From the NCBI GenBank assembly GCA_947504725.1, contig CANNHN010000005.1, positions 101,704-165,703 on the forward strand: a stretch of 64,000 nt of DNA. The letters run 5' to 3'. Positions 1-64,000 of this stretch are shown here, piece after piece. How positions within the stretch are numbered: position 1 is the stretch's first letter; every line of letters begins with the position of its first letter. This stretch comes from Bacteroidota bacterium (GTDB lineage Bacteria; Bacteroidota; Bacteroidia; 2-12-FULL-35-15). The position numbers and the translations under genes are program-made. The notes beneath the pieces were generated by a model that did no database searches, was not told where the DNA came from, and worked only from the letters and a program-made list of their open reading frames with translations.

Positions 1-1655
1 TCTAGCCGTTCGTTTAAACCATTGATGTCTAATTCGATTTTTAAATTATCTGTGTGGCTGATGCGATTTAGGAACTCACGAACAGCAAGAGCAAGCCCTG
101 ATTTTAATAATGCATTTGGCATCATGCTGTGTGAAACGCTTCTCACTTCTTTTACCGAATCATCAATCAAATCCAATGCATTTTGCATCATTGTTTTCTG
201 ATGTTCATCTTCCAGTTTTAAATTGGATTGTAAACTGCTCATGTTTAGTTTTACTGCAGAAAGCTGTTGCCCAACTCCATCATGCAATTCCAATGCAATT
301 CGCATTCTTTCTTTTTCTTCCGCCTCAATAATTGCTTTTGAACGAAGTTCCTGTTGCTTGTTTATTTCTTTTTGAAACAATTCCTTCTGTTTAAGTTTAT
401 ATCTGTTATAGATTAATAATGCAACAAATAAGATCGCAATGATAAAGGCAATGAGAAGATTTCGCTGAGTTGTTTGATTTTTAATAAGCACTTCTTTTAC
501 CTGATTTTCCTTGGTTAGTGCTTGATTTTCCTGTTCTTTTTTGTCGGTATCGTATTTGGTTTGCATTTCTGCAATCTGTTTACTTGTTTCAATGTTGAGC
601 ATAGAATCTTTGATGGCGCTTAGCATATTCTGGTAAAAAAATGCTTGCTCAAAATCGCGAGTGGTTTTGTTCAACTTTACTAATGATTCATAATTATTGA
701 TAAGCAACTCTTTACTGTTGATTTGTTTTGATAACTCTAATGCCTTTAACTGATAACTCAAAGCTTTTTTATAATCGCCCGTAATGCTATAAATATTTCC
801 AAGGTTGTTATAACTCATCGCAACGCCACGTTTGTCGTTCAGACATTCCCGCATAGCCAATGATTTTAATTGATAGCTTAAGCCAAGTGCATGATTGCCT
901 GACTGGGAATAGATATTGGATAAGTTGTTATAGTTGGTAGCCAACCCAGCACTATCTTTTAATCTTTCTTTGATTGAAAGCGATTTTAAACTATAATTTT
1001 CTGCCTCTAAATATTTTTTTTGGTCGTAATAAATGATGCCTATGTTGTCGTAACTATTAGACATTCCCGCTTCGTCTTTTATTTCCTCCCGTATTGCTAA
1101 GCTTTTAAAATTATATTCTAATGATTTACTGATATTTTTTTGCTGACGATAGATAATTGCAATGTTGCTAAGGCTGATGGCGACAAGTTTGGGTTTGTTT
1201 AGTTTTTCAAGTGTTGCCAATGATTTTAAATAGTTTTGAAATGCTTTTGTATGGTCGCCAATTAATCGATAGGCTTCCCCAATGTTGTTGTGTACCTTTG
1301 CAATGCTAAGGGAATCTTTTGCAGGGTCTAAAATTTTTAAAGAAAGAAAGTGATAATTCAGTGCTTGGTCGAAGTCGCCTTCCTTTTTTGATATTGACCC
1401 CAATACATTGTAACCTAACGAAAGCCCTTTTTTATAGTTTGTTTTTTTTGATATTTCAACAATCTGGTCGGCATATCTTTTTGCTAATTCAGGTTTGCTC
1501 TGGATGTTACTTAAGTCATATAAGATATCTACTTTTTGAGAATCAATTGTGGTGGTGCTAAGTACTTTTATTAAACTATCATTTTTTTCTTTTTGTGCTA
1601 AAGCGTAAAATGGCAGAAGAATTAATATTAATAAGGTAAGTAATAGCTTTTTCAT
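1..1655 (-). CDS. TPR-containing sensor histidine kinase (HisKA_3 type), 3' end cut by window edge
   Basis: I translated this frame by eye from the ATG at 1655 (MKKLLLTLLI...). It stays open to base 1, so the C-terminus is missing. After a signal peptide (about residues 1-21) there are several tetratricopeptide repeats (residues about 70-330, with motifs such as YNNLGNIYSITGDYKKAL). A coiled-coil stretch, one membrane helix (about 395-413) and a HisKA_3 dimerisation/phosphoacceptor box follow. In the box, ELHDGVGQQL places the phosphorylatable histidine near residue 458. The HATPase domain lies beyond the edge. The family phosphorylates NarL/LuxR-type response regulators, and periplasmic TPRs probably sense protein or peptide ligands. 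No partner regulator is visible. The amidase gene upstream ends 4 bp before this start, so the two may be co-transcribed. Confidence 0.9.
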   Translation of the reverse strand, partial: MKKLLLTLLILILLPFYALAQKEKNDSLIKVLSTTTIDSQKVDILYDLSNIQSKPELAKRYADQIVEISKKTNYKKGLSLGYNVLGSISKKEGDFDQALNYHFLSLKILDPAKDSLSIAKVHNNIGEAYRLIGDHTKAFQNYLKSLATLEKLNKPKLVAISLSNIAIIYRQQKNISKSLEYNFKSLAIREEIKDEAGMSNSYDNIGIIYYDQKKYLEAENYSLKSLSIKERLKDSAGLATNYNNLSNIYSQSGNHALGLSYQLKSLAMRECLNDKRGVAMSYNNLGNIYSITGDYKKALSYQLKALELSKQINSKELLINNYESLVKLNKTTRDFEQAFFYQNMLSAIKDSMLNIETSKQIAEMQTKYDTDKKEQENQALTKENQVKEVLIKNQTTQRNLLIAFIIAILFVALLIYNRYKLKQKELFQKEINKQQELRSKAIIEAEEKERMRIALELHDGVGQQLSAVKLNMSSLQSNLKLEDEHQKTMMQNALDLIDDSVKEVRSVSHSMMPNALLKSGLALAVREFLNRISHTDNLKIELDINGLNERL

Positions 1656-1659
1656 TTAT

Positions 1660-2958
1660 CTATTTTGTTGTTGCAAAGTTTAAAATTCCTTTGAAATAAG
1701 CATCTGCGACTTGCTGAACGCGTTTGTTTTTTGTTTTGTCAGTTTCAGCGGAGAGTAATTTGCATTCATTGATGTTATCTTGATACAATGTTTCCCCATA
1801 AACAATAGGAGAGTGAACGTATCTTGGTAACTGTAAGTTTCTGCAATATACTCCGTTTGCTTCTGTTGGCAAACACCCCTCAATAATATATTTTGCATCT
1901 CGTGCAGTTGCAGTTGGAACTTTTAATTCGCTTTCAAAACTTTTCATTACGGATGAACTGATAGCAATTGATTTTTCTAAATCATCTGTAATCAACAAGC
2001 GTAAAAATTCAAAACGTTTTTCTTTTGTAGATAAATCATTTTTCATGAATGCGCCACCAACAAAACACATGTTGTAATTTTTATTGGTTGTTTTGTTCCA
2101 ATCCAAATTGGTTTCATCAACATTATAATGAATCACAACTGTGTAGTCAGGTTTAAAGTTGTTGATGAGTTCTACGCGTTTTGCTAATTCTAAGTCGCGA
2201 AACACAACTCTGAAAATATCTCTGTCTTTTACTTTTGAGCTATTGAAATGATCTTTCTGCCAAGCTTTTAGTTCACCAATTTTATATAAACTATCCACTG
2301 CAGTTTTTAAATCATCTTTTTTCCATTGCTGATAAGTTTTTCCGAAGGCGCATTTATCTGCAGTGCGAGTTAAGAAAACAATTGCTCCTTCTGCTTCTAG
2401 TTTTTCTTTTAACAATATTGCAGTTGCATAAGTGAGCATCCCCTCGGCAATTTCAATTGAGTCTGTAATTCCATTTAGACTATCACCTTTTATAATGATG
2501 TGCTTTTTTTCCAAATCACCCATTTCAAAATTGTGAGCAATATGTCCTGGGTCGATGGCGATTTTTTTGCCTTTCAGACGATTTTCAATAGGGGGATATA
2601 TGTAATCAATTAATTCCCCCCGGCCAACCCTTAAACAAGGTATAGTCAGATTGTATTTCCCAGTTTTGTATATATCAAATGTGTATTGGTTACAGTTTCT
2701 AAATGCAGCCTGATAATCCGGTAAATGTTTCCATTCAAGAAAAAATTCAGGTTTGTCCTTAACCTTATCGCTTACCGAAGCATACATCTTTATTCCTAGT
2801 TCACTTATAGAATAATAACCGGATAATGTTTTTTCTTTGTCGAGATAATTCTGTACTTTTTCAGTAAGATATTTAATGTTGGATTGGAGAAGCTTGTCTT
2901 GTGAAAAACAAGATGCTGTAATTAGTAAGAATATAACTGTATTTAAGGCTGTTTTCAT
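1660..2958 (-). CDS. N-acetylmuramoyl-L-alanine amidase family (Amidase_3-like) secreted protein
   Basis: Probable zinc amidase that cleaves the lactyl-peptide bond of peptidoglycan in the periplasm. Visible motifs are the first zinc-ligand strand KIAIDPGH, a possible ligand Glu in IEIAEGMLTYA, and the strand VVIHYNVDE, which corresponds to the second ligand histidine. The spacing is larger than in a minimal Amidase_3, with about 120 extra residues between the motifs and about 130 before the first. I prefer the ATG at 2958 (MKTALNTVIFLLITASCFSQ), because it gives a clean signal peptide. An in-frame ATG at 2991 would add 11 residues in front of that peptide. The gene lies 4 bp upstream of the TPR kinase. 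The activity is inferred from motifs only. Confidence 0.75.
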   Translation of the reverse strand: MKTALNTVIFLLITASCFSQDKLLQSNIKYLTEKVQNYLDKEKTLSGYYSISELGIKMYASVSDKVKDKPEFFLEWKHLPDYQAAFRNCNQYTFDIYKTGKYNLTIPCLRVGRGELIDYIYPPIENRLKGKKIAIDPGHIAHNFEMGDLEKKHIIIKGDSLNGITDSIEIAEGMLTYATAILLKEKLEAEGAIVFLTRTADKCAFGKTYQQWKKDDLKTAVDSLYKIGELKAWQKDHFNSSKVKDRDIFRVVFRDLELAKRVELINNFKPDYTVVIHYNVDETNLDWNKTTNKNYNMCFVGGAFMKNDLSTKEKRFEFLRLLITDDLEKSIAISSSVMKSFESELKVPTATARDAKYIIEGCLPTEANGVYCRNLQLPRYVHSPIVYGETLYQDNINECKLLSAETDKTKNKRVQQVADAYFKGILNFATTK

Positions 2959-3014
2959 TGCGTTACCAAATTTAATCAAATTCCTATCCAATTATTTATG
3001 CGTAATTTTGTTTT

Positions 3015-3419
3015 ATGAACATCAAAGGCATACAATTCGATTCGGAATTCAGTTTTAAAACCAGCAGGAGTGGAGGAGCAGGCGGACAAAATGTGAATAA
3101 AGTATCCACAAAAGTGGAGCTGGATTTTGATGTTGTGAACTCTGCATTGCTTACCGAAGAGCAAAAGGCAATCATTTTAAGTAAACTCTATAACAAAGTT
3201 ACTAAAGACGGAATTCTGCAAGTCATTTCCCAAACGGAACGAAATCAATTAGGCAATAAAGAAATCGTCATCAAGAAATTTTATGAGATGATTCATAAGT
3301 GTTTTGTGGTTCAGAAAAAACGCAGACCAACAAAGCCAAGTAAAGGTTCAAAAGAAAGACGATTGACTTCTAAAAAAAGAGATTCGGATATTAAGAAGCT
3401 GAGGAAGAAAGATTGGTAG
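3015..3419 (+). CDS. arfB: Alternative ribosome-rescue factor ArfB (peptidyl-tRNA hydrolase, release-factor-like)
   Basis: This 134-residue protein has the GGQ motif of class I release factors within SRSGGAGGQNVNKVSTKVEL near the N-terminus. It has a very basic C-terminal tail (KKRRPTKPSKGSKERR..., ending KKLRKKDW). That is the ArfB/YaeJ architecture: the tail enters the empty mRNA channel of a stalled ribosome and the GGQ loop hydrolyses peptidyl-tRNA. Its length matches ArfB (about 140) and is far too short for RF1/RF2. It is divergent from the amidase gene. Its stop codon abuts the stop codon of the convergent gene at 3420 with no spacer. Confidence 0.93.
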   Translation: MNIKGIQFDSEFSFKTSRSGGAGGQNVNKVSTKVELDFDVVNSALLTEEQKAIILSKLYNKVTKDGILQVISQTERNQLGNKEIVIKKFYEMIHKCFVVQKKRRPTKPSKGSKERRLTSKKRDSDIKKLRKKDW

Positions 3420-4022
3420 TTACTTTCTGGCAATTATAAATTTACCTTCAATCTTTCGTTTGCCTATCAAAATATTGAAATGATATATTCCTAATGGTAG
3501 CACTAGTTTTCCCAAGTTAATTTCATTCGTTTTTAATCCTTCTTGTTTTATGACTTCAGCGCCAGAAGAATTAAAAACAAAAAAATCAAGTGTTTCACTA
3601 TTATCGTTACTGAAATAGAGTTTGCTGTTTGATTCAATTGGCATCGGAAATAAGGTATAACCATCTTCTTCTACTTTAACAAAAGTGATGACCAAAATTT
3701 CTGAAATGCCATTCGTTCCTAAATTTATTCTGTAATAATTTTTTGCATTCGAAACAGGATTCGTGTGTGAAAATGTATAACGTTCATTGGCAGTTGAACT
3801 TCCACAAACCCCAGGATAGTCATAAATACTAGTGAAACTTATTGAATCAGTTGAATGTTCAACTTGTACTCCTGAACATAAATTCCCTGATTCTATTTCC
3901 CAAGTCAGCACAACTTCATTTTGAAATCGGTTAACTTCAAACGTTAAAAGCATGGGAGGGTTTTGAGCTTGAGCCAAAATGCTTCCAGAAAAGAATATGA
4001 ATAAGAGAATGTATTTTTTCAT
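3420..4022 (-). CDS. Secreted protein with degenerate T9SS type A sorting domain
   Basis: A 200-residue protein with signal peptide MKKYILLFIFFSGSILAQAQ. A fibronectin-III-like beta domain follows (residues about 25-115, including FEVNRFQNEVVLTWE and a Cys pair at LCSGVQ and GVCGSS). The C-terminal 75 residues resemble the T9SS type A sorting domain: YTLFPMPIESNSKLYF in place of the usual YPNP, then LPLGIYHFNI and a basic end. The sorting signal would send it across the outer membrane by T9SS. The function of the beta domain is unknown. It faces arfB tail to tail with no gap. Confidence 0.7.
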   Translation of the reverse strand: MKKYILLFIFFSGSILAQAQNPPMLLTFEVNRFQNEVVLTWEIESGNLCSGVQVEHSTDSISFTSIYDYPGVCGSSTANERYTFSHTNPVSNAKNYYRINLGTNGISEILVITFVKVEEDGYTLFPMPIESNSKLYFSNDNSETLDFFVFNSSGAEVIKQEGLKTNEINLGKLVLPLGIYHFNILIGKRKIEGKFIIARK

Positions 4023-4063
4023 TTCAAATATTTGTAAAAAGACAACGCAGCTTTTGTTTTTTT

Positions 4064-4134
4064 ATTTCTTTTTCTTTTCTTTTCTTTTCTTTTCTTTTTC
4101 TTTGTCTACTGCCTACTGTCTACTGTCTACTGCA
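4064..4134. repeat. Simple-sequence tract: TTTTC-type tract followed by CTACTGT heptamer repeats
   Basis: Bases 4064-4103 are a pyrimidine tract built on TTTTC units. Bases 4104-4131 are four tandem 7-mers (GTCTACT, GCCTACT, GTCTACT, GTCTACT). The tract lies between the start of the gene at 4022 and the stop codon (4139) of the pseudouridine synthase. Confidence 0.9.
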
Positions 4135-4138
4135 ACTA

Positions 4139-4828
4139 TTATCCAACTCTTTTAACAAATTCATTCCACAAAACTTCATTCGGAGGAGGGGCAATAATAG
4201 TAACGGGCTCTTTCTTTACAGGATGAATAAATTCAACTTTCCTCGCATGTAAATGTATCGATGCATCTTTGTTGCTTCTGTCGAAACCATATTTTAAATC
4301 ACCTTTTATCGGACAGCCCATGCTGGAGAGCTGTACTCTAATTTGATGGTGACGACCTGTAAGTGGTTTTACTTCTATTAAATGATAATTATCGGAGCTG
4401 GAAATTAATTCGTATTCCAATTCTGAACGCAAAGCACCTGGTGTTTCTTTTTCAAATGCTTTCGACATATTTTTTGCTTCATTCTTTTTCAGGTAATGAA
4501 TCAAATGTCCGTTTATATTTTTCGGTTTGTTTTTTACAACTGCCCAATATGTTTTTTGAATCTCTTTGGTTTGAAACATCTGATTCAAACGTGTTAATGC
4601 TTTGCTAGTTTTTGCAAAAAGCACGATGCCACTTACTGGTCTATCTATACGATGAACAGTGCCAATAAAAACTTCTCCCGGCTTGTTGTATTTTTCTTTG
4701 ATGTATTGTTTAACGAAATCACTCAAAGGAGTATCGCCTGTTTTATCGCCTTGAACAATATCGGAAGGACGTTTGTTAACGGCAATAATGTGATTGTCTT
4801 CGAACAGTACTTCTAACTTATACTCCAT
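4139..4828 (-). CDS. RluA-family RNA pseudouridine synthase
   Basis: A 229-residue protein with the RluA catalytic motif HRIDRPVSGIVLFAKT, where the Asp is the nucleophile that isomerises uridine. A later core segment is PLTGRHHQIRVQLSSMGCPI, with the conserved GRxHQIR. There is no N-terminal S4 domain, so it fits the short RluA/RluC-like subgroup, which modifies 23S rRNA or tRNA. The exact target site cannot be told from sequence. It lies 27 bp downstream of panB on the same strand and may share its transcript. Confidence 0.9.
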   Translation of the reverse strand: MEYKLEVLFEDNHIIAVNKRPSDIVQGDKTGDTPLSDFVKQYIKEKYNKPGEVFIGTVHRIDRPVSGIVLFAKTSKALTRLNQMFQTKEIQKTYWAVVKNKPKNINGHLIHYLKKNEAKNMSKAFEKETPGALRSELEYELISSSDNYHLIEVKPLTGRHHQIRVQLSSMGCPIKGDLKYGFDRSNKDASIHLHARKVEFIHPVKKEPVTIIAPPPNEVLWNEFVKRVG

Positions 4829-4855
4829 TTCGTTGGCGTCCTTTCGGAGCTTTAA

Positions 4856-5674
4856 TTAGTATTGTTCTTTTGAGTTCGGAAAGTCTTTTGATTTTACATC
4901 CTTGATGTAGTTGCCTACTGCTTTTTTAATATCGTCATACAAATTCAAATATCTTCTTAAAAATCGCGGATTAAATTCGTTGTTCAACCCAACCATATCG
5001 TGGAAAACAAGTACTTGTCCATCCACACCACCACCAGCACCAATTCCGATAACTGGAATGGTTACTTTTTTTGCCACTTTTTCAGCAAGTTTTGCAGGAA
5101 TTTTTTCCAATACAATTGCGAAACAACCTGATTTTTCTAATGCAACAGCATCTTCCATTAATTTTTTTGCTTCTGCTTCTTCTTTTGCGCGCACGTTGTA
5201 TGTTCCGAATTTATAAATGCTTTGAGGAGTTAATCCTAAATGTCCCATCACAGGAATTCCAGCAGTTAAAATTCTTTGAATCGATTCAGTTACTTCTAAT
5301 CCACCTTCTAGCTTTACGGCATGTGCACCGCTTTCTTTCATAATACGAATGGCAGTGTTCAATGCTTCTTTTGAATTTCCTTGATAAGTTCCAAAAGGTA
5401 AATCCACAACAATTAATGCTCTATCTACTGCACGCACAACAGAAGAGGCGTGATAAATCATTTGATCCAATGTTATTGGTAAAGTTGTTTCGTGTCCTGC
5501 CATTACATTGGATGCAGAATCACCAACCAAGATCACATCAATACCTGCAGCATCTACAATTTTTGCCATTGTAAAATCGTATGCTGTTAGCATGGATATT
5601 TTTTCACCAGCCGTTTTCATTTCTTGTAAAACGTGAGTGGTTACTTTTTTGACTTCTTTCTTTTGTTTAGGCAT
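4856..5674 (-). CDS. panB: 3-methyl-2-oxobutanoate hydroxymethyltransferase (ketopantoate hydroxymethyltransferase)
   Basis: PanB transfers a hydroxymethyl group from 5,10-methylene-tetrahydrofolate to 2-oxoisovalerate. This is the first committed step of pantothenate and CoA synthesis, in the cytoplasm. Family signatures seen are [23 protein letters not shown] (Mg ligand Asp in VGDS), [29 protein letters not shown] and [17 protein letters not shown]. At 272 residues it is full length. No panC or panD is adjacent. It probably starts a short operon with the pseudouridine synthase. Confidence 0.96.
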
Positions 5675-5780
5675 TGTATCAATTTTTGGCTTGAGGAATC
5701 AAAATTACAAATTGTTTTTGGGATTCCGTTTTTTAAGGTTTTTAGCCGTTTATTTGCCAAATCCTACCGCTTGAATAATT

Positions 5781-5813
5781 GTTGGTTTTAAACCGAATTT
5801 ATTGATACTTTTG
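5781..5813 (+). promoter_or_regulatory. Bacteroidota-type promoter for the DUF4249 gene
   Basis: GTTG at 5781-5784, a 21-nt spacer and TACTTTTG at 5806-5813 match the Bacteroidota housekeeping pattern (TTTG, 19-21 nt, TAnnTTTG). The -7 box ends 20 nt before the ATG at 5834, which supports that start over a TTG inside the box. Confidence 0.6.
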
Positions 5814-5833
5814 TGTATCAAATATCATTAAAA

Positions 5834-6886
5834 ATGAATACAGTTAAAAGCATTATTTTAAGCTCAATTGTTGCAGGAACAGTATTGTTCTCAGGATGTA
5901 GCACCGATTTAGATGTAATTGGGGATTATAAAGAAACAATGGTAGTTTATGGCTTGTTAGACCAAGCTCAGGATACACAATATATTAAAATAAATAAGGC
6001 ATTTTTAGGAGAAGGTGACGCTTTCATTTATGCTCAGGTAAAAGACTCTGCCCAGTTTGTAAGTGTTTTGTCAGTTCAGTTAAAGCGTTATAAAAACGGA
6101 GTTTATATGCCTCCTACTATCCCGTTAATCCCAACAAATAAACCCAAAGATCCAGGTGTTTTCTATTCAATTGACCAAGCAAATGCAATTTATTCTTTCA
6201 GTACGGTTGATTACCCTTTGTTTACTGACAGTGACTACGAATTAACCATCAACAATAGCGAAACAGGGAACATTGTTACTGGTAAAACTTCCTTGATTAC
6301 TGATATAAGCGGTTTTACAAACCCTTCACCATTAGGATCAACGTTTAGTTTTGTTGCTTTTGGATTTGTTCCCAATTATCCATTTAACGTGGTTTGGACA
6401 AGTGCTAAAAATGCAAGATTGTATCAAGTGATTCTTCGATTAAATTATACAGACTCTACATTGACTGGGAATGTTCCAAGAACAATTGAATATGCTTTGC
6501 CTGTTAAAAGAATGGACGATTTGGATTTCTTTTCTGCTGTAACTCAAGAAATGAAAGGTCGTGATTTTTACCAATATATTGGTGGTACATTAACTGATTA
6601 TTCAGGCTTGGTTGAGCGTGTTGCAGGCAGAGTAGACCTTCTTTTAGTTGCTGGTTCTGACGATTTAAGTACTTTTATTGATGTAAATAAACCATCTACT
6701 GGTATTATTCAGGAACGTCCAGAATTTACTAATATTACCAATGGTTTGGGATTGTTTTCGTCTCGTTTGAACAGAGCACCCGTTTCTCGTCCTTTGGATA
6801 ATACATCTTGGGATTCATTGGCTTGTGGACAATACACCAAACAACTTAAATTTGTGAATGCGGTTGGCACTCATCCTTGTTTCTAA
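5834..6886 (+). CDS. DUF4249 family outer-membrane lipoprotein
   Basis: A 350-residue lipoprotein with signal MNTVKSIILSSIVAGTVLFS and a lipobox ending in GC. It opens, as DUF4249 proteins do, with a short strand (MVVYGLLDQAQDTQYIKINKAFLG), an Ig-like beta domain and a C-terminal half rich in aromatics. DUF4249 proteins usually sit beside a TonB-dependent receptor. This copy stands alone between panB and dnaK, while a second DUF4249 gene at 15338 has its receptor next to it. Function is unknown, and a surface partner of a TonB receptor is the usual inference. The start was chosen for the lipoprotein signal and the promoter position. Confidence 0.8.
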   Translation: MNTVKSIILSSIVAGTVLFSGCSTDLDVIGDYKETMVVYGLLDQAQDTQYIKINKAFLGEGDAFIYAQVKDSAQFVSVLSVQLKRYKNGVYMPPTIPLIPTNKPKDPGVFYSIDQANAIYSFSTVDYPLFTDSDYELTINNSETGNIVTGKTSLITDISGFTNPSPLGSTFSFVAFGFVPNYPFNVVWTSAKNARLYQVILRLNYTDSTLTGNVPRTIEYALPVKRMDDLDFFSAVTQEMKGRDFYQYIGGTLTDYSGLVERVAGRVDLLLVAGSDDLSTFIDVNKPSTGIIQERPEFTNITNGLGLFSSRLNRAPVSRPLDNTSWDSLACGQYTKQLKFVNAVGTHPCF

Positions 6887-6909
6887 TCTGCCTCTTTGTC
6901 ATAATATTT

Positions 6910-6940
6910 AGCGTCTTTCTTCGGAAGGACGCTTTTTTTA
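6910..6940 (+). terminator. Rho-independent terminator after the DUF4249 gene
   Basis: A 10-bp stem (AGCGTCTTTC with GAAGGACGCT, one G-T pair) with a TTCG tetraloop, followed by seven T. Confidence 0.92.
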
Positions 6941-6964
6941 TGTCATAATTTCCCCTTATTCCCA

Positions 6965-6980
6965 TTGGCACAATGATTGA
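6965..6980 (+). promoter_or_regulatory. Sigma-54-like -24/-12 element upstream of dnaK
   Basis: TTGGCAC at 6965-6971, five bases, then TTGA at 6977-6980. This is close to the canonical TGGCAC-N5-TTGC recognised by RpoN. It ends 36 nt before the dnaK ATG. A matching element (TGGCAT-N5-TTGA) lies upstream of htpG. No housekeeping TAnnTTTG box is evident between the terminator at 6940 and the ATG. Confidence 0.5.
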
Positions 6981-7016
6981 AAATGCCTAATCGTTAAATT
7001 TAAAATCTAAATAATT

Positions 7017-8927
7017 ATGAGTAAAATAATTGGTATCGACTTAGGAACAACAAATTCATGTGTTTCGGTTATGGAAGGTAATGAGCCTGTTGTAATTCCA
7101 AACAGCGAAGGTAAACGTACCACTCCTTCAATAGTTGCATTTGTGGAAAATGGTGAACGAAAAGTAGGTGATCCTGCAAAGCGTCAAGCTATCACAAATC
7201 CTACAAAAACAATCTATTCAATTAAACGTTTCATGGGACATACTTTTGATGAAATATCAAAAGAAGCGGCTCGTGTTCCTTATAAAGTAGTAAAAGGTGA
7301 TAACAACACACCACGTGTTGAAATTGACGATAGAAAATATACGGCTCAAGAAATTTCTGCAATCATTCTTCAAAAAATGAAAAAAACTGCTGAAGATTAT
7401 CTTGGTCACGAAGTAACAGAAGCAGTTATTACGGTACCTGCATACTTTAACGATGCACAACGTCAAGCTACAAAAGAAGCTGGCGAAATTGCAGGATTAA
7501 AAGTAAAACGTATCATCAACGAACCAACTGCTGCGGCTTTGGCGTATGGTATGGATAAAAGAGGAAAAGAAATGAAGATTGTGGTGTTCGATTGCGGTGG
7601 TGGTACACATGACGTTTCTGTTCTTGAATTAGGTGATGGTGTATTTGAAGTAAAATCTACCGATGGTGATACTCACTTAGGTGGTGACGATTTCGATCAT
7701 AAAATTATCGATTGGTTGGTAACTGAATTTAAATCAGAAAACGGTGGATTGGATTTAACAAAAGATCCAATGGCTTTACAACGTTTGAAAGAAGCTGCTG
7801 AAAAAGCAAAAATCGAATTGTCGAGTACGGCTTCAACCGAAATTAACTTGCCTTACATTATGCCAGTTGATGGTATTCCAAAACACTTGGTGCGTACCTT
7901 AACAAAAGCAAAGTTTGAGCAATTGGTTGATGATTTAATTAAACGCACCATCGAACCTTGTAAATCAGCATTAAAAAATGCAGGATTAAGTGTTGGTGAT
8001 ATTGACGAAATTATTTTAGTAGGTGGTTCAACTCGTATTCCAGCAGTTGTAGAAGCAGTTCAAAAATTCTTTGGTAAAGCGCCTTCTAAAGGTGTGAATC
8101 CTGATGAAGTAGTTGCAATTGGTGCAGCCATTCAAGGTGGTGTATTAACTGGAGAAGTAAAAGATGTATTGTTGTTAGATGTTACTCCACTTTCGTTGGG
8201 TATCGAAACAATGGGTGGTGTGTTCACAAAATTAATTGAATCGAATACAACAATCCCGACAAAAAAATCAGAAACTTTTTCTACTGCAAGCGATAATCAA
8301 CCTTCTGTACAAATTGTGGTATACCAAGGTGAACGTTCAATGGCAAGAGATAACCGTAAGTTGGGTGAATTTAACTTAGACGGAATTCCACCAGCACCAC
8401 GCGGTGTGCCTCAAGTAGAAGTTACTTTTGATATTGATGCAAACGGAATTTTACAAGTATCTGCAAAAGATAAAGCAACCGGTAAATCGCATAACATACG
8501 TATTGAAGCAAAATCTGGATTGACGGACGAAGAAATCAAAAAGATGAAAGCGGATGCAGAAGCGAATGCTGAGTCAGATAAAAAAGCAAAAGAAGAAACA
8601 GAAAAAGTAAACGCTGCCGATTCAATGATTTTTCAAACAGAAAAACAATTGAAAGAATACGGAGAAAAAATTCCAGCTGAGAAAAAAACAGTTATCGAAG
8701 AAGCCTTAGCGGAATTAAAAACAGCTCACGGTTCACGCGATATTGCAGCAATTGATTCTTCTTTAGAAAAATTAAATGCAGGATGGCAAGCTGCTTCTCA
8801 AGATATGTACGCTGCACAACAAGGCGCTGAAGGTAACGGACAAGCAAATGCAAATGGTCCAGAAGCTAAAGGTGATGGCGAAGTAACAGATGTTGATTTT
8901 GAAGAAGTGAAAGACGAGAAAAAATAG
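7017..8927 (+). CDS. dnaK: Molecular chaperone DnaK (Hsp70)
   Basis: A 636-residue Hsp70 with [17 protein letters not shown] at the N-terminus, [23 protein letters not shown] and [16 protein letters not shown] (linker and start of the substrate domain). The C-terminal tail ends in acidic [15 protein letters not shown], as in other bacterial DnaK. It refolds or holds nonnative proteins in an ATP cycle with DnaJ and GrpE, neither of which is adjacent. The second phosphate loop reads [10 protein letters not shown] where E. coli DnaK has DLGGGTFDIS. It is a single-gene unit, flanked by terminators. Confidence 0.98.
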
Positions 8928-8956
8928 TTTTTAGTTTGTGATTAGTAGAAGTGTAG

Positions 8957-8985
8957 ACGCCTCATAGAAATATGGGGCGTTTTTA
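8957..8985 (+). terminator. Rho-independent terminator after dnaK
   Basis: Stem ACGCCTC with GGGGCGT (one T-G pair) around a 10-nt loop, followed by a T run. Confidence 0.85.
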
Positions 8986-9019
8986 TTGTGCATTCCCTCA
9001 AAATTAAATTTCAATAAAT

Positions 9020-9940
9020 CTATTTAGGGTCTAATTCGTTTAAGCTTTTCAATAAAGATCGTTTCCCTTTTTTGTCATCATTGTTCTTAAAATAATAGGA
9101 AGAAAAGTTATTATAGATTACTTCAAGTTGATCGAATGAGCTTATTGCTTGAAGCGAATCTTTAATATAGGTATCCAAATAGTTTGGAAAATTGATGTAT
9201 TGGAATTTACTACCTAGCCTCTGAGAAATTTTTTCAATGATTTTATTATCGTATGATATTATTTCCATGTTTATAGTGCCAGAGGGTAAATCAATGTGTG
9301 CGATTCGGTATGGATCTTCCTTTAAAGAACCCGCACTAAATGAAAAGTGTATTTTTTTACTTTCAAAATACTCAACAGTTCCATGTTTTTCATGTCCAAT
9401 CCTTCCTCGTTCTTTTATTTGAGAATGTGCAATTAGTGTGTCAGTCAAGCCGAAATACTCTTGGCAGTAATCGAAATCGGCATAATAAGCAAAGCGTGCC
9501 TGTGCGCCATATATGATGGCCTTGTAAGGAATGTCTTTTAATAGCGATTTTAATTCTTTTCCTCTTTTTACATCCTTATCTGTATTAGAAAAATATAAAT
9601 AGCAATACCGTTCATCTGCAATGCCATGAGGAAATAGTGGAACTTCTTTCCCATTTACATCAATATCAACAAACATTTTTGTACGTATAAAAGTTTCACT
9701 TGCACTAAGAAGTAAAACAAGCAGAAGAAGCATGTTTAAATGCCTCCAATTCATTAAAGAAAAAGTATAAAATATTATAAAATAGATAAAAGGGATGCAA
9801 GGTATTATAAAGCGGGCATACATAAAATCGCCTCCCACTTTTGCTACAAAGAAAATCAGGTATACAATTAAAGTGCTTAAAACTGTAAGTAGAGGACTAT
9901 ATTCTTTTTGCAAAATAATTTTTTTAAGACCTAGTTTCAT
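9020..9940 (-). CDS. C-terminal fragment of the interrupted GT-C glycosyltransferase
   Basis: An open frame of 306 codons from the first ATG after the internal TAA at 10046. The same frame is open for 35 further codons upstream (10045 to 9941), with a membrane helix, so this ATG is not a natural start. It contains three or four membrane helices, the motif VGGDFMYARFIIPCIPF typical of the family, and a periplasmic soluble C-terminus of about 200 residues. It is not expected to act alone, since the catalytic Asp loop lies on the other fragment. Confidence 0.6.
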   Translation of the reverse strand: MKLGLKKIILQKEYSPLLTVLSTLIVYLIFFVAKVGGDFMYARFIIPCIPFIYFIIFYTFSLMNWRHLNMLLLLVLLLSASETFIRTKMFVDIDVNGKEVPLFPHGIADERYCYLYFSNTDKDVKRGKELKSLLKDIPYKAIIYGAQARFAYYADFDYCQEYFGLTDTLIAHSQIKERGRIGHEKHGTVEYFESKKIHFSFSAGSLKEDPYRIAHIDLPSGTINMEIISYDNKIIEKISQRLGSKFQYINFPNYLDTYIKDSLQAISSFDQLEVIYNNFSSYYFKNNDDKKGKRSLLKSLNELDPK

Positions 9941-10045
9941 TGTTGCAATGAAAAGGAAGAGTAATGAGATTATAATAAGGAAGGATGTGAAGTGACATTT
10001 GAAATACAGCCAGATATAGTAAAATCCTTGGAAAAATGCATTCTC

Positions 10046-10702
10046 TTAGCCCAATTTAACATAGTAAGTATTTGGGAAAATGAAACCATAATAATTGTAT
10101 CTCCATAAAAAATAAGGGAGATAGATTAGTAGAATGGAGGCGTTAAAGATGAAATGAAATTTTATTAATTCAGAGGTGGTTGTTCTGTTTGTAATGTTCC
10201 GGATGAATAATAATACATTCATAAAAATGAGAATCAACATCACATCCGGGCGAGTCATAAGTCCCAAACAAATAAATAAGCCGGATAAAAGAAGTCGTTT
10301 AGTGAGGTTGAACTCAGTGAAAAAATAAATATAGAAAGCAGTACTTAATAAAAATGTCACAAAAGAAACTTCTAATCCTCCTGTTGCCCAGGCATTGTAA
10401 TCATAGTTGAGTGCTAAGGCCAGTGTAATGAATGGGAAGATGAATTTATTTTTTAATAAAGAAATTTTATACCCAATTAGCGAAAAAACAATTAATGTTC
10501 CTGTGGAAAAAATCATACCCAAAACAATTGTTGTATTTCCAGCGTCAAACCTGAGCCAAGTGAAAAAAGAAACGATCAGCAGCCAGAGGAAATCGGTGTA
10601 GCCTTCAACGTATTCTCCAGCATTATAAACCCATCCATTCCCTTCATTAAAATTTTGCACATATCTTAAGGCAATAAATATATCGTCTCCAAGCCACCGC
10701 AT
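10046..10702 (-). CDS. N-terminal/middle fragment of the interrupted GT-C glycosyltransferase
   Basis: A 218-codon open frame between the two in-frame TAA codons. It starts MRWLGDDIFIALRYVQNF. The DD pair in the first periplasmic loop corresponds to the catalytic acid region of GT-C enzymes, and NAGEYVEGYTDFLW is a family hallmark. About six membrane helices follow, and it ends PNTYYVKLG at the stop, where intact homologues continue. Its ATG lies immediately after the first TAA, so it could be reinitiated but would lack the N-terminal helix. Confidence 0.6.
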   Translation of the reverse strand: MRWLGDDIFIALRYVQNFNEGNGWVYNAGEYVEGYTDFLWLLIVSFFTWLRFDAGNTTIVLGMIFSTGTLIVFSLIGYKISLLKNKFIFPFITLALALNYDYNAWATGGLEVSFVTFLLSTAFYIYFFTEFNLTKRLLLSGLFICLGLMTRPDVMLILIFMNVLLFIRNITNRTTTSELIKFHFIFNASILLIYLPYFLWRYNYYGFIFPNTYYVKLG

Positions 10703-10792
10703 TTTTTATGAAATAAAAATACTTAGGCAAATTCCCAACATTGCCAAGATAAAATGATTGCGTTTTAGTTGTTTTGCGAATTCTGTCATTGC

Positions 10793-11902
10793 TTAATTAT
10801 TTCCAGAAATAACCTCAATAATAAATGAGTATGCCGAAGGCAATAAATCAAATCCACTGCTATTTACTATATAGGGTGTAACTAAAAAATTTATCAATGT
10901 TAATATTAATACAAATCGGGTAAATTTTTCTGTTTCCCATATCATTTTTAATTTTTCGGCAGCAATTATAATAACTGGAAAGCCTAAGCATAGCATCCGT
11001 GTTATATCAAATGCTATTATTAACTGTAAAATGTCACAGGCTATTATAGTTAAAATTATAATTGACAAAGAGTACTCTTTATTCTTAAATGTTTTATATA
11101 GGATGTAAATTGGGAAAAACCAAAAGAGCTTAAATGCAAAAAATAATCCTGCGGGTAAAAGCGGTGCTATTTTACTTGTTGCAAAATCAATATTTTTTTG
11201 TGAAAAATAATAAGATAAGTCATATTCTACAGGAGTATTAATAGAAACCCAATGACGGTATATTAAAAGAGGTAGAATTGCAAGTGTATATCCTAAAAGG
11301 TACTTCAATATATTCGTTTTTGATTTGCTTGTGCAATACAGAGCATATAGGAAAAGTCCAGGCAGCATAAATAAACTGCTTTCGTGCGTTAGTAATGCTA
11401 AGCAGAAAAAGGTGGTAGTCGAAAAAATGTTTCGAACGAATGCAAATGACAAAAAGATGAAAAAATAAAATGCAGCATCTGTATAACCAGCAGCAACAAG
11501 CTGAATATAAATAGTAGCTGAAAACGCTATTAGTCCTGTAAATAAAATTGAATCAATAGGACTGTATTGCTTTTTTCTATACACCCAATAGATGGATGAA
11601 ATAAAAAGTAGTGAAAAGGTTAATGGAATTATAAAAAATAATTCTCCACGCAAAAAAGTAACATATCCAATTAAAGAAGGTAATATGCGATAACGCAAAG
11701 GGTTAGGAGTCGAAAAATCAAATGGATTGTTTGATAGTAAGGAATATTGTAAGCCATGATAAGCCGCTTCAAACCTTGGTGTGATATAAAGCATGTCAAA
11801 TCCTAAAATAATGAAGCCTATTACAAAACTAGCTATGATTAAGCCACTTTTGTTTTCGAGGTTTTCGCAGAATGTGTTTATTTTTTTTGTGAATGTGTTC
11901 AT
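10793..11902 (-). CDS. Polytopic membrane protein, GT-C glycosyltransferase-like
   Basis: A 369-residue integral membrane protein with about nine hydrophobic helices and short loops. The segment NPLRYRILPSLIGYV followed by further helices resembles bacterial GT-C/mannosyltransferase-like membrane proteins, but I see no clear catalytic motif, so the assignment is tentative. Its ATG overlaps the stop codon of the upstream hydrolase gene by 4 bp (11899-11902). The interrupted glycosyltransferase begins 4 bp after its stop. The three therefore form one operon, perhaps for a cell-surface glycan or glycolipid. Confidence 0.7.
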   Translation of the reverse strand: MNTFTKKINTFCENLENKSGLIIASFVIGFIILGFDMLYITPRFEAAYHGLQYSLLSNNPFDFSTPNPLRYRILPSLIGYVTFLRGELFFIIPLTFSLLFISSIYWVYRKKQYSPIDSILFTGLIAFSATIYIQLVAAGYTDAAFYFFIFLSFAFVRNIFSTTTFFCLALLTHESSLFMLPGLFLYALYCTSKSKTNILKYLLGYTLAILPLLIYRHWVSINTPVEYDLSYYFSQKNIDFATSKIAPLLPAGLFFAFKLFWFFPIYILYKTFKNKEYSLSIIILTIIACDILQLIIAFDITRMLCLGFPVIIIAAEKLKMIWETEKFTRFVLILTLINFLVTPYIVNSSGFDLLPSAYSFIIEVISGNN

Positions 11903-12723
11903 TTAATAATATCCATAAACCGTTTCACAAACTCTCCTCTATAAAATTTACTTGCGGCAATGTGTGGTCCTTTTATTTCCCAAAATTCTTTTGGCGCAAT
12001 GGCTTTGTCAAACAGTTCTTTCCCCATATAAAATGGGCACGTTTCATCTTCTGTGCTATGAATAATTAATTTTGGAATGGTTACTTTATCAATTTCTTCA
12101 ATAGCATCGTATTTTGAGGGAACCAATAATTTTGTCAGCCATTTTGGAGCGCCACTTTTTTTACCAACATGGATAGCCATTAGTTCGTGACCGCTAAAAG
12201 CTCCTTCCACAATTAATGCATCAATTAAATTTTGTTCTTTAGCTGCAACTACACAAGATAAGTGTCCGCCCAAAGATTGTCCGAACAAAACTAGTTTTGT
12301 GTTTTTTACATCTTCTCTTGCTTTGATATAATGCAAAGCCGCAATTCCATCTTCTAAAACATGTTCTTGAGATTCTTTTCCTTCGGATTTTCCGAATCCC
12401 TGATAATCAAAAGTTAAAACTTGAAAACCAGCTTGAATTAATGAATCCGAGAATTGGTATTGATAAGAGATGTTTGCTGCATTTCCATGAAAATGTAAAA
12501 TAGTTCCAATAACGGGTTTGTCTTTTGGTTTAAAAAACCAGCCATTTAAGTTGTTGCCATTAGCAGATTTAAAGTTAACTTCTTCTAAATAATACTTAGA
12601 AGTATCAGGAAAGTATTTAAATTCTTTGTAAGGAGCATAAAAGAAGGAGGAGGTGCTGCAGGAGGAAAGCCCTATAAGGGCTATTAAAAGGTAGATAATG
12701 TTGCTTTTAATTGGTCTTTTCAT
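11899..12723 (-). CDS. Alpha/beta hydrolase lipoprotein
   Basis: A 274-residue protein with a lipoprotein signal (MKRPIKSNIIYLLIALIGLS then SC). The alpha/beta hydrolase core shows the oxyanion strand ILHFHGNAANISYQ, nucleophile elbow FGQSLGGHLS (Ser), acid Asp in IIHSTEDETCPFY and a late His in KGPHIAAS. It resembles ABHD13/17-type esterases of unknown substrate. It is first in a three-gene operon with two membrane glycosyltransferase-like proteins, and is therefore likely involved in envelope lipid or glycan metabolism (inference). Confidence 0.85.
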   Translation of the reverse strand: MKRPIKSNIIYLLIALIGLSSCSTSSFFYAPYKEFKYFPDTSKYYLEEVNFKSANGNNLNGWFFKPKDKPVIGTILHFHGNAANISYQYQFSDSLIQAGFQVLTFDYQGFGKSEGKESQEHVLEDGIAALHYIKAREDVKNTKLVLFGQSLGGHLSCVVAAKEQNLIDALIVEGAFSGHELMAIHVGKKSGAPKWLTKLLVPSKYDAIEEIDKVTIPKLIIHSTEDETCPFYMGKELFDKAIAPKEFWEIKGPHIAASKFYRGEFVKRFMDIIK

Positions 12724-12761
12724 CTAGTAAGTTCTATTTAAATCAATATTAGCAATAAAAA

Positions 12762-12792
12762 TTTGATTTGGTAAGTAAGTATTGTATATTTG
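12762..12792 (+). promoter_or_regulatory. Bacteroidota-type promoter for cspA
   Basis: TTTG at 12762-12765, a 19-nt spacer and TATATTTG at 12785-12792 match the housekeeping consensus exactly (TTTG, 19-21 nt, TAnnTTTG). It leaves a 5' leader of roughly 25 nt before the ATG at 12824. Confidence 0.75.
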
Positions 12793-12823
12793 TTATAGTA
12801 TTAATTATTAATTTTTAAATTGA

Positions 12824-13015
12824 ATGAAAACAGGTACAGTAAAATTTTTCAATGTTTCTAAAGGTTTTGGTTTTATCACAGTTGATGGAACTAACCAAGA
12901 ATTGTTTGTTCACGTTACAGGATTGGTTGACCAAATTCGTGATGGTGATAAAGTAACTTTTGAAGAAGCAGAAGGTAAAAAAGGTTTAAATGCAGTAAAT
13001 GTTAAAAAGGCATAA
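12824..13015 (+). CDS. cspA: Cold-shock domain protein (CspA family)
   Basis: A 63-residue single cold-shock domain: MKTGTVKFFNVSKGFGFI carries RNP1 (KGFGFI) and LFVHVTGL corresponds to RNP2. It binds single-stranded RNA/DNA and melts structured mRNA. It is monocistronic, with its own consensus promoter and a terminator 28 bp downstream. It lacks the long 5' leader of E. coli cspA, so cold regulation of that kind is not indicated. Confidence 0.95.
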   Translation: MKTGTVKFFNVSKGFGFITVDGTNQELFVHVTGLVDQIRDGDKVTFEEAEGKKGLNAVNVKKA

Positions 13016-13042
13016 TTGTAAAAAACATTTTTATTAAAAGAG

Positions 13043-13070
13043 AAGCTCTGAGGTAACTTGGGGCTTTTTT
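13043..13070 (+). terminator. Rho-independent terminator after cspA
   Basis: Stem AAGCTCT with TTGGGGCTT (G-T pairs) followed by T7. Confidence 0.75.
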
Positions 13071-13102
13071 TGTGCAAGTTTTGCGCTACTTAATAAATTG
13101 CA

Positions 13103-13186
13103 CGTCATTGCGAGGAACGAAGCAATCTTGTTCAATGGTGGCTAGTGTCCTCATCATGAGAGATTGCTTCGTCCCTCGCAATGACG
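13103..13186. repeat. Interspersed palindrome (GTCATTGCGAGG family), copy 1
   Basis: CGTCATTGCGAGGAACGAAG at the left is mirrored on the right by its near reverse complement (AGATTGCTTCGTCCCTCGCA then ATGACG). It lies between the convergent 3' ends of cspA and the MORN protein gene. A related copy is at 37498-37597. Confidence 0.85.
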
Positions 13187-13221
13187 CTCTGAAATAAAGC
13201 TTACGTATATAGGTGGAGATT

Positions 13222-13950
13222 TTAGTTGGTTACTTCTTCTCCTTTAACCCATTTTTGTTGCGTCACTTTCCCTCTTTCATCATACTCTTTCCACTCTCCA
13301 TCTTTCTGGTAGTCGGTAACAGCTGGGTTGAAGATCATTGTTCCTTCAGCTTTGATGTTTCCATTTTCGTAGTATTCTTTTTTGGAGTATCTTTTCTTTT
13401 TAGGATCAATCATTTCAAAAATTTCCTGTGGTTTTCCGTCTTCAGTATAGGATTTACGAAAGATTAAGTATTCCATGCTCTTGGAATTTTCTTCCGTGTA
13501 TTCAACTTGGCCATTTGGATAATAATCGGTCCACACTTGCTCGCTACCATCATAAAAAGTAATATCAGACTTTATTTTACCATCGGAATAAAAGAGTTGC
13601 AAATTGGAACGTTTGAAATCTAATTGCTTAAATGAACGTTCTGCATTACCATTAGAATAAAAATTTTTGTAAATTTTCAAGTGACCGTCTTCATAAAATC
13701 CTTTATGTAATGATTGTCCTGTTTCATAAACATCTTCTAACCAACCTTGACAAGCATATCCTTTTTTATCATTACGAACTGAATCACCACCGGTATAAAA
13801 ATTTAATTTTTCATACATAGTAATTCCGTAAGTAGGGTCAACCACTTTTGCTTCATTGTATTTTACAGGCACAGGAATTTGCCCAAAAAATTGTGCAAAC
13901 GACAATTTAATAGAAATAGTTAAAAGAAAAAGTAAGAGTAGTTTTTTCAT
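13222..13950 (-). CDS. MORN-repeat (YwqK-like) secreted protein
   Basis: Starting at the ATG at 13950 (MKKLLLLFLLTISIKLSFAQ, a clean signal peptide) it is 242 residues. It contains MORN-2-type repeats: GFYEDGHLKIYKNFYSNG, YSDGKIKSDITFYDG, YYPNGQVEY, YYENGNIKAEG and GEWKEYDERGKV. These repeats form beta-hairpin stacks. Databases label many such proteins as YwqK antitoxin, but no toxin gene is near and the protein is exported, so I do not call it an antitoxin. The same frame stays open upstream to 14103, but the terminator at 13993-14028 lies there, so the longer start is unlikely. Confidence 0.8.
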   Translation of the reverse strand: MKKLLLLFLLTISIKLSFAQFFGQIPVPVKYNEAKVVDPTYGITMYEKLNFYTGGDSVRNDKKGYACQGWLEDVYETGQSLHKGFYEDGHLKIYKNFYSNGNAERSFKQLDFKRSNLQLFYSDGKIKSDITFYDGSEQVWTDYYPNGQVEYTEENSKSMEYLIFRKSYTEDGKPQEIFEMIDPKKKRYSKKEYYENGNIKAEGTMIFNPAVTDYQKDGEWKEYDERGKVTQQKWVKGEEVTN

Positions 13951-13992
13951 TAAATGGGTATTCTGTTTGCTTTTATTGTGTGAATATAAAAA

Positions 13993-14028
13993 AAAATCTC
14001 CGTTCATAGTGTTTTGAACGGAGATTTT
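13993..14028 (-). terminator. Terminator downstream of trxB
   Basis: A perfect 14-bp stem (AAAATCTCCGTTCA and its complement) around an 8-nt loop, 20 bp after the trxB stop. On the minus strand it is followed by a T run. It separates trxB from the MORN protein gene. Confidence 0.9.
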
Positions 14029-14048
14029 GACAAAAAGTTTACTATTGT

Positions 14049-14990
14049 TTAATGAATGCCATTGGCTGCAAGGTATCTTTCGGCATCCAAAGCGCCCATA
14101 CAACCACTTCCAGCAGCTGTAACTGCTTGTCTGTAAATATGGTCTTGAGCATCGCCAGTAGCGAATACTCCTGGAACATTTGTTTTGCTAGAACCAGGAA
14201 TCGTTTGGATATATCCAGTTTCATCTAAGGTTAAATAATCCTTAAAAATAGCTGTATTGGGTTGATGTCCGATAGCGACAAAGAAACCTGTAACATCCAA
14301 TTTTCTTTCTTCACCTTTATCATTTACAATTAAAGCTGCTTCAACAGATTTTCCACCTAAAATTTCTTTTGTTGAAGAATTATAGAGCACTTCAATGTTT
14401 GGCGTATTTAACACTCTGGTTTGCATTGCTTTAGAAGCACGCATTTCGTCTCTTCGCACAATCATGTATACTTTTTTACAAAGTTTTGCAAGATAGGTTG
14501 CTTCTTCGGCAGCAGTATCTCCAGCGCCAACAATGGCAACATCTTGTCCTTTAAAAAAGAATCCATCACAAACAGCACAAGCAGAAACTCCGAAGCCATT
14601 TAATCTTTCTTCAGATGGCAATCCTAACCACTTTGCAGAAGCTCCAGTTGCGATAATAATAGTATCAGCAGTAATTGTCGTTTTTTCATCAATCACAACT
14701 TTGTGAATTGGGCCTGAAAAATCTACGGAAGTAGCCAATCCCCAACGAATATCAGTTCCAAAACGTTCGGCTTGTGCTTTAAAATCTTCCATCATTTCTG
14801 GTCCTTGCGTTCCTTTCGGGTAACCAGGGTAGTTTTCAACTTCAGTAGTGATGGTTAATTGTCCGCCTGGTTGTAATCCTTGGTACATAACAGGTTTTAA
14901 AGCAGCTCTAGCAGCATAGATTGCTGCAGTATATCCGGCAGGACCGCTACCGATAATCAGACATTTTACGTGTTCAATTTGTTCACTCAT
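14049..14990 (-). CDS. trxB: Thioredoxin-disulfide reductase
   Basis: A 313-residue FAD/NADPH enzyme that reduces thioredoxin in the cytoplasm. It has the FAD-binding GSGPAGYTAAIYAARA, the redox-active CAVC in FGVSACAVCDGFFF, the NADPH-binding GAGDTAAEEATYL and the C-terminal FAD motif GVFATGDAQD. Length and motif order are those of bacterial low-molecular-weight TrxB. A CACATAG palindrome sits 36 bp upstream of its start, so its promoter must lie within or beyond that element. Confidence 0.97.
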   Translation of the reverse strand: MSEQIEHVKCLIIGSGPAGYTAAIYAARAALKPVMYQGLQPGGQLTITTEVENYPGYPKGTQGPEMMEDFKAQAERFGTDIRWGLATSVDFSGPIHKVVIDEKTTITADTIIIATGASAKWLGLPSEERLNGFGVSACAVCDGFFFKGQDVAIVGAGDTAAEEATYLAKLCKKVYMIVRRDEMRASKAMQTRVLNTPNIEVLYNSSTKEILGGKSVEAALIVNDKGEERKLDVTGFFVAIGHQPNTAIFKDYLTLDETGYIQTIPGSSKTNVPGVFATGDAQDHIYRQAVTAAGSGCMGALDAERYLAANGIH

Positions 14991-15025
14991 AATTTTAGTT
15001 CTTCAATGGTGCTCTGTGTGGCTAT

Positions 15026-15223
15026 TTAACCACATAGAAACATAGTTATTTATTTTTTAATAATGATTTATTCAAATTTAATAAATCTCTTTTTTTTATG
15101 CTTTTTATTTGTTTGTTATTGTTTATTTCAGAAGAAGCAAGCTTCTTTTACATAGTGTGCTCAGCTCTGTTTAAAAATTTATTTTTCTATCTTTTTCTTT
15201 AACCTATGTACCTATGTGGTTAA
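15026..15223. repeat. CACATAG-family inverted-repeat element, copy 1
   Basis: A 198-bp element with terminal inverted repeats (TTAACCACATAGAAACATAG at the left; the complement of TTAACCACATAGGTACATAG at the right) and an inner 12-mer GAAGCAAGCTTC at 15134-15145. It fills most of the 347-bp gap between trxB and the DUF4249 gene. No gene or RNA is recognisable in that gap. Copy 2 is at 20258-20396. Confidence 0.85.
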
Positions 15224-15337
15224 TTTTTTCCATTTTGCCATTGATACAGGCTACGAAAATAGCATTTGTATGCATGCCTTTGTTTAGATTTTATCCACAA
15301 AAACAATAATTTTATTCTACTCTTAGTAATTGAACAA

Positions 15338-16219
15338 TTATGGTGTAGGCATAATGGTATCATAGCTAGCTGCAATTCCTGTCCAAGCACCTAATCCTCC
15401 ATTATCTATATTTCCTAAAACCGTTGTTGGTGATGCGAATGGATTTCCATTACTGGAAAGTGCCGCTTCAAAAGTGGTGAAAAAATCCTTGCTCGCTTTA
15501 TCAATTGAACAAAATTTAATATAAATGGTATCTGATTTTCGATAATAAAATCGTTCTTCATCGGAGTCATTTTCAATAGAATTTACATTATCTGTTGGGT
15601 CGTATGCTTTTGTATATGCAAATTCGAAACTTTTTCCATCAACTAATTTATCGTCAAAAGTTGATCCGTTTTGAGCAAGAAAGCGTCTGTCTTTTGTAGG
15701 TCGTTTAGCATACCATCTATAGTTGTTTCCTAATCCAGCAGGCTCACTTAAGCGAGCATTTGCAAATCCTAATGAATCTTCTGGGGGTTGTGGTTTCCAC
15801 CATACTGAATCTAAAGCTACAGGATATGGAATAGATGTAGTTGCTTTATAGATTTTACCATCAGCAGTTACAACGGTTAGAGAATAATTTTGCCCCGATG
15901 CTCCTATTATGGAGTTGCCTTGATAAACTACTCCAAGTGAAGAAGAACTGTCGATTGTTAAGCCTAAAGTATCAGTAATACTTCCATTTGATACATAAAC
16001 TGTCGCATCTAATACATATAAATCAGCAGCAGTTGCACCAGTAACGGTAGAAAACAAAGGTATTGTTCGTGTAATTAATACTTGCGCAAATTTTCCATTT
16101 TCGATAAGTCCTTCAATTACAATTTTGTTGTCTGAGTTCGGCAATGTCAAATCAACATCTTCGGTACATGCCGAAAAAAGAGCTAGAGACGAGAGACTAA
16201 TTATAAAATATTTTTTCAT
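15338..16219 (-). CDS. DUF4249 family lipoprotein, partner of the TonB receptor
   Basis: A 293-residue lipoprotein (MKKYFIISLSSLALFSAC; lipobox SAC). It has the DUF4249 opening KIVIEGLIENGKFAQVLITRT, an Ig-like domain, and a C-terminal half typical of the family. It starts 11 bp after the stop of the TonB-dependent receptor gene, the usual DUF4249/receptor arrangement, so the two are almost certainly co-expressed. By analogy it would be a surface-exposed lipoprotein helping the receptor capture its substrate. The substrate is unknown. Confidence 0.85.
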   Translation of the reverse strand: MKKYFIISLSSLALFSACTEDVDLTLPNSDNKIVIEGLIENGKFAQVLITRTIPLFSTVTGATAADLYVLDATVYVSNGSITDTLGLTIDSSSSLGVVYQGNSIIGASGQNYSLTVVTADGKIYKATTSIPYPVALDSVWWKPQPPEDSLGFANARLSEPAGLGNNYRWYAKRPTKDRRFLAQNGSTFDDKLVDGKSFEFAYTKAYDPTDNVNSIENDSDEERFYYRKSDTIYIKFCSIDKASKDFFTTFEAALSSNGNPFASPTTVLGNIDNGGLGAWTGIAASYDTIMPTP

Positions 16220-16230
16220 TTTAATATTTT

Positions 16231-18699
16231 TTAAAATTTAAAATTCCAAGTTACAGATGGTAAAATTGGAAATAGATAAACTTGTTTTGCTTTAATTTTC
16301 AAGTTTCCTTGTGTTGCACTTCCTTCATTCGCAAAATATAAAATATAAGGATTGTGTCTGTTGTATACATTGAAAACGCTAAAGTTCCAGCTAGATTCGT
16401 AGTTTTTAAAATATTTATTTGGCAATTTTACTTCTTCAATAGCTATTCCTTTTCTTTTACTAACACGATTTTTTCGTCTTTCGATATGTTTTATTTTATC
16501 GGGAGTAAATGTGGCTGAAATATCTAAACGGTGGTATGCTGGCATGCGGAAAGCATTTCTGTCGCTATAATCATACGTAATGTTTCCATCAATTACATAG
16601 TATGAAGTTGGTATTGTGATTGCATTTCCGGTTCCGTATACAAAAATTGTAGCAAAAGTCCATTTTTTATTTAGATCATAACTCAATACAACTGAAGCAT
16701 CGTTTCTTCTATCGTATTTAGCATAAAATTCTTTTCCTCTGTTTAAATCTGGGAACGTACGTTTAGTATATGAAAGTGTATATCCTATCCAACCGTTAAA
16801 TTTTCCTACTCTCTTTTTTACAAACAATTCAATTCCGTAAGCTTCACCTTTTCCAAATACAAATTGATTGTCTGCATTGTCGCCAATTCCACCACCAGGA
16901 AGTGAGCCATCTGCATATTCAATCTGATTTTGCAAATCTTTATAATAAATCTCTACAGAAGTTTCATAGGCATTGTCTTTGAAATTTCTAAAATATCCCA
17001 AAGAATATTGATTACCTTTTTGTGGTTTCACTAATTCAGAAGAAGGAACCCATGTATCAATTGGCAATGTAACTGCTGATAATGATGCAAGGTGAATGTA
17101 TTGCAAGTTATAAGTATAAGAAGCTTTTATGGAAGATTTTGTATTGATAGAATAACGAGCATTCAAGCGTGGTTCAGGTCCGCCATAACTGGCAACTTTT
17201 TTATTTGGACCGGTATAAATTGTTGAAGCAGTTTGTCCAGTAATTGGATCTTTTACATATCTTTCAAATGGACCGATTTGCATAAATGTGGAGTAACGCA
17301 ATCCAACATGAATTTTAAAATTGTCTGTTACATCAAAGTCGTCAGAAACATAAACGGCCATATCATGAGCGCGCATTTTTCTTGCTCCACCTAAGTCGAA
17401 TTCAGTATCACCTTGTTTTGCAGAAGCACCCATTGGTGTGAAGGTGTGGAAAATGTAGTTTACACCGAACTTCACTTCATGGCGAATTGTAGGGAAATAT
17501 CCGAAATCTACTTTTGCATTCCAATCACTAATCCCTGAAAATAATTTTAGTTCGAATCCACTTTGTTCAGCTGAGAATGTAAATTTATAATCACTATAAA
17601 TAGCGGAAACATTCATGAATAATTTATTGCTAAATAAGTGATTCCATCTTACCACTCCTGTTGAATTACCCCAAGCAACGCCAAGTTTGAATCCAGCATC
17701 TTTGTCTTGAAACGTCATAATGTCTCGACCGAAATATCCGCTAGCAAAAATTCTATCTTTATCGGATATGCGATAATTGACTTTTGCATTGAAGTCGTAA
17801 AAATAAACGCCAGAATTTTTTAGTGGAGAATCTGGTTTAGCAAATGGACGAGCTAAAACATCTAAATACGTTCTACGAGCAGAAACGATGAAGGATCCTG
17901 TATCTTTTTTTATTGGACCTTCAATAGTTAATCGAGAAGAAATCAAACCAATTCCACCTGAAGCATGATAGGTTTTGTTATTACCTTCTTTCATAGAAAT
18001 ATCTAATACAGATGCAAGTCGACCACCATATTGAGCTGGCATTCCACCTTTTACAAGGTTGATGCTTTTAACAGCATCGCCATTAAAAACAGAAAAGAAT
18101 CCCAATAAGTGAGATGCATTGTAAACAACAGCTTCATCTAATAAAATTAAATTTTGATCGGGGCCACCACCTCGAACATAAAATCCTGAGTTACCATCTC
18201 CACTTGATTTCACACCCGGCAAAAGTTGAATTGTTTTTAAAATATCAACTTCACCTAAAAATGCTGGAAGTTTTTTGATCTCTTCCATATCTAGTTTGAT
18301 TGCACCAACTGTAGTACTAGAAACATTTTTGTCTACTCTGTCGGAAGTTACTTCTACTTCTTTTACATTTATGGCAGAAGGTTTTAGTTCAATATTTAAT
18401 CGAATGTCTTTATCAAGTGTGATTTTTTCTACGAAATCAGCATATCCTACATAGGAACTAATAAGTGTGTAAGTTCCTTTCTCAACCGTGATGGAAAAAA
18501 AGCCATATTGATTGGTGTTTCCCCCTTTTAAAAGTTCTTTAATGTATACGTTTGCTCCAATACTATATTCGCCATTAGATGCATCTTTTACATAACCGCT
18601 AATCGTATATTTTTGTTTCTCTTGTGCGTTTGATTTTAATGCAAATGCAATAAAAAGTATGGAGAGGAATAATGTTTTGAGGGATATAAAAATTCTCAT
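16231..18699 (-). CDS. TonB-dependent outer-membrane receptor with carboxypeptidase-regulatory-like N-terminal domain
   Basis: An 822-residue protein with a signal peptide (about 1-25) and a CarboxypepD_reg-like beta domain (about 30-115, KYTISGYVKDASNGEYSIGA). The plug domain (about 140-240) contains FYVRGGGPDQNLILLDEAVV and GGMPAQYGGRLASVLDI. A 22-stranded barrel region follows to an aromatic C-terminus (SVTWNFKF). It imports a ligand through the outer membrane using TonB energy. No SusD partner is present, and a DUF4249 lipoprotein follows instead. Ligand unknown. Confidence 0.93.
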   Translation of the reverse strand: MRIFISLKTLFLSILFIAFALKSNAQEKQKYTISGYVKDASNGEYSIGANVYIKELLKGGNTNQYGFFSITVEKGTYTLISSYVGYADFVEKITLDKDIRLNIELKPSAINVKEVEVTSDRVDKNVSSTTVGAIKLDMEEIKKLPAFLGEVDILKTIQLLPGVKSSGDGNSGFYVRGGGPDQNLILLDEAVVYNASHLLGFFSVFNGDAVKSINLVKGGMPAQYGGRLASVLDISMKEGNNKTYHASGGIGLISSRLTIEGPIKKDTGSFIVSARRTYLDVLARPFAKPDSPLKNSGVYFYDFNAKVNYRISDKDRIFASGYFGRDIMTFQDKDAGFKLGVAWGNSTGVVRWNHLFSNKLFMNVSAIYSDYKFTFSAEQSGFELKLFSGISDWNAKVDFGYFPTIRHEVKFGVNYIFHTFTPMGASAKQGDTEFDLGGARKMRAHDMAVYVSDDFDVTDNFKIHVGLRYSTFMQIGPFERYVKDPITGQTASTIYTGPNKKVASYGGPEPRLNARYSINTKSSIKASYTYNLQYIHLASLSAVTLPIDTWVPSSELVKPQKGNQYSLGYFRNFKDNAYETSVEIYYKDLQNQIEYADGSLPGGGIGDNADNQFVFGKGEAYGIELFVKKRVGKFNGWIGYTLSYTKRTFPDLNRGKEFYAKYDRRNDASVVLSYDLNKKWTFATIFVYGTGNAITIPTSYYVIDGNITYDYSDRNAFRMPAYHRLDISATFTPDKIKHIERRKNRVSKRKGIAIEEVKLPNKYFKNYESSWNFSVFNVYNRHNPYILYFANEGSATQGNLKIKAKQVYLFPILPSVTWNFKF

Positions 18700-18891
18700 A
18701 AAAAATCAACTAATTTAATTTGAATTATGACGTATGAAACGCACAAAAGTTTACTTTAAAATTAAACAATTAAGATCAAGTGATGTTCTAGGATTGCTAA
18801 TTTTCGGGTACAAAACTATGGAAACATTTTTTGATTTCAAAGTTTCCGGGCAAATATTTTTAGTCTTTTAATTTTCCGATATTGCACTAAA

Positions 18892-20235
18892 ATGAGACAT
18901 AAATCACTTCCATTTAGTAAACAATTGGCCTATTCCTTCGGAATGATGGGCTGGAGTGTGATGGTCAACCTTATAAGTGTCATTCTCATCTATTTATACT
19001 TGCCACCTTCTGATAGTGGATTACCCAATTTAATTACCCAGGTAGCTGTTTTTGGAATATTTAACGTGATTGCCATTATTACCACCAGCGGAAGATTGAT
19101 TGACGCCATTTACGATCCATTTATTGCTCAATTTAGTGATAGCAGTAAAAATCCAAAAGGAAGAAGAATTCCCATAATGAAATGGGCCATTATTCCATCC
19201 TTTGTTTTCTGTTTCTTGATTTTTTATCCTTTAAAGCAGGAGGAGAGCACAATGAATATCGTTTGGCTGGTTATTATGCTGATTGGCTTTTATGTTTCGT
19301 CCACTACTTATATTATACCTTATAACGCCTTGTTACCCGAATTGGCTCCAACTTCCGAAGACAAGGTTAAGCTTGCTACATGGCAGTCGATTGGTTACGT
19401 GTTTGGAATTGCGATTGCATCCAATGCATTTAATCTAACAGATTTTTTGCAAACTTCATTTGGAATTGAATCTAGAATAATGGCTCTTCAAATTTCGATT
19501 TTGATCATGTGTTTGCTAGCTGCGATATTTATGTCGATAACTGTTTTTGCTATTGATGAAAAAAAATATTGTGTAAGTAAACCGCATTCTGTTCCATTAA
19601 AACAAGCGTTAATAGAAACGTTGAGTAATAAGCGTTTTTTATTATTCATTGTAGCTGATTTTTCTTACTTTATTGCTGTTACAATAATCACTTCTGGATT
19701 ACTTTATTTTGTAACCGTGTTGCTGCAGTTGCCAGAAACACTTGGGAATAAGCTTATGATAACGATGGTGCTTGTGTCGTTTATCTTTTATCCAATTGTA
19801 AATTACTTTTCTAAAAAAATTGGTAAAAAAGTAATTGTGATTGTTTCTTTCCTTTTGCTTTCTATGGTTTTTTTAGGAATTTATTTTTTAGGGAAAGGAA
19901 ATGTAAATCCTGAGCTACAAATTTATTCATTAATTATTTTAGCGGCTATTCCTTTGGCTTCGTTAAATATTTTACCGAATGCAATCTTAGCTGAAATTAT
20001 AGAAAAAGACACCTTGGATACAAACACTAACAAAGAAGGAATTTATTTTGCAGTTAGATACTTTTTTGTGAAGATTGCTCAAACCTTCGGAATTGCTTTG
20101 TTTGCAATGTTTTTGCTGTACGGGAAAGATGTAGGAAATGATTTTGGAATTCGCCTAACAGGAATATTAGGATTTGTATTGTGCTTGTTAGCAGCAATAA
20201 TATTTACACGTTTTAAAGAGTTGAAAAAGAGATGA
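18892..20235 (+). CDS. MFS transporter, GPH (glycoside-pentoside-hexuronide:cation symporter) type
   Basis: A 447-residue protein with about twelve hydrophobic helices. The N-terminal LPFSKQLAYSFGMMGWSVMV and the loop DAIYDPFIAQFSDSSKNPKGRRIP match the GPH/MFS_2 signature (D-P-x-x-G/A-x-x-S-D, then GRR). It probably imports a sugar or related solute with a cation. No sugar-utilisation genes are adjacent, so the substrate is not inferable. It is divergent from the TonB receptor (192 bp apart) and convergent with the lipid cluster. Confidence 0.85.
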   Translation: MRHKSLPFSKQLAYSFGMMGWSVMVNLISVILIYLYLPPSDSGLPNLITQVAVFGIFNVIAIITTSGRLIDAIYDPFIAQFSDSSKNPKGRRIPIMKWAIIPSFVFCFLIFYPLKQEESTMNIVWLVIMLIGFYVSSTTYIIPYNALLPELAPTSEDKVKLATWQSIGYVFGIAIASNAFNLTDFLQTSFGIESRIMALQISILIMCLLAAIFMSITVFAIDEKKYCVSKPHSVPLKQALIETLSNKRFLLFIVADFSYFIAVTIITSGLLYFVTVLLQLPETLGNKLMITMVLVSFIFYPIVNYFSKKIGKKVIVIVSFLLLSMVFLGIYFLGKGNVNPELQIYSLIILAAIPLASLNILPNAILAEIIEKDTLDTNTNKEGIYFAVRYFFVKIAQTFGIALFAMFLLYGKDVGNDFGIRLTGILGFVLCLLAAIIFTRFKELKKR

Positions 20236-20257
20236 TGGCGATTCTATTCGTGAATTT

Positions 20258-20396
20258 TTAACACATAGACACATAGTTTTATTTTTTTGCTGTGTAAATA
20301 GTAGATAGCTGAAGCAAGCTTCAGACATAGAGATCTCTCTGTGAAAAAATTTATTTTTCTATCCTATCTTCCTTTTCTTTGTATCTATGTGTTTAA
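20258..20396. repeat. CACATAG-family inverted-repeat element, copy 2
   Basis: A 139-bp element with ends TTAACACATAGACACATAG and the complement of TTAAACACATAGATAC, and an inner 12-mer GAAGCAAGCTTC at 20311-20322, identical to copy 1. It also shares a TTTATTTTTCTATC stretch. It sits between the convergent 3' ends of the transporter and the lipid cluster. Confidence 0.85.
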
Positions 20397-20424
20397 TTTT
20401 TTTTCTTGGAAGAATGGGCTTATT

Positions 20425-21663
20425 CTATCGGTTAATATTATTCGGTCTCGAATAAACCATTTGCATTACATTGATGTTTCGCATTTCAAATGCAGCTTCG
20501 CAATAGCATAAATAGTAATTCCACTTGCGAATAAACTGTTCGTCAAATCCCAATTGTTTCACTTCCGCTAGATTTTGGTTGAACTGGTCTCTCCAAATAG
20601 CAAGGGTTTTTGCATAATGTAAACCCATGTCTTTTAAATCGACCATCGTTAAATTTCCAGTATTGTTAATGGCTGTATTTATAGCTGAAACAGATGGAAG
20701 TAGAGAGCCTGGGAAAATATGTTTCTGAATCCAATCAACACCACCGCGCAAACTATCGTAACGGGAATCCGGACAAGTAATTACTTGTAAGGCTAAAATC
20801 CCATCTTTTTTTAAAAGTTCGTTGCACTTTTTGAAATACACATCTAAAAATTTATGTCCGACAGCTTCTAGCATTTCAATGGAAACAATTTTATCGAATT
20901 CGCCTTCTAATAAACGGTAGTCTTTTAACACAACCGTGATTTTATCAGAAAGATTCTCTTTTTCGATTCGTTCGATTGCCAATTTAAATTGCTCTTCTGA
21001 GATGGTTGCTGTAGTTACTTTGCAACCGTATGTTTTTGCGATATGAATGGCATTTCCGCCCCAACCCGTTCCAATTTCTAACACATGGTCGCTTGGTTGT
21101 ATGTTCAACTGTTTACAAAGGCGATCATACTTTTCAACTTGTGCTTGCTGAAGATTCATGCCTTCTTCTTTAAAATAAGCAGAAGAGTATGTCATTGAAG
21201 GATCCAGAAACAGGGCGAAAAAATCATTGTTCAAATCGTAATGTTCTGAAATGTTTTTTCGTGAGCCATTAACGCTGTTTGCTCTTTTGAAATGATAAAT
21301 ATGGTTGAATATTTTTAAAATATTCAAAGTCAAATTTTGAACATTGCTCCCCGAAACTGTCGGAGCATTATCAATGTTAATGATGAACCATTTTATAACA
21401 TTCGTTATATTGTCTGTTTCCCATTGGACATCCATATAGGCTTCACCAAATCCAATATCGCCATATAAAACACATCGCTTGAAGTAATCATAATCTTTGA
21501 TTTCAATGTTAGCAACGATATTCCCTTCACCATTTCCCAATCGGATGATTTCGCCATCAGGCATAGTAATGTTAAGAGTTCCCATTTCCATTTTGGAAAA
21601 CAGACTCAAAATTACTTTTTCATAAAAACCACGTTTTGCTATTTTTACTAATACTCTTGACAT
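20425..21663 (-). CDS. Cyclopropane-fatty-acyl-phospholipid synthase family methyltransferase
   Basis: A 412-residue SAM-dependent enzyme of the CFA synthase family. The SAM motif is VLEIGTGWGGNAIHIAKTYG, followed by the family segments MTYSSAYF, VSIEMLEAVG and QKHIFPGSLLPS. These are the residues around the bicarbonate/active site in CFA synthase. It adds a methylene (or methyl) group across a cis double bond of membrane fatty acids. It is last in a seven-gene lipid cluster. A second, more distant paralogue is at 24884, suggesting the two act on different steps or substrates. Confidence 0.9.
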   Translation of the reverse strand: MSRVLVKIAKRGFYEKVILSLFSKMEMGTLNITMPDGEIIRLGNGEGNIVANIEIKDYDYFKRCVLYGDIGFGEAYMDVQWETDNITNVIKWFIINIDNAPTVSGSNVQNLTLNILKIFNHIYHFKRANSVNGSRKNISEHYDLNNDFFALFLDPSMTYSSAYFKEEGMNLQQAQVEKYDRLCKQLNIQPSDHVLEIGTGWGGNAIHIAKTYGCKVTTATISEEQFKLAIERIEKENLSDKITVVLKDYRLLEGEFDKIVSIEMLEAVGHKFLDVYFKKCNELLKKDGILALQVITCPDSRYDSLRGGVDWIQKHIFPGSLLPSVSAINTAINNTGNLTMVDLKDMGLHYAKTLAIWRDQFNQNLAEVKQLGFDEQFIRKWNYYLCYCEAAFEMRNINVMQMVYSRPNNINR

Positions 21664-21700
21664 AGTTGAGTGTCGATTTGTAAATTAAATGTACAAAAAA

Positions 21701-22492
21701 TTAATTCTTTCTACGATATACGTCTTTTTGCAAGTCTTGGTTTGCCGATTTTTTATGATACGGTATTTTCTTCAACCAAAGTTTAATAGCATTCCAATGT
21801 ATCAAAGAAATAATCTTTAATGTAAGAAACGGAAATCGTATACTGTACCAAAATAAATTTAGGTTGTTAATCGATTTCTTTACTCCTGTTAACGTACTAA
21901 TAAAAAAACGCTCTCCATTTTTATAATCATCAATTCGTATGTTTAATTTTTCATCCGGAATAACCAAGTTAAAATCAAAGTTTGTATCGTGATCTATAAA
22001 GGGAGAAACATAAAAATATTTAGTCGTATTCAAATGATAGTTGTTTTCAGTTAAATTTTCTTGGCCTAACAAAAATGGTTTCATCTCCCCAAATGTATTT
22101 CCAATCTCTGCAACAACGCAAAGGGGTGAATTGTTTTCGTCAAAGCAATAATAAAAGGAAACCGGGTTAAAATTGTAGCCCAAAATGTTTAAATTTGTAA
22201 GGAGCATTATTCGTCCTTTGCCAATAGTTACGCCATTCTGTGATAAGTAGAGTGAAATTTGTTCACGAATACTTTTAGATGTATCTGGATTCTCAATTGG
22301 TAATTGTAAATGCTCCTTGTCGCGTAAACTGAAAAAATTGAATTTGTTTTTGCTGAACATCCATAATTTTTTGGAAAGCATTTCCACTTCATCTAAATCA
22401 ATATAAAACATAAATACATTGTAGTTGAACCTGTGTTTTTTAGGTTGCAACCTGTGGTGCATTACGTTTGCTTTATACAGACAACTGTTCAT
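21701..22492 (-). CDS. DUF1365 family protein
   Basis: A 263-residue protein opening MNSCLYKANVMHHRLQPKKH and containing GYNFNPVSFYYCFD, the DUF1365 signatures. The family is almost always encoded beside an FAD-dependent oxidoreductase and a CFA synthase-like methyltransferase, as here: it starts immediately after the oxidoreductase stop (22493). Its biochemical function is not established. A role in unusual fatty-acid formation is inferred from context. Confidence 0.88.
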   Translation of the reverse strand: MNSCLYKANVMHHRLQPKKHRFNYNVFMFYIDLDEVEMLSKKLWMFSKNKFNFFSLRDKEHLQLPIENPDTSKSIREQISLYLSQNGVTIGKGRIMLLTNLNILGYNFNPVSFYYCFDENNSPLCVVAEIGNTFGEMKPFLLGQENLTENNYHLNTTKYFYVSPFIDHDTNFDFNLVIPDEKLNIRIDDYKNGERFFISTLTGVKKSINNLNLFWYSIRFPFLTLKIISLIHWNAIKLWLKKIPYHKKSANQDLQKDVYRRKN

Positions 22493-23737
22493 TTATAAGT
22501 TTTTACAAAGGTTAACAGCGCTTGCGTATGCGTCTTCGTGAAAGCCGTATTTAAAATAGCTTCCACAGAAATAAAATGGTCCGTTAATGTTTAATTTATG
22601 CAATTCCTCTTGCGCTTTCATTGTTGAAAGATCAAATAAAGGGTGTTCGTAGTCGATTTCCTGAATAATTTTCTTTTTATCAACGGAGTCGGGAATTGCA
22701 TTTATGGAGACAAAATAATTTTTCTTTTTGGAAACACCTTGTAAACTGTTCATCCAATATATTGTAGACGGAACTTGAAGACCATTTGTGTTTTCAATTC
22801 TATAATTCCAACTGCTCCAAGTTAGTTTTGTCTTTGGCATAATGGATTCATCTGTGTGAACTGTAGCGCTGTTTTTTTGATATTTAAATGGAGTTAATAA
22901 TCTTTGTTCATCAGCTGTTGGATTCTCCAAAAGTTTTAAGGTTTGGTCAGCATGACAAGCAAATATGACTTTGTCAAAAGAATGTGTTTTGCCATCTTGT
23001 GTGGTGACAATTGCTTTTCCATCTTCTGTTTTTACTTTCACCGCTCCGTTACTAACCTGAATCTTATCTTTAAACGGAGCAATTAATAATTTGCGGTACG
23101 ACTGACTGCCATTTTCTAACGTGTACCATTGGTGTTGTGTATTCAATCCTAAAAATCCATGATTCTTAAAAAAACGAACAAGTGTGACAATAGGAAAGTT
23201 CAGCATTTCTTCCATAGGAGTCGACCACACAGCTGAACTCATTGGAACAAGATATTTCCAAAGCATATCTTCTCCGTATTTTTTTTCTTGAATGTATTTT
23301 CCTAAGGAATAATTTTCATAAGTTGGATTGTCCAACACTTCAATGCTCTCTTTGTTGAAACGTGTAATCTGAGTGAGCATTTTAATGTAAGAAATATTAA
23401 ATATATTTTTTCGTTGAGCAAACAAACCATTTAATCCCGAACCACAATATTCCAAACCTGTTTGAGTGTGTTGTACACTAAAAGACATCTCCGTTTTTTT
23501 TATCGGAGCATTTATTTCTTTAAATAAATTACAGAGATTTGGATAGGTTTCAAAATTAAAAACCATAAACCCTGTATCCATATAAACGGGTCGGCCTTCT
23601 TCGTCAACAGTAACGGTATTGGTATGTCCGCCAATATAATTGTCTTGTTCAAAAATGGTTAAGTCGTATTTTTTATGAAGATGGTGTCCACACCCCATTC
23701 CCGCAATTCCGGTCCCTATGATTGCTAATTTTTCCAT
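22493..23737 (-). CDS. FAD-dependent oxidoreductase (amine-oxidase-like), fatty-acid cluster
   Basis: A 414-residue protein with the N-terminal dinucleotide fold KLAIIGTGIAGMGCGHHL, the following GGHTNTV and the C-terminal FAD motif FYFCGSYFKYGFHEDAYAS. This is the oxidoreductase type paired with DUF1365 and CFA-like enzymes in many bacteria. It could reduce or oxidise a fatty-acyl intermediate. One base overlaps the upstream hydrolase stop and there is no spacer to DUF1365, so translation is coupled. Cytosolic or membrane-surface location is likely, as there is no signal peptide. Confidence 0.88.
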   Translation of the reverse strand: MEKLAIIGTGIAGMGCGHHLHKKYDLTIFEQDNYIGGHTNTVTVDEEGRPVYMDTGFMVFNFETYPNLCNLFKEINAPIKKTEMSFSVQHTQTGLEYCGSGLNGLFAQRKNIFNISYIKMLTQITRFNKESIEVLDNPTYENYSLGKYIQEKKYGEDMLWKYLVPMSSAVWSTPMEEMLNFPIVTLVRFFKNHGFLGLNTQHQWYTLENGSQSYRKLLIAPFKDKIQVSNGAVKVKTEDGKAIVTTQDGKTHSFDKVIFACHADQTLKLLENPTADEQRLLTPFKYQKNSATVHTDESIMPKTKLTWSSWNYRIENTNGLQVPSTIYWMNSLQGVSKKKNYFVSINAIPDSVDKKKIIQEIDYEHPLFDLSTMKAQEELHKLNINGPFYFCGSYFKYGFHEDAYASAVNLCKNL

Positions 23738-24879
23738 TATTGTGTAATCACAGAATTTACAAAACGTTCTATTGTATAAGTAGTAATTTGTCCACTTGGG
23801 CCGCTGATATTAAAGTCGCAGCCATGTGTTGCCCAAGGTAAATCCAAAAAATAATTTGGAACTTTCTTTTCATTTAATTTTTGTTGCAAATGTTCGCTGT
23901 GAATAAAGCTAACCATACAATCGTGTTGACCATGAATTATTAATGTTGGAGTAGAAGTGCTATCGACAAATTCAACAGGCGAACTTAATTTATATTTTTC
24001 AGGAACATCTTTCACGCTTCCACCAACAAAATCGCCAAGAACTTTATCGGTGTCTAATACCCATTTGTTTCCTGGATGCTGCGCTCCCCAATACATATCA
24101 GCTGGAGCATAAATGGAAACAACACCTTTTATGTTTTTGTTGTTAAGTGTGTAAGCACTTAATAAAGCAATTTGTCCGCCAGCAGAACGACCAATTAAAA
24201 CAAAGTTGTTTGTGTCTACTTTTAATTCTTTGCAATTTTCAACGATGTAATTTATTGCATCTTTGGTATCTTCAATCGGAGCGGGATTGGTATACTCTGG
24301 TGCTTTTCTGTAATTGATAGAAGCCACATTGTAACCTCTATCTGCAAAATAACTATTTAGTTTTGGTAATTGCTGACTGTCTCCTTCTCTCCACGAACCA
24401 CCATGAATCACAACAATACAAGGTGCAACTTCATTTGTATTAGAAGGATAAAAATCGAACGATAATTGCAGGTCGTTTATTTTTTTATATGGAATACTTT
24501 TGTAGTCAACATTTTTATTGTCTATTCCTGTAAAAAGTGTAAAAAATGTAAAGGCCGTTTTTAATGGCTTTTTTAATTTACTATAATTTTTGTTGCTAAA
24601 GGTAGTTGCTAATGAGCCTTCAATTGCTGATGCACGATTGTATGCTCTTACAATTGTTGAACTGAAAATAATAAAAGAAATTAATGACAATGTAAGGGTT
24701 GGCAGTTTGAAAGAACTATACCAATAGCAAGATGCAGCGAGTAGGAGAGAAGCGAATATTAGTAGATGAGGAAACTCTGTTAACGCAACAGTAGTTCTCC
24801 ATAATAAATTTGTTGGCGCTTTAAAAACAACCAAGAGAGATATTAAAAATATAAGTACAGCAATTATTAATCTAATCAT
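23737..24879 (-). CDS. Membrane-anchored alpha/beta hydrolase
   Basis: A 380-residue protein with two or three N-terminal membrane helices (residues about 2-95). A carboxylesterase-like domain follows: oxyanion motif VVIHGGSWREGD, nucleophile elbow IGRSAGGQIALL, Asp in IHGQHDCMVS and His in ATHGCDF. It resembles acylglycerol/steryl esterases of the BD-FAE type. It lies 4 bp after one methyltransferase gene and overlaps the oxidoreductase gene by 1 bp, so it belongs to the lipid operon, where it could release or remodel acyl chains (inference). Confidence 0.85.
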   Translation of the reverse strand: MIRLIIAVLIFLISLLVVFKAPTNLLWRTTVALTEFPHLLIFASLLLAASCYWYSSFKLPTLTLSLISFIIFSSTIVRAYNRASAIEGSLATTFSNKNYSKLKKPLKTAFTFFTLFTGIDNKNVDYKSIPYKKINDLQLSFDFYPSNTNEVAPCIVVIHGGSWREGDSQQLPKLNSYFADRGYNVASINYRKAPEYTNPAPIEDTKDAINYIVENCKELKVDTNNFVLIGRSAGGQIALLSAYTLNNKNIKGVVSIYAPADMYWGAQHPGNKWVLDTDKVLGDFVGGSVKDVPEKYKLSSPVEFVDSTSTPTLIIHGQHDCMVSFIHSEHLQQKLNEKKVPNYFLDLPWATHGCDFNISGPSGQITTYTIERFVNSVITQ

Positions 24880-24883
24880 CTTT

Positions 24884-25912
24884 TTATTTTTTAGAAAATA
24901 AATAATGACTTACGATCCATTCTTCTCCTTTGTTGTATCCCCACAATTCGGCACAAGCCAAATAAAATATTCTCCAGTAAACCCACCATTTTACAGCTTG
25001 GTCTTTGCCATAAGTTTCTTCAAACAAAGGCATGATTTCCGTTTTGTGTTTATTCATGTTTTGTAACCACGCTTCGGATGTTTTGCTGTAATGCATTCCG
25101 CTTACATGCCAGTGTTGTTGAATTGAAAGATGTTCGTTGAAATACAAAAGCAAATCATCGCTTGGCATAATTCCACCTGTGAAAAAATATTTACTCATCC
25201 AGTCGGTTTCATCTACTACTTCAAATTTATATGCGAAATCTTTGTGCGTAAAAATATGAACGAATAATTTGCCATCAGGTTTTAAGCAGTCGGCTACTTT
25301 TTTCATCAATAGCTGATAGTTGCGCATGTGTTCAAACATTTCAACGGATACAACTCTGTCGAATGTTTTGTCAATGCTAAAATCGTTAATATTTACAGTG
25401 ACGACAGTAAGGTTATTGATTCCTCTTTGTTTGGCTTGTTCATCAATGTGTAATTTCTGAGTACGTGAATTGGATACAACTGTGAAATTACTTTTTGGAT
25501 ATTTTTTAGCCATGTAAAGCGAAAGAGAACCCCATCCACATCCAAATTCCAAAACATCTTGACCGTCTTTTAGCTCAGCACGATTGCAGGTAATCTCAAG
25601 CATGTCATCTTCGGAAGTGTCGATATCTGTTACTCCTTCTTTCCAATATCCACTACTATACTTTAAGTTCTTTCCTAAACAGTATTGATAAAACTTCGTT
25701 GGGACTTCGTAATGTTGTTCGTTGGCTTCTGTTGTATTGATTGCAATAGGAGAGCTTTTTAACTCTTCAATCAACTTCATCAAATGCGCCTGTTGTAATT
25801 CAACAGTTTCTTTTTTTTCCTGAAGTAAACGTTGTTTTAATAATTTACGTATCCCGATTCGAAGTAAGAAATCAGGAATACTGTTCTTTTCTAATAAGCT
25901 ATTGTACCACAT
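24884..25912 (-). CDS. CFA-synthase-like SAM-dependent methyltransferase (second paralogue)
   Basis: SAM-binding motif VLEFGCGWGSLSLYMAKKYP, then SVEMFEHMRNYQLLM and HIFTHKDFAYKF, which place it in the CFA-related class I methyltransferases. It is distant from the gene at 20425. I take the ATG at 25912 (MWYNSLLEKN). Upstream codons to 25939 are open but derive from an intergenic palindrome (25926-25990). It makes a 342-residue protein. With the desaturase and DUF1295 protein upstream it may methylate an unsaturated acyl chain. Confidence 0.85.
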   Translation of the reverse strand: MWYNSLLEKNSIPDFLLRIGIRKLLKQRLLQEKKETVELQQAHLMKLIEELKSSPIAINTTEANEQHYEVPTKFYQYCLGKNLKYSSGYWKEGVTDIDTSEDDMLEITCNRAELKDGQDVLEFGCGWGSLSLYMAKKYPKSNFTVVSNSRTQKLHIDEQAKQRGINNLTVVTVNINDFSIDKTFDRVVSVEMFEHMRNYQLLMKKVADCLKPDGKLFVHIFTHKDFAYKFEVVDETDWMSKYFFTGGIMPSDDLLLYFNEHLSIQQHWHVSGMHYSKTSEAWLQNMNKHKTEIMPLFEETYGKDQAVKWWVYWRIFYLACAELWGYNKGEEWIVSHYLFSKK

Positions 25913-25925
25913 AAATGAATGTATA

Positions 25926-25990
25926 ATGTAAGATGGCAAATGGAAGATGGAAGAGGAGATTTTACATCATACATCTTCCATCTTACATCA
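25926..25990. repeat. Intergenic imperfect palindrome (ATGTAAGATGG type)
   Basis: ATGTAAGATGGCAAATGGAA at the left faces CATCTTCCATCTTACAT at the right. It lies between the DUF1295 stop codon (25988) and the methyltransferase start (25912) and has extended the open frame of the latter. Confidence 0.75.
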
Positions 25991-26782
25991 TCCATTTTTT
26001 CTTTTAGGTAATGGAATAAATACACTTGTTGTTCTTTGGTATTCCCTGTACAAATCACCTTTTGAACGAAGGGATTGTTCTTCCGTCATTGGAATTCCAG
26101 TTACTTTAAAAATTAATAATCCAATTACTAGCGGACATACAATTGCAATCCAACCATAATTACTAGGAAGTGCGAATATGAGAACTGAGATCCAAATCAT
26201 TAATTGGAAAAAATAATTTGGGTGACGAGAGTAATTCCAGAAACCAGCTTCACATACTTTTCCTTTATTGGAAGGATTTTTTTTGAATTGTTTTAATTGC
26301 CAATCGGACAATCCTTCACCAATGATGGAAAGAAGCCACATTCCAGCTCCAATGTATTCAGATATAGAAATTTCTGTTTCAGGATTTACAGCGATAATAA
26401 AAAATGGAATAGCTAAAAATACATTTGATAAAGCTTGCATCTGGAAAAAAATAAAAAACTTTAAATTTTCGTGAGGAGCCCATTCTGCACGCAGTTGCTT
26501 GTATCGGCCTTCTTCTTCATCTAAATGAGAACCTACACGAATCAATAAATATATTCCTAAACGAATGCTCCACAACGCTGCTAATCCACATAAAATAATT
26601 TTACGAATATCATTTCCATCTGCTAAAAACCCAATAACGATGGCTATGATTAGGAAATTGAATGCCCAAAATATATCAACGATACCAGCATTTTTAATAC
26701 GATACGCCCACCCCCAAATAATAATCATTAAGAGAGATAGAACTGCGAATGATACTAACGGAAGTTGGATGAAGGGATTCAT
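25988..26782 (-). CDS. DUF1295 family membrane protein (steroid-reductase-like)
   Basis: A 264-residue protein with about six membrane helices. The C-terminal signature GFWNYSRHPNYFFQLMIWISV and a final EEQSLRSKGDLYREYQRTTS are those of DUF1295 and the steroid 5-alpha-reductase/ICMT-like superfamily, whose members reduce or methylate lipid substrates with NADPH or SAM. Its ATG overlaps the desaturase stop by 4 bp. It may reduce a double bond in the modified fatty acid (inference). Confidence 0.85.
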   Translation of the reverse strand: MNPFIQLPLVSFAVLSLLMIIIWGWAYRIKNAGIVDIFWAFNFLIIAIVIGFLADGNDIRKIILCGLAALWSIRLGIYLLIRVGSHLDEEEGRYKQLRAEWAPHENLKFFIFFQMQALSNVFLAIPFFIIAVNPETEISISEYIGAGMWLLSIIGEGLSDWQLKQFKKNPSNKGKVCEAGFWNYSRHPNYFFQLMIWISVLIFALPSNYGWIAIVCPLVIGLLIFKVTGIPMTEEQSLRSKGDLYREYQRTTSVFIPLPKRKNG

Positions 26783-27507
26783 AATTTCCGAATTTTGATA
26801 ATTCCTATTTTATCTAGCATCACTATTACTGGAAATGAAGGGTCGAACTCATACCATTTTTTAGCGAAATTAAGGCTGTTAGGGCTTTTGTGGTGGTTGT
26901 TTTGGAACAATTCCCCAAGCATTAAAAAATCGATTGGTAAGCTATTTTTGCTATGATCATTATTGTCGTAATTAGAATATCCGTATTTATGACCACACCA
27001 ATTTACAGTTGCACCGTGAATTGGCCCCATTAAAAAATGTATTGGTAATAAAAGGAACATCCACCAAGATGTTGCAAATTGTACATAAAATAAAATATAC
27101 AAAGCAACAAATGACAAACGTACTATCCATAAATCACTGAACCAATCAAATCCTTTCCAAACGGGATAGTCGCCTCTGAAGGCTTTTTCAGGCTCAGCTC
27201 CATACTTTGCATATTGCAGATAAACGTCTTTTGTTTGCATGGTCATGTGCCAAACATCTTTAAAAAAATGCGGTGAATGAGGGTCTTTTTCTGTGTCACT
27301 ATACGCATGATGCATGCGATGAAGAATCGCATACGCTCGTGGGTTTAAAAAGGAAGAACCTTGCGTTATAAATGTAAGGAGATAAAAAAACTTCTCCCAA
27401 AATGGATTCATCGTAAACATTTTATGAGAAGAATAGCGGTGCAAGAAAAAGGTCTGACAAAATAATGAAAGAAACCAATGTGCAATTAAAAATAAAAGTA
27501 TAGGCAT
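26779..27507 (-). CDS. Acyl-CoA/acyl-lipid desaturase
   Basis: A 242-residue membrane di-iron desaturase with three histidine boxes: HRYSSH near residue 24, HRMHH near residue 65, and FQNNHHKSP near the C-terminus (with an extra HKYGYSNYDNNDH before it). Four hydrophobic stretches lie between. It introduces a cis double bond into an acyl chain, the substrate needed by the two CFA-like methyltransferases downstream. It is first in the seven-gene cluster and shorter than eukaryotic delta-9 enzymes (no cytochrome b5 domain). Confidence 0.9.
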   Translation of the reverse strand: MPILLFLIAHWFLSLFCQTFFLHRYSSHKMFTMNPFWEKFFYLLTFITQGSSFLNPRAYAILHRMHHAYSDTEKDPHSPHFFKDVWHMTMQTKDVYLQYAKYGAEPEKAFRGDYPVWKGFDWFSDLWIVRLSFVALYILFYVQFATSWWMFLLLPIHFLMGPIHGATVNWCGHKYGYSNYDNNDHSKNSLPIDFLMLGELFQNNHHKSPNSLNFAKKWYEFDPSFPVIVMLDKIGIIKIRKL

Positions 27508-27642
27508 AATATAATTAAAGTTCGAGTTATTAATGTAAAGTACGCAAAAGTATTGAATTTAGATTCATAACAAATTTAAAATGTTAATTGTTCGCAGAAT
27601 TACTGATATTGTTATCTTTACATGAAAATATATACATTTAAA

Positions 27643-28518
27643 ATGGATTTAAGTAAATTAAAAAAGCGTCCATCTTACCCATTCGAAACGATAGCCGTTG
27701 CTGTTTCTTTTTCTCCACGTTGTCAGCCTGTATTAGCGGAAGCAAAGCGTTTGTCAGACATTTTAGGGGCATCACTTTTACTCTTACATATAGGAGAAAA
27801 AACAGTTGAAAAGGAACAAGAATTGGATGAAATGATGGCAGTAATTGGTGTTAATCCGAATCATTCCCGTGTCATTTGGATGGAAGGCGATCCGGTGGAT
27901 ACAATATTAAAATTGTGTAAACTAAATATTGTCGATTTGTTGGTTTTGGGAGCGCTCGAGAAAGAAAATATTTTGAAGTTTTATTTGGGATCAATCGCTA
28001 GAAACATCAGTAGAAAAGCAAAATGTTCAGTGTTGTTGCTAACGAATCCGACTAATGAGCCATTGAAATTTAAAAAAATAATTGTAAATGGCGTTGAAAA
28101 CCCAAAAACGATTCATACACTGAATACAGCTTTGTATTTAGCTAAAAGTTTAAAAATTAAAGACTTAACGATTGTAAACGAGTTAGACATATCTGGTTTA
28201 GCTATGGCGATTGCAGACAATAGCACAGCACCTCAAGCAAAAGAAATTAAAAAGAACATAACGGAGGAATCAGAAGAAACGCTTCAAACAATTATTGATA
28301 AATGTGATGTTGGTGATATAAAAGTTACGGATAAAAGTATTAAAGGTAAGCCAGGGTATGCCATAAGTAAATTTGCTAAAGATAAAAAGGCCGATTTACT
28401 TGTTATTAATTCTCCCGACACACATTTAAATTTTTTCGATCGAATTTTTACTCATGATATTGAATATATTTTGGCCGATTTGCCTAGTAATCTTTTAATT
28501 GTTCATTCGCGTATTTAG
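27643..28518 (+). CDS. Universal stress protein, two tandem UspA domains
   Basis: Two UspA-like domains: residues about 10-140 with LLVLGALEKENILKFYLGSIARNISRKAKCSVLLL, and about 145-290 ending FDRIFTHDIEYILADLPSNLLIV. The nucleotide-binding Gly pattern is only partly kept in the second domain. I prefer the ATG at 27643 (MDLSKLKKRP). An ATG at 27622 lies 1 bp after a -7-like TATCTTTA box (27613-27620) and would sit at or before the transcription start. It is followed after 1 bp by the antiporter gene. UspA pairs with antiporters are common in this phylum and suggest regulation of ion transport under stress. Confidence 0.85.
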   Translation: MDLSKLKKRPSYPFETIAVAVSFSPRCQPVLAEAKRLSDILGASLLLLHIGEKTVEKEQELDEMMAVIGVNPNHSRVIWMEGDPVDTILKLCKLNIVDLLVLGALEKENILKFYLGSIARNISRKAKCSVLLLTNPTNEPLKFKKIIVNGVENPKTIHTLNTALYLAKSLKIKDLTIVNELDISGLAMAIADNSTAPQAKEIKKNITEESEETLQTIIDKCDVGDIKVTDKSIKGKPGYAISKFAKDKKADLLVINSPDTHLNFFDRIFTHDIEYILADLPSNLLIVHSRI

Positions 28519-28519
28519 T

Positions 28520-29755
28520 ATGATAAGACTAGCACATAACGAATTAATTGTTTTGCTTTTGTCGATTAGCACAATGCTGATAATATCACGCATTTTTGCT
28601 GAACTTGGTAAAAAGTTAAAGCTTCCTGTTGTTATGGGTGAACTCATTGTTGGAATTGTTCTTGGGCCAACAATTTTAGGAATGCTTTATCCAGATATTT
28701 TTAATTATTTATTTCCGCTAACGGGTAATATTCCTATTGCATTAGATGGAATTTTTAGTTTGTCGGTCATTATGTTGCTCTTTGTTGCAGGAATGGAAGT
28801 GCAGCTCTCACTTGTGTTGAAGCAAGGTAAAGTTGCTGTTTATACGAGTGTGTTCAGTATGATTATTCCATTTTTTACTGGTTTCGCAGTTGCTTGGTTT
28901 TTTCCGGAAATTTTTTCAATTCCGAATGAGCAAGGTCCCAAATTATTATTCTCTTTATTTTTTGGAACAGCATTGTCGATTTCTGCTTTGCCAGTAATTG
29001 CACGTATTCTGATGGATATGAATTTGTTTAAAACAAATATAGGAATGGTCATTATTGCTTCTGCAATGTTTAACGATTTGTTGGGCTGGCTTATTTTTTC
29101 TTTCATATTGAGTTTAACTTCAACGAATGCAGGTGAGCATTTAAGTTTATGGTATACTGTTTCTTATATTCTTGGTTTTGGTTTATTTATGCTTACAATC
29201 GGTAAAAAAATTATTGATAAGTCTTTACCTTGGATGCAAACAAAATTGTCTTGGCCTGGTGGAGTTCTATCTATTTCTTTAGGAATTTGTTTGTTGTCGG
29301 CTGCATTTACAGAAGCAATTAATATTCATGCTATTTTAGGTGCGTTCATAGCAGGAATTGCTTTTGGTGATAGTGTTCATTTGCGTGAACAAGCAAGAGA
29401 AATTATTCATCAATTTGTCACCAACTTTTTCGCACCTCTATTTTTTGTTTCAATTGGTTTGAAAGTAAATTTTATTGAAAACTTTGATTTACCTATTGTT
29501 TTGATTGTATTAATACTAGCATTTGCAGGAAAAGTGATTGGTGCAACATTGGGAGCTCGACTAGGTGGTATGAGCAAAAATCATGCGCTTGCTGTTGGAT
29601 TTGGTATGAATGCTCGTGGTGCGATGGAAATAATTTTAGGTACCTTGGCATTGAATGCTGGACTAATTTCTAAACCAATATTTGTTGCGCTTGTTATTAT
29701 GGCGTTAGTTACCAGCTTGACAAGCGGACCTCTAATGAAAAAATTTATAGATTAA
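28520..29755 (+). CDS. Cation:proton antiporter (CPA2, Kef/NapA-like)
   Basis: A 411-residue protein with about twelve membrane helices. Recognisable segments are LGKKLKLPVVMGELIVGIVLGPTILG, AGMEVQLSL, the central NDLLGWLIFSF and the C-terminal MNARGAMEIILGTLAL. There is no TrkA-N domain. It exchanges Na+ or K+ for H+ across the inner membrane. The ATG at 28520 directly follows the universal-stress-protein stop. An ATG at 28499 would overlap that gene. It is followed 1 bp later by miaE, so usp, antiporter and miaE form one operon. Confidence 0.9.
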   Translation: MIRLAHNELIVLLLSISTMLIISRIFAELGKKLKLPVVMGELIVGIVLGPTILGMLYPDIFNYLFPLTGNIPIALDGIFSLSVIMLLFVAGMEVQLSLVLKQGKVAVYTSVFSMIIPFFTGFAVAWFFPEIFSIPNEQGPKLLFSLFFGTALSISALPVIARILMDMNLFKTNIGMVIIASAMFNDLLGWLIFSFILSLTSTNAGEHLSLWYTVSYILGFGLFMLTIGKKIIDKSLPWMQTKLSWPGGVLSISLGICLLSAAFTEAINIHAILGAFIAGIAFGDSVHLREQAREIIHQFVTNFFAPLFFVSIGLKVNFIENFDLPIVLIVLILAFAGKVIGATLGARLGGMSKNHALAVGFGMNARGAMEIILGTLALNAGLISKPIFVALVIMALVTSLTSGPLMKKFID

Positions 29756-29756
29756 A

Positions 29757-30338
29757 ATGTTAGGATTAAAATTGCCTACCGACCCGCGCTGGGTTAATAT
29801 TGTTGAAAGTAATATTGATGAAATATTAACAGATCATGCGTGGTGCGAGCAAAAGGCAGCTACAAACGCTTTGTCGTTAATCATTAACAATCCCAACTAT
29901 CCTGAATTAGTCTCCGCACTTTTAATTATCGTCAAAGAAGAAGTAGAACACTTCGAAATGGTTCATAATTTAATTTTAGCGAGAGGAAAAGTATTGGGCA
30001 TCGAACGAAGAGACAGCTATGTGAATGAGTTGTATAAATTCATGCAAAAAGGTGGAAGTAGAAAATCATCCTTAGTGGATCGTTTATTATTTTCTGCAAT
30101 GATTGAAGCTCGTAGTTGTGAACGTTTTCGAGTTCTTTCTGAAAACATTAAAGATGTTGAACTTGCTAAATTTTATCGTGAACTAATGATTTCGGAAGCT
30201 GGACATTATACTACATTTCTTGGCTTTGCTCGAAAATACGGAGATGATATTGACGTAGATAAACGATGGAAAGATTGGTTGGAATATGAAGCTTCAATTA
30301 TTAATAGCTACGGAAAAGAATCAACTATTCACGGGTAA
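29757..30338 (+). CDS. miaE: tRNA-(ms2io6A)-hydroxylase MiaE
   Basis: A 193-residue ferritin-like di-iron protein. Metal-ligand pairs are visible in DHAWCEQKAATNAL, VKEEVEHFEMVH, IEARSCERFRVL and SEAGHYTTFLGFARKYG. MiaE hydroxylates the isopentenyl group of modified adenosine-37 in tRNAs using O2. It starts 1 bp after the antiporter stop. Its TAA stop lies in a 14-bp perfect palindrome that also contains the stop of the convergent thioesterase gene. Confidence 0.93.
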   Translation: MLGLKLPTDPRWVNIVESNIDEILTDHAWCEQKAATNALSLIINNPNYPELVSALLIIVKEEVEHFEMVHNLILARGKVLGIERRDSYVNELYKFMQKGGSRKSSLVDRLLFSAMIEARSCERFRVLSENIKDVELAKFYRELMISEAGHYTTFLGFARKYGDDIDVDKRWKDWLEYEASIINSYGKESTIHG

Positions 30339-30340
30339 TA

Positions 30341-30754
30341 TTACCCAATCATCACAGCCTTCCATTTTTCAGGAACCATTATCGTTTGATTTGTTTTGTA
30401 ATTGAAGCAAACAATTATTGCTAAGCCTTTTGCTAATTCTACTTCAATGCCATTTTCTAATTTTACAATCGAACAACTCATGTCAAAACTTTTGCTTCCC
30501 ATTTTTGAAACCCAAGTATAAACAAAAACTTTATCCTCCAACAAAATTGGCATTTTGTATTCCATCTCAATTTTTGCAAGTATCACTCCTTCGTTTATCC
30601 AATCTATTTTTATGTTCTCTGCAGCTAGCGAATTGAAATAATCAACTCTAGCTAATTCAAAATAAGTAACGTGGTTGGCATTGTTCACATGGCCAAGTTT
30701 GTCGATGTCTTTAAAACGAATTTGTATTTGAGTTTTGTGCTTGTATGGATTCAT
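30341..30754 (-). CDS. Acyl-CoA thioesterase, 4HBT hotdog fold
   Basis: A 137-residue single hotdog domain. The 4-hydroxybenzoyl-CoA-thioesterase signature is in RFKDIDKLGHVNNANHVTYF, with the catalytic Asp in the DxDxxGHVNN context, followed by FELARVDYF. It hydrolyses an acyl-CoA of unknown chain. The ATG at 30754 (MNPYKHKT) is preferred to a TTG at 30760 that overlaps the stop of the upstream epimerase gene. The two genes are translationally close. Confidence 0.87.
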   Translation of the reverse strand: MNPYKHKTQIQIRFKDIDKLGHVNNANHVTYFELARVDYFNSLAAENIKIDWINEGVILAKIEMEYKMPILLEDKVFVYTWVSKMGSKSFDMSCSIVKLENGIEVELAKGLAIIVCFNYKTNQTIMVPEKWKAVMIG

Positions 30755-30756
30755 AA

Positions 30757-32634
30757 TCAATCTAATTTTTCGTAAACCGAATTGTTGCTTTTGTATTCAG
30801 GCACCAATTCTTTCATCTTCTTTACAATCGTTTGATTGTTTTGTTTGCTGAACATGTCAATTAGTTCATCAATAGAAGTAGAAATTGTAGTAAAGTCATA
30901 TTCTTTCACTTTTGCAATCATAATTTGTTTATGATGCGTAGGTAAAGTGTTTTCATGGTCAGCAAGCAACTCTTCGTATAGTTTTTCTCCTGGACGTAAT
31001 CCTGTATAAGTGATGCTAATATCTTTATCTAAAACTAATCCCGAAAGTTTAATCATCTTTTTTGCTAAGTCAACTATCTTTACAGATTCACCCATATCAA
31101 AAATAAAAATTTCACCACCTGTTCCCATTGCACCTGCTTCTAAAACCAATTGGCACGCTTCTGGAATGGTCATGAAAAAGCGTGTAATATCCGGATGCGT
31201 TATAGTAACTGGTCCGCCATTTTCAATCTGTTGTCTGAAACGAGGAATAACGGAACCATTTGAACCAAGCACATTTCCAAAGCGTGTGGTGATAAATTTA
31301 GTACTTGAATTTTTGCCCAACGACTGAGTGTAAATTTCAGCAATGCGTTTACTCGCACCCATCACATTGGTTGGGTTCACTGCTTTGTCGGTTGAAATCA
31401 TTACAAATTTTTCAGCTTTGTATTGCACAGCTAAGTCTGATAAATTTTTAGTTCCTGACACATTCGTAAAAATGGATTCCGATGGGTTGTTTTCCATCAT
31501 CGGAACATGTTTGTAGGCGGCAGCATGAAAAATAATTTGTGGCTGAAATGTTTTAAAAACATTATCCATTCGTTCTTTGTTTCGAATATCACCCATCACT
31601 ATTTCGTATGATTGCTGTTTGTATTTATCAAACAATTCCATCTCCATTTCATATAATGGTGATTCTGCCTGATCCAATAAAATGATTTTTTTGGGATTAA
31701 ATTTAATAAGTTGTCTTACTATCTCGCTACCGATACTTCCAGCCGAACCCGTTACTAATATGGTTTTGTTTGATAATTGTTTTTGAATATTTTCTTTGTC
31801 AAGTTTAATCGATTCGCGCTCCAGCAACTCTTCAATTTGTACTTTTTTAATTTGACGGAAACTTAATTCTCCGTTAATCCAATTACTAACTGGAGGAACG
31901 TTTAATACTTTTGTATCATGGTTTAAACAGATGTCGACAATTTGCTGTTTTTTTGCAGGAGGTAAATTTTGAACCGAAATAATTAAATTAGAAACATCAT
32001 TTTCTGCCAATAAGCTATCCAGCTTATCAATATTGTAAATCGTGCTTCCTTCTAGTTGTTTTCCTTGTTTTTTTATATCATCATCAATAAATCCTAGGAC
32101 TTTGTATTTTGTTCCAGCATCTCTATCTAATGTGCGTTTTGTAATAATACCCGATTCTCCTGCTCCGAAAATAATTACACTGCGCTTTTCTTTATTCGGA
32201 TTTGTTAATTCTAAATACAATGCTTTAAACATAACCCTTAAACTTATCATCAAAAAAGTTGTCGCCATGTAATCGATGATGATTATAGAGAAAGGGATTG
32301 GGAAGGTTTTGTTTACAAAAAAGTAAAAAATGCAATTAACACCAACAAATACTAAACTTCCTATGCTTATCACAATGAAAATCCGCTGTGCATCTTTTGA
32401 ACTGGTGTACTTTACAATTCCTTGATATGTTTTTGAGAAGTAGAAGCTGCTTGCTCGAATACAAATAGCTACTCCAAAAACAAATGGAAATGCATCTATT
32501 TCTACTTTGGGTATCGCAAAATTAAATCGAACTAAATAAGCAAGTATCAATGAAAACAGACAAATACCAAGGTCGATGAAAAAGATGATCCATCTTGGCA
32601 TATTGCGCTGAAATAATAAGTCGATTAACTTCAT
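30757..32634 (-). CDS. Membrane nucleoside-diphosphate-sugar epimerase/dehydratase (CapD/PglF/WbpM-like)
   Basis: A 625-residue protein with four N-terminal membrane helices (residues about 12-130), a first Rossmann domain (VIIFGAGESGIITKRTL, about 155) and a C-terminal SDR domain. The SDR domain has TGSAGSIGSEIVRQL (about 290), a STDKAVNPTNVMGASKR catalytic loop and RFGNVLGSNGSVIP. The family acts on UDP-GlcNAc or similar as a 4,6-dehydratase in capsule, O-antigen or protein-glycan synthesis. The usual active-site Tyr of SDRs is replaced by Met in NVMGASK, as is common in this subfamily. No other polysaccharide gene is adjacent. Confidence 0.92.
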   Translation of the reverse strand: MKLIDLLFQRNMPRWIIFFIDLGICLFSLILAYLVRFNFAIPKVEIDAFPFVFGVAICIRASSFYFSKTYQGIVKYTSSKDAQRIFIVISIGSLVFVGVNCIFYFFVNKTFPIPFSIIIIDYMATTFLMISLRVMFKALYLELTNPNKEKRSVIIFGAGESGIITKRTLDRDAGTKYKVLGFIDDDIKKQGKQLEGSTIYNIDKLDSLLAENDVSNLIISVQNLPPAKKQQIVDICLNHDTKVLNVPPVSNWINGELSFRQIKKVQIEELLERESIKLDKENIQKQLSNKTILVTGSAGSIGSEIVRQLIKFNPKKIILLDQAESPLYEMEMELFDKYKQQSYEIVMGDIRNKERMDNVFKTFQPQIIFHAAAYKHVPMMENNPSESIFTNVSGTKNLSDLAVQYKAEKFVMISTDKAVNPTNVMGASKRIAEIYTQSLGKNSSTKFITTRFGNVLGSNGSVIPRFRQQIENGGPVTITHPDITRFFMTIPEACQLVLEAGAMGTGGEIFIFDMGESVKIVDLAKKMIKLSGLVLDKDISITYTGLRPGEKLYEELLADHENTLPTHHKQIMIAKVKEYDFTTISTSIDELIDMFSKQNNQTIVKKMKELVPEYKSNNSVYEKLD

Positions 32635-32929
32635 AGTATCTGTTCCTCAAAGATATAAAAAAGGATGGCTTTTAAGGTACAAATAACGAATTTATACGAA
32701 TTTACAAAACCACGTTACCGGTTCACGAGTTCCTTAACTTTTCTTTTTTAACATATCTTTTTTAACATACGAGCTAATTTGTGTAAATCTCTTTCCATAA
32801 GCCCTAATATTATGCTTTTATGAAACAATAAAAATCTTACATTTGTAATACTACAATACTACATAGCATTTGTTATTAATTTCAGCATATCGATTAACTA
32901 TTGAACCAAAGAACCTATAAACTAATACC
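32635..32929. other. Intergenic region upstream of gcvT
   Basis: A 295-bp divergent gap. The only signal I can point to is a -7-like TACATTTG at 32838-32845 facing gcvT, without a convincing -33 partner. No RNA or riboswitch fold is recognisable, and in particular I could not identify a glycine riboswitch. Confidence 0.4.
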
Positions 32930-34033
32930 ATGGAAACAACATCAACAGAATTAAAGTCAGTAGCATTAGAAAACAAACACATTTCATTAGGTGCTAAAAT
33001 GGTTCCTTTCGCAGGATACAATATGCCCGTTTCTTATAGTGGTTTAAATGATGAACACGCTACCGTTAGAAATGCAATGGGTGTTTTTGATGTGAGTCAC
33101 ATGGGTGAGTTTATTTTGAAAGGTGAGAATGCATTGGATTTAATTCAACGTGTAACTTCAAACGATGCATCTGTATTAGCAGATGATAAGATTCAATATT
33201 CGTGTTTGCCGAATGACAAAGGCGGAATTGTAGACGATTTATTGGTATATCGTATGAATGAAAAGGAATACATGTTGGTGGTGAATGCTTCCAATATTGA
33301 AAAAGATTGGAATTGGATTAGTAAGTTCAACACCAAAGGTGTGGAGATGAAAAATATTTCAGACGATGTTTCATTGTTGGCCGTACAAGGACCAAAAGCA
33401 ATATTGGCTTTACAGAAATTAACTGATATGAACTTGTCGGAAATGCCTTATTATACTTTCAAAAAAGGAACCTTTAACGGAGAAGAGAATGTGGTGATTT
33501 CTAATACAGGATACACAGGCGCAGGAGGATTCGAAATTTATTTTGCAAACAATGTCGCTGATAAAATGTGGAATGCTATTTTTGAAGCAGGTGCAGAGTT
33601 CGGTATAAAACCAATTGGTTTAGGTGCACGTGATACTTTGCGTTTGGAAATGGGTTTCTGTTTATATGGAAATGACATTAATGATACGACTTCTCCAATT
33701 GAAGCCGGATTAGGTTGGATTACTAAATTCACAAAAGAATTTACAAACAGCAAAGCACTTTTAGAACAAAAGGAAAAAGGTGTAACTAAAAAATTAGTTG
33801 GTTTCGAAATGATTGACAGAGGAATTCCTCGTCACGATTACCCCATTGCAGATGCAAACGGAAATGTTATTGGGATTGTAACTTCAGGGACTCAATCGCC
33901 AACATTAAATAAAGCAATCGGAATGGGATATGTTCCTACAGCTTTAGCAAAAGCTGATTCTGAAATATTTATTATGATTCGTGATAAAGCAATTAAAGCA
34001 AAAGTTGTAAAGATTCCTTTTTTGAAAGCATAA
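32930..34033 (+). CDS. gcvT: Glycine cleavage system T protein (aminomethyltransferase)
   Basis: A 367-residue protein. Family segments are [56 protein letters not shown] (folate site region) and [10 protein letters not shown]. It transfers the methylene group from the aminomethyl-lipoyl H protein to tetrahydrofolate. The P and H proteins are not adjacent, which is common in this phylum. Confidence 0.97.
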
Positions 34034-34034
34034 A

Positions 34035-34066
34035 CCTCACCCCCGCCCTCTCCAAGTGGAGAGGAA
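34035..34066. repeat. Short interspersed hairpin (CCTCACCCCCGCCCTCTCC type)
   Basis: CCTCACCCCCGC followed by the hairpin CTCTCC-AAGT-GGAGAG, squeezed between the gcvT stop and the start of the comB-like gene. Its GC-rich base composition is unlike its neighbours. Confidence 0.7.
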
Positions 34067-34072
34067 GATTGT

Positions 34073-34792
34073 ATGGAAAAAAAAATAATTGTTGACGTTT
34101 GTTTATCACCTTATCTCTACCCTGTGCATCACAGAGAAGATGCAATTGTGGTAGTGATTGATATTCTTCGTGCTACAACAGCTATGTGTGCTGCCTTTCA
34201 TCATGGAGTAGATAAAATGATTCCAGTTGCTACTGTTGAAGAAGCGGCTGAATATAAAAAACAAGGATTCATGGTTGGTGCCGAAAGAAACGGTGTTCAG
34301 CTAGAAGGTTTTGATTTCGGAAATTCTCCTTTTAGTTATATGACCGAAAAAATAAAGGGTCAAACCATTGTTATTTCTACAACAAACGGAACTCAAGCTA
34401 TAGAAGCGGCAAAAAATGCACATCAAGTAGTGATTGGTGCCTTTACAAATATTACAGCGTTGTGTGAATATTTGGTTTCTCAAAATAGAAGTGTTTTGCT
34501 ATTGTGTTCTGGTTGGAAAAATCGTTTCAATTGGGAAGACAGTATTTTTGCTGGAGCTGTAACAAGCAGATTGTTCGAAGCTGGTTTGCACAATACAGGT
34601 GATGCTGCTAAAGCGATGTTATTCCTCTATGAGCAGTCGCAAAAAAGTCAAATTAAGTTTATCCGAAACTCTTCTCATGCCGAACGCCTTGCAGCGATGG
34701 GTTTGAAGAAAGACATTAAATATTGTTTTCAACTCGATCAAACAACTGTTATTCCTGTTTTACAAGGTAAATATTTAGTAAAACTGGCTTAA
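34073..34792 (+). CDS. comB: 2-phosphosulfolactate phosphatase (ComB family)
   Basis: A 239-residue protein with VVVIDILRATTAM, MVGAERNGVQLEGFDFGNSPF and VISTTNGTQAIEAA, the conserved ComB segments with the acidic metal ligands. ComB removes phosphate from 2-phosphosulfolactate, a step first defined in methanogen coenzyme M synthesis. No other coenzyme M gene is visible, so the substrate in this bacterium is open. It lies 39 bp after gcvT and is probably co-transcribed. Confidence 0.88.
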   Translation: MEKKIIVDVCLSPYLYPVHHREDAIVVVIDILRATTAMCAAFHHGVDKMIPVATVEEAAEYKKQGFMVGAERNGVQLEGFDFGNSPFSYMTEKIKGQTIVISTTNGTQAIEAAKNAHQVVIGAFTNITALCEYLVSQNRSVLLLCSGWKNRFNWEDSIFAGAVTSRLFEAGLHNTGDAAKAMLFLYEQSQKSQIKFIRNSSHAERLAAMGLKKDIKYCFQLDQTTVIPVLQGKYLVKLA

Positions 34793-34829
34793 CCTTTCCC
34801 ATTCTTATATTCCTTATCTTTATATTGAA

Positions 34830-35816
34830 ATGCGTAAAATAGTTTTCATATTTATTCTTTCGATTGTATTGTTGCTTGTTCCCACTAAGCAGCCTGCTTA
34901 TTCTTGGGGATTCTTCGCTCATAAAAAAATCAACCGTATGGCTGTGTTTACTTTGCCTGATGGTATGATTGGTTTCTATAAACAACACATCGAGTACATT
35001 TCCGAACACGCTGTCGATCCAGACAAAAGAAGATATGCAAACGAAGACGAAGCTCCTCGTCACTACATCGATATCGATCATTATGGAAAACACCCTTTTG
35101 ATTCTGTTCCGCAATGGTGGAAAAAAGCAGTTGCAAAATATTCAGAAGATACACTCAAAGCATACGGAATTGTTCCATGGCATATAGAGAAAATGGTTTA
35201 CCGTTTATCGGAAGCATTTAAAGAAGAGAATATGGATTTGATTTTGCACTACTCTGCAGATTTAGGTCATTACATTGCTGATGCACATGTTCCATTACAT
35301 ACAACTGAAAATTATAACGGACAATTAACAAATCAAAAAGGTATTCATGGCTTTTGGGAATCACGTATTCCTGAACTAAAATCTGAAGGATATGATTATT
35401 GGGTTGGTCGCGCAAAATACATTGAGAAACCAATTAATAAAGCGTGGGATGTTGTAAAAGCCAGTCACGCTGCAGTTGATTCTGTTTTAATTTTTGAAAG
35501 AGAACTCAACGCGATTTATCCTTCCGACAAAAAATATAGTTTTGAAAATAGAGGTGCTTCTGTGATGAAAGTTTATTCAAAAGAATATACTGAGGATTAC
35601 GACCGCTTATTAAATGGAATGGTTGAACGTAGGATGCGAGAAGCGATTATTACTATTGGTAGCTTGTGGTATACTGCTTGGGTGAATGCAGGCAAACCAA
35701 ATTTAAATCGCTTTAACGATAAAGATGTTTCTGATTCTTTAAAACAGGCAAATAAAATTTCTGAAGATCTTTGGAAAACTGGAAAGACAAGAGATGTGAA
35801 GGGGCATGATGATTAA
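34830..35816 (+). CDS. Secreted zinc-dependent phospholipase C / S1-P1 nuclease-like protein
   Basis: A 328-residue protein with a signal peptide ending near PAYS, followed directly by WGFFAHKKINRMAVFTLP. In this superfamily the mature N-terminal Trp and nearby His bind zinc. Further likely ligands are HYIDIDHYG, ILHYSADLGHYIADAHVPLH and KGIHGFWESRIPEL. The pattern fits zinc-dependent phospholipase C and S1/P1 nucleases. Which substrate it has cannot be decided here. It is exported to the periplasm or beyond. It lies 37 bp after the comB-like gene. Confidence 0.8.
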   Translation: MRKIVFIFILSIVLLLVPTKQPAYSWGFFAHKKINRMAVFTLPDGMIGFYKQHIEYISEHAVDPDKRRYANEDEAPRHYIDIDHYGKHPFDSVPQWWKKAVAKYSEDTLKAYGIVPWHIEKMVYRLSEAFKEENMDLILHYSADLGHYIADAHVPLHTTENYNGQLTNQKGIHGFWESRIPELKSEGYDYWVGRAKYIEKPINKAWDVVKASHAAVDSVLIFERELNAIYPSDKKYSFENRGASVMKVYSKEYTEDYDRLLNGMVERRMREAIITIGSLWYTAWVNAGKPNLNRFNDKDVSDSLKQANKISEDLWKTGKTRDVKGHDD

Positions 35817-35852
35817 CTCTACGAATTACGTATTTTAACGAATTACGAATCT

Positions 35853-36449
35853 GTGTATAAGAAAATTCTCAAATTTCTTTCGATTGCTATTCTTCTTCTA
35901 ATAGCTATTTATTTTATTTTCCTTCAAAAACGCTACCCGTTGAATGCAATTACACATTCATTTGCAATTGGTGATTCCGTTGATTCCTTTAATGGCGTTG
36001 TAGTCTATAATAATGGCATGAATTATCCTAAAAGTTATGGCAAACATTATTCAAAAGATAGTGTCTATTACTATGGCAAAAAATGGCAATGTGTTGAATT
36101 TATCAAACGCTATTACTTTGATTATTATCAACATCAAATGCCCAATGGTTATGGTAATGCAAAAGATTTTTTTGATGATAAAATAAAGGATGGTGAATTA
36201 AATAAGGAACGAGGATTAATTCAATATACGAATGGAAGCTCATTTACTCCAATGGTTGGTGACATTTTAATTTTTGGCGGGAAATACGGACATGTGGCAA
36301 TTGTCGTTAATGTTACAGCTGATGAAGTAGAAGTAATTCAACAAAATATATATATGAGTCCAAGAGAAACTTTTAAACTGATTGTAAATAATGGTACATA
36401 TACCATTGGTGAAAATAGAAAGCCCGAAGGTTGGTTAAGGATGAAGTGA
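35853..36449 (+). CDS. CHAP-domain protein (putative peptidoglycan amidase/endopeptidase)
   Basis: A 198-residue protein starting at GTG (VYKKILKFLS) with one N-terminal membrane helix or uncleaved signal. A CHAP domain follows, with the nucleophile Cys in KKWQCVEFIKRYYFDYY and the His in GDILIFGGKYGHVAIVVNV. CHAP enzymes cut peptide bonds in peptidoglycan or glutathionylspermidine. It follows the phospholipase-like gene by 36 bp that contain two ACGAATTACG direct repeats. It is convergent with the MauG-like gene (1 bp between stops). Confidence 0.85.
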   Translation: MYKKILKFLSIAILLLIAIYFIFLQKRYPLNAITHSFAIGDSVDSFNGVVVYNNGMNYPKSYGKHYSKDSVYYYGKKWQCVEFIKRYYFDYYQHQMPNGYGNAKDFFDDKIKDGELNKERGLIQYTNGSSFTPMVGDILIFGGKYGHVAIVVNVTADEVEVIQQNIYMSPRETFKLIVNNGTYTIGENRKPEGWLRMK

Positions 36450-36450
36450 T

Positions 36451-37482
36451 TTATTTCCTATTCGGATCCCCAAACCTCTTATCATTCAAAAACTCCCTGT
36501 CCGTCAAAGTCAACAAGAAAGCAATAATATCTTTTCTTTCTATATCACTTAACTCTCCTATCTTTTTAATTTCAGAATCCACGGTTGAATTGTGATTTTT
36601 TGATGAGTAATGATTCAATACATCTTTCAGTTTTTTGTAGCGACCATCATGCATATATGGAAATGTCATTTCGATGTTTCTTAAACTCGGAACTTTAAAT
36701 TTATAATTGTCTGTTTCCTGATTTGTGATTTTTCCTCTTCCTATATCATTCAAAGAAGTATCTGGTAAAATTCCATTATTACGATATGAATTGTCTGTAA
36801 ACAGTGGTTCTTTGTGGCAACTGGCACATTTAACTCTAAATGTTTCCAATCCATTTTTTTCCTGAATACTGAATGTGTCTTTTCCTGCATTGTATTTATC
36901 ATAACGTGAATTTGCAGAAATCATCAACCCTGTGAATTGTGCAAGTGATTTTAAAATCCGCTCCGAATTAATCACAGTGTCTTTGTAAATTTTCTTAAAC
37001 AATGCTGAATAACCCTTGCTTGCTTTTAGTTTTAAAATAATATTCGGCAAAGTTTCATTCATCTCAATCGGACTAGTAATTGGATTCAATGGTTGTACCT
37101 CTAAATTATTTACTCCTCCATCCCACATATACGTATCTCTCCAAATCATGTTTTGTAATGCCGGTACATTACGAGTTCCTATTTTGCCATCTATGCCATG
37201 GCTCAATGCATGGTCGATGTGAGCAAAGGCAGCAACTCTTTGATGACAACTCTCACAGCTGGTTGAGCTGTCTTTGGATAGAATCGGATCGTAAAATAGT
37301 TTTCTGCCCAATTCAAATTTATCTGGACTTAATGGATTCTCTGCGAAATCATAATTCGGTTTTGGAAATCCTTTCGGTATTTTTAATTCGACATCTTTTT
37401 TGGAAATGGAATATTCATTTATAAAACCCAACAGAAGAATTGAGAGAGAAATAAAAAGAAAGATGATTGTTTTGTTTTTCAT
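36451..37482 (-). CDS. Dihaem cytochrome c peroxidase / MauG-MbnH family protein
   Basis: A 343-residue periplasmic protein with an N-terminal signal/anchor and two haem c sites: CESCH near residue 76 and CASCH near residue 220. MauG/CCP segments are GIDGKIGTRNVPALQN, LNPITSPIEMNETLPN and FPYMHDGRYKKLKDVL. Members either reduce H2O2 or, like MauG and MbnH, oxidise residues of a partner protein through high-valent iron. The gene order MbnP-like then MauG-like suggests the MbnH role: oxidising a Trp of MbnP to kynurenine. It is last of the YHYH-MbnP-MauG operon, 125 bp after MbnP with an interspersed palindrome between. Confidence 0.88.
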   Translation of the reverse strand: MKNKTIIFLFISLSILLLGFINEYSISKKDVELKIPKGFPKPNYDFAENPLSPDKFELGRKLFYDPILSKDSSTSCESCHQRVAAFAHIDHALSHGIDGKIGTRNVPALQNMIWRDTYMWDGGVNNLEVQPLNPITSPIEMNETLPNIILKLKASKGYSALFKKIYKDTVINSERILKSLAQFTGLMISANSRYDKYNAGKDTFSIQEKNGLETFRVKCASCHKEPLFTDNSYRNNGILPDTSLNDIGRGKITNQETDNYKFKVPSLRNIEMTFPYMHDGRYKKLKDVLNHYSSKNHNSTVDSEIKKIGELSDIERKDIIAFLLTLTDREFLNDKRFGDPNRK

Positions 37483-37497
37483 TTTATTGTTTTAGCC

Positions 37498-37597
37498 GTC
37501 ATTGCGAGTCCCGCATTTTCGCGGGATGTGGCAATCTCTTATCATCGAGAGATTAGCCATCATCGTGAGAGATTGCTTCACTTCGCTCGCAATGACG
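37498..37597. repeat. Interspersed palindrome (GTCATTGCGAG family), copy 2
   Basis: GTCATTGCGAG at 37498 and CTCGCAATGAC at the right end, with nested hairpins (TCCCGCATTTTCGCGGGA and CAATCTC/GAGATTG pairs). It separates the MbnP-like and MauG-like genes. Confidence 0.85.
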
Positions 37598-37607
37598 CTT
37601 CGATAAA

Positions 37608-38339
37608 TCATTTCTGAATACTAAACATGTCCATATAATTATCTGCAATCATTGTTGCATTCTTTGAATCAACAATCGTTGGCAATTTCGAAAAGTCAAT
37701 AGTGGTAGGTGATTTTAAAACTTCCGCTGCATTTACATTGATTTTTAGTTCGGATATTTTACCCTTTTCAATTATCAATGGATGTTCTAATTTTAAAGTA
37801 ATAGTTCTTATTGCATTGGACGGAGCTTTATATCCACCAATGTGATATTCAAAATTTTTTCCAGTTGCTGTTGAAGAAGATGATTTCCCTTCCAGCTTCA
37901 TGAAAATGTATCCTGTGTTCCAGGTCCAGAACATTGAATTCACTGGGTCGAGAGCTCCAGATTGTGCGCCATTGCAATTGTGCAAACTATCCACACCTAC
38001 CATAAAACGCATGGAAGTATAGTTGCCTTCTGGAATAGAATTTAAAATTATTTTTTTGGAAGTTTCTATATCTTCATTGATTAGAAAATATTCTTTCGAA
38101 CGAATTTTTTTTCCATTTTCAGAAATCAATTCAATGTTGCTAATGTAGTATTTGAAGTTGTTGATATTGTAAGTCTGCCCTAATTCATTTTTGTAAACAA
38201 TGCTATCCAATTTTAGTACTAATGAATCTACATAATGATTAAAACCAATGCTCAACATCCCTTTCGAGTGTTGAGCATTGGTAGCACATGGGGATAAAAT
38301 AAAGAGTATCCCGAAGAGTATGAAAAATCGTCTTTTCAA
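37608..38339 (-). CDS. MbnP-like periplasmic copper-binding protein
   Basis: A 243-residue protein with signal peptide (MKRRFFILFGILFILSPCA). Motifs typical of MbnP are FKYYISNIELIS, GVDSLHNCNGAQSG, the Trp-rich SMFWTWNTGYIFMKLEG, FEYHIGGYKAP and a C-terminal beta sandwich. In studied MbnP proteins a Trp is oxidised to kynurenine by the MbnH haem enzyme and helps bind copper. Both Trp residues of FWTW are candidates. Its ATG directly abuts the stop of the YHYH gene, indicating translational coupling. No methanobactin genes are present. Confidence 0.85.
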   Translation of the reverse strand: MKRRFFILFGILFILSPCATNAQHSKGMLSIGFNHYVDSLVLKLDSIVYKNELGQTYNINNFKYYISNIELISENGKKIRSKEYFLINEDIETSKKIILNSIPEGNYTSMRFMVGVDSLHNCNGAQSGALDPVNSMFWTWNTGYIFMKLEGKSSSSTATGKNFEYHIGGYKAPSNAIRTITLKLEHPLIIEKGKISELKINVNAAEVLKSPTTIDFSKLPTIVDSKNATMIADNYMDMFSIQK

Positions 38340-39707
38340 TTATTTGCTTACGACTACTTTAGTCGTTTCAATTGTATCTCCGTCAGTTACTTTTACAAAA
38401 TAAATTCCTGCGTAAACAGTTTGCAAATCAAAATAGCACATGGTACTTCCTTGAAATAAGGTTGTTGTTTGAACAACTTTTCCTAATGCATCAATCAATT
38501 CTACTTTGCGGTTTGTTTGTCCACCTAAGTGTGATTGTATTGCTATCACATCGTTAGCGGGATTTGGATAAATCGTTAATTTTAAATTTTCGTTGCTTGC
38601 ATCTGCAACATCTGTAGTGGAATTATAAGTAGTTAATCCTCCAGGTAAAGCAGCACCTTCTGTTACTACTTTTGTTCCATAAAATGTTGGTCCAACAGCA
38701 TACGGATAATACGAATTCCAATTCGCATCAACCGTACAAAAGTAAGCGTATGTTCCTAGTGGATATTCTGGAGTAACACAAATTCTTCCGTTGTGCTCAT
38801 CTAAATAATCTGGTTGAGCTCCTGTAGGTGCAGTATACATATAATCTTCTCGGTAACGCCCCAATGGATAGGTTGCGTTGATTGGCGGACCAGCTGCTAC
38901 TGAACTTCCATCTGCATAAGTATTTCTTACAGTGATGCTTCTTAAACTATAACTCGATTTTATTCTTGTTAATCCTCCAGTTCCGTCAGCGTTTTTATAT
39001 CCATAAGCTCCGTATATTGGAAACCCATCATACGCATAACCAATCAATGGGGAATGAACGGTTGAATCAATCACATACAAACCATCCGCTAAATATAAAT
39101 TACAAACTGTTGAAATAACTACTTGATCTAAATTGAAAGCACTTGGATTTTGGTGGTGATGATAATTTGTTCCAGCTGGATGACCTTTTGCACAATCAAA
39201 ACCAAGCTTTTCTGCAGGAATTGCATCTCTGTTCCAAACACCGTCTCCAGGTCCACCCGGGATTGGTCCGCCTGCTTCTGCATTTGTTGAAATTTTCCAT
39301 GAAACTCCATCTCTGTAATCAAATAAAGAAACACCATTGATGAAAACACCAATTGTTCCTGCAGTTGTTGCAGTTGGTGTTCCAGTATTTTGAACTGGGT
39401 TCAAAGGGATTTTGTAAACATTAGTATTGTTCCCTCCTTGACTTGGATTGCCATCTAAATATGGTCCGATCACATAAGAAGGAATGCCACTACAACTTAC
39501 ATAAACATGAGTAGTGTTGTAAGCCACACTTTGACAATTGGCTGGCAAACTTGCATCCACAATAGGAGTGGAGCTTCCACTAATATAATGTCTACCTGTT
39601 ATTCCTGTTGTGTTTTGAATCCAACTAGAAATAGCCGGACTAACTTGAGCGATTGCGCTTGCAGAAACAAACATTGCAGCTGCTAAATGTGATAGTTTTC
39701 TTTTCAT
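38340..39707 (-). CDS. YHYH-domain secreted protein with T9SS type A sorting domain
   Basis: A 455-residue protein with signal MKRKLSHLAAAMFVSASAIA. The YHYH domain (about residues 130-330) includes GTNYHHHQNPSAF, LIGYAYDGFPIYGAYGY and EHNGRICVTPEYP, a family of unknown function rich in His and often found with copper or MbnP genes. The C-terminal 80 residues are a type A sorting domain (LTIYPNPANDVIAIQS ... KVVVSK), so T9SS carries it to the surface. A near-consensus ECF promoter lies 24 nt upstream. It is first in the operon with the MbnP-like and MauG-like genes. Confidence 0.88.
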   Translation of the reverse strand: MKRKLSHLAAAMFVSASAIAQVSPAISSWIQNTTGITGRHYISGSSTPIVDASLPANCQSVAYNTTHVYVSCSGIPSYVIGPYLDGNPSQGGNNTNVYKIPLNPVQNTGTPTATTAGTIGVFINGVSLFDYRDGVSWKISTNAEAGGPIPGGPGDGVWNRDAIPAEKLGFDCAKGHPAGTNYHHHQNPSAFNLDQVVISTVCNLYLADGLYVIDSTVHSPLIGYAYDGFPIYGAYGYKNADGTGGLTRIKSSYSLRSITVRNTYADGSSVAAGPPINATYPLGRYREDYMYTAPTGAQPDYLDEHNGRICVTPEYPLGTYAYFCTVDANWNSYYPYAVGPTFYGTKVVTEGAALPGGLTTYNSTTDVADASNENLKLTIYPNPANDVIAIQSHLGGQTNRKVELIDALGKVVQTTTLFQGSTMCYFDLQTVYAGIYFVKVTDGDTIETTKVVVSK

Positions 39708-39731
39708 GCCTTTTGTTTTTTATTTATTCTT

Positions 39732-39759
39732 TAGACGATGGTTGTTTTTAAAACTTGCA
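39732..39759 (-). promoter_or_regulatory. ECF-sigma-type promoter before the YHYH-MbnP-MauG operon
   Basis: On the minus strand: TGCAAG (39759-39754), 16 nt starting TTTTAAAAACA, then CGTCTA (39737-39732). This is the classical ECF layout (an AAC/AAG-type -35, 16-nt spacer, CGTC -10). The -10 ends 24 nt before the ATG at 39707. Two further copies are at 42124 and 43020. Confidence 0.7.
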
Positions 39760-39767
39760 CTCTATTT

Positions 39768-39838
39768 TTACCACAGATATCACAAATTTTCTCAGATTAA
39801 TTATTTTTCTGTGTTTATCTGTTTAATCTGTTGTGAAA
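39768..39838. repeat. ATCTGTG-family palindrome, copy 1
   Basis: ACCACAGATATCACAAATTT faces CTGTTTAATCTGTTGTG around a central T-rich part. It lies directly after the CotH gene stop (39841). It is related to copies at 42157-42229 and 45548-45623. Confidence 0.85.
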
Positions 39839-39840
39839 AC

Positions 39841-42102
39841 CTAATGTTCAACACTTACTTTCTTAACTTCACGATTATCCACTTTTATAAAATAAATACC
39901 ATTTGATAAACCAGAAACACTAATCGACAACGATTTTGTTTCGTTCACTTTTGCTGAATAAACCAATTGTGATAAAGGGTTGTAAATTTCTATGGTTTCA
40001 AATTCTTTATCCGAATTTATGGTAATGTCGTTGCTAGCAGGATTTGGAAACAATTGAATATTTGCATAAGAATCAGTTTCTTCAATTCCAGTAATACAAT
40101 TGAACGACATATAAGTTGGGTAATGTGTAATAAAAGAACCCGTTCCATTTGCACAGCGCGCATAAGAAGTGTTTGCCGTTTGCGCTCCGTAAGTTACACT
40201 ATCGATAACTGTTCCACTCGCGTATGATAACATTACCTGTTCTCCCGTTCCTGATAATTTAAAGTTAGCGTGTAAACCACTTTGGTTGGTATCATTATCA
40301 GCCCATACAATTAAATAACCTCCCGGTGCAATGGTTGTATTGTTTGGAAATGCCCATTTTAATGGAGTTAAATAATCATCCGATAAATAAGCATTGTCCA
40401 TGCTCACAATAGCAGATGTATTGTTATAAAATTCAATGTAGTCAGAAAAGTCGCCATTCGGATCAGTAACTGTTGCAGTATTCATCGCTAACAATTCGTT
40501 GATTGTCACATCTCCTGCACTCATCATACTGATTGTTGCAAATAAAGTGTAGTATTCATACTCTGCTCGTTGTGGCGAAAACATTCCTGCATTATTATTT
40601 TCTGCGTAAATATAATATTGAACATACGATGCGTTGATTGGAATCTCTACTCCGAATATATTATCAGCTGCTGCACCATCGCCATGCAATCCATCATCAT
40701 ACATTAAAATTCTTTTAAATGCATCTTTCACATCGTAACGATATCCTAAATAAACACCATTGATGTTTGCGTTGGTAACGGTTGCAAGAATTGTGTCATT
40801 GTTATTCATCAGCGGACTAGCTGTTGTAGCTGCAATTCCTGAAATAGTTGGAGTAGTGTAAGTGAAGTCGGTTTGTGCCATCAACCAGGTATTTCTTGCA
40901 CCCATTAAATTTGTTAATCCTGGCGCGCTTGTCATTCCTGAACTCACATCCGTTGTTAAGTTACTTGTAAATTGACTTAATGTATAGAATTTATTTGCGT
41001 CAGCTGTTACTGAAGGAGTAATTAACGTTTGTAAATTTTGTGCAGTTGTATAATAAGTACCGCTTGCAAAATTTTCTGATAAAATTGTTCGCATGTGCGC
41101 AATGTACATACGTTTATACATGGGAACAGCAAGTAGCTTTTGAACCAATGGCCAATTAGCATCACCAGAATGTAAAGTGTGTGTCATTTGTTGTTTGGCT
41201 GTTGTGGAACTTAACATGATTGTTCCAGTTTGACTGAATGTTCCGAACGATTCATTCAAATCCCAAATCGTAGTGTTGAAGCGTTGTGTTTCATCACGAT
41301 ATAGATAATAATTTTGTTTGAATCCACCGATGTAGCTATCCAAGTTTACAATCACATTGTCGAAAGCAATCATCCACAAAGCTCTATCCACATCCAATAT
41401 TTTTTCTACATTCGATGTGTAATTTTTTAAAGTGTCTGTTAGTTTAATTAAATCAGCCCATCCATAATTCGATTTTAATTCATAACCATCGTAATATAAA
41501 GTGCTGTCTGTTCCTTGGTAAACTAAATCAGGGTAATCGGTTGTGCCTGGACCAGCACCTGCAGGTGGATTGCATTTAAAGGCTGTTCCGCTGTTGGAGT
41601 AATAATGGTTTTCATTAAAATTATCTGCAATAGATTCGGAGCTGGCATAAATTCCAATCAATGTTCCGTTTATATAAACATTTGAATAATTGGACAATGG
41701 AGCTGCCATGTATTGACGCAAAATAGAATAACCTAAAACTTCTCTTACCATGGAAGGATCTTTTCCAATGTTGCTCAATTTTACATCTGTATAACCTTGG
41801 TAATCTTGATTGATAAAATCATTCAATTCGATGTGAAGTGGATTTTTTACTTGTCCAGCATTGTAAGTGCTGTTTCCTTTGTAACGTACACCTACACTGT
41901 CGAATTGAACACCATTTATTTTCACCCATTGTGCCATCAAGTTAGTTTCGTAACCTGCTTTGGCAGTATCCATTAAATAATCCCAGTTGGTTTCTGAAAA
42001 ATTGATTTCGATGGTTTGAATGGTATTGATATCGTAAAACGATTGTGCTTTTCCAAAAAAAGAAGAAAATACGAAGGCGATAAAAAGGAATATTTTTCTC
42101 AT
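39841..42102 (-). CDS. CotH-kinase-like secreted protein with lamin-tail domain and T9SS type A sorting domain
   Basis: A 753-residue protein with a signal peptide (about 1-19) and a CotH domain (about 25-400). CotH segments are VRYKGNSTYN, KNPLHIELNDF, YSNVYINGTLIGIY and the metal-binding-type WDLNESFG. A linker beta domain and a lamin-tail-like domain (about 525-640, INELLAMNTATVTDPNGDFSDYIEFYN) follow. The type A sorting domain (LFPNPASNDITINS ... VKKVSVEH) ends the protein. CotH proteins are atypical kinases of secreted proteins. An ECF-type promoter is 21 nt upstream, which ties it to the sigma factor at 43048. Confidence 0.9.
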   Translation of the reverse strand: MRKIFLFIAFVFSSFFGKAQSFYDINTIQTIEINFSETNWDYLMDTAKAGYETNLMAQWVKINGVQFDSVGVRYKGNSTYNAGQVKNPLHIELNDFINQDYQGYTDVKLSNIGKDPSMVREVLGYSILRQYMAAPLSNYSNVYINGTLIGIYASSESIADNFNENHYYSNSGTAFKCNPPAGAGPGTTDYPDLVYQGTDSTLYYDGYELKSNYGWADLIKLTDTLKNYTSNVEKILDVDRALWMIAFDNVIVNLDSYIGGFKQNYYLYRDETQRFNTTIWDLNESFGTFSQTGTIMLSSTTAKQQMTHTLHSGDANWPLVQKLLAVPMYKRMYIAHMRTILSENFASGTYYTTAQNLQTLITPSVTADANKFYTLSQFTSNLTTDVSSGMTSAPGLTNLMGARNTWLMAQTDFTYTTPTISGIAATTASPLMNNNDTILATVTNANINGVYLGYRYDVKDAFKRILMYDDGLHGDGAAADNIFGVEIPINASYVQYYIYAENNNAGMFSPQRAEYEYYTLFATISMMSAGDVTINELLAMNTATVTDPNGDFSDYIEFYNNTSAIVSMDNAYLSDDYLTPLKWAFPNNTTIAPGGYLIVWADNDTNQSGLHANFKLSGTGEQVMLSYASGTVIDSVTYGAQTANTSYARCANGTGSFITHYPTYMSFNCITGIEETDSYANIQLFPNPASNDITINSDKEFETIEIYNPLSQLVYSAKVNETKSLSISVSGLSNGIYFIKVDNREVKKVSVEH

Positions 42103-42123
42103 AGAATATATTGATTTTACTTT

Positions 42124-42151
42124 TAGACGATGATTGTTTTTAAAACTTGCG
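42124..42151 (-). promoter_or_regulatory. ECF-sigma-type promoter before the CotH gene
   Basis: On the minus strand: CGCAAG (42151-42146), a 16-nt spacer starting TTTTAAAAACA, then CGTCTA (42129-42124). The -10 ends 21 nt before the ATG at 42102. It is almost identical to the element at 39732-39759. Confidence 0.7.
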
Positions 42152-42156
42152 GATGT

Positions 42157-42229
42157 TTTACCACAGAAATCACAGATTTTCTCAGATTTATTATTTTTCT
42201 GTGTTTATCTGTGTAATCTGTGGTGAAAA
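42157..42229. repeat. ATCTGTG-family palindrome, copy 2
   Basis: ACCACAGAAATCACAGATTT faces TCTGTGTAATCTGTGGTG. It starts 2 bp after the stop (42232) of the CpxP/CnrX-like gene on the minus strand. Confidence 0.88.
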
Positions 42230-42231
42230 AA

Positions 42232-42720
42232 TTAATGTTTAGGAGGTCGAGCCCCTTTCGGAGCAAAAAGCCTCCCCAACTCATCCACCAACTCATTAAA
42301 ATAGCCAACCTGTTCTTCTTTACACAATTTTTTAATCGCATTAAAATGGTCGAAATTTAAATCTTCAATTGCTTTTTGATTGTTGGCGATTTCCAAAACC
42401 AATGAATCATTTTGTCTTTGATTAATCGTATCTCCTTTTAATAAGGAGAACAATTCATCATGTAATTCTTTTGATGCTTCATGCAATTCATCCGTTTTTG
42501 TTTTGTGATCCACGATTAATAATTCATATTCTTTTTGTTGCATCTCATCAAAATGCAAACGCTCAATGATGATTTGTTTTGGGCCTTCACCTTTTGGATC
42601 GCCATGCGGTGGATGCATGGGTGGAGGAGATGATTTTCCAAGGAACATCATGCCTAAAATTCCTAAATTTAATAGGAGTAGGCCAACGACTGCAATGGTT
42701 AATAATTTCGTTCTGTTCAT
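42232..42720 (-). CDS. Periplasmic metal-sensor-like protein (CpxP/Spy/CnrX type)
   Basis: A 162-residue protein with one N-terminal membrane anchor (residues 7-27), then a His/Met/Pro-rich linker (PPPMHPPHGDPKGEGPKQ). A helical hairpin domain follows with ERLHFDEMQQKEYELLIVDHK and KLCKEEQVGYFNELVDELGR. Layout and helices fit the Metal_resist/CpxP superfamily, which includes CnrX, the periplasmic Ni/Co sensor that controls the anti-sigma factor CnrY and sigma factor CnrH. Here too it follows a small membrane protein and an ECF sigma factor. The start is 4 bp after the putative anti-sigma gene. Confidence 0.75.
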   Translation of the reverse strand: MNRTKLLTIAVVGLLLLNLGILGMMFLGKSSPPPMHPPHGDPKGEGPKQIIIERLHFDEMQQKEYELLIVDHKTKTDELHEASKELHDELFSLLKGDTINQRQNDSLVLEIANNQKAIEDLNFDHFNAIKKLCKEEQVGYFNELVDELGRLFAPKGARPPKH

Positions 42721-42724
42721 TTAA

Positions 42725-43012
42725 TTAGTAGTTGATAGAATTTGTATTCACTAAATTGTATGCACTTGCAATTTCCTGCACTTCTGTTCTGTTGCTTGAA
42801 GTTGAACCTGTTTTCTTCATTGCCTGAAAATTCAATACAGCCAACAAAGCAAAAGATGCCGCTGCTAGCCATACCAGTTTCATAGGAGTATATTCTATTT
42901 CTCCTGAACCAAGTTTGTTTAAGATCTTGTTGTATAAAAAAGGATTAGCCTCGGCAGATTTTACATCATCCAGACTATTCATCACTTCATTTATCCATTT
43001 TTCTTTGTTCAT
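42725..43012 (-). CDS. Small single-pass membrane protein, putative anti-sigma factor
   Basis: An approximately 95-residue protein with a cytoplasmic N-terminal helix (KWINEVMNSLDDVKSAEANPFLYNKIL, residues about 5-35), one membrane helix (MKLVWLAAASFALLAVLNF, about 45-63) and a short periplasmic tail. It is placed between an ECF sigma gene and a CnrX/CpxP-like gene, as an anti-sigma factor would be. It has no clear ZAS zinc motif. Two starts are possible, ATG at 43018 and ATG at 43012. I prefer 43012 because the ECF-type -10 box ends at 43020 and the transcript would begin near there, giving a leaderless message. Confidence 0.65.
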   Translation of the reverse strand: MNKEKWINEVMNSLDDVKSAEANPFLYNKILNKLGSGEIEYTPMKLVWLAAASFALLAVLNFQAMKKTGSTSSNRTEVQEIASAYNLVNTNSINY

Positions 43013-43019
43013 ATCCATT

Positions 43020-43047
43020 TTGACGATATTAAATTGTAAAACTTGCG
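43020..43047 (-). promoter_or_regulatory. ECF-sigma-type promoter between the sigma gene and the anti-sigma gene
   Basis: On the minus strand: CGCAAG (43047-43042), 16 nt starting TTTTACAATTT, then CGTCAA (43025-43020). It fills the gap between the sigma gene stop (43048) and the anti-sigma start. Outside the -35/-10 boxes and the TTTT run it differs from the two other copies, so its match is not a recent duplication. Confidence 0.65.
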
Positions 43048-43587
43048 CTAACTTTTATAATAATTTGATAATTCTTTCTGTAAATTCTGTTTTGCCCTAA
43101 ACAAAAGGGATTCCACGGAGGAAACACTCAGTTGCATCACCTCCGAAATCTCAGCATAACTCAATCCTTCCACCTTGGATAAGATAAATGCGGTTTTTTG
43201 ATTTTCTGGAAGTGAATGAATCGCTTTAAATAAAATGGCTGAGTTTTCCTTTTGTTCCAGAGCAACTCCAGGATGATAAAAGTCTGGTGAGTCATGACGC
43301 AATTCTCCAGCATCATTAAACAAACTGCTCATAAAAGCAAATCGTTTTTTGCGATTCTTACTTTTAATAAAATCCAATGATTTGTTGATGGAGATGCGGT
43401 AAATCCAAGTACTTAAACTGGATTTTCCTTCAAAAGTGTTGATGGAACGATGCACTTCTACAAATACATCCTGCGTTACTTCTTCAGCATCTTCATGATT
43501 CTGCAAATAGGAGATAACTGTATTAAAAACTTTGTTTTTATACGTCTCATAAATTTCCTGAAATGAAGGAAGATTATTTGTTTGCAT
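43048..43587 (-). CDS. ECF-type RNA polymerase sigma factor
   Basis: A 179-residue sigma-70 family protein with regions 2 and 4 only. Region 2 (about 9-75) includes VISYLQNHEDAEEVTQDVFVEVH and STWIYRISINKSLD. Region 4 (about 122-172) includes LPENQKTAFILSKVEGLSYAEI and SVSSVESLLFRAKQNLQK. It directs transcription of a dedicated regulon. Its own promoter looks housekeeping (TATATTFG-like box is TATATTTG, 43600-43593, 6 bp before the ATG, suggesting a leaderless mRNA). Three ECF-type promoters sit downstream in front of the anti-sigma, CotH and YHYH genes. Confidence 0.9.
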   Translation of the reverse strand: MQTNNLPSFQEIYETYKNKVFNTVISYLQNHEDAEEVTQDVFVEVHRSINTFEGKSSLSTWIYRISINKSLDFIKSKNRKKRFAFMSSLFNDAGELRHDSPDFYHPGVALEQKENSAILFKAIHSLPENQKTAFILSKVEGLSYAEISEVMQLSVSSVESLLFRAKQNLQKELSNYYKS

Positions 43588-43592
43588 TAAAA

Positions 43593-43600
43593 CAAATATA
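43593..43600 (-). promoter_or_regulatory. Housekeeping -7 box before the ECF sigma gene
   Basis: TATATTTG on the minus strand matches TAnnTTTG. It ends 5 bp before the ATG, so the transcript would be nearly leaderless. No convincing -33 TTTG was found. Confidence 0.4.
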
Positions 43601-43631
43601 TAAATTTTGGAGAGTCATGCGAATATCGATT

Positions 43632-44060
43632 TTAGTTATCCATCCAACAATCTTCTTCTTGCAGTTTTTTGAAAACGAAATATTTGTTTCGCCCACTTGT
43701 GAATGTATATATCGTTGCGATAACCCCAGGTATAAATAGAAAGAGTTCACCACTTTCCGTAAATTCAAATATATGTGTTAAAAATACTGCAAAAAGAAAA
43801 AGAAAAAATATTATATAAGTATAAGGTGTAGCGGAAAATTGATAAGTGATTATTTTTCCTTTTTTAACTTCAATTTCAGTTTCACCTGACCGATAACCTT
43901 GTTTAGCTTTTATAATATACTTGCCTGGAGTTAATTCTAGCTCTTGTCTGTTTTCTTTAATTGTATTGATAATAAATTCATTGTTGACATAAATTCCCAC
44001 ACTATAGCTAGATTCTGAAAATCGTTTTTTCCTTTCTATTATTATTTTTTCCTTATTCAT
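43632..44060 (-). CDS. Membrane protein with PEGA-like N-terminal domain
   Basis: A 142-residue protein. Residues about 15-75 (YSVGIYVNNEFIINTIKE, ELTPGKYIIKAKQGYRSGE, EIEVKKGK) look like a PEGA-type beta domain, which normally decorates the cell surface. Two hydrophobic helices (about 80-125) and a short polar tail follow. There is no signal peptide, so topology is uncertain. Its ATG is 7 bp downstream of the HEPN-like gene stop, and the two may be one unit. Function unknown. Confidence 0.6.
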   Translation of the reverse strand: MNKEKIIIERKKRFSESSYSVGIYVNNEFIINTIKENRQELELTPGKYIIKAKQGYRSGETEIEVKKGKIITYQFSATPYTYIIFFLFLFAVFLTHIFEFTESGELFLFIPGVIATIYTFTSGRNKYFVFKKLQEEDCWMDN

Positions 44061-44067
44061 TTAACTT

Positions 44068-44583
44068 TTAGACGTCTATAAACGCTTTATATATTTTATC
44101 GTTAGGGTTAGTAAATTCGTTTTGTTCAATACGTCTAATAACTTCTTCGCAAGCAGATTTGAAGTCATCATAAAGGTCCTCACAGCAAATGACCAGTCGA
44201 CCATTTTGATTTACATTTTTGTGTCTCCATCCTCTTTCACTCGCTTCTTTTCTAAATGTAAGTTCAATTTTTCCCTTTGGTTTAAATGCATGAGCCATTC
44301 CATTTCTGAGGTTGTAGGCAAAATTAAATTCAGGACTTATAAAAGGTTCATATGACTTCATTAAGTCAATAACTGCTGCCTGGATGTTTTCTTTTCCTTT
44401 TTGGGGAGTATCCCAATTGGGATTTTGGCTGCATTGTATGCATTTTCCAAGAAACTCAATTCCAATACCAATTAATCCAAATCCTATATAATAATATCCC
44501 ATTGAAATAATCTGTCCTAGATTTTCAATATAAATTTTGTGAATAAAATCTTTAGGAAATAGTTTGTCGTCTAATTGTTTCAT
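44068..44583 (-). CDS. Uncharacterised protein with HEPN-like RNGMAH motif
   Basis: A 171-residue protein from the ATG at 44583 (MKQLDDKLFP). The frame is open to an ATG at 44625, but that would overlap the WD40 gene. It is predicted mainly helical, with a hydrophobic helix (YYYIGFGLIGIGIEFLG), a CxxC (KCIQCSQ) and AYNLRNGMAHAFKPKG. The R-x4-H spacing matches the active motif of HEPN RNases and is common in abortive-infection proteins, but the rest is too divergent to call a nuclease. It is next to a PEGA-like membrane protein gene. Function unknown. Confidence 0.6.
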   Translation of the reverse strand: MKQLDDKLFPKDFIHKIYIENLGQIISMGYYYIGFGLIGIGIEFLGKCIQCSQNPNWDTPQKGKENIQAAVIDLMKSYEPFISPEFNFAYNLRNGMAHAFKPKGKIELTFRKEASERGWRHKNVNQNGRLVICCEDLYDDFKSACEEVIRRIEQNEFTNPNDKIYKAFIDV

Positions 44584-44609
44584 TGCTACTTGTTTGTTAA
44601 ATACATAAT

Positions 44610-45512
44610 CTATTTTACCTCCCAAACCATCACGGCCCTATCATCACCCGTAGAAACAAGATACTTATCCGTCCACAATAATTTATTTACGGAGTTCACA
44701 TGTCCGTCATAATTTTCTTTGTTAATGCGGACTTGTAATTCAAAGGTTTCGGCATCCCAAATTTTTACGGTTTTGTCTCTGCTGGCTGTTGCAAATAATT
44801 TTGCATCGGGAGAAAATACAATATCGTAAATGGCGTAATTGTGAGCAGGAATGCTTTTGATAAGTGTATAGCTTTTTGCATCCCAAATGTTTAAGTGGGC
44901 ATCTCTTCCTCCTGTTAAAATCAAATTTCCATCAGGAGAATAGCAAATGATATTGGCAGAAAGTGTATGAGCGACAAACGTTTTCTTTTCTTCTAAAGTG
45001 GTTAAATCAAAAATACGGATGTTGCAATCACCACTTGCTAATGCTATTTCGTTGTTGTGATAATTGAATGCTATGCTTCTGACTTTTTCTGCGCAAAGCT
45101 TTTTTATTTTAATTAAAGAAAGTGTTTCTAAAGAACAGATAGCGAAATTCCCATCGCCACCAGCAGAATAAAAACAATTTGTTTGGGCAGAATATTTTAA
45201 ATCAAAAATGGAAGAAGTATGGTGTTGTAATATTTTCAATTCTGTTTTCTTTTCTAAATCTAAAACATGAATACTTCCTGCAGATGTTCCAACCAATAAA
45301 ATTTGTTTTTCTGGAATATGGCAGATCGCATATACAATGGATGGAAATTGAGCAGCAAACTTTTCGGGTTGCAAGGTATCCAAGTTCCAAAGTGCAAGAA
45401 ACTTATCGCTGCTGCCAGAGAAAAAATGTGAGGACGATGCACCTTGTTCCAGAGCATAAACTGCTCCGCTGTGTCCAGTTAAAGTACCTACTTTTTTGAC
45501 CTCAAGTTTCAT
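44610..45512 (-). CDS. WD40-repeat protein
   Basis: A 300-residue protein made of about seven WD40 blades (for example HTLSANIICYSPDGNLIL, LNIWDAKSYTLIKSIPAH, FATASRDKTVKIWDAET, VMVWEVK at the end), enough for one complete propeller. It has no signal peptide and no fused domain, so it is a cytosolic scaffold of unknown partner. Stand-alone WD40 proteins of this size are frequent in Bacteroidota. It follows the chitinase gene by 109 bp that carry an ATCTGTG palindrome. Confidence 0.88.
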   Translation of the reverse strand: MKLEVKKVGTLTGHSGAVYALEQGASSSHFFSGSSDKFLALWNLDTLQPEKFAAQFPSIVYAICHIPEKQILLVGTSAGSIHVLDLEKKTELKILQHHTSSIFDLKYSAQTNCFYSAGGDGNFAICSLETLSLIKIKKLCAEKVRSIAFNYHNNEIALASGDCNIRIFDLTTLEEKKTFVAHTLSANIICYSPDGNLILTGGRDAHLNIWDAKSYTLIKSIPAHNYAIYDIVFSPDAKLFATASRDKTVKIWDAETFELQVRINKENYDGHVNSVNKLLWTDKYLVSTGDDRAVMVWEVK

Positions 45513-45547
45513 AGTGCTAAATTAAGCATTATCCTTCGAGGTTTTTT

Positions 45548-45623
45548 ACCACAGATTACACAGATTTGCACAGAATTTTTTAATTACTTCTCTTATCTGT
45601 GATTATCTGTGTAATCTGTGGTT
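45548..45623. repeat. ATCTGTG-family palindrome, copy 3
   Basis: ACCACAGATTACACAGATTT faces ATCTGTGTAATCTGTGGT. It ends directly at the chitinase stop codon (45622-45624) on the minus strand. Confidence 0.9.
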
Positions 45624-47106
45624 ATTGTTTTATTATTTTTTGATGTTGGATATTGCTTCCAGAGTGAATTTGTAGAAAATAAATTCCTTTGGCAAATTCT
45701 TGCATATTGATTTTGTTTTCTCCTTCTAGCATTTTTTGTTGAAGAATGATTGAGCCTTTCACATCACTTATCGTAAATACTCCTTCGGTTTTGTCTTTTA
45801 CTGTAACAAACAATTGTCCGATTGTCGGATTCGGATAAACAGCATAGAAAGTATTATTTTCTTCGGGTGATGCGATGTTGGTTGTTAAACAAAACACTTG
45901 GTTCAATGTATCAACCAAAGGTGTTCCAGCTATAATTCCTGAACCAGGAGCCGTTTCCATATAATCACCCGTGATTTCCCAAATGATGGCACCACGAGCA
46001 TTGTTGTTTAAAATGTATTGTGCTTTATGTCCAACAGATAATTTATTATCGTAAGAAACAAATGTGCCCGGAGCTGTACCAGTTGGTTTGCCAAATAAGT
46101 AAGGAACTTTAGCTGTGTTGTCCCAAAATTGATTGAATTGAGACATATTCGCTTCTACATTATAATATAGTGGAGAACCATCATCGGCAAAAAATAAAGT
46201 GGTGTTTGCAGTGCAACTTGTACTTGCGTGTAAAGCGGTTGCACCTGTTTGTGAACGTCCGTAAAATCCAACTCCTAAATTTATTTTTGAAGCAGGAACT
46301 CCGTAAGTAGCAGTTAGTAAATTGAAAGCACTGTTCAAATTAAAAGAAGGATCACCGCTGGTTGGCGCAAACAAAGGTGAATTGTGGTTTGCCAAACAAT
46401 CCCAGGTTCCGAAAAAGTCATATGTCATTAAATTTATCATATCTAAAATCGGAGTGACATTTGTCCATTCAATATCGTTTGCATAAGTTGCGCTCGCTCC
46501 GAAACATGCTGAAAGTTTATATGATTTACCATTTCGAATTCCTAAAGCTGTGATAGAATCACGAATTTCTTGCATAAAAATGGTGAAATTTACTTTGTCG
46601 GCCGGACCGCCAGAATGTGTTACATAACCAGGATATTCCCAATCAATGTCAATTCCATCAAAATTGTAAAAATCCAACAAGCGATTACACTCCGCTGCAA
46701 ATGTTGCACGCTTTGTAGCATTGGCAGCAATCCCCGGAAAATTATCCGACAACGTCCAACCACCAATTGAAACCATTACATCGGTTCCAGCATTGTGCGC
46801 TAAATCAATTACAGAAGTATTAGGATAGTATGATGTCGGTGTAGTGGACCAATTGATTTGCCCCTGCAATAAATTTTCATCTGCCCAAGCATCGGTACTG
46901 GAAATTAAGCCTGATGTTTCGGGTTTAAAAAAGCAATAATTGATAACGGAGTATTTTGAATAGGCAATGGTAGTTGGTTTTACCAATTGACCTCTGTCGT
47001 ACCATTGCCAGTTTGGATAATAACCAATAATTTCTTTGCAAGGTTGTGCTTTTAAGATAGTGCTTAGAATTAACGATGTGAAAAGTAAAAAGTGAATTTT
47101 TTTCAT
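45622..47106 (-). CDS. Secreted GH18 chitinase with T9SS type A sorting domain
   Basis: A 494-residue protein with a signal peptide (about 1-20) and a GH18 catalytic barrel (about 22-390). The catalytic DxxDxDxE box is in FDGIDIDWEYPG, preceded by the SxGG strand VMVSIGGWTLS and followed by MINLMTYDFFG and GARGAIIWEITGDY. The C-terminal sorting domain (AVYPNPTIGQLFVTV ... HQKIIKQ) directs T9SS secretion. It would hydrolyse chitin or related N-acetylglucosamine polymers outside the cell. No chitin-binding module is present. Confidence 0.95.
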   Translation of the reverse strand: MKKIHFLLFTSLILSTILKAQPCKEIIGYYPNWQWYDRGQLVKPTTIAYSKYSVINYCFFKPETSGLISSTDAWADENLLQGQINWSTTPTSYYPNTSVIDLAHNAGTDVMVSIGGWTLSDNFPGIAANATKRATFAAECNRLLDFYNFDGIDIDWEYPGYVTHSGGPADKVNFTIFMQEIRDSITALGIRNGKSYKLSACFGASATYANDIEWTNVTPILDMINLMTYDFFGTWDCLANHNSPLFAPTSGDPSFNLNSAFNLLTATYGVPASKINLGVGFYGRSQTGATALHASTSCTANTTLFFADDGSPLYYNVEANMSQFNQFWDNTAKVPYLFGKPTGTAPGTFVSYDNKLSVGHKAQYILNNNARGAIIWEITGDYMETAPGSGIIAGTPLVDTLNQVFCLTTNIASPEENNTFYAVYPNPTIGQLFVTVKDKTEGVFTISDVKGSIILQQKMLEGENKINMQEFAKGIYFLQIHSGSNIQHQKIIKQ

Positions 47107-47128
47107 GATAAAAGGTATGTTTGGGTGC

Positions 47129-47159
47129 CAAATGTACGCTCACCCTTTTGTAATTCAAT
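47129..47159 (-). promoter_or_regulatory. Bacteroidota-type promoter for the chitinase gene
   Basis: On the minus strand ATTG (47159-47156), a 19-nt spacer and TACATTTG (47136-47129), 22 bp before the ATG at 47106. Confidence 0.65.
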
Positions 47160-47341
47160 TTCAATTTTGCTGAGATTGTTATCAATCGAGTTTGTAAAAT
47201 GATTTTTATTTGATTGGTAATCAGAGGTTTGTGAAGCTCTTCAATTATACATCGGATGGCTTTATGATCACCAATATTTTTAGTTCATTGCTCCAACTTT
47301 TTAAGTTGAAAGAAATTGTCATCTTGTCAGAAAAAGCCTGC

Positions 47342-47356
47342 TGGCATGTAGATTGA
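47342..47356 (+). promoter_or_regulatory. Sigma-54-like -24/-12 element upstream of htpG
   Basis: TGGCAT at 47342-47347, five bases, then TTGA at 47353-47356. It has the same spacing and the same TTGA as the dnaK element. It lies 139 bp before the htpG ATG because an interspersed palindrome occupies 47365-47452. The rest of the 389-bp divergent gap (47107-47495) shows no gene or RNA. Confidence 0.4.
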
Positions 47357-47364
47357 CTAATTGT

Positions 47365-47452
47365 GTCATCTCGACCGAAGTGGATAGATCTTTCATAAAT
47401 TAGCACTAAACTTAAAACATGCAAGATGTCTCCACTTCGGTCGACAGGACAT
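47365..47452. repeat. Interspersed palindrome (CGACCGAAGTGGA family)
   Basis: GTCATCTCGACCGAAGTGGA at the left is mirrored by TCCACTTCGGTCGACAGGAC at the right, with AT-rich sequence between. It sits in the presumed 5' leader of htpG. Confidence 0.88.
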
Positions 47453-47495
47453 TCTAAGAAACATACTATTAACCTTTAACTAATAACCAACAACC

Positions 47496-49355
47496 ATGTC
47501 AACAGGAAAGATTAACGTACAGACCGAAAACATTTTCCCAATCATTAAAAAATTCCTTTACAGCGATCACGAAATATTTTTACGTGAGTTGGTTTCCAAT
47601 GCTGTAGATGCAACTCAAAAATTAAAAACATTAACAGCAATAGGTGAAGCCAAAGGTGATTTGGGTGATATCAAAGTAGAAGTAATCATCAACAAAGAAG
47701 TAAAAACCTTGACCATTCGTGATAAAGGAATTGGAATGACGGCTGAGGAAATTGAGAAGTATATTACACAAATTGCTTTCAGCGGTGCGGAGGAGTTTGT
47801 AAATAAGTACAAAGACAAAACACCGGAAACAAATGCAATCATTGGCCATTTCGGATTGGGTTTCTACTCCGGATTTATGGTAGCTAAGAAAATTGAAATC
47901 TTCTCGTTATCTCACAAAGAAGGTTCAAAAGCGGTGCGTTGGGAATGTGATGGTAGTCCTGAATACACCTTGGTTGATTCCGATAAAACAACAAGAGGAA
48001 CAGATATTGTTTTACACATTGCGGAAGATTCAGAAGAGTTTTTAGAACAAGAAAGAATTGATCATCTATTACAAAAATATTGTAAATTTTTACCAGTAGA
48101 AATTAAATTCGGCACAAAAAAAGAAGGTGAGAAAGATAAGGAAGTAGAAGTTGACAATGTGATTAATAATCCGTCTCCGGCATGGACAAAAAAGCCAGCA
48201 GACTTAAATGATGAGGATTACAAAGCGTTCTATCGTGAATTGTATCCGATGAATTTTGAAGATCCCTTGTTTCATATTCATTTAAATGTGGATTATCCTT
48301 TTAACTTGACAGGAATTTTATATTTCCCTCGAATCAAAAAATCGTTCGAAATACAAAAAGATAAAATTCAATTATACAGCAATCAAGTATTCGTTACCGA
48401 TTCAGTAGAAAACATTGTTCCTGATTTCTTGTCCTTGTTACAAGGTGTTATTGATTCTCCAGACATTCCGTTGAATGTGAGTCGTAGCTACTTACAAAGC
48501 GATAGCAATGTTAAAAAGATAGCTGCTCATATTACGAAAAAGGTAGCTGATAAATTGGAGGAAATTTTCAAAAAAGACCGTGCAGATTTTGAAAGTAAGT
48601 GGGAAGACATAAAAGTATTTGTTCAATACGGAATGTTATCGGAAGAAAAATTTTATGAAAAAGCACAAAAGTTTGCTCTTCTGAAAAATACAGAAGGTGT
48701 TTATTCCACCTTGGAAGAATATGCTGAGAAAGTAAAAGTGGCTCAAACCGATAAAGATAATCGCGTTATTTATTTGTACACCACAAACATTGAAGAACAA
48801 CACAGCTTTATCGAAACAGCAAAAGAACGTGGTTATGATGTAATTGTATTTGATAGTCCTATTGATTCACATTACATCAATCAGCTAGAACAAAAATTAG
48901 GAAACACTTCTTTTGTAAGAGTGGATGCAGATGTAATTGATAAGATCATTAAGAAAGAAGAATCTCAGCCAAGCAAACTTACAGAAGAAGAACAAAACAC
49001 CTTGAAGCCAATAGTGGAAGAAACAGTTCCTAAAGAAAAATTCACGGTAGTATTTGAAAGTCTGAGTGAAAAGGACGCTCCAATGCTCATTACGAAGCCG
49101 GAGTTTATGAGAAGAATGAAGGATATGAGTGCAATGGGAGGTGGAATGGCGTTTTATGGTTCCATGCCTGAAATGCACAATTTGGTAGTGAACTCAAATC
49201 ATCCTTTGATATCTAAAATATTGAATGAGAAGGACTTAGATAAGAAAAAGCAACTGACAAAGCAGACTGCTGATTTGGCAATGTTGTCGCAAGGGCTATT
49301 AAAAGGTGAGGAATTGACCAAATTCATAAAGAGAAGTGTTGATTTAATTGACTAA
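47496..49355 (+). CDS. htpG: Molecular chaperone HtpG (Hsp90)
   Basis: A 619-residue Hsp90. The GHKL ATPase motifs are FLRELVSNAVDA, IRDKGIGMTAEEI and GHFGLGFYSGFMVA. The middle domain contains FPRIKKSFE and the conserved IVPDFLSLLQGVIDSPDIPLNVSRSYLQ, with the catalytic-loop Arg in NVSRSYLQ. The dimerisation end is somewhat divergent. It is a single-gene unit with a long divergent upstream region. A sigma-54-like element like that of dnaK suggests shared stress control (inference). Confidence 0.97.
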   Translation: MSTGKINVQTENIFPIIKKFLYSDHEIFLRELVSNAVDATQKLKTLTAIGEAKGDLGDIKVEVIINKEVKTLTIRDKGIGMTAEEIEKYITQIAFSGAEEFVNKYKDKTPETNAIIGHFGLGFYSGFMVAKKIEIFSLSHKEGSKAVRWECDGSPEYTLVDSDKTTRGTDIVLHIAEDSEEFLEQERIDHLLQKYCKFLPVEIKFGTKKEGEKDKEVEVDNVINNPSPAWTKKPADLNDEDYKAFYRELYPMNFEDPLFHIHLNVDYPFNLTGILYFPRIKKSFEIQKDKIQLYSNQVFVTDSVENIVPDFLSLLQGVIDSPDIPLNVSRSYLQSDSNVKKIAAHITKKVADKLEEIFKKDRADFESKWEDIKVFVQYGMLSEEKFYEKAQKFALLKNTEGVYSTLEEYAEKVKVAQTDKDNRVIYLYTTNIEEQHSFIETAKERGYDVIVFDSPIDSHYINQLEQKLGNTSFVRVDADVIDKIIKKEESQPSKLTEEEQNTLKPIVEETVPKEKFTVVFESLSEKDAPMLITKPEFMRRMKDMSAMGGGMAFYGSMPEMHNLVVNSNHPLISKILNEKDLDKKKQLTKQTADLAMLSQGLLKGEELTKFIKRSVDLID

Positions 49356-49382
49356 ATTGCCCATTGTAACTCTGAATAGCCC

Positions 49383-49406
49383 GTCATCCTGAGCGGAGTC
49401 GAAGGA
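49383..49406. repeat. Half copy of a GTCATCCTGAGC-type interspersed repeat
   Basis: GTCATCCTGAGCGGAGTCGA at 49383 has no mirrored partner nearby, so it appears to be half of an intergenic palindrome, 28 bp after the htpG stop. Confidence 0.6.
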
Positions 49407-49512
49407 AAGGGAAATAGGAACTATGACAAAATTCGTCAGCTTGTCATTGCCATAACAATGGTATATGCTTTGACAATAGGTGCACATATTAACCAAAACA
49501 AACTAAAAAACA

Positions 49513-50118
49513 ATGAAAAAAGGAACTATCATTTTAGCTGTAATAGGCTTATTTGTATTATTAATTGGATTTAACGGGTGTAGCTCGTACAACTCAATGG
49601 TTACAATGGATGAAGGTGTTACTGCACAATGGCAACAAGTAGAAGTTGCTTATCAGGCTCGTATGGATAAAACAAAAAATCTATTCGAAATTGTACAAAG
49701 TGCTGCAGATTTTGAAAAGACAACGTTGATGGAAGTAATGGAAGCTAGAAGTAAAGCAACCAGTATTCAAATCAATGCTGATAATATCACGCCAGAGAAG
49801 TTAGCAGAGTTTGAAAAAGCTCAAAATGCTTTCGGGTCTTCTTTAGGAAGATTGATGGCAGTAGCTGAAAACTACCCTACTTTACAAAGTGTTGGTGCTT
49901 TTCGTGATTTCCAAGCACAATATGAAGGAATGGAAAACCGTATTTCAACTGAGCGTATGCGTTTCAACGAAGCAGCTCAAAATTTGAATACAACCATTCG
50001 TAAATTCCCAAAAAACATTTGGGCTGGAATGTTTGGATTCCACAAACGTGCTTACTTTGAATCACAAGCAGGTGCAGAAACAGCTCCTGATATTAAGAGC
50101 ATGAGAGATAAAAAATAG
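49513..50118 (+). CDS. lemA: LemA family lipoprotein
   Basis: A 201-residue protein with a lipobox-like GFNGCSS after a hydrophobic N-terminus. The LemA core follows: YNSMVTMDEGVTAQWQQVEVAYQARMDKT, NLFEIVQSAADFE, FGSSLGRLMAVAENYP and ERMRFNEAAQNLNTTIRKFP. LemA proteins form long helical bundles at the membrane, and their role is poorly known. It is followed by two TPM-domain genes, the typical lemA-TPM neighbourhood, though a strong hairpin (50130-50172) lies between. Confidence 0.93.
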   Translation: MKKGTIILAVIGLFVLLIGFNGCSSYNSMVTMDEGVTAQWQQVEVAYQARMDKTKNLFEIVQSAADFEKTTLMEVMEARSKATSIQINADNITPEKLAEFEKAQNAFGSSLGRLMAVAENYPTLQSVGAFRDFQAQYEGMENRISTERMRFNEAAQNLNTTIRKFPKNIWAGMFGFHKRAYFESQAGAETAPDIKSMRDKK

Positions 50119-50129
50119 TTCGTAGTTTT

Positions 50130-50172
50130 TAGTTAGTCGTTCGTAGTATTTACGAATGACTAACTATTTTTT
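50130..50172 (+). terminator. Hairpin with T run between lemA and the first TPM gene
   Basis: A 16-bp stem (TAGTTAGTCGTTCGTA with TACGAATGACTAACTA, one G-T pair), 5-nt loop and T6, starting 12 bp after the lemA stop. It would terminate or attenuate transcription into the TPM genes. Confidence 0.75.
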
Positions 50173-50200
50173 AAATATTAATTCCAAACGACTATATATA

Positions 50201-50638
50201 ATGAGTGCAAAAAATTTCTTTTCATCCGACCAACAAGCAGCCATTAAACAATCCATTGCGAATGCCGAGTTAAATACTTCAGGTGAAATTCGTGTACACA
50301 TTGATGATAAATGTAAAGGTGATGTGTTGGATGCAGCGGCAAACATGTTTCATGAGTTGAAGATGGATAAAACAGAATTACGAAATGGTGTTTTGTTTTA
50401 CTTGGCTGTAACAGATCATAAGTTTGCCATACTTGGTGATAAAGAAATCAATGAAAAAGTTCCTGCAGATTTTTGGGATCATATTAAAGAAGTGATGTTG
50501 TCGCATTTTAAAAAGCAAGAATTTACTGAAGGACTATGCAAAGGAATTGAAATGGCGGGAGAGAAATTGAAAACGAATTTCCCTTTGCTGTCTAATGATA
50601 CCAATGAGCTTACAAACGATGTAAGTTTTGGTAAATAA
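50201..50638 (+). CDS. TPM-domain protein (TLP18.3/Psb32/MOLO-1 family), soluble
   Basis: A 145-residue protein from the ATG at 50201 (MSAKNFFSSDQQAAIK). An ATG at 50156 is inside the terminator hairpin and is not used here. The TPM domain covers NTSGEIRVHIDDKC, TELRNGVLFYLAVTDHKFAILGDKEI and the C-terminal helix LCKGIEMAGEKLKTNFP. No signal peptide or membrane helix is visible. TPM domains are phosphatase-like folds of unclear activity. It is 14 bp before a second TPM gene and forms the lemA-TPM-TPM set. Confidence 0.88.
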   Translation: MSAKNFFSSDQQAAIKQSIANAELNTSGEIRVHIDDKCKGDVLDAAANMFHELKMDKTELRNGVLFYLAVTDHKFAILGDKEINEKVPADFWDHIKEVMLSHFKKQEFTEGLCKGIEMAGEKLKTNFPLLSNDTNELTNDVSFGK

Positions 50639-50652
50639 TTAAATCTACTCGA

Positions 50653-51432
50653 ATGTTTAAAAAATATTTTTCTGTTTTATTTTTATTTTTATCAGTGTTT
50701 GCCGTTGCTCAGTCGGATGGAATTCCAGCACGACCTAGTCCAAATAGATTGGTAAACAATTTATCTCAAGAGTTTCCTGATTTTATTTCTACTTCAGAAC
50801 AATCACAATTAGAAAACAAACTAGCAGCTTTCGCGAATGAAACTTCTAATCAAATTGTAGTTGTTATAGCGGATGATTTAGGAGGGTTGGAACCTTGGGA
50901 TTTTGCAACTCGTTTAGGACAAAAGTGGGGTGCAGGACAAGCGAAGCAAGACAATGGAATTATTATTTTGATAAAACCAACAGGTGGAAAAGGGCAGCGT
51001 AAAGTACATATTGCAGTGGGTTACGGATTAGAAGGTGCTATTCCAGATGCAACAGCAAATCAAATTTCAGATAATGAATTGGGTCCAGGTTTAGCTTCAG
51101 GAAACTATTATGTAGCGATTAATAAAACTGTTGATGTTTTAATGGCTTTGGCAAAAGGAGAATATGATTCCAATGCATATGCAAAAAAGAATAAAAAGAG
51201 ATTTCCTAAGAGCTTAATTATTCCAATCATTTTTGTAATTCTGTTCCTGATTTTCAGATCATCACGAGGTGGCAGAGGCGGTGGTGGAATGAGTATGGGA
51301 ACTGGATTTTTATTAGGTTCTATGTTTGGCGGTGGCGGAAGAGGTTTTGGTGGTGGAGGTGGTTCTTCAGGTGGTTTCGGAGGCTTTGGTGGTGGAGGCT
51401 TTGGCGGTGGTGGAGCAGGAGGTAGTTGGTAA
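50653..51432 (+). CDS. TPM-domain membrane protein with glycine-rich C-terminus
   Basis: A 259-residue protein with a signal peptide (about 1-19), TPM domain (about 35-165; FANETSNQIVVVIADDLGG, WGAGQAKQDNGIIILI, KVHIAVGYGLEGAIPDATA), one membrane helix (about 192-208), and a Gly/Ser/Phe tail of repeated GGGGFG units ending GGGGAGGSW. This is the YgcG-like layout. The tail is a low-complexity cytoplasmic or periplasmic segment. It is third in the lemA set. A terminator follows at 51492. Confidence 0.92.
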   Translation: MFKKYFSVLFLFLSVFAVAQSDGIPARPSPNRLVNNLSQEFPDFISTSEQSQLENKLAAFANETSNQIVVVIADDLGGLEPWDFATRLGQKWGAGQAKQDNGIIILIKPTGGKGQRKVHIAVGYGLEGAIPDATANQISDNELGPGLASGNYYVAINKTVDVLMALAKGEYDSNAYAKKNKKRFPKSLIIPIIFVILFLIFRSSRGGRGGGGMSMGTGFLLGSMFGGGGRGFGGGGGSSGGFGGFGGGGFGGGGAGGSW

Positions 51433-51449
51433 AGAAGTGTCAGGTATTT

Positions 51450-51463
51450 AGTATCAAGTATCA
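51450..51463. repeat. AGTATCA heptamer, two tandem copies
   Basis: Two adjacent AGTATCA units, 17 bp after the TPM gene stop. It resembles the heptamer tracts at 4104 and 51541 in period and position. Confidence 0.6.
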
Positions 51464-51491
51464 GGAAAAGAAAATTTAGTATACGTCAAAT

Positions 51492-51525
51492 AAAAAAATC
51501 TCGTGTTTACACGAGATTTTTTTTA
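51492..51525. terminator. Terminator between the convergent TPM and MauE-thioredoxin genes
   Basis: A 14-bp stem (AAAAAAATCTCGTG and complement) with loop TTTA and a T run on the plus strand. A run of A at the left makes it work on the minus strand as well. Confidence 0.92.
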
Positions 51526-51540
51526 TTTATAAAGTCTTAC

Positions 51541-51561
51541 TACTTGCTACTTGCTACTTCT
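51541..51561. repeat. TACTTGC heptamer tract overlapping a stop codon
   Basis: TACTTGC, TACTTGC and TACTTCT in tandem. The tract runs over the stop codon (51554-51556) of the minus-strand MauE-thioredoxin gene. Confidence 0.75.
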
Positions 51562-52480
51562 TGAGCCACTTCTCCAACTCTTCCTGGTCTAAATCAATGT
51601 AATTTAAATCGTATTCTATAATACTATTATTAATTAAATAGATTCTTGGCATATCTAATCCAGCTAAAAAAATAAAATTCTTTCCATTCAAGATGCAATG
51701 TGGAATTGCTTCTGCATGTGTATCATCATAAAAGGGTTGTAGCTTTTCATCTAATCCATTCAAAACAATATACATCGGTATTTCTGAATTGCGTTCGTGA
51801 ATGATACGCATTTTTTTAGCTGCAATACGACAATGAGGACAAGTCATACTCATGAATGCTAAAACATGTTTCCCTTGAGAAAGTGTTTTTGGAGGAATAT
51901 TTAATTTGGCATTGTTGTACAGTGAATCTAATTCTAATTTGAAATTTTGAGTGTCTTCATTTAAATAAGCAGCAGAATAATTTAACTCAATAGGGTTGCG
52001 CACGAATGGAAAAGCGATACTGCAAGCGAAAATAAGAGTTACTAAAATGCTCCGTTTTTTTGGAATTTCCCAACCTTCATGAAATTTATAGAGAATAAAA
52101 AATATGGAGAGCATCATTACATTTTTCATTAATGCTTGTGATGGGGTCATTTTAATTGTATCACCAAAGCAACCACAATTTCCTTTGTCTCCAACAATTA
52201 CGATAAGTAAAACTAAGTATATACAAAAAACAATCAACGTTCCGATTGCTAATTTATAAGTAAGCTTAAGATTAGTATTGAATAATAAGAATACTCCGAT
52301 TAAGAATTCAAATCCAATTAAGATTCTGGCAATAAACGGGGATACTTGCCAATTAATAAAACCTAAATCGACAAATGTATATTCAAAAGGCTCAATTGGA
52401 AATAATTTTGTCCAACCAGAATAGATAAATACAATACCCATTAATGAACAAAGTGTTATAAGGAATATTTTTTTAGCCAT
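51554..52480 (-). CDS. MauE/DoxX-type membrane protein fused to a thioredoxin-like domain
   Basis: A 308-residue protein with four membrane helices in residues 1-140 (MauE/DoxX type; FIYSGWTKLFP, ARILIGFEFLIGVFLL, and a GNCGCFGD loop with a Cys pair). One more helix lies near 150. A thioredoxin-like domain (about 175-305) carries a CPHC active site in MSMTCPHCRIAAKK. It probably passes electrons from membrane to periplasm, as MauE/VKOR-type redox proteins do. The cis-Pro region reads AIPHCILN. It is flanked by terminators at both sides, so it is monocistronic. Confidence 0.85.
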   Translation of the reverse strand: MAKKIFLITLCSLMGIVFIYSGWTKLFPIEPFEYTFVDLGFINWQVSPFIARILIGFEFLIGVFLLFNTNLKLTYKLAIGTLIVFCIYLVLLIVIVGDKGNCGCFGDTIKMTPSQALMKNVMMLSIFFILYKFHEGWEIPKKRSILVTLIFACSIAFPFVRNPIELNYSAAYLNEDTQNFKLELDSLYNNAKLNIPPKTLSQGKHVLAFMSMTCPHCRIAAKKMRIIHERNSEIPMYIVLNGLDEKLQPFYDDTHAEAIPHCILNGKNFIFLAGLDMPRIYLINNSIIEYDLNYIDLDQEELEKWLKK

Positions 52481-52503
52481 TTTTTTTATCTATTTTGGGT
52501 AAA

Positions 52504-52536
52504 AAAAAAGCGTTCTTCATAGAAGAACGCTTTTTT
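52504..52536 (-). terminator. Terminator after the cysteine-rich lipoprotein array
   Basis: Stem AAAAAAGCGTTCTTC with its complement around a 3-nt loop, with a T run on the minus strand, 15 bp after the stop of the last lipoprotein gene (52552). Confidence 0.9.
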
Positions 52537-52551
52537 AATAATGATTGTAAA

Positions 52552-52785
52552 TTAGTTTAATTTACAAGTAGTTGTATAAGTATAAGTACTTCCTGTTGGA
52601 ATCATTGAATAGCTTGAGCATGCTGCTCTTGCATCTGCTTTTTTAGCTTCAGTGTAAGTTGTTACATTTGTAGTCGAAACATAACCAGGTTGAGTGCTAG
52701 TGTCCGTGCAAGTACATGTTCTATCTTTTTTGCAAGATGCTAAGGAAGCAACTGCTAATACTGCAATAAATATTACTTTTTTCAT
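52552..52785 (-). CDS. Small cysteine-rich lipoprotein, paralogue 3 of 3
   Basis: A 77-residue protein with signal MKKVIFIAVLAVASLAS and the lipobox Cys followed by KKDRTCTCT. After cleavage the mature chain has about 60 residues, rich in Thr and Ser. The Cys positions (lipid Cys, CTC pair, AACSS, and CKLN at the end) match the two neighbours, so disulfides are likely outside the membrane. No family is recognised. It is last of the three-gene tandem array, 32 bp after the middle gene. Confidence 0.8.
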   Translation of the reverse strand: MKKVIFIAVLAVASLASCKKDRTCTCTDTSTQPGYVSTTNVTTYTEAKKADARAACSSYSMIPTGSTYTYTTTCKLN

Positions 52786-52817
52786 GGTTTAATTTTTATA
52801 AATGAATATTATTTTAT

Positions 52818-53045
52818 TTAGTCTAATTTGCAATCTGATGTATCTGTATAACCACCATATGTTGATGTAGATTTGATACATAATTTTTTTGCATCACCTT
52901 TTTTAGAATCAATGATAGTGATTACTTGAGTAGAGGCAGTAGAAGATGGGTCAGTACTTGAGAATGTACAAGTACACGTTCTGTCTTTTTTGCAAGATGC
53001 TAATGATACCGTTGCAAATATCGCAATGAATAATGCTTTTTTCAT
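52818..53045 (-). CDS. Small cysteine-rich lipoprotein, paralogue 2 of 3
   Basis: A 75-residue protein with signal MKKALFIAIFATVSLAS, lipobox Cys and KKDRTCTCT, then a Ser/Thr-rich stretch (TFSSTDPSSTASTQVITI), DAKKLC and a final CKLD. It is the closest of the three to its neighbours in Cys spacing. It has the same strand, same length and a 38-bp spacer to the upstream copy, consistent with gene duplication. Function unknown. It is predicted to be lipid-anchored in the outer or inner membrane. Confidence 0.8.
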   Translation of the reverse strand: MKKALFIAIFATVSLASCKKDRTCTCTFSSTDPSSTASTQVITIIDSKKGDAKKLCIKSTSTYGGYTDTSDCKLD

Positions 53046-53083
53046 GTTTTTAGATTTTTAAAGTTTAAATTCTGTAAATTAGT

Positions 53084-53311
53084 TTAGTTTAAATCACATT
53101 TTTGTGTTTGAGTACTAGTTCCTAATGTTGAAGTTGAACTTAGGCAATTTGCACTAGCAGCTTTTTTTGTTGAGCTTGGAAAAGTTGTGATGTCAGTAGT
53201 CGTAATTGTAGAACCAGAATAAGTAGTCGTACAAGTACAAGTGTGATCTTTTTTGCAAGAAGCAAAAGATGCAGCTGTAACAACAGCAACAAATAATAAT
53301 ACTTTTTTCAT
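53084..53311 (-). CDS. Small cysteine-rich lipoprotein, paralogue 1 of 3
   Basis: A 75-residue protein with signal MKKVLLFVAVVTAASFAS, lipobox Cys, KKDHTCTCT, a Thr-rich middle, ASANC and a final CDLN. It is first of the array. Upstream is a -7-like TAAATTTG (53350-53343 on the minus strand) and two 10-bp direct repeats AACTAACTAA just before the ATG, probably the leader. It shares the Cys pattern of the other two copies. Confidence 0.8.
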   Translation of the reverse strand: MKKVLLFVAVVTAASFASCKKDHTCTCTTTYSGSTITTTDITTFPSSTKKAASANCLSSTSTLGTSTQTQKCDLN

Positions 53312-53434
53312 TTTAGTTAGTTTTAGTTAGTTAATACGGGTGCAAATTTAGACCATTTTTTGAATGGATTACATAGAATGGTTTTAAATAGGCATAAAAG
53401 CGAATAAAACATTGTAAATCAAGTTGTTGTAAGT

Positions 53435-53833
53435 TTATTTCATTTCCTTTACTGGTATTGAACTATACACACTCATTCCGTCCACAGATTCAATGTTTAC
53501 AGGCAATCCACTTGAACTTACACTACTTCCAGCATATTCCTTAATATTTATAGGTAAAGTGCCATAAAAACTGCTTCCTGCTATTTCTTTTAAATTTATA
53601 GGAATAGCACCATAAACGGTACTTCCGCCAATACTTTTAAGATTTACATCCATATCGCTTACCATTTTTACATTGATTGAACCATCTTCGTTTAATGGGA
53701 TGGAGGCATAACGGCTAAAACTCATTTTGTCGGCTTTTGCTTCGTTATCAATAGTTCCATTTTTAAATACTAATGCTAGTAATGCAACTGCAATTACTGT
53801 CAATACTGTTTTTGTGTATAAATCTATTTGCAT
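53435..53833 (-). CDS. Uncharacterised protein with four short internal repeats
   Basis: A 132-residue protein with one N-terminal membrane segment (about 8-24) and four imperfect repeats of about 17-20 residues: NLKSIGGSTVYGAIPI, NLKEIAGSSFYGTLPI, NIKEYAGSSVSSSGLPV and NIESVDGMSVYSSIPV. The pattern [IL]xG-S-x-Y-x-x-[IL]P[IV] suggests a regular beta structure. No family was recognised. It lies 123 bp upstream of the lipoprotein array on the same strand. Confidence 0.65.
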   Translation of the reverse strand: MQIDLYTKTVLTVIAVALLALVFKNGTIDNEAKADKMSFSRYASIPLNEDGSINVKMVSDMDVNLKSIGGSTVYGAIPINLKEIAGSSFYGTLPINIKEYAGSSVSSSGLPVNIESVDGMSVYSSIPVKEMK

Positions 53834-53937
53834 GAGTTTGTTTTTTTTTGGTTAATATTTTGTTTTGCTAATTTATACTAATCAATTCTTATTCCAACTC
53901 TGTTTTATTAATTAAATTTGCAATTCAAAATAAAATT

Positions 53938-54687
53938 ATGGCAAAATTAAAATTCGGTAAATGGTTAGGTGGAGGCTTAGGCTGGGCATTTGGTGGTCCA
54001 TTAGGTGGAATCTTGGGTTTTGCGCTTGGATCTGCATTTGATGCGGCAAGCGTTACTGTTCAAACAAACGGAAAATCAAGCAATTCTTCTCGTGTTGGAA
54101 GTTCTCATGTTGGTGATTTCGCTGCAAGCTTGTTGGTGCTTTCTGCAGCTGTCATGAAAAGTGACGGCAAAACATTAAAAAGTGAATTAGATTATGTGAA
54201 GCGTTTTTTGAGTCAGCAATTTGGTGAGGATCACGCACAACAACAGATATTATTATTGAAAGAAATTCTAAAACAAGAAATTCCATTGCATGATGTCTGT
54301 ATCCAGATAAAGCAATACATGCCGCATTCGGAGCGTCTGCAAATCATACATTATTTGTTCGGAATTTCAAAAGCAGATGGACATGTTCATGAATTAGAAT
54401 TGCAAACAATCCAAACAATTGCCAATTATTTAGGAGTAAGTTCTGCAGATTTTAATTCTTTAAAAGCAATGTACTTCCGAGATACGAATAGCGATTATTT
54501 AATTTTAGAAATAACGCCATCTGCTACGGATGATGAAGTGAAAAAAGCGTATCGTAAAATGGCCGTTAAATTCCATCCTGATAAAGTGGCTGCATTAGGT
54601 GAAGAAGTTCAAAAGGCAGCGAATGATAAATTCCAGAAAGTGCAAAGCGCTTACGAAAATATTAAAAAACAAAGAGGATTTGCTTAA
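53938..54687 (+). CDS. TerB/DjlA-like DnaJ-domain protein
   Basis: A 249-residue protein. A glycine-rich N-terminus (GGGLGWAFGGPLGGILGFALGSAFDAA), which may insert in a membrane, is followed by a TerB-like helical domain (about 60-165, AAVMKSDGKTLKSELDYV). The J domain is at the C-terminus (about 180-249, KKAYRKMAVKFHPDKVAALG, with the HPD). The order is that of DjlA, which regulates DnaK. A TAAATTTG -7-like box ends 17 bp before the ATG. It is convergent with the small gene at 54691 (3-bp gap). Confidence 0.9.
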   Translation: MAKLKFGKWLGGGLGWAFGGPLGGILGFALGSAFDAASVTVQTNGKSSNSSRVGSSHVGDFAASLLVLSAAVMKSDGKTLKSELDYVKRFLSQQFGEDHAQQQILLLKEILKQEIPLHDVCIQIKQYMPHSERLQIIHYLFGISKADGHVHELELQTIQTIANYLGVSSADFNSLKAMYFRDTNSDYLILEITPSATDDEVKKAYRKMAVKFHPDKVAALGEEVQKAANDKFQKVQSAYENIKKQRGFA

Positions 54688-54690
54688 GTA

Positions 54691-54912
54691 TTATTTTAAG
54701 CTTGTATCAATAGTGTCTATTAATGATTGATGAACTCTTTCAATATAAACTTGATTATTGTTTTTTTTGAATAAGGAATAATTATTATTTGAAATAAATT
54801 GGTATGCATCGTTAATCATTTCTTCTATTAGCATTCCATGCTTTCTTTTTCCATCTTTTAAATAAATTACAGCTTCTGTAATTGTCATTTGTGAATTTGT
54901 TTCTTGAATCAT
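54691..54912 (-). CDS. Small uncharacterised protein
   Basis: A 73-residue predicted helical/beta protein, MIQETNSQMTITEAVIYLKD then GKRKHGMLIEEMINDAYQFI, with no signal peptide or cysteine. The coding potential looks real (balanced composition and a typical start), but no family is recognised. It lies between the DnaJ protein gene (convergent) and the large secreted-protein operon. Confidence 0.5.
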   Translation of the reverse strand: MIQETNSQMTITEAVIYLKDGKRKHGMLIEEMINDAYQFISNNNYSLFKKNNNQVYIERVHQSLIDTIDTSLK

Positions 54913-54978
54913 TCTTTATATTTATTTTAAGTAAAATTAAAGCAGCTATATTAACTTTATATTACTTCAGAATTAAAT

Positions 54979-55012
54979 AAAAAATGCCCTTCGTTTAGGA
55001 AGGGCATTTTTT
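54979..55012 (-). terminator. Terminator after the large T9SS operon
   Basis: A 14-bp stem (AAAAAATGCCCTTC and complement) with a 6-nt loop and T runs, 20 bp after the stop of the 971-residue gene. Confidence 0.93.
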
Positions 55013-55031
55013 ATTTTAAAATATATAGGAA

Positions 55032-57947
55032 TTAGCGTTCAGAGAACAAATGAATAAATCCTTCTTGGCTAATCTCTTTTCCATTATCAGCAACTGCTTT
55101 TAATACATAATAGTAAACCCCATCAGGAGCCATTTTGCCATTTTTAGTTTCTCCGTTCCAACCACCTGTAATACCGTTGTAACTTGCTATTTTTAGTCCC
55201 CAACGATCATAAATATCGTAAGTGATTTCTCTTACGTTAGTAGATGTAACTAAAAACAAATCATTGTTACTATCACCATTTGGAGAGAAAACATTTGGAA
55301 TAAAAATAGTTGCTTCTCCAACAATGATTATGCAATATTTAGCAGTATCAATACAACCACCCGCATTTGAAGAAACAAGTGTAATACAATAATCGCCTTC
55401 AGCATTGTAACTGTGTGTAGCGGTAGTTGATGTTGATGTGTTTGAACTTGAACTCGGATCATCAAATGTCCAGAATGATGAAGTCCCACCAACAGTTATA
55501 TCTGTGAACGTCACAATTGTATTCGGTGCAATTGGTGAGCTCGGAGAATATGTAAAATCTGCAACTGGGATTGGATAAACGGTAATCATATTTGGAACAG
55601 TTAAACTTCCAATACAACCATTCGCTGCAATACAATACAATGTAACAGAATAGCTTCCTGGTGTATCATAGCAATGATTTGGAGCAGAAATAGTTGTGGA
55701 ATCTCCATCACCAAAGTCATAAATAACATTTGGACAAATTGAACTTGATTCAAAGAAATTCACACAATGAGTTGCACATCCATCAGGATCACTCGAAGTA
55801 AATGTTGGCGAAGGTGCCGCAAGTACATTAACTGTTTCAGTATCTGTATCACCGCATGTTCCTCCAATTGTATAAGTGATTGTAAATGTTCCACCACCTG
55901 AAGTAGAAGGGTCAAAAGTTCCTGTGAAACTACTAGTAATTCCAACGCCAGACCAAAGCCCACCTGAACCAACTGCAGTTAAATTAAATGGAGTAGCGTT
56001 CGAACAAACAGAAGTAACAGGATTGATTGTTGCATCCGCTTGTGGAAGAACAATCATGTTTACTGTATCAGCTGAGCCACATGCTCCAGGAATTGTATAG
56101 ATGATAGGAAATGTTCCAGCTGTTGTTGGATTATATGTCCCTAAAGTTGCATTTGTGATTCCCGTTCCTGACCATGTTCCACCAGCCGATACTGCGGTAA
56201 AATTAAAGGCAGGTGTACCCTGACAAACTGTTGGTGGAGGCGTAATTGTAGAACTAAAAGCAGCTACTACGGTTACAATAACAGTATCCATTGTAGAACA
56301 TGTTCCTGAAATGTTATAAGTAATTACTTGGGTGCCTATAGCAGCTGTAGCCGGATTGAATGTTCCACTTGCACCAGATGTTATTCCAGTACCACTCCAT
56401 ACTCCACCTGTTGTTGCTGCCGTTAAATTAAATGCAGGATCTCCAAGACAAACAGGTATTGGTTGAGTAATAGTTGGATCAGGTCCAGCAGTTACCGTTA
56501 TTAGCATCGTATCAGTCGAGAAACACAATCCTGAAGTTGTATAGGTAATCATAAACGTTCCAGCACCAGAAACCGCTGGACTAAAAGTTCCCGCACTTGT
56601 GCTCGTTATACCTGTTCCTGTAAATGTTCCTCCCGTTGAATCTACAGTTAATGTAATAGGTGAACTACTTACACATAATGGAGGTACAGCATTTATAACT
56701 GGTGGAGCACCTGCTCCAGGAGTCACCTCAACAACAAAAGTAAAACTAACAGGAGCAACACAAGCTGAAATAGGAGTTCCATCAACAACATACGTTGTTG
56801 TAACACTTGGGTTTGCAATAACAACTGACCCCGTTGTTCCCGACAATCCTGTTGCTGGACTCCAGCTCCAAGTGTAATCACTCGCAGTAACACCATTAAC
56901 AGCGATTGGTACAAAACCTCCGCAAGTTGGAATTGTATCGATGTAAGGAGTACAAACTTGTGGAGTAGTAGTAGTTGATCCTGGATAAGTTAAATATAAT
57001 AAATTGTTGATTGCTAATGAAGCTGATGCATCATCCAAAATCACAACAAACTTTAAAACTTCTGTTGCGCCAGCTGCTAAGTTTTGAATTTTATAACCTA
57101 GCGCAATTGCCTCATCTGCAAAGTTAGTAGCACCAATTGTTTGAACAAAACCTGCGGTACTTCCGTTCCAAATATTTGAACCATCTCTGTTTGAAAAACC
57201 TCCATACATTGCACGCCAGTTTGCTCCAACGGCTGCTAAACCTAAATACGATTGTGGTTGTGATGCAGGAACCAAAGATGTTGCGCTTACATGTGCAAGA
57301 TTACATCCTACTCCTGGTTGACTAACAATTGTGTTTTGTGTAGTATAATCAAAACTGATTTCAACATTATTATCTGGATCTAAATTTCTGTAATAAAATA
57401 ATTCAGGAATTGTTGTTGCTGTATTGTTTGTAATTGAAACGGTAGTGGTATAAAACAAATCATTTTCTTGTAAAAAATAATTAATTTTAATATGAAGATC
57501 TGTACCACTGCTAGTCATATCGCCTTCCCAGTCTGCTGAATAACAATCAAAGTTATGTGTCCAATCTGTTAGTGTTCCAGTAATATCCCAAAGACTTGTT
57601 GCATTGTTACTTCCTGCAGCTCCGCCAGTAGTTCCTATTTCAATTCCCCATCCATTTTCTGGTGATCCAGGAGTAAAAAAATCTCCATCAAAAGTTGCCC
57701 ATAAATTTATTTGTGGATTAGCAACAAATCCAAACAATGGATTTGCAGAACGGAAATGCATTCCTGGAAGTGGAGGAGAAGTAGTAATGTTGCAACCTTC
57801 AAATCCTCCTAATCCATCTAATCCAAGTTCTAAGCTAGTAGCTTTAATGTAAGCATTTGGTCCAACCATTTGTGCAATAATAAAATTCGCATTGAATAAA
57901 ACAATCGCAAATGTGATGGATAATCTTTGTAGTAGATTCTTATTCAT
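55032..57947 (-). CDS. Large secreted PKD/Ig-like protein with T9SS type B (gliding-motility C-terminal) domain
   Basis: A 971-residue protein with signal MNKNLLQRLSITFAIVLFNANFIIA. The N-terminal 310 residues form a unique region (GFVANPQINLWATFDGDFF). A Cys-flanked Ig-like repeat follows, then four SprB-type repeats (for example GGTFTGTGITSTSAGTFSP, about 75 residues each). Two PKD domains come next (VIYDFGDGDSTTI and FWTFDDPSSSS), and the CHU_C domain (IPNVFSPNGDSNNDLF, YDIYDRWGLKI, APDGVYYYVLKA) ends the protein. Such proteins are secreted by T9SS and probably act as adhesins. It starts 4 bp after the 1930-residue gene. Confidence 0.92.
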   Translation of the reverse strand: MNKNLLQRLSITFAIVLFNANFIIAQMVGPNAYIKATSLELGLDGLGGFEGCNITTSPPLPGMHFRSANPLFGFVANPQINLWATFDGDFFTPGSPENGWGIEIGTTGGAAGSNNATSLWDITGTLTDWTHNFDCYSADWEGDMTSSGTDLHIKINYFLQENDLFYTTTVSITNNTATTIPELFYYRNLDPDNNVEISFDYTTQNTIVSQPGVGCNLAHVSATSLVPASQPQSYLGLAAVGANWRAMYGGFSNRDGSNIWNGSTAGFVQTIGATNFADEAIALGYKIQNLAAGATEVLKFVVILDDASASLAINNLLYLTYPGSTTTTPQVCTPYIDTIPTCGGFVPIAVNGVTASDYTWSWSPATGLSGTTGSVVIANPSVTTTYVVDGTPISACVAPVSFTFVVEVTPGAGAPPVINAVPPLCVSSSPITLTVDSTGGTFTGTGITSTSAGTFSPAVSGAGTFMITYTTSGLCFSTDTMLITVTAGPDPTITQPIPVCLGDPAFNLTAATTGGVWSGTGITSGASGTFNPATAAIGTQVITYNISGTCSTMDTVIVTVVAAFSSTITPPPTVCQGTPAFNFTAVSAGGTWSGTGITNATLGTYNPTTAGTFPIIYTIPGACGSADTVNMIVLPQADATINPVTSVCSNATPFNLTAVGSGGLWSGVGITSSFTGTFDPSTSGGGTFTITYTIGGTCGDTDTETVNVLAAPSPTFTSSDPDGCATHCVNFFESSSICPNVIYDFGDGDSTTISAPNHCYDTPGSYSVTLYCIAANGCIGSLTVPNMITVYPIPVADFTYSPSSPIAPNTIVTFTDITVGGTSSFWTFDDPSSSSNTSTSTTATHSYNAEGDYCITLVSSNAGGCIDTAKYCIIIVGEATIFIPNVFSPNGDSNNDLFLVTSTNVREITYDIYDRWGLKIASYNGITGGWNGETKNGKMAPDGVYYYVLKAVADNGKEISQEGFIHLFSER

Positions 57948-57951
57948 ATTT

Positions 57952-60900
57952 TTATTTTTCTTTAAGTAGGTGAATAAAACCTGTTTGTTCTATTACTTTA
58001 TCATTTAATGTATTTGCTTTCATTGTATAGAAATAGACGCCATCAGTTGCGACTAATCCACTTGTAGTTCTACCATCCCATCCATTTATAGCGTCATTCA
58101 AAGCTGTCCATTCTGCAATTTTTAATCCCCATCTGTCATAAATTTCACAATTTAATTCTTTTACAGAAGAAGTTGTGAAATAGAAAATATCATTTGTTCC
58201 ATCATTATTTGGAGAAAACACATTCGGTATCGATATGGTTGCCTCATCAGCAATAGTAATACATTCAGAAGTTGAATCAATACATCCGCTAATATTCGCT
58301 GAAATTAATGTGATACAAAAAATACCTTGAGCACTATATACATGAGTGTCGCTAGGTAATGAAGAGGTGTTGCTTCCAGAAGATGGATCACCAAAATTCC
58401 ACAATGAAATTCCACCGTTTGTAGAAATGTCTGTAAACGTTACAGTTGAACCAACAGGAATAATTCCAGAAGGAGATATTGTAAAGTCTGCAGTAGGAGT
58501 ATTAAATACGGTTATCATATTTAAGACTGTCGTTATCCCAACACATCCATTCACATCCGTACAATTAATCGTAATGGAATAACTGCCAGCATTAGAATAA
58601 CAAGTTGTTGCAGTTGAAGATGAAGATGTTGTGCCATCACCGAAATCATACAACATTGTATTACATGTATTAGAAGCTGCTTCTGTAAAAGTTACACAAA
58701 GAGGAGCACAGCCACTTGTAACATCAGATGTAAATGTAGGAGTTGGTAATGCGTTAACGGTAATCGTTTGAGTAGCCGTGTCACCACAAGCTCCACTAAT
58801 TGAATATGTTATTGTATTTGCTCCTGCTGAAGCTAATGCGGGATTAAATGTTCCGTTTATTGCATCCGTTATTCCTGTTCCACTCCATGTTCCTCCTGAA
58901 GTGGCAGCAGTTAAGTTAAATGGTAATGCATCTGCACATATTGGTAAAACAGAAGTTATGGTTGCGTTTGCAGATGTAGTAACTGTTATTGAAACTGTAT
59001 CAACAGCTCCGCAAGTTCCAGAAATTGAATAGGTAATAACATAAACACCAACACCAGCTGTTGTTGGGTTAAATGTTCCATTTGTTGTATCCGTGATACC
59101 AATTCCTGTCCATATTCCACCTGTTGTTGCAGCGGCTAAATTGAATGCCGGACTTCCAACACAAATGGTTGCAGGTTGAGTGATGGTTGCATCAAATGAA
59201 GAAATTATATTTATAAGGATACTATCTGTTGAACCACATGCTCCAGGTGTTGAATATGAAATTGCGTAAGAGCCAATTCCAGCTGTTGATCCAGGGTCAA
59301 ATGTTCCTGTTGTCGCATTTGTAATTCCTGTTCCAGTCCAAGTTCCGCCAGCTGTGGCAGCTGTTAAATTAAAGGCTGCAGTAGTTGTACACAAAGAAGA
59401 AACTGGAGTTATGGTTGCATCATCATTTGGAACAACAGTTACCAATGCTGTATCTATATTTCCGCATGCACCGGAAATTGTATATGTAATTGTAAATGTT
59501 CCTGTTCCTGCAGCAGCAGGATCAAATGTTCCGCTTACTCCAGATGTAATTCCTGTTCCAGTCCATGTTCCACTACCTGTTGCAGCACTTAAATTAAATG
59601 ATGGTGTTCCAATACAAATAGGAGTAACACTTGAGATTGTTGCATCAGCCAATGGTGTTATGGTAATTGTAACTTGATCGGTTGTTGAAGGACAAGGTGC
59701 ATTTGCAATCGTCCATTGAAATACATTAGCACCTGTGCCCAATCCTGTTAATCCTGATGTTGGAGAAGAAGGTGTAGTTATTGTTCCAGTTCCACTTATT
59801 AATGTCCAAGTTCCTGTTCCAGTACTAGCAGTGTTTCCAGCTAAAGTTGCGGTTGTTCCGCAAAGTGTTTGATCCGGACCTGCAGTTGAAACAGTTGGTG
59901 CAGCAACACCTGTAATCGTTACTTGATCAGTTGTTGACGGACAAGGTGCATTTGCAATCGTCCATTGAAATACATTTGGACCAACGCCTAATCCTGTTAT
60001 TCCTGATGTAGGAGAAGAAGGAGTAGTGATTGTTCCAGCTCCACTTATTAATGTCCAAGTTCCTGTTCCTGTAGTAGCAATATTTCCGGCAAGTGTAGCA
60101 GTTGTGCCACAAACAGTTTGGTCAGTACCTGCAGCAGAAACAGTTGGCGCAGCAACACCTGTAATGGTTACCTGGTCAGTACTTGCAGGGCAAGGCGCAC
60201 TTGTAATGGTCCATTGAAAAACATTAGGTCCAACGCCTAATCCTGTAACTCCTGATGAAGGAGAAGTAGGAGTAGTGATTGTTCCTGTTCCACTAATTAA
60301 TGTCCAAGCTCCTGTTCCTGTAGTCGGTGAATTTCCGCCCAGTGTAGCTGTTGTTCCACAAATTGTTTGGTCGCCACCAGCAGCAGAAGTAGTAGGACCA
60401 CCCGTGCTAGTTATTGTTACTTGATCGGTTGTTGATGCACAAGGTGCATTAGCAATTGTCCATTGAAAAACATTTGCTCCTAGACCAAGTCCTGTAACTC
60501 CTGAAGTAGGAGATGAAGGAGTAGTTATTGTTCCGGTCCCACTCATTAATGTCCATGTTCCTGTGCCTGAAGTAGCTGTGTTTCCTGCTAATGTAGCGCT
60601 TGTGCTACAAATCGTTTGGTCGGGGCCGGCAGCTGAAACCGTTGGTGCAGCAACGCCTGTAATGGTAACTTGATCGGTTGTTGAAGTACAAGGTGCGTTG
60701 GCAATTGTCCATTGAAAAACATTAGGTCCAACTCCTAATCCTGTAACTCCTGATGTAGGAGAAGTAGGAGTAGTGATCGTTCCAGTTCCACTAATTAATG
60801 TCCATGTTCCTGTTCCAGTCGTAGCAGTATTTCCAGCTAAAGTTGCAGAAGTAGCGCATACTGTTTGATCGCCTCCAGCAGCAGAAACCGTTGGTGCTGC

Positions 60901-63744
60901 AACGCCTGTAATTGTAACTTGATCTGTCGTTGATGGACAAGGTGCATTTGCAATTGTCCATTGGAATACGTTAGGTCCAATACCTAATCCAGTGACTCCA
61001 GAAGTTGGAGAAGAAGCTGTAGTAATTGTTCCTGTACCGCTAATTAATGTCCATGTACCTGTTCCAGTAGCAGCAATGTTTCCAGCAAATGTAGCCGTTG
61101 TTCCGCAAACACTTTGGTCACCACCAGCTGTTGAAACAGTTGGTGGAGCAACTCTTGTAATGGTTACTTGATCGGTTGTTGAAGGACAAGGTGCATTTGC
61201 AATTGTCCATTGAAATACATTTGGTCCAACTCCTAATCCTGTTATTCCTGAAGTTGAAGAAGAAGGTGTTGTGATTGTACCTGTTCCACTAATTAATGTC
61301 CAAGTTCCTGTTCCAGTCGTAGCAGTATTTCCAGCTAAAGTTGCAGAAGTAGCGCATACTGTTTGATCGCCTCCAGCAGCAGAAACCGTTGGTGCTGCAA
61401 CGCCTGTAATGGTTACCTGGTCTGTACTAGGTGGACATGGGGCACTTGTAATTGTCCATTGAAATACATTTGGTCCTACTCCCAATCCTGTTACTCCTGA
61501 AGTTGGTGAAGTAGGAGTAGTGATTGTTCCTGTACCGCTGATTAATGTCCAAGCACCTGTTCCTGTAGTAGCTGTATTTCCGCCAAGTGTAGCTGTTGTT
61601 CCACAAACTGTTTGGTCGCCACCAGCGGCTGAAGTTGTTGGTCCACCAGTGCTAGTAATCGTTACTTGATCGGTTGACGTTCCGCAAGGCGGATTGGTAA
61701 TTGTCCATTGAAATACATTTGCTCCAATTCCTAGACCAGTAACTCCTGATGTAGGAGAAGTAGGAGTTGTTATTGTTCCAGTTCCACTTATTAATGTCCA
61801 TGTTCCAGTTCCAGCTGTAGCAGCATTTCCAGCAAATGTAGCAGAGGTAGCACAAACAGTTTGGTCGCCACCAGCAGCTGAAGTAGTTGGTGATGTATTT
61901 ACTGTTACTGTAACGGGAATAGTGAATGTGCCTGGACAAAATCCAACATAGTATGTAGTTGTAGTAATAAGAACTGGAGTAGTAAAAGATGGCCCTGTAC
62001 CAAGCACGGTTCCTGCAACTTGTGCGCTGTACCACGTAATTGTTGCTGGAATTCCTCCTACTAAGGTTGCAGTTAATGTAGCAGTATTTCCCGAACAAAT
62101 TGTTTGATTAGCAACTGTAATTGTATCTGTTGAAATAGCTTGATTGGTTAAACCGGCAGCTCCTCTTGTTGCACCATTTGGCGGGAATTCAGTTAAGCCA
62201 TTCGAGTTAGTTGTTCCATTTGCACCGCCATTTACAGTGGTTGCAATCGCACCCGAAGAAATTGCAATGTACCCGCCTCCGCCTCCGCCCCCAGGTCCTT
62301 CAGCTTCATTTATTCCAGGAAGAAGAATTTGATTTCCACCAGTACCACCGTTAGCAGAAGCTGTAATTCCTGATATCGTGCCAACTGAATTTAAAATAAT
62401 TGTTCCTCCGCCACCAGCACCACCAGCACCGTCAATCCCAAAAAAGGCTCCTGAAGAAGTCGTGTTTGATCCAACTGCACCATTTGCAGCTATTGATCCC
62501 GTTCCTCCAATTGTTCCATAACTCAACACGTAAACCATTCCACCACCATTTCCACCAGCTCCACCACAATTGTTTTCCTGATCTCCTGATCCACCGCCAC
62601 CACCTATAAATATTTTTCCTGTAGTATAGTCCAAAGGACGACCTCCCCAACCTCCGTTATTTGATCTATAATCTCCATTCCATAAATTTGTTCCACTCGT
62701 TTGAAATGGTCTAGGACCTTCAAGAGTCGCATCTCTATTTGCAGATGAGAATGAATATCCTCCTCGTCCTCCTCCAGAAGAAACGTGGGAAGAGAAAGTA
62801 ACACTAATATCTCGATTCCATGCAGCAACCCAACCGGCACCACCGCTTACGTCTGGATTTCCTTCTCCATCCCAAATACCCAATCCAGCATTTGATCCAC
62901 CGCCACCGCCTGAATTATGTCCGTCAGCACCGCCACCAGCATTTCCTGCAACACCTCTGCAATATCTTCCTCCAAGCACATTGTAATCTGCTTGATATCC
63001 GAAAACGCCTTCGCCTTTCTCAGCACCTTCTGTAGGATTATTTCTAGAAACTTGTCCGCCTCCAAGAATAGTAACATTGTCGCCAACTCTTGAACCACCT
63101 CTAAACCCTAATCCAGTTACGTTTATTGTACCTGTTCCATTTATCGTTGTTGCCCCAAAAACTTCTACGGCAACAATTCCTCCTGTGAAAATTCCTCCTG
63201 CACCCCAAGTTGGACAAGTAAGCACACCACCTGCATTTATTGTTAAGGTGTTTAATCTTGGAACGCGAATAACTTGTACTCTTCCTGCTGCGGTGTAGGG
63301 GTTTTTAAGTCCACAATCTATAGTAATACTTGTTCCGCTAGGAACAGAACGTACTTGACAAAATTCATAATTTCCGCAGTTATTGTATGATGTAGTTTGT
63401 CCCCAAGTTAAATCATTCGGGAATCCATAAAACTGTCCACTACCCGCTGGGAATTCAATAGATGAGCTAGTACTTGAGCTGATACCTTGCATTTGTATAA
63501 TCATAATCAAATCTCCAGCAGCAAGATTGTTTCCCACTCCGAAACGAGTGTTGGCATTTAATCCGCTTGCCCCAACAGTAATAGTAGTAGCACCAAAAGC
63601 TGCATCAGCCGTTAATGTGGTGTATTCGTTTACGATAGTTCCTGCTGCTCCTATAACTCTGTTGCCATCAATGCCTCTTTGAGCAATAGATACAGAAGTA
63701 TGGATGAAGAAAATAAAAAATAAAATGCGTTTGAAAATTTTCAT
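57952..63744 (-). CDS. Giant repeat adhesin with T9SS type B (gliding-motility C-terminal) domain
   Basis: A 1930-residue protein. After a signal peptide comes an N-terminal region (to about residue 530) rich in GGGG-type turns (for example GGGGGGYIAISSG), perhaps a beta-helix. A Cys-rich linker domain (about 540-615) leads to nine tandem 83-residue repeats (59647-61887, SAAGGDQTVCATSATLAGNT ... QWTIANAPC). Four SprB-like repeats of about 75 residues, two PKD domains and the CHU_C domain (IPNVFSPNNDGTNDIFYF, YDRWGLKIAEW, ending LLKEK) complete it. It is surface-exposed via T9SS and an adhesin role is inferred. It is first in a two-gene operon with the 971-residue protein, which has the same C-terminal architecture. 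Confidence 0.93.
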   Translation of the reverse strand: MKIFKRILFFIFFIHTSVSIAQRGIDGNRVIGAAGTIVNEYTTLTADAAFGATTITVGASGLNANTRFGVGNNLAAGDLIMIIQMQGISSSTSSSIEFPAGSGQFYGFPNDLTWGQTTSYNNCGNYEFCQVRSVPSGTSITIDCGLKNPYTAAGRVQVIRVPRLNTLTINAGGVLTCPTWGAGGIFTGGIVAVEVFGATTINGTGTINVTGLGFRGGSRVGDNVTILGGGQVSRNNPTEGAEKGEGVFGYQADYNVLGGRYCRGVAGNAGGGADGHNSGGGGGSNAGLGIWDGEGNPDVSGGAGWVAAWNRDISVTFSSHVSSGGGRGGYSFSSANRDATLEGPRPFQTSGTNLWNGDYRSNNGGWGGRPLDYTTGKIFIGGGGGSGDQENNCGGAGGNGGGMVYVLSYGTIGGTGSIAANGAVGSNTTSSGAFFGIDGAGGAGGGGTIILNSVGTISGITASANGGTGGNQILLPGINEAEGPGGGGGGGYIAISSGAIATTVNGGANGTTNSNGLTEFPPNGATRGAAGLTNQAISTDTITVANQTICSGNTATLTATLVGGIPATITWYSAQVAGTVLGTGPSFTTPVLITTTTYYVGFCPGTFTIPVTVTVNTSPTTSAAGGDQTVCATSATFAGNAATAGTGTWTLISGTGTITTPTSPTSGVTGLGIGANVFQWTITNPPCGTSTDQVTITSTGGPTTSAAGGDQTVCGTTATLGGNTATTGTGAWTLISGTGTITTPTSPTSGVTGLGVGPNVFQWTITSAPCPPSTDQVTITGVAAPTVSAAGGDQTVCATSATLAGNTATTGTGTWTLISGTGTITTPSSSTSGITGLGVGPNVFQWTIANAPCPSTTDQVTITRVAPPTVSTAGGDQSVCGTTATFAGNIAATGTGTWTLISGTGTITTASSPTSGVTGLGIGPNVFQWTIANAPCPSTTDQVTITGVAAPTVSAAGGDQTVCATSATLAGNTATTGTGTWTLISGTGTITTPTSPTSGVTGLGVGPNVFQWTIANAPCTSTTDQVTITGVAAPTVSAAGPDQTICSTSATLAGNTATSGTGTWTLMSGTGTITTPSSPTSGVTGLGLGANVFQWTIANAPCASTTDQVTITSTGGPTTSAAGGDQTICGTTATLGGNSPTTGTGAWTLISGTGTITTPTSPSSGVTGLGVGPNVFQWTITSAPCPASTDQVTITGVAAPTVSAAGTDQTVCGTTATLAGNIATTGTGTWTLISGAGTITTPSSPTSGITGLGVGPNVFQWTIANAPCPSTTDQVTITGVAAPTVSTAGPDQTLCGTTATLAGNTASTGTGTWTLISGTGTITTPSSPTSGLTGLGTGANVFQWTIANAPCPSTTDQVTITITPLADATISSVTPICIGTPSFNLSAATGSGTWTGTGITSGVSGTFDPAAAGTGTFTITYTISGACGNIDTALVTVVPNDDATITPVSSLCTTTAAFNLTAATAGGTWTGTGITNATTGTFDPGSTAGIGSYAISYSTPGACGSTDSILINIISSFDATITQPATICVGSPAFNLAAATTGGIWTGIGITDTTNGTFNPTTAGVGVYVITYSISGTCGAVDTVSITVTTSANATITSVLPICADALPFNLTAATSGGTWSGTGITDAINGTFNPALASAGANTITYSISGACGDTATQTITVNALPTPTFTSDVTSGCAPLCVTFTEAASNTCNTMLYDFGDGTTSSSSTATTCYSNAGSYSITINCTDVNGCVGITTVLNMITVFNTPTADFTISPSGIIPVGSTVTFTDISTNGGISLWNFGDPSSGSNTSSLPSDTHVYSAQGIFCITLISANISGCIDSTSECITIADEATISIPNVFSPNNDGTNDIFYFTTSSVKELNCEIYDRWGLKIAEWTALNDAINGWDGRTTSGLVATDGVYFYTMKANTLNDKVIEQTGFIHLLKEK
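59647..61887 (-). repeat. Nine tandem 249-bp in-frame coding repeats
   Basis: Each unit encodes 83 residues beginning T[TV]SAAGxDQT[VI]C and ending AAP or GGP. First and last boundaries differ by exactly 9 x 249 = 2241 bp, so no indels have accumulated. Units 2 and 7 (GGN, AWTLIS, TSAPC) form one subtype, units 3, 4, 5, 8 and 9 a second. Each unit has a Cys pair, one in QTVC and one in APC. Confidence 0.9.
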
Positions 63745-63844
63745 GCTGATATTATTAGTCTAAAGTCTTTATAGAATATAAAAAATTTTAGCCAATGTAA
63801 AAGAAAATCTTGGGATTTCCAATAGTTCCTTAATGTTCTTTATA

Positions 63845-64000
63845 TCAGACGCTTATTTCTTTAAAAGGGTTGCGTGGAACCCATTCGGATGGCTTTAAAT
63901 AATCTACTATTGGCTTGATTATTCGATTTGATAAAGGGTTGCGATGACGAATATAACATGTCAGTTCTAAGGCTTCCGCTCCCAATGTGCTCTTAATCTC
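63845..64000 (-). CDS. C-terminal fragment of an unrecognised gene cut by the right edge
   Basis: From base 64000 one minus-strand frame is open for 51 codons to a TGA at 63845-63847. The end of the translation reads RHRNPLSNRIIKPIVDYLKP then SEWVPRNPFKEISV. No ATG-initiated start lies in the window, consistent with a C-terminal end of a longer protein. The pattern is not enough to assign a family. It lies 100 bp upstream of the giant adhesin, same strand. Confidence 0.5.
   Translation of the reverse strand, partial: EIKSTLGAEALELTCYIRHRNPLSNRIIKPIVDYLKPSEWVPRNPFKEISV

Follow-up and report, generated by a model that had tools for sequence, protein, structure and literature searches.

An ECF sigma factor gene in a Bacteroidota genome is followed by three promoter-like sites, and the locus raises the question of whether these sites and the genes behind them form a regulon of that sigma factor, and, if so, what would activate it and what it would produce. 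The window is the whole stretch of DNA analysed, 64,000 nucleotides in length.

Three promoter-like sites and the genes behind them

The features discussed are listed here in the direction of transcription.

43593..43600, minus strand: TATATTTG, an element resembling the Bacteroidota housekeeping -7 box, 5 nt upstream of the sigma ATG
43048..43587, minus strand: ECF sigma factor, 179 aa (Pfam Sigma70_r2, 2e-16; Sigma70_r4_2, 1e-17)
43020..43047, minus strand: predicted ECF promoter 1, GCAAG-N16-CGTCAA, directly 3' of the sigma stop codon and before the anti-sigma and sensor candidates
42725..43012, minus strand: short one-helix anti-sigma candidate, 95 aa, from the second ATG (alignment of 38 homologues)
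42232..42720, minus strand: membrane-anchored sensor candidate with a CnrX/CpxP fold (AlphaFold, conserved residues, profile match to Spy)
42156..42229, no strand: palindromic intergenic repeat of 74 nt, copy 1, upstream of the CotH promoter and outside it
42124..42151, minus strand: predicted ECF promoter 2, before CotH (motif match)
39841..42102, minus strand: CotH-family atypical kinase-like protein with a lamin-tail (LTD) domain and a T9SS sorting tail (Pfam)
39766..39839, no strand: 74-nt repeat, copy 2, upstream of the YHYH promoter
39732..39759, minus strand: predicted ECF promoter 3, before YHYH-MbnP-MauG (motif match)
38340..39707, minus strand: YHYH-domain protein with a T9SS tail, the sole YHYH gene in the genome (Pfam)
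37608..38339, minus strand: MbnP-family protein, starting at a TTG that immediately follows the YHYH stop codon, the sole MbnP gene in the genome (Pfam)
36451..37482, minus strand: MbnH/MauG-like dihaem protein (Pfam CCP_MauG; two CxxCH motifs)

The initial annotation had described three exact sites on the minus strand, each before a gene start, and this is borne out by the window count, by shuffling and by a genome search. The pattern [CT]GCAAGTTTT-N12-CGTC[TA]A has exactly three matches in the window (43020-43047, 42124-42151 and 39732-39759) and none across 100 dinucleotide shuffles of it, and GCAAG-N16-CGTC alone finds the same three sites where 0.12 are expected. In the 3.4-Mb genome, exact GCAAGTTTT-N12-CGTC occurs only at these sites; these genome-wide scans are pattern searches and not weight-matrix searches. 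The looser GMARG-N16-CGTCWA adds four matches at scattered places, a number not above that of a reversed-pattern control; two of the four lie in long open frames, and L141 is within a ribosomal-protein-like open frame and L140 near the end of a frame on the opposite strand. With a CGTC-type -10, a fixed spacing of about 16 nt and a position upstream of the sigma factor's operon and targets, the site has the form of an ECF promoter, although its -35 block (GMARG) is without the usual AAC core. A scan for sigma-70 promoters and terminators gave no excess over shuffles.

At the first site, CGTC ends 3 nt upstream of the ATG originally called for the anti-sigma candidate (43018). The open reading frame stands, but relatives align to the second ATG, so the start is probably 43012, 9 nt past CGTC, which would leave the mRNA almost without a leader. 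Between the CotH and YHYH sites 25 of 28 positions are identical, and each site is just downstream of one copy of the 74-nt repeat, the two copies of which are 93% identical. This pair may thus have been copied together and is not counted as independent, but the anti-sigma site and the sites of relatives are independent of it.

Pfam confirms the gene identities first read from the sequence, namely the ECF sigma factor, CotH with its LTD domain and T9SS tail, YHYH with its T9SS tail, MbnP, and CCP_MauG. The sigma factor contains sigma regions 2 and 4 only, as an ECF sigma factor does, and its orthologues in same-family genomes match it at 75-96%; it may already fall in a listed, functionally unassigned group of the 2021 ECF classification. 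The -7 consensus of Bacteroidota housekeeping promoters is TAnnTTTG, and the fit of TATATTTG to it suggests that the sigma gene is transcribed from a housekeeping promoter as a leaderless mRNA. The arrangement TATATTTG-N5-ATG is kept in eight close-family loci, and a clear housekeeping -7 box upstream of sigma is confined to the close family (10 of 93 loci in all). Here the sigma gene is probably free of control by its own ECF promoter.

The CotH protein scores 152 bits against PF08757 (cut-off, 23.8) and matches Bacillus CotH in the PDB (2e-9). It thus resembles the CotH spore-coat kinase family and is kinase-like by sequence, but differs in being predicted to be T9SS-secreted, in carrying a lamin-tail domain and in belonging to a putative ECF regulon. 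The YHYH protein was modelled by AlphaFold from 24 homologues with a pLDDT of just 51. MbnP scores 184.9 bits against PF20243 (cut-off, 27) and has a WxW motif (W138/W140) that is invariant in 46 homologues; as a single sequence it finds no match in the PDB. The CxxCH motifs of the MauG-like protein span C76-H80 and C219-H223, and its Tyr292, present in 44 of 44 letters in the alignment, is aligned with the Met of bacterial CcP segments. The axial Met of CcP is a haem ligand, a Tyr of this kind takes its place in MauG and MbnH, and MbnH converts a Trp of MbnP to kynurenine, creating a copper site. The two adjacent genes resemble the MbnP-MbnH pair (TIGR04052/TIGR04039, PF20243) in their WxW and paired CxxCH motifs, but both products are below the NCBIfam equivalog cut-offs (57.4 versus 140 bits for MbnP; 209 versus 363 bits for the MbnH-like protein), and they are accompanied by an ECF sigma factor with a CnrX-fold sensor, not by FecIR-like MbnIR or methanobactin gene neighbours. 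The MbnP-MbnH pair is also conserved widely outside methanobactin producers, and a 2013 paper gives its role as unknown (PMC3621798).

Conservation of the sites with the sigma factor

The sigma factor is found in 14 of 36 same-family genomes, and the order sigma, anti-sigma, sensor, (CotH), YHYH, MbnP, MauG is retained in most close relatives, with MbnP-MauG ahead of YHYH, or no CotH, in some. A scan of related genomes for the site before homologues, as the initial annotation had suggested, found it before anti-sigma, CotH and YHYH. In the close clade every sigma/anti-sigma junction has the site, as GCAAG or GCAGG; CotH is preceded by it in five of the six other close-family loci having CotH, and also in L097; and YHYH is preceded by it in most close-family loci unless packed directly behind CotH. 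Among the 36 same-family genomes, 17 of 22 strict sites are at the sigma locus.

A scan of a genome collection gave a phylum-wide set of 80 loci with sigma homologues (1.3 Mb), most of which have homologous anti-sigma and sensor genes downstream. In its general form the junction site reads aNCG[AC]A[AG]G-N16-CGTC[TA]AA, with CATC in Flavobacteriaceae, and is present at 77% of 93 sigma/anti-sigma junctions but in only 2% of random windows, with a spacer of 16 nt in 78 of 82; the scorer behind these figures was shaped by the data, the controls used the same scorer, and the later searches relied on nothing but the DNA pattern. The site overlaps the last sigma codons in some clades and lies 3' of the stop in others, and is therefore not explained by protein conservation.

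A strict scan of the 80 loci returned 54 sites, 30 at junctions and 24 elsewhere, all 24 of the latter on the sigma strand. A called open reading frame lies downstream of 22 of these 24, coding for YHYH in 17 cases, a multicopper oxidase in three and CotH in one; at L138, the downstream reading frame is in the place expected for the anti-sigma. The YHYH genes behind strict sites are of a large T9SS type or a small lipoprotein type, the small ones in operon with a MORN-repeat protein and SCO1/SenC. Genes inside the operons mostly have no site of their own (MbnP, 1 of 33; MauG, 0 of 35; sensor, 2 of 76), versus 14 of 27 for YHYH. YHYH lies within 10 kb downstream of sigma at 40 of 64 loci and upstream at 4 of 61, and MbnP and MauG are downstream of sigma in 29 and 30 loci, respectively. 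The partner sets swap many times along the sigma tree, outputs across the loci also include an arylsulfotransferase and a sulfatase, and for roughly one in four sigma homologues with enough sequence (15 of 64) no known target is adjacent. An apparent site upstream of CotH at L098 proved to be a scorer artefact. Genome G031 has extra sites, one (L165) before a small lipoprotein gene and one (L162) 190 nt from another, both plausible.

Whole-genome searches outside this sample give the predicted targets again. The pattern CGAAGG-N16-CGTCWA, applied without gene information to seven genomes in which no recognised target adjoins the sigma locus, yielded ten sites, six at junctions and four remote, of which three are directly before YHYH genes and one is before a multicopper oxidase. 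The Flavobacteriaceae variant of the pattern gave two off-junction sites, both before YHYH operons, bringing the off-junction sites of these pattern-only searches to six: five at YHYH genes or operons and one at a multicopper oxidase. A search of 396 phylum-spread genomes with CGAAGGATT-N13-CGTCTA gave three matches, two directly before YHYH genes and a third (L176) not upstream of a target gene; in the seven-genome and 396-genome searches the site counts are about those of reversed-pattern controls, and the evidence lies in the location of the sites and not in their number.

Comparative sequence evidence thus ties the promoter motif, its targets and their conservation to this sigma clade. The proposals that the neighbouring ECF sigma factor uses the sites as promoters, and that its targets are the anti-sigma and sensor genes, CotH and YHYH-MbnP-MauG, are supported by both the conservation and the out-of-sample searches, and we infer that the element is the promoter read by this sigma factor. 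The description of the regulon as self-contained fits this genome, where exact sites occur only here, but does not apply generally, as in other genomes YHYH and multicopper oxidase genes with the site lie at a distance from the sigma gene.

Two other origins for the sites have been weighed. They could serve as operators for another DNA-binding regulator, or have a processing or structural role, and that two of the three window sites adjoin a duplicated repeat would suit this; yet the site consists of two blocks with a fixed 16-nt spacing and a CGTC-type -10, has no dyad symmetry and a single orientation, recurs phylum-wide where the sigma gene ends, and is found, in genomes with the sigma factor, at target genes far from it, leaving such an origin very improbable. 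Barely credible is a scenario with no functional regulon, in which a mobile repeat copied the anti-sigma promoter and carried it along to CotH and YHYH. The proximity of the repeat to both sites and their close similarity speak for it, but the site does not include the repeat, sites before CotH (the five of six above) and YHYH persist in relatives whose repeats differ or are missing, and distant relatives have YHYH sites without a repeat; the close-relative, distant-locus and seven-genome searches already contradict it.

The anti-sigma and sensor candidates

We infer the identity of the anti-sigma candidate from its position, size, single membrane helix and co-conservation. It has a C-terminal periplasmic tail, and conservation is highest at an Asn of the membrane helix, shared by 34 of 38 homologues. 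It has no Pfam match, including none to an ASDI or zf-HC2 domain, and a profile search of the PDB gave chance matches only, with no relative and none to CnrY. It therefore resembles the class I anti-sigma (ASDI)/ECF pairs in being a membrane anti-sigma candidate encoded beside an ECF, but differs in having no recognised anti-sigma domain. An ASDI neighbour is reported for only 6% of Bacteroidetes ECFs (PMC7406223), so that other types of regulator are to be expected, of which this protein is a candidate.

The AlphaFold model of the sensor candidate (pLDDT, 89.7) is matched in the PDB by CnrX and NccX in all 15 top folds (prob 1.00; TMt 0.59-0.79), with E-values of just 0.04-0.2, and its sequence profile reaches Spy. 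The CpxP/CnrX-like character originally proposed for it is upheld at the level of a CnrX/NccX fold, and its Pfam match to Metal_resist stays below threshold. Asn18 in the membrane helix and His72 are invariant, and His125 and Cys133 are conserved; the homologues have no conserved Met, and the N-terminal histidines of CnrX are also absent. The sensor probably works together with the anti-sigma, and the conserved membrane Asn in both proteins suggests that their helices are in contact.

The system would work like CnrYXH of Cupriavidus metallidurans, with an ECF sigma factor, a short one-helix anti-sigma and a periplasmic sensor of the CnrX fold with an N-terminal membrane helix, yet it is not a member of that group. 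In CnrYXH a sigma-dependent promoter, cnrYp, precedes the anti-sigma gene (PMC9045368), as is predicted here. However, the gene order is sigma-antisigma-sensor and not Y-X-H; the anti-sigma has no sequence match to CnrY; the sigma factor is closer to AlgU, RpoE and SigW, which rank first in a profile search of structures, than to CnrH, which ranks last; His and Cys are conserved in place of the metal ligand Met123 of CnrX (PMC7689651); and the targets are YHYH, MbnP-MbnH, SCO1, multicopper oxidase and CotH rather than an RND efflux pump. The CnrX analogy made at the outset thus survives for the sensor fold, but not for the metal ligands, the anti-sigma sequence, the gene order or the target genes.

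Signal, output and significance

The best reading of these comparisons is a putative system of an ECF sigma factor, a one-helix anti-sigma and a CnrX-fold sensor, with YHYH as its commonest target and MbnP-MbnH-like proteins, SCO1, a multicopper oxidase or CotH as the partners of YHYH. The sigma factor would be made constitutively, probably from the housekeeping promoter, and the anti-sigma, in complex with the periplasmic sensor, would keep it at the inner membrane. A periplasmic signal at the His/Cys site of the sensor, for which copper, another metal or oxidising stress is likeliest, would free the sigma factor to read the GMARG-N16-CGTCWA promoters at the end of its own gene, before CotH and before YHYH-MbnP-MauG. 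The junction promoter would yield more anti-sigma and sensor, its position implying negative feedback. YHYH and CotH would be exported to the cell surface by the T9SS, and MbnP and the MauG/MbnH-like dihaem enzyme would be located in the envelope, where the enzyme probably oxidises the WxW tryptophan of MbnP and so builds a copper site; the sensor ligand, the role of copper and this enzyme-substrate relation are presumed. That the locus encodes a signal-responsive ECF regulon operating in this way, of an undescribed type that extends across the Bacteroidota, is considered quite likely.

The nature of the signal is less certain. The WxW of MbnP, the Tyr of the MbnH-like protein and the recurring SCO1 and multicopper oxidases make copper the likeliest theme, and a phylum-wide and so far undescribed envelope copper regulon, with a new class of one-helix anti-sigma, a CnrX-fold copper sensor using His and Cys, and YHYH proteins as surface copper handlers with interchangeable partners (kynurenine-forming MbnP-MbnH, SCO1, multicopper oxidase, CotH), falls a little short of an even chance. 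The main rival is an envelope redox or stress signal: the regulon would be real, but would respond to envelope protein or oxidative stress in the manner of Spy/CpxP and have surface modification as its output, the copper proteins being incidental. The match of the sensor profile to Spy, a Cys133 that could act as a redox switch, the lack of the CnrX Met ligand, and outputs that include CotH, arylsulfotransferase and sulfatase are all in keeping with this. Set against it are the repeated pairing with MbnP-MbnH, SCO1/SenC and multicopper oxidases, the invariant His72 and conserved His125, and best sensor folds that are the metal sensors CnrX and NccX, and we regard the stress regulon as possible but on balance doubtful.

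A search of the open-access literature found no description of this regulon and no paper linking YHYH with CotH, MbnP, an ECF sigma factor or copper, which speaks only weakly for novelty. Bacteroidota have many ECF sigma factors, few of them with known regulators or promoters. By comparison alone, one ECF clade here gains a predicted consensus for its promoters, a candidate anti-sigma and sensor to go with it, and a target that can be predicted and that held up in whole-genome searches. The regulon is open to testing in culturable Flavobacterium and Algoriphagus, and the YHYH family, CotH and the MbnP-MbnH pairs of non-methanotrophs gain a shared regulatory context that is probably copper related.

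A second sigma copy and additional sites in relatives

The relative genome G031, which carries locus L049, also codes for a second, 42% identical copy of the sigma factor (locus L059, contig C13) that is accompanied by MbnP-MauG-YHYH. A perfect match to the putative ECF promoter (the "site") lies 5' of this sigma gene itself, from which autoregulation of the sigma factor is predicted to occur in some lineages. G031 has two remote sites as well, at about 1500 in each of loci L165 and L162, one of them directly 5' of a small lipoprotein gene, and these are possible extra members of the regulon.

Other genes in the operons

Embedded in some of the operons are genes for sulfatases and arylsulfotransferases that carry T9SS tails:

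L081, 14790-16373
L108, 16795-18432
L098, 16628-18250

In Ulvibacterium marinum (L185), a site-bearing divergent operon begins with a gene for an EF-hand-like protein, followed by a small YHYH gene and one coding for a MORN-repeat-like protein.

Variable flank and intergenic repeats

The features lie in the following stretches of the window:

43632-44625, separating the sigma gene from a conserved WD40-repeat gene and coding for two proteins, one a DUF2846-like membrane protein and the other an unnamed protein of 185 aa
42156-42229 and 39766-39839, two copies of a 74-nt palindromic repeat (ACCACAG...CTGTGGT) in the intergenic gaps preceding ECF sites

The two flanking genes are missing or different in close relatives. 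Other repeats fill the same intergenic gaps in some relatives, which suggests that the operon has been colonised by REP-like elements. The MbnP/MauG gap (37483-37607) holds a distinct repeat-like sequence, GCGAGCGAAGTGAAGCAATCTC...GACTCGCAATGACG, also found in relatives L047 and L048.

Taxonomic reach

Because the system is present in records labelled Ignavibacteriae and Kapaibacterium (L065, L125, L066, and L067), it may extend outside Bacteroidia, provided that the binning is correct.
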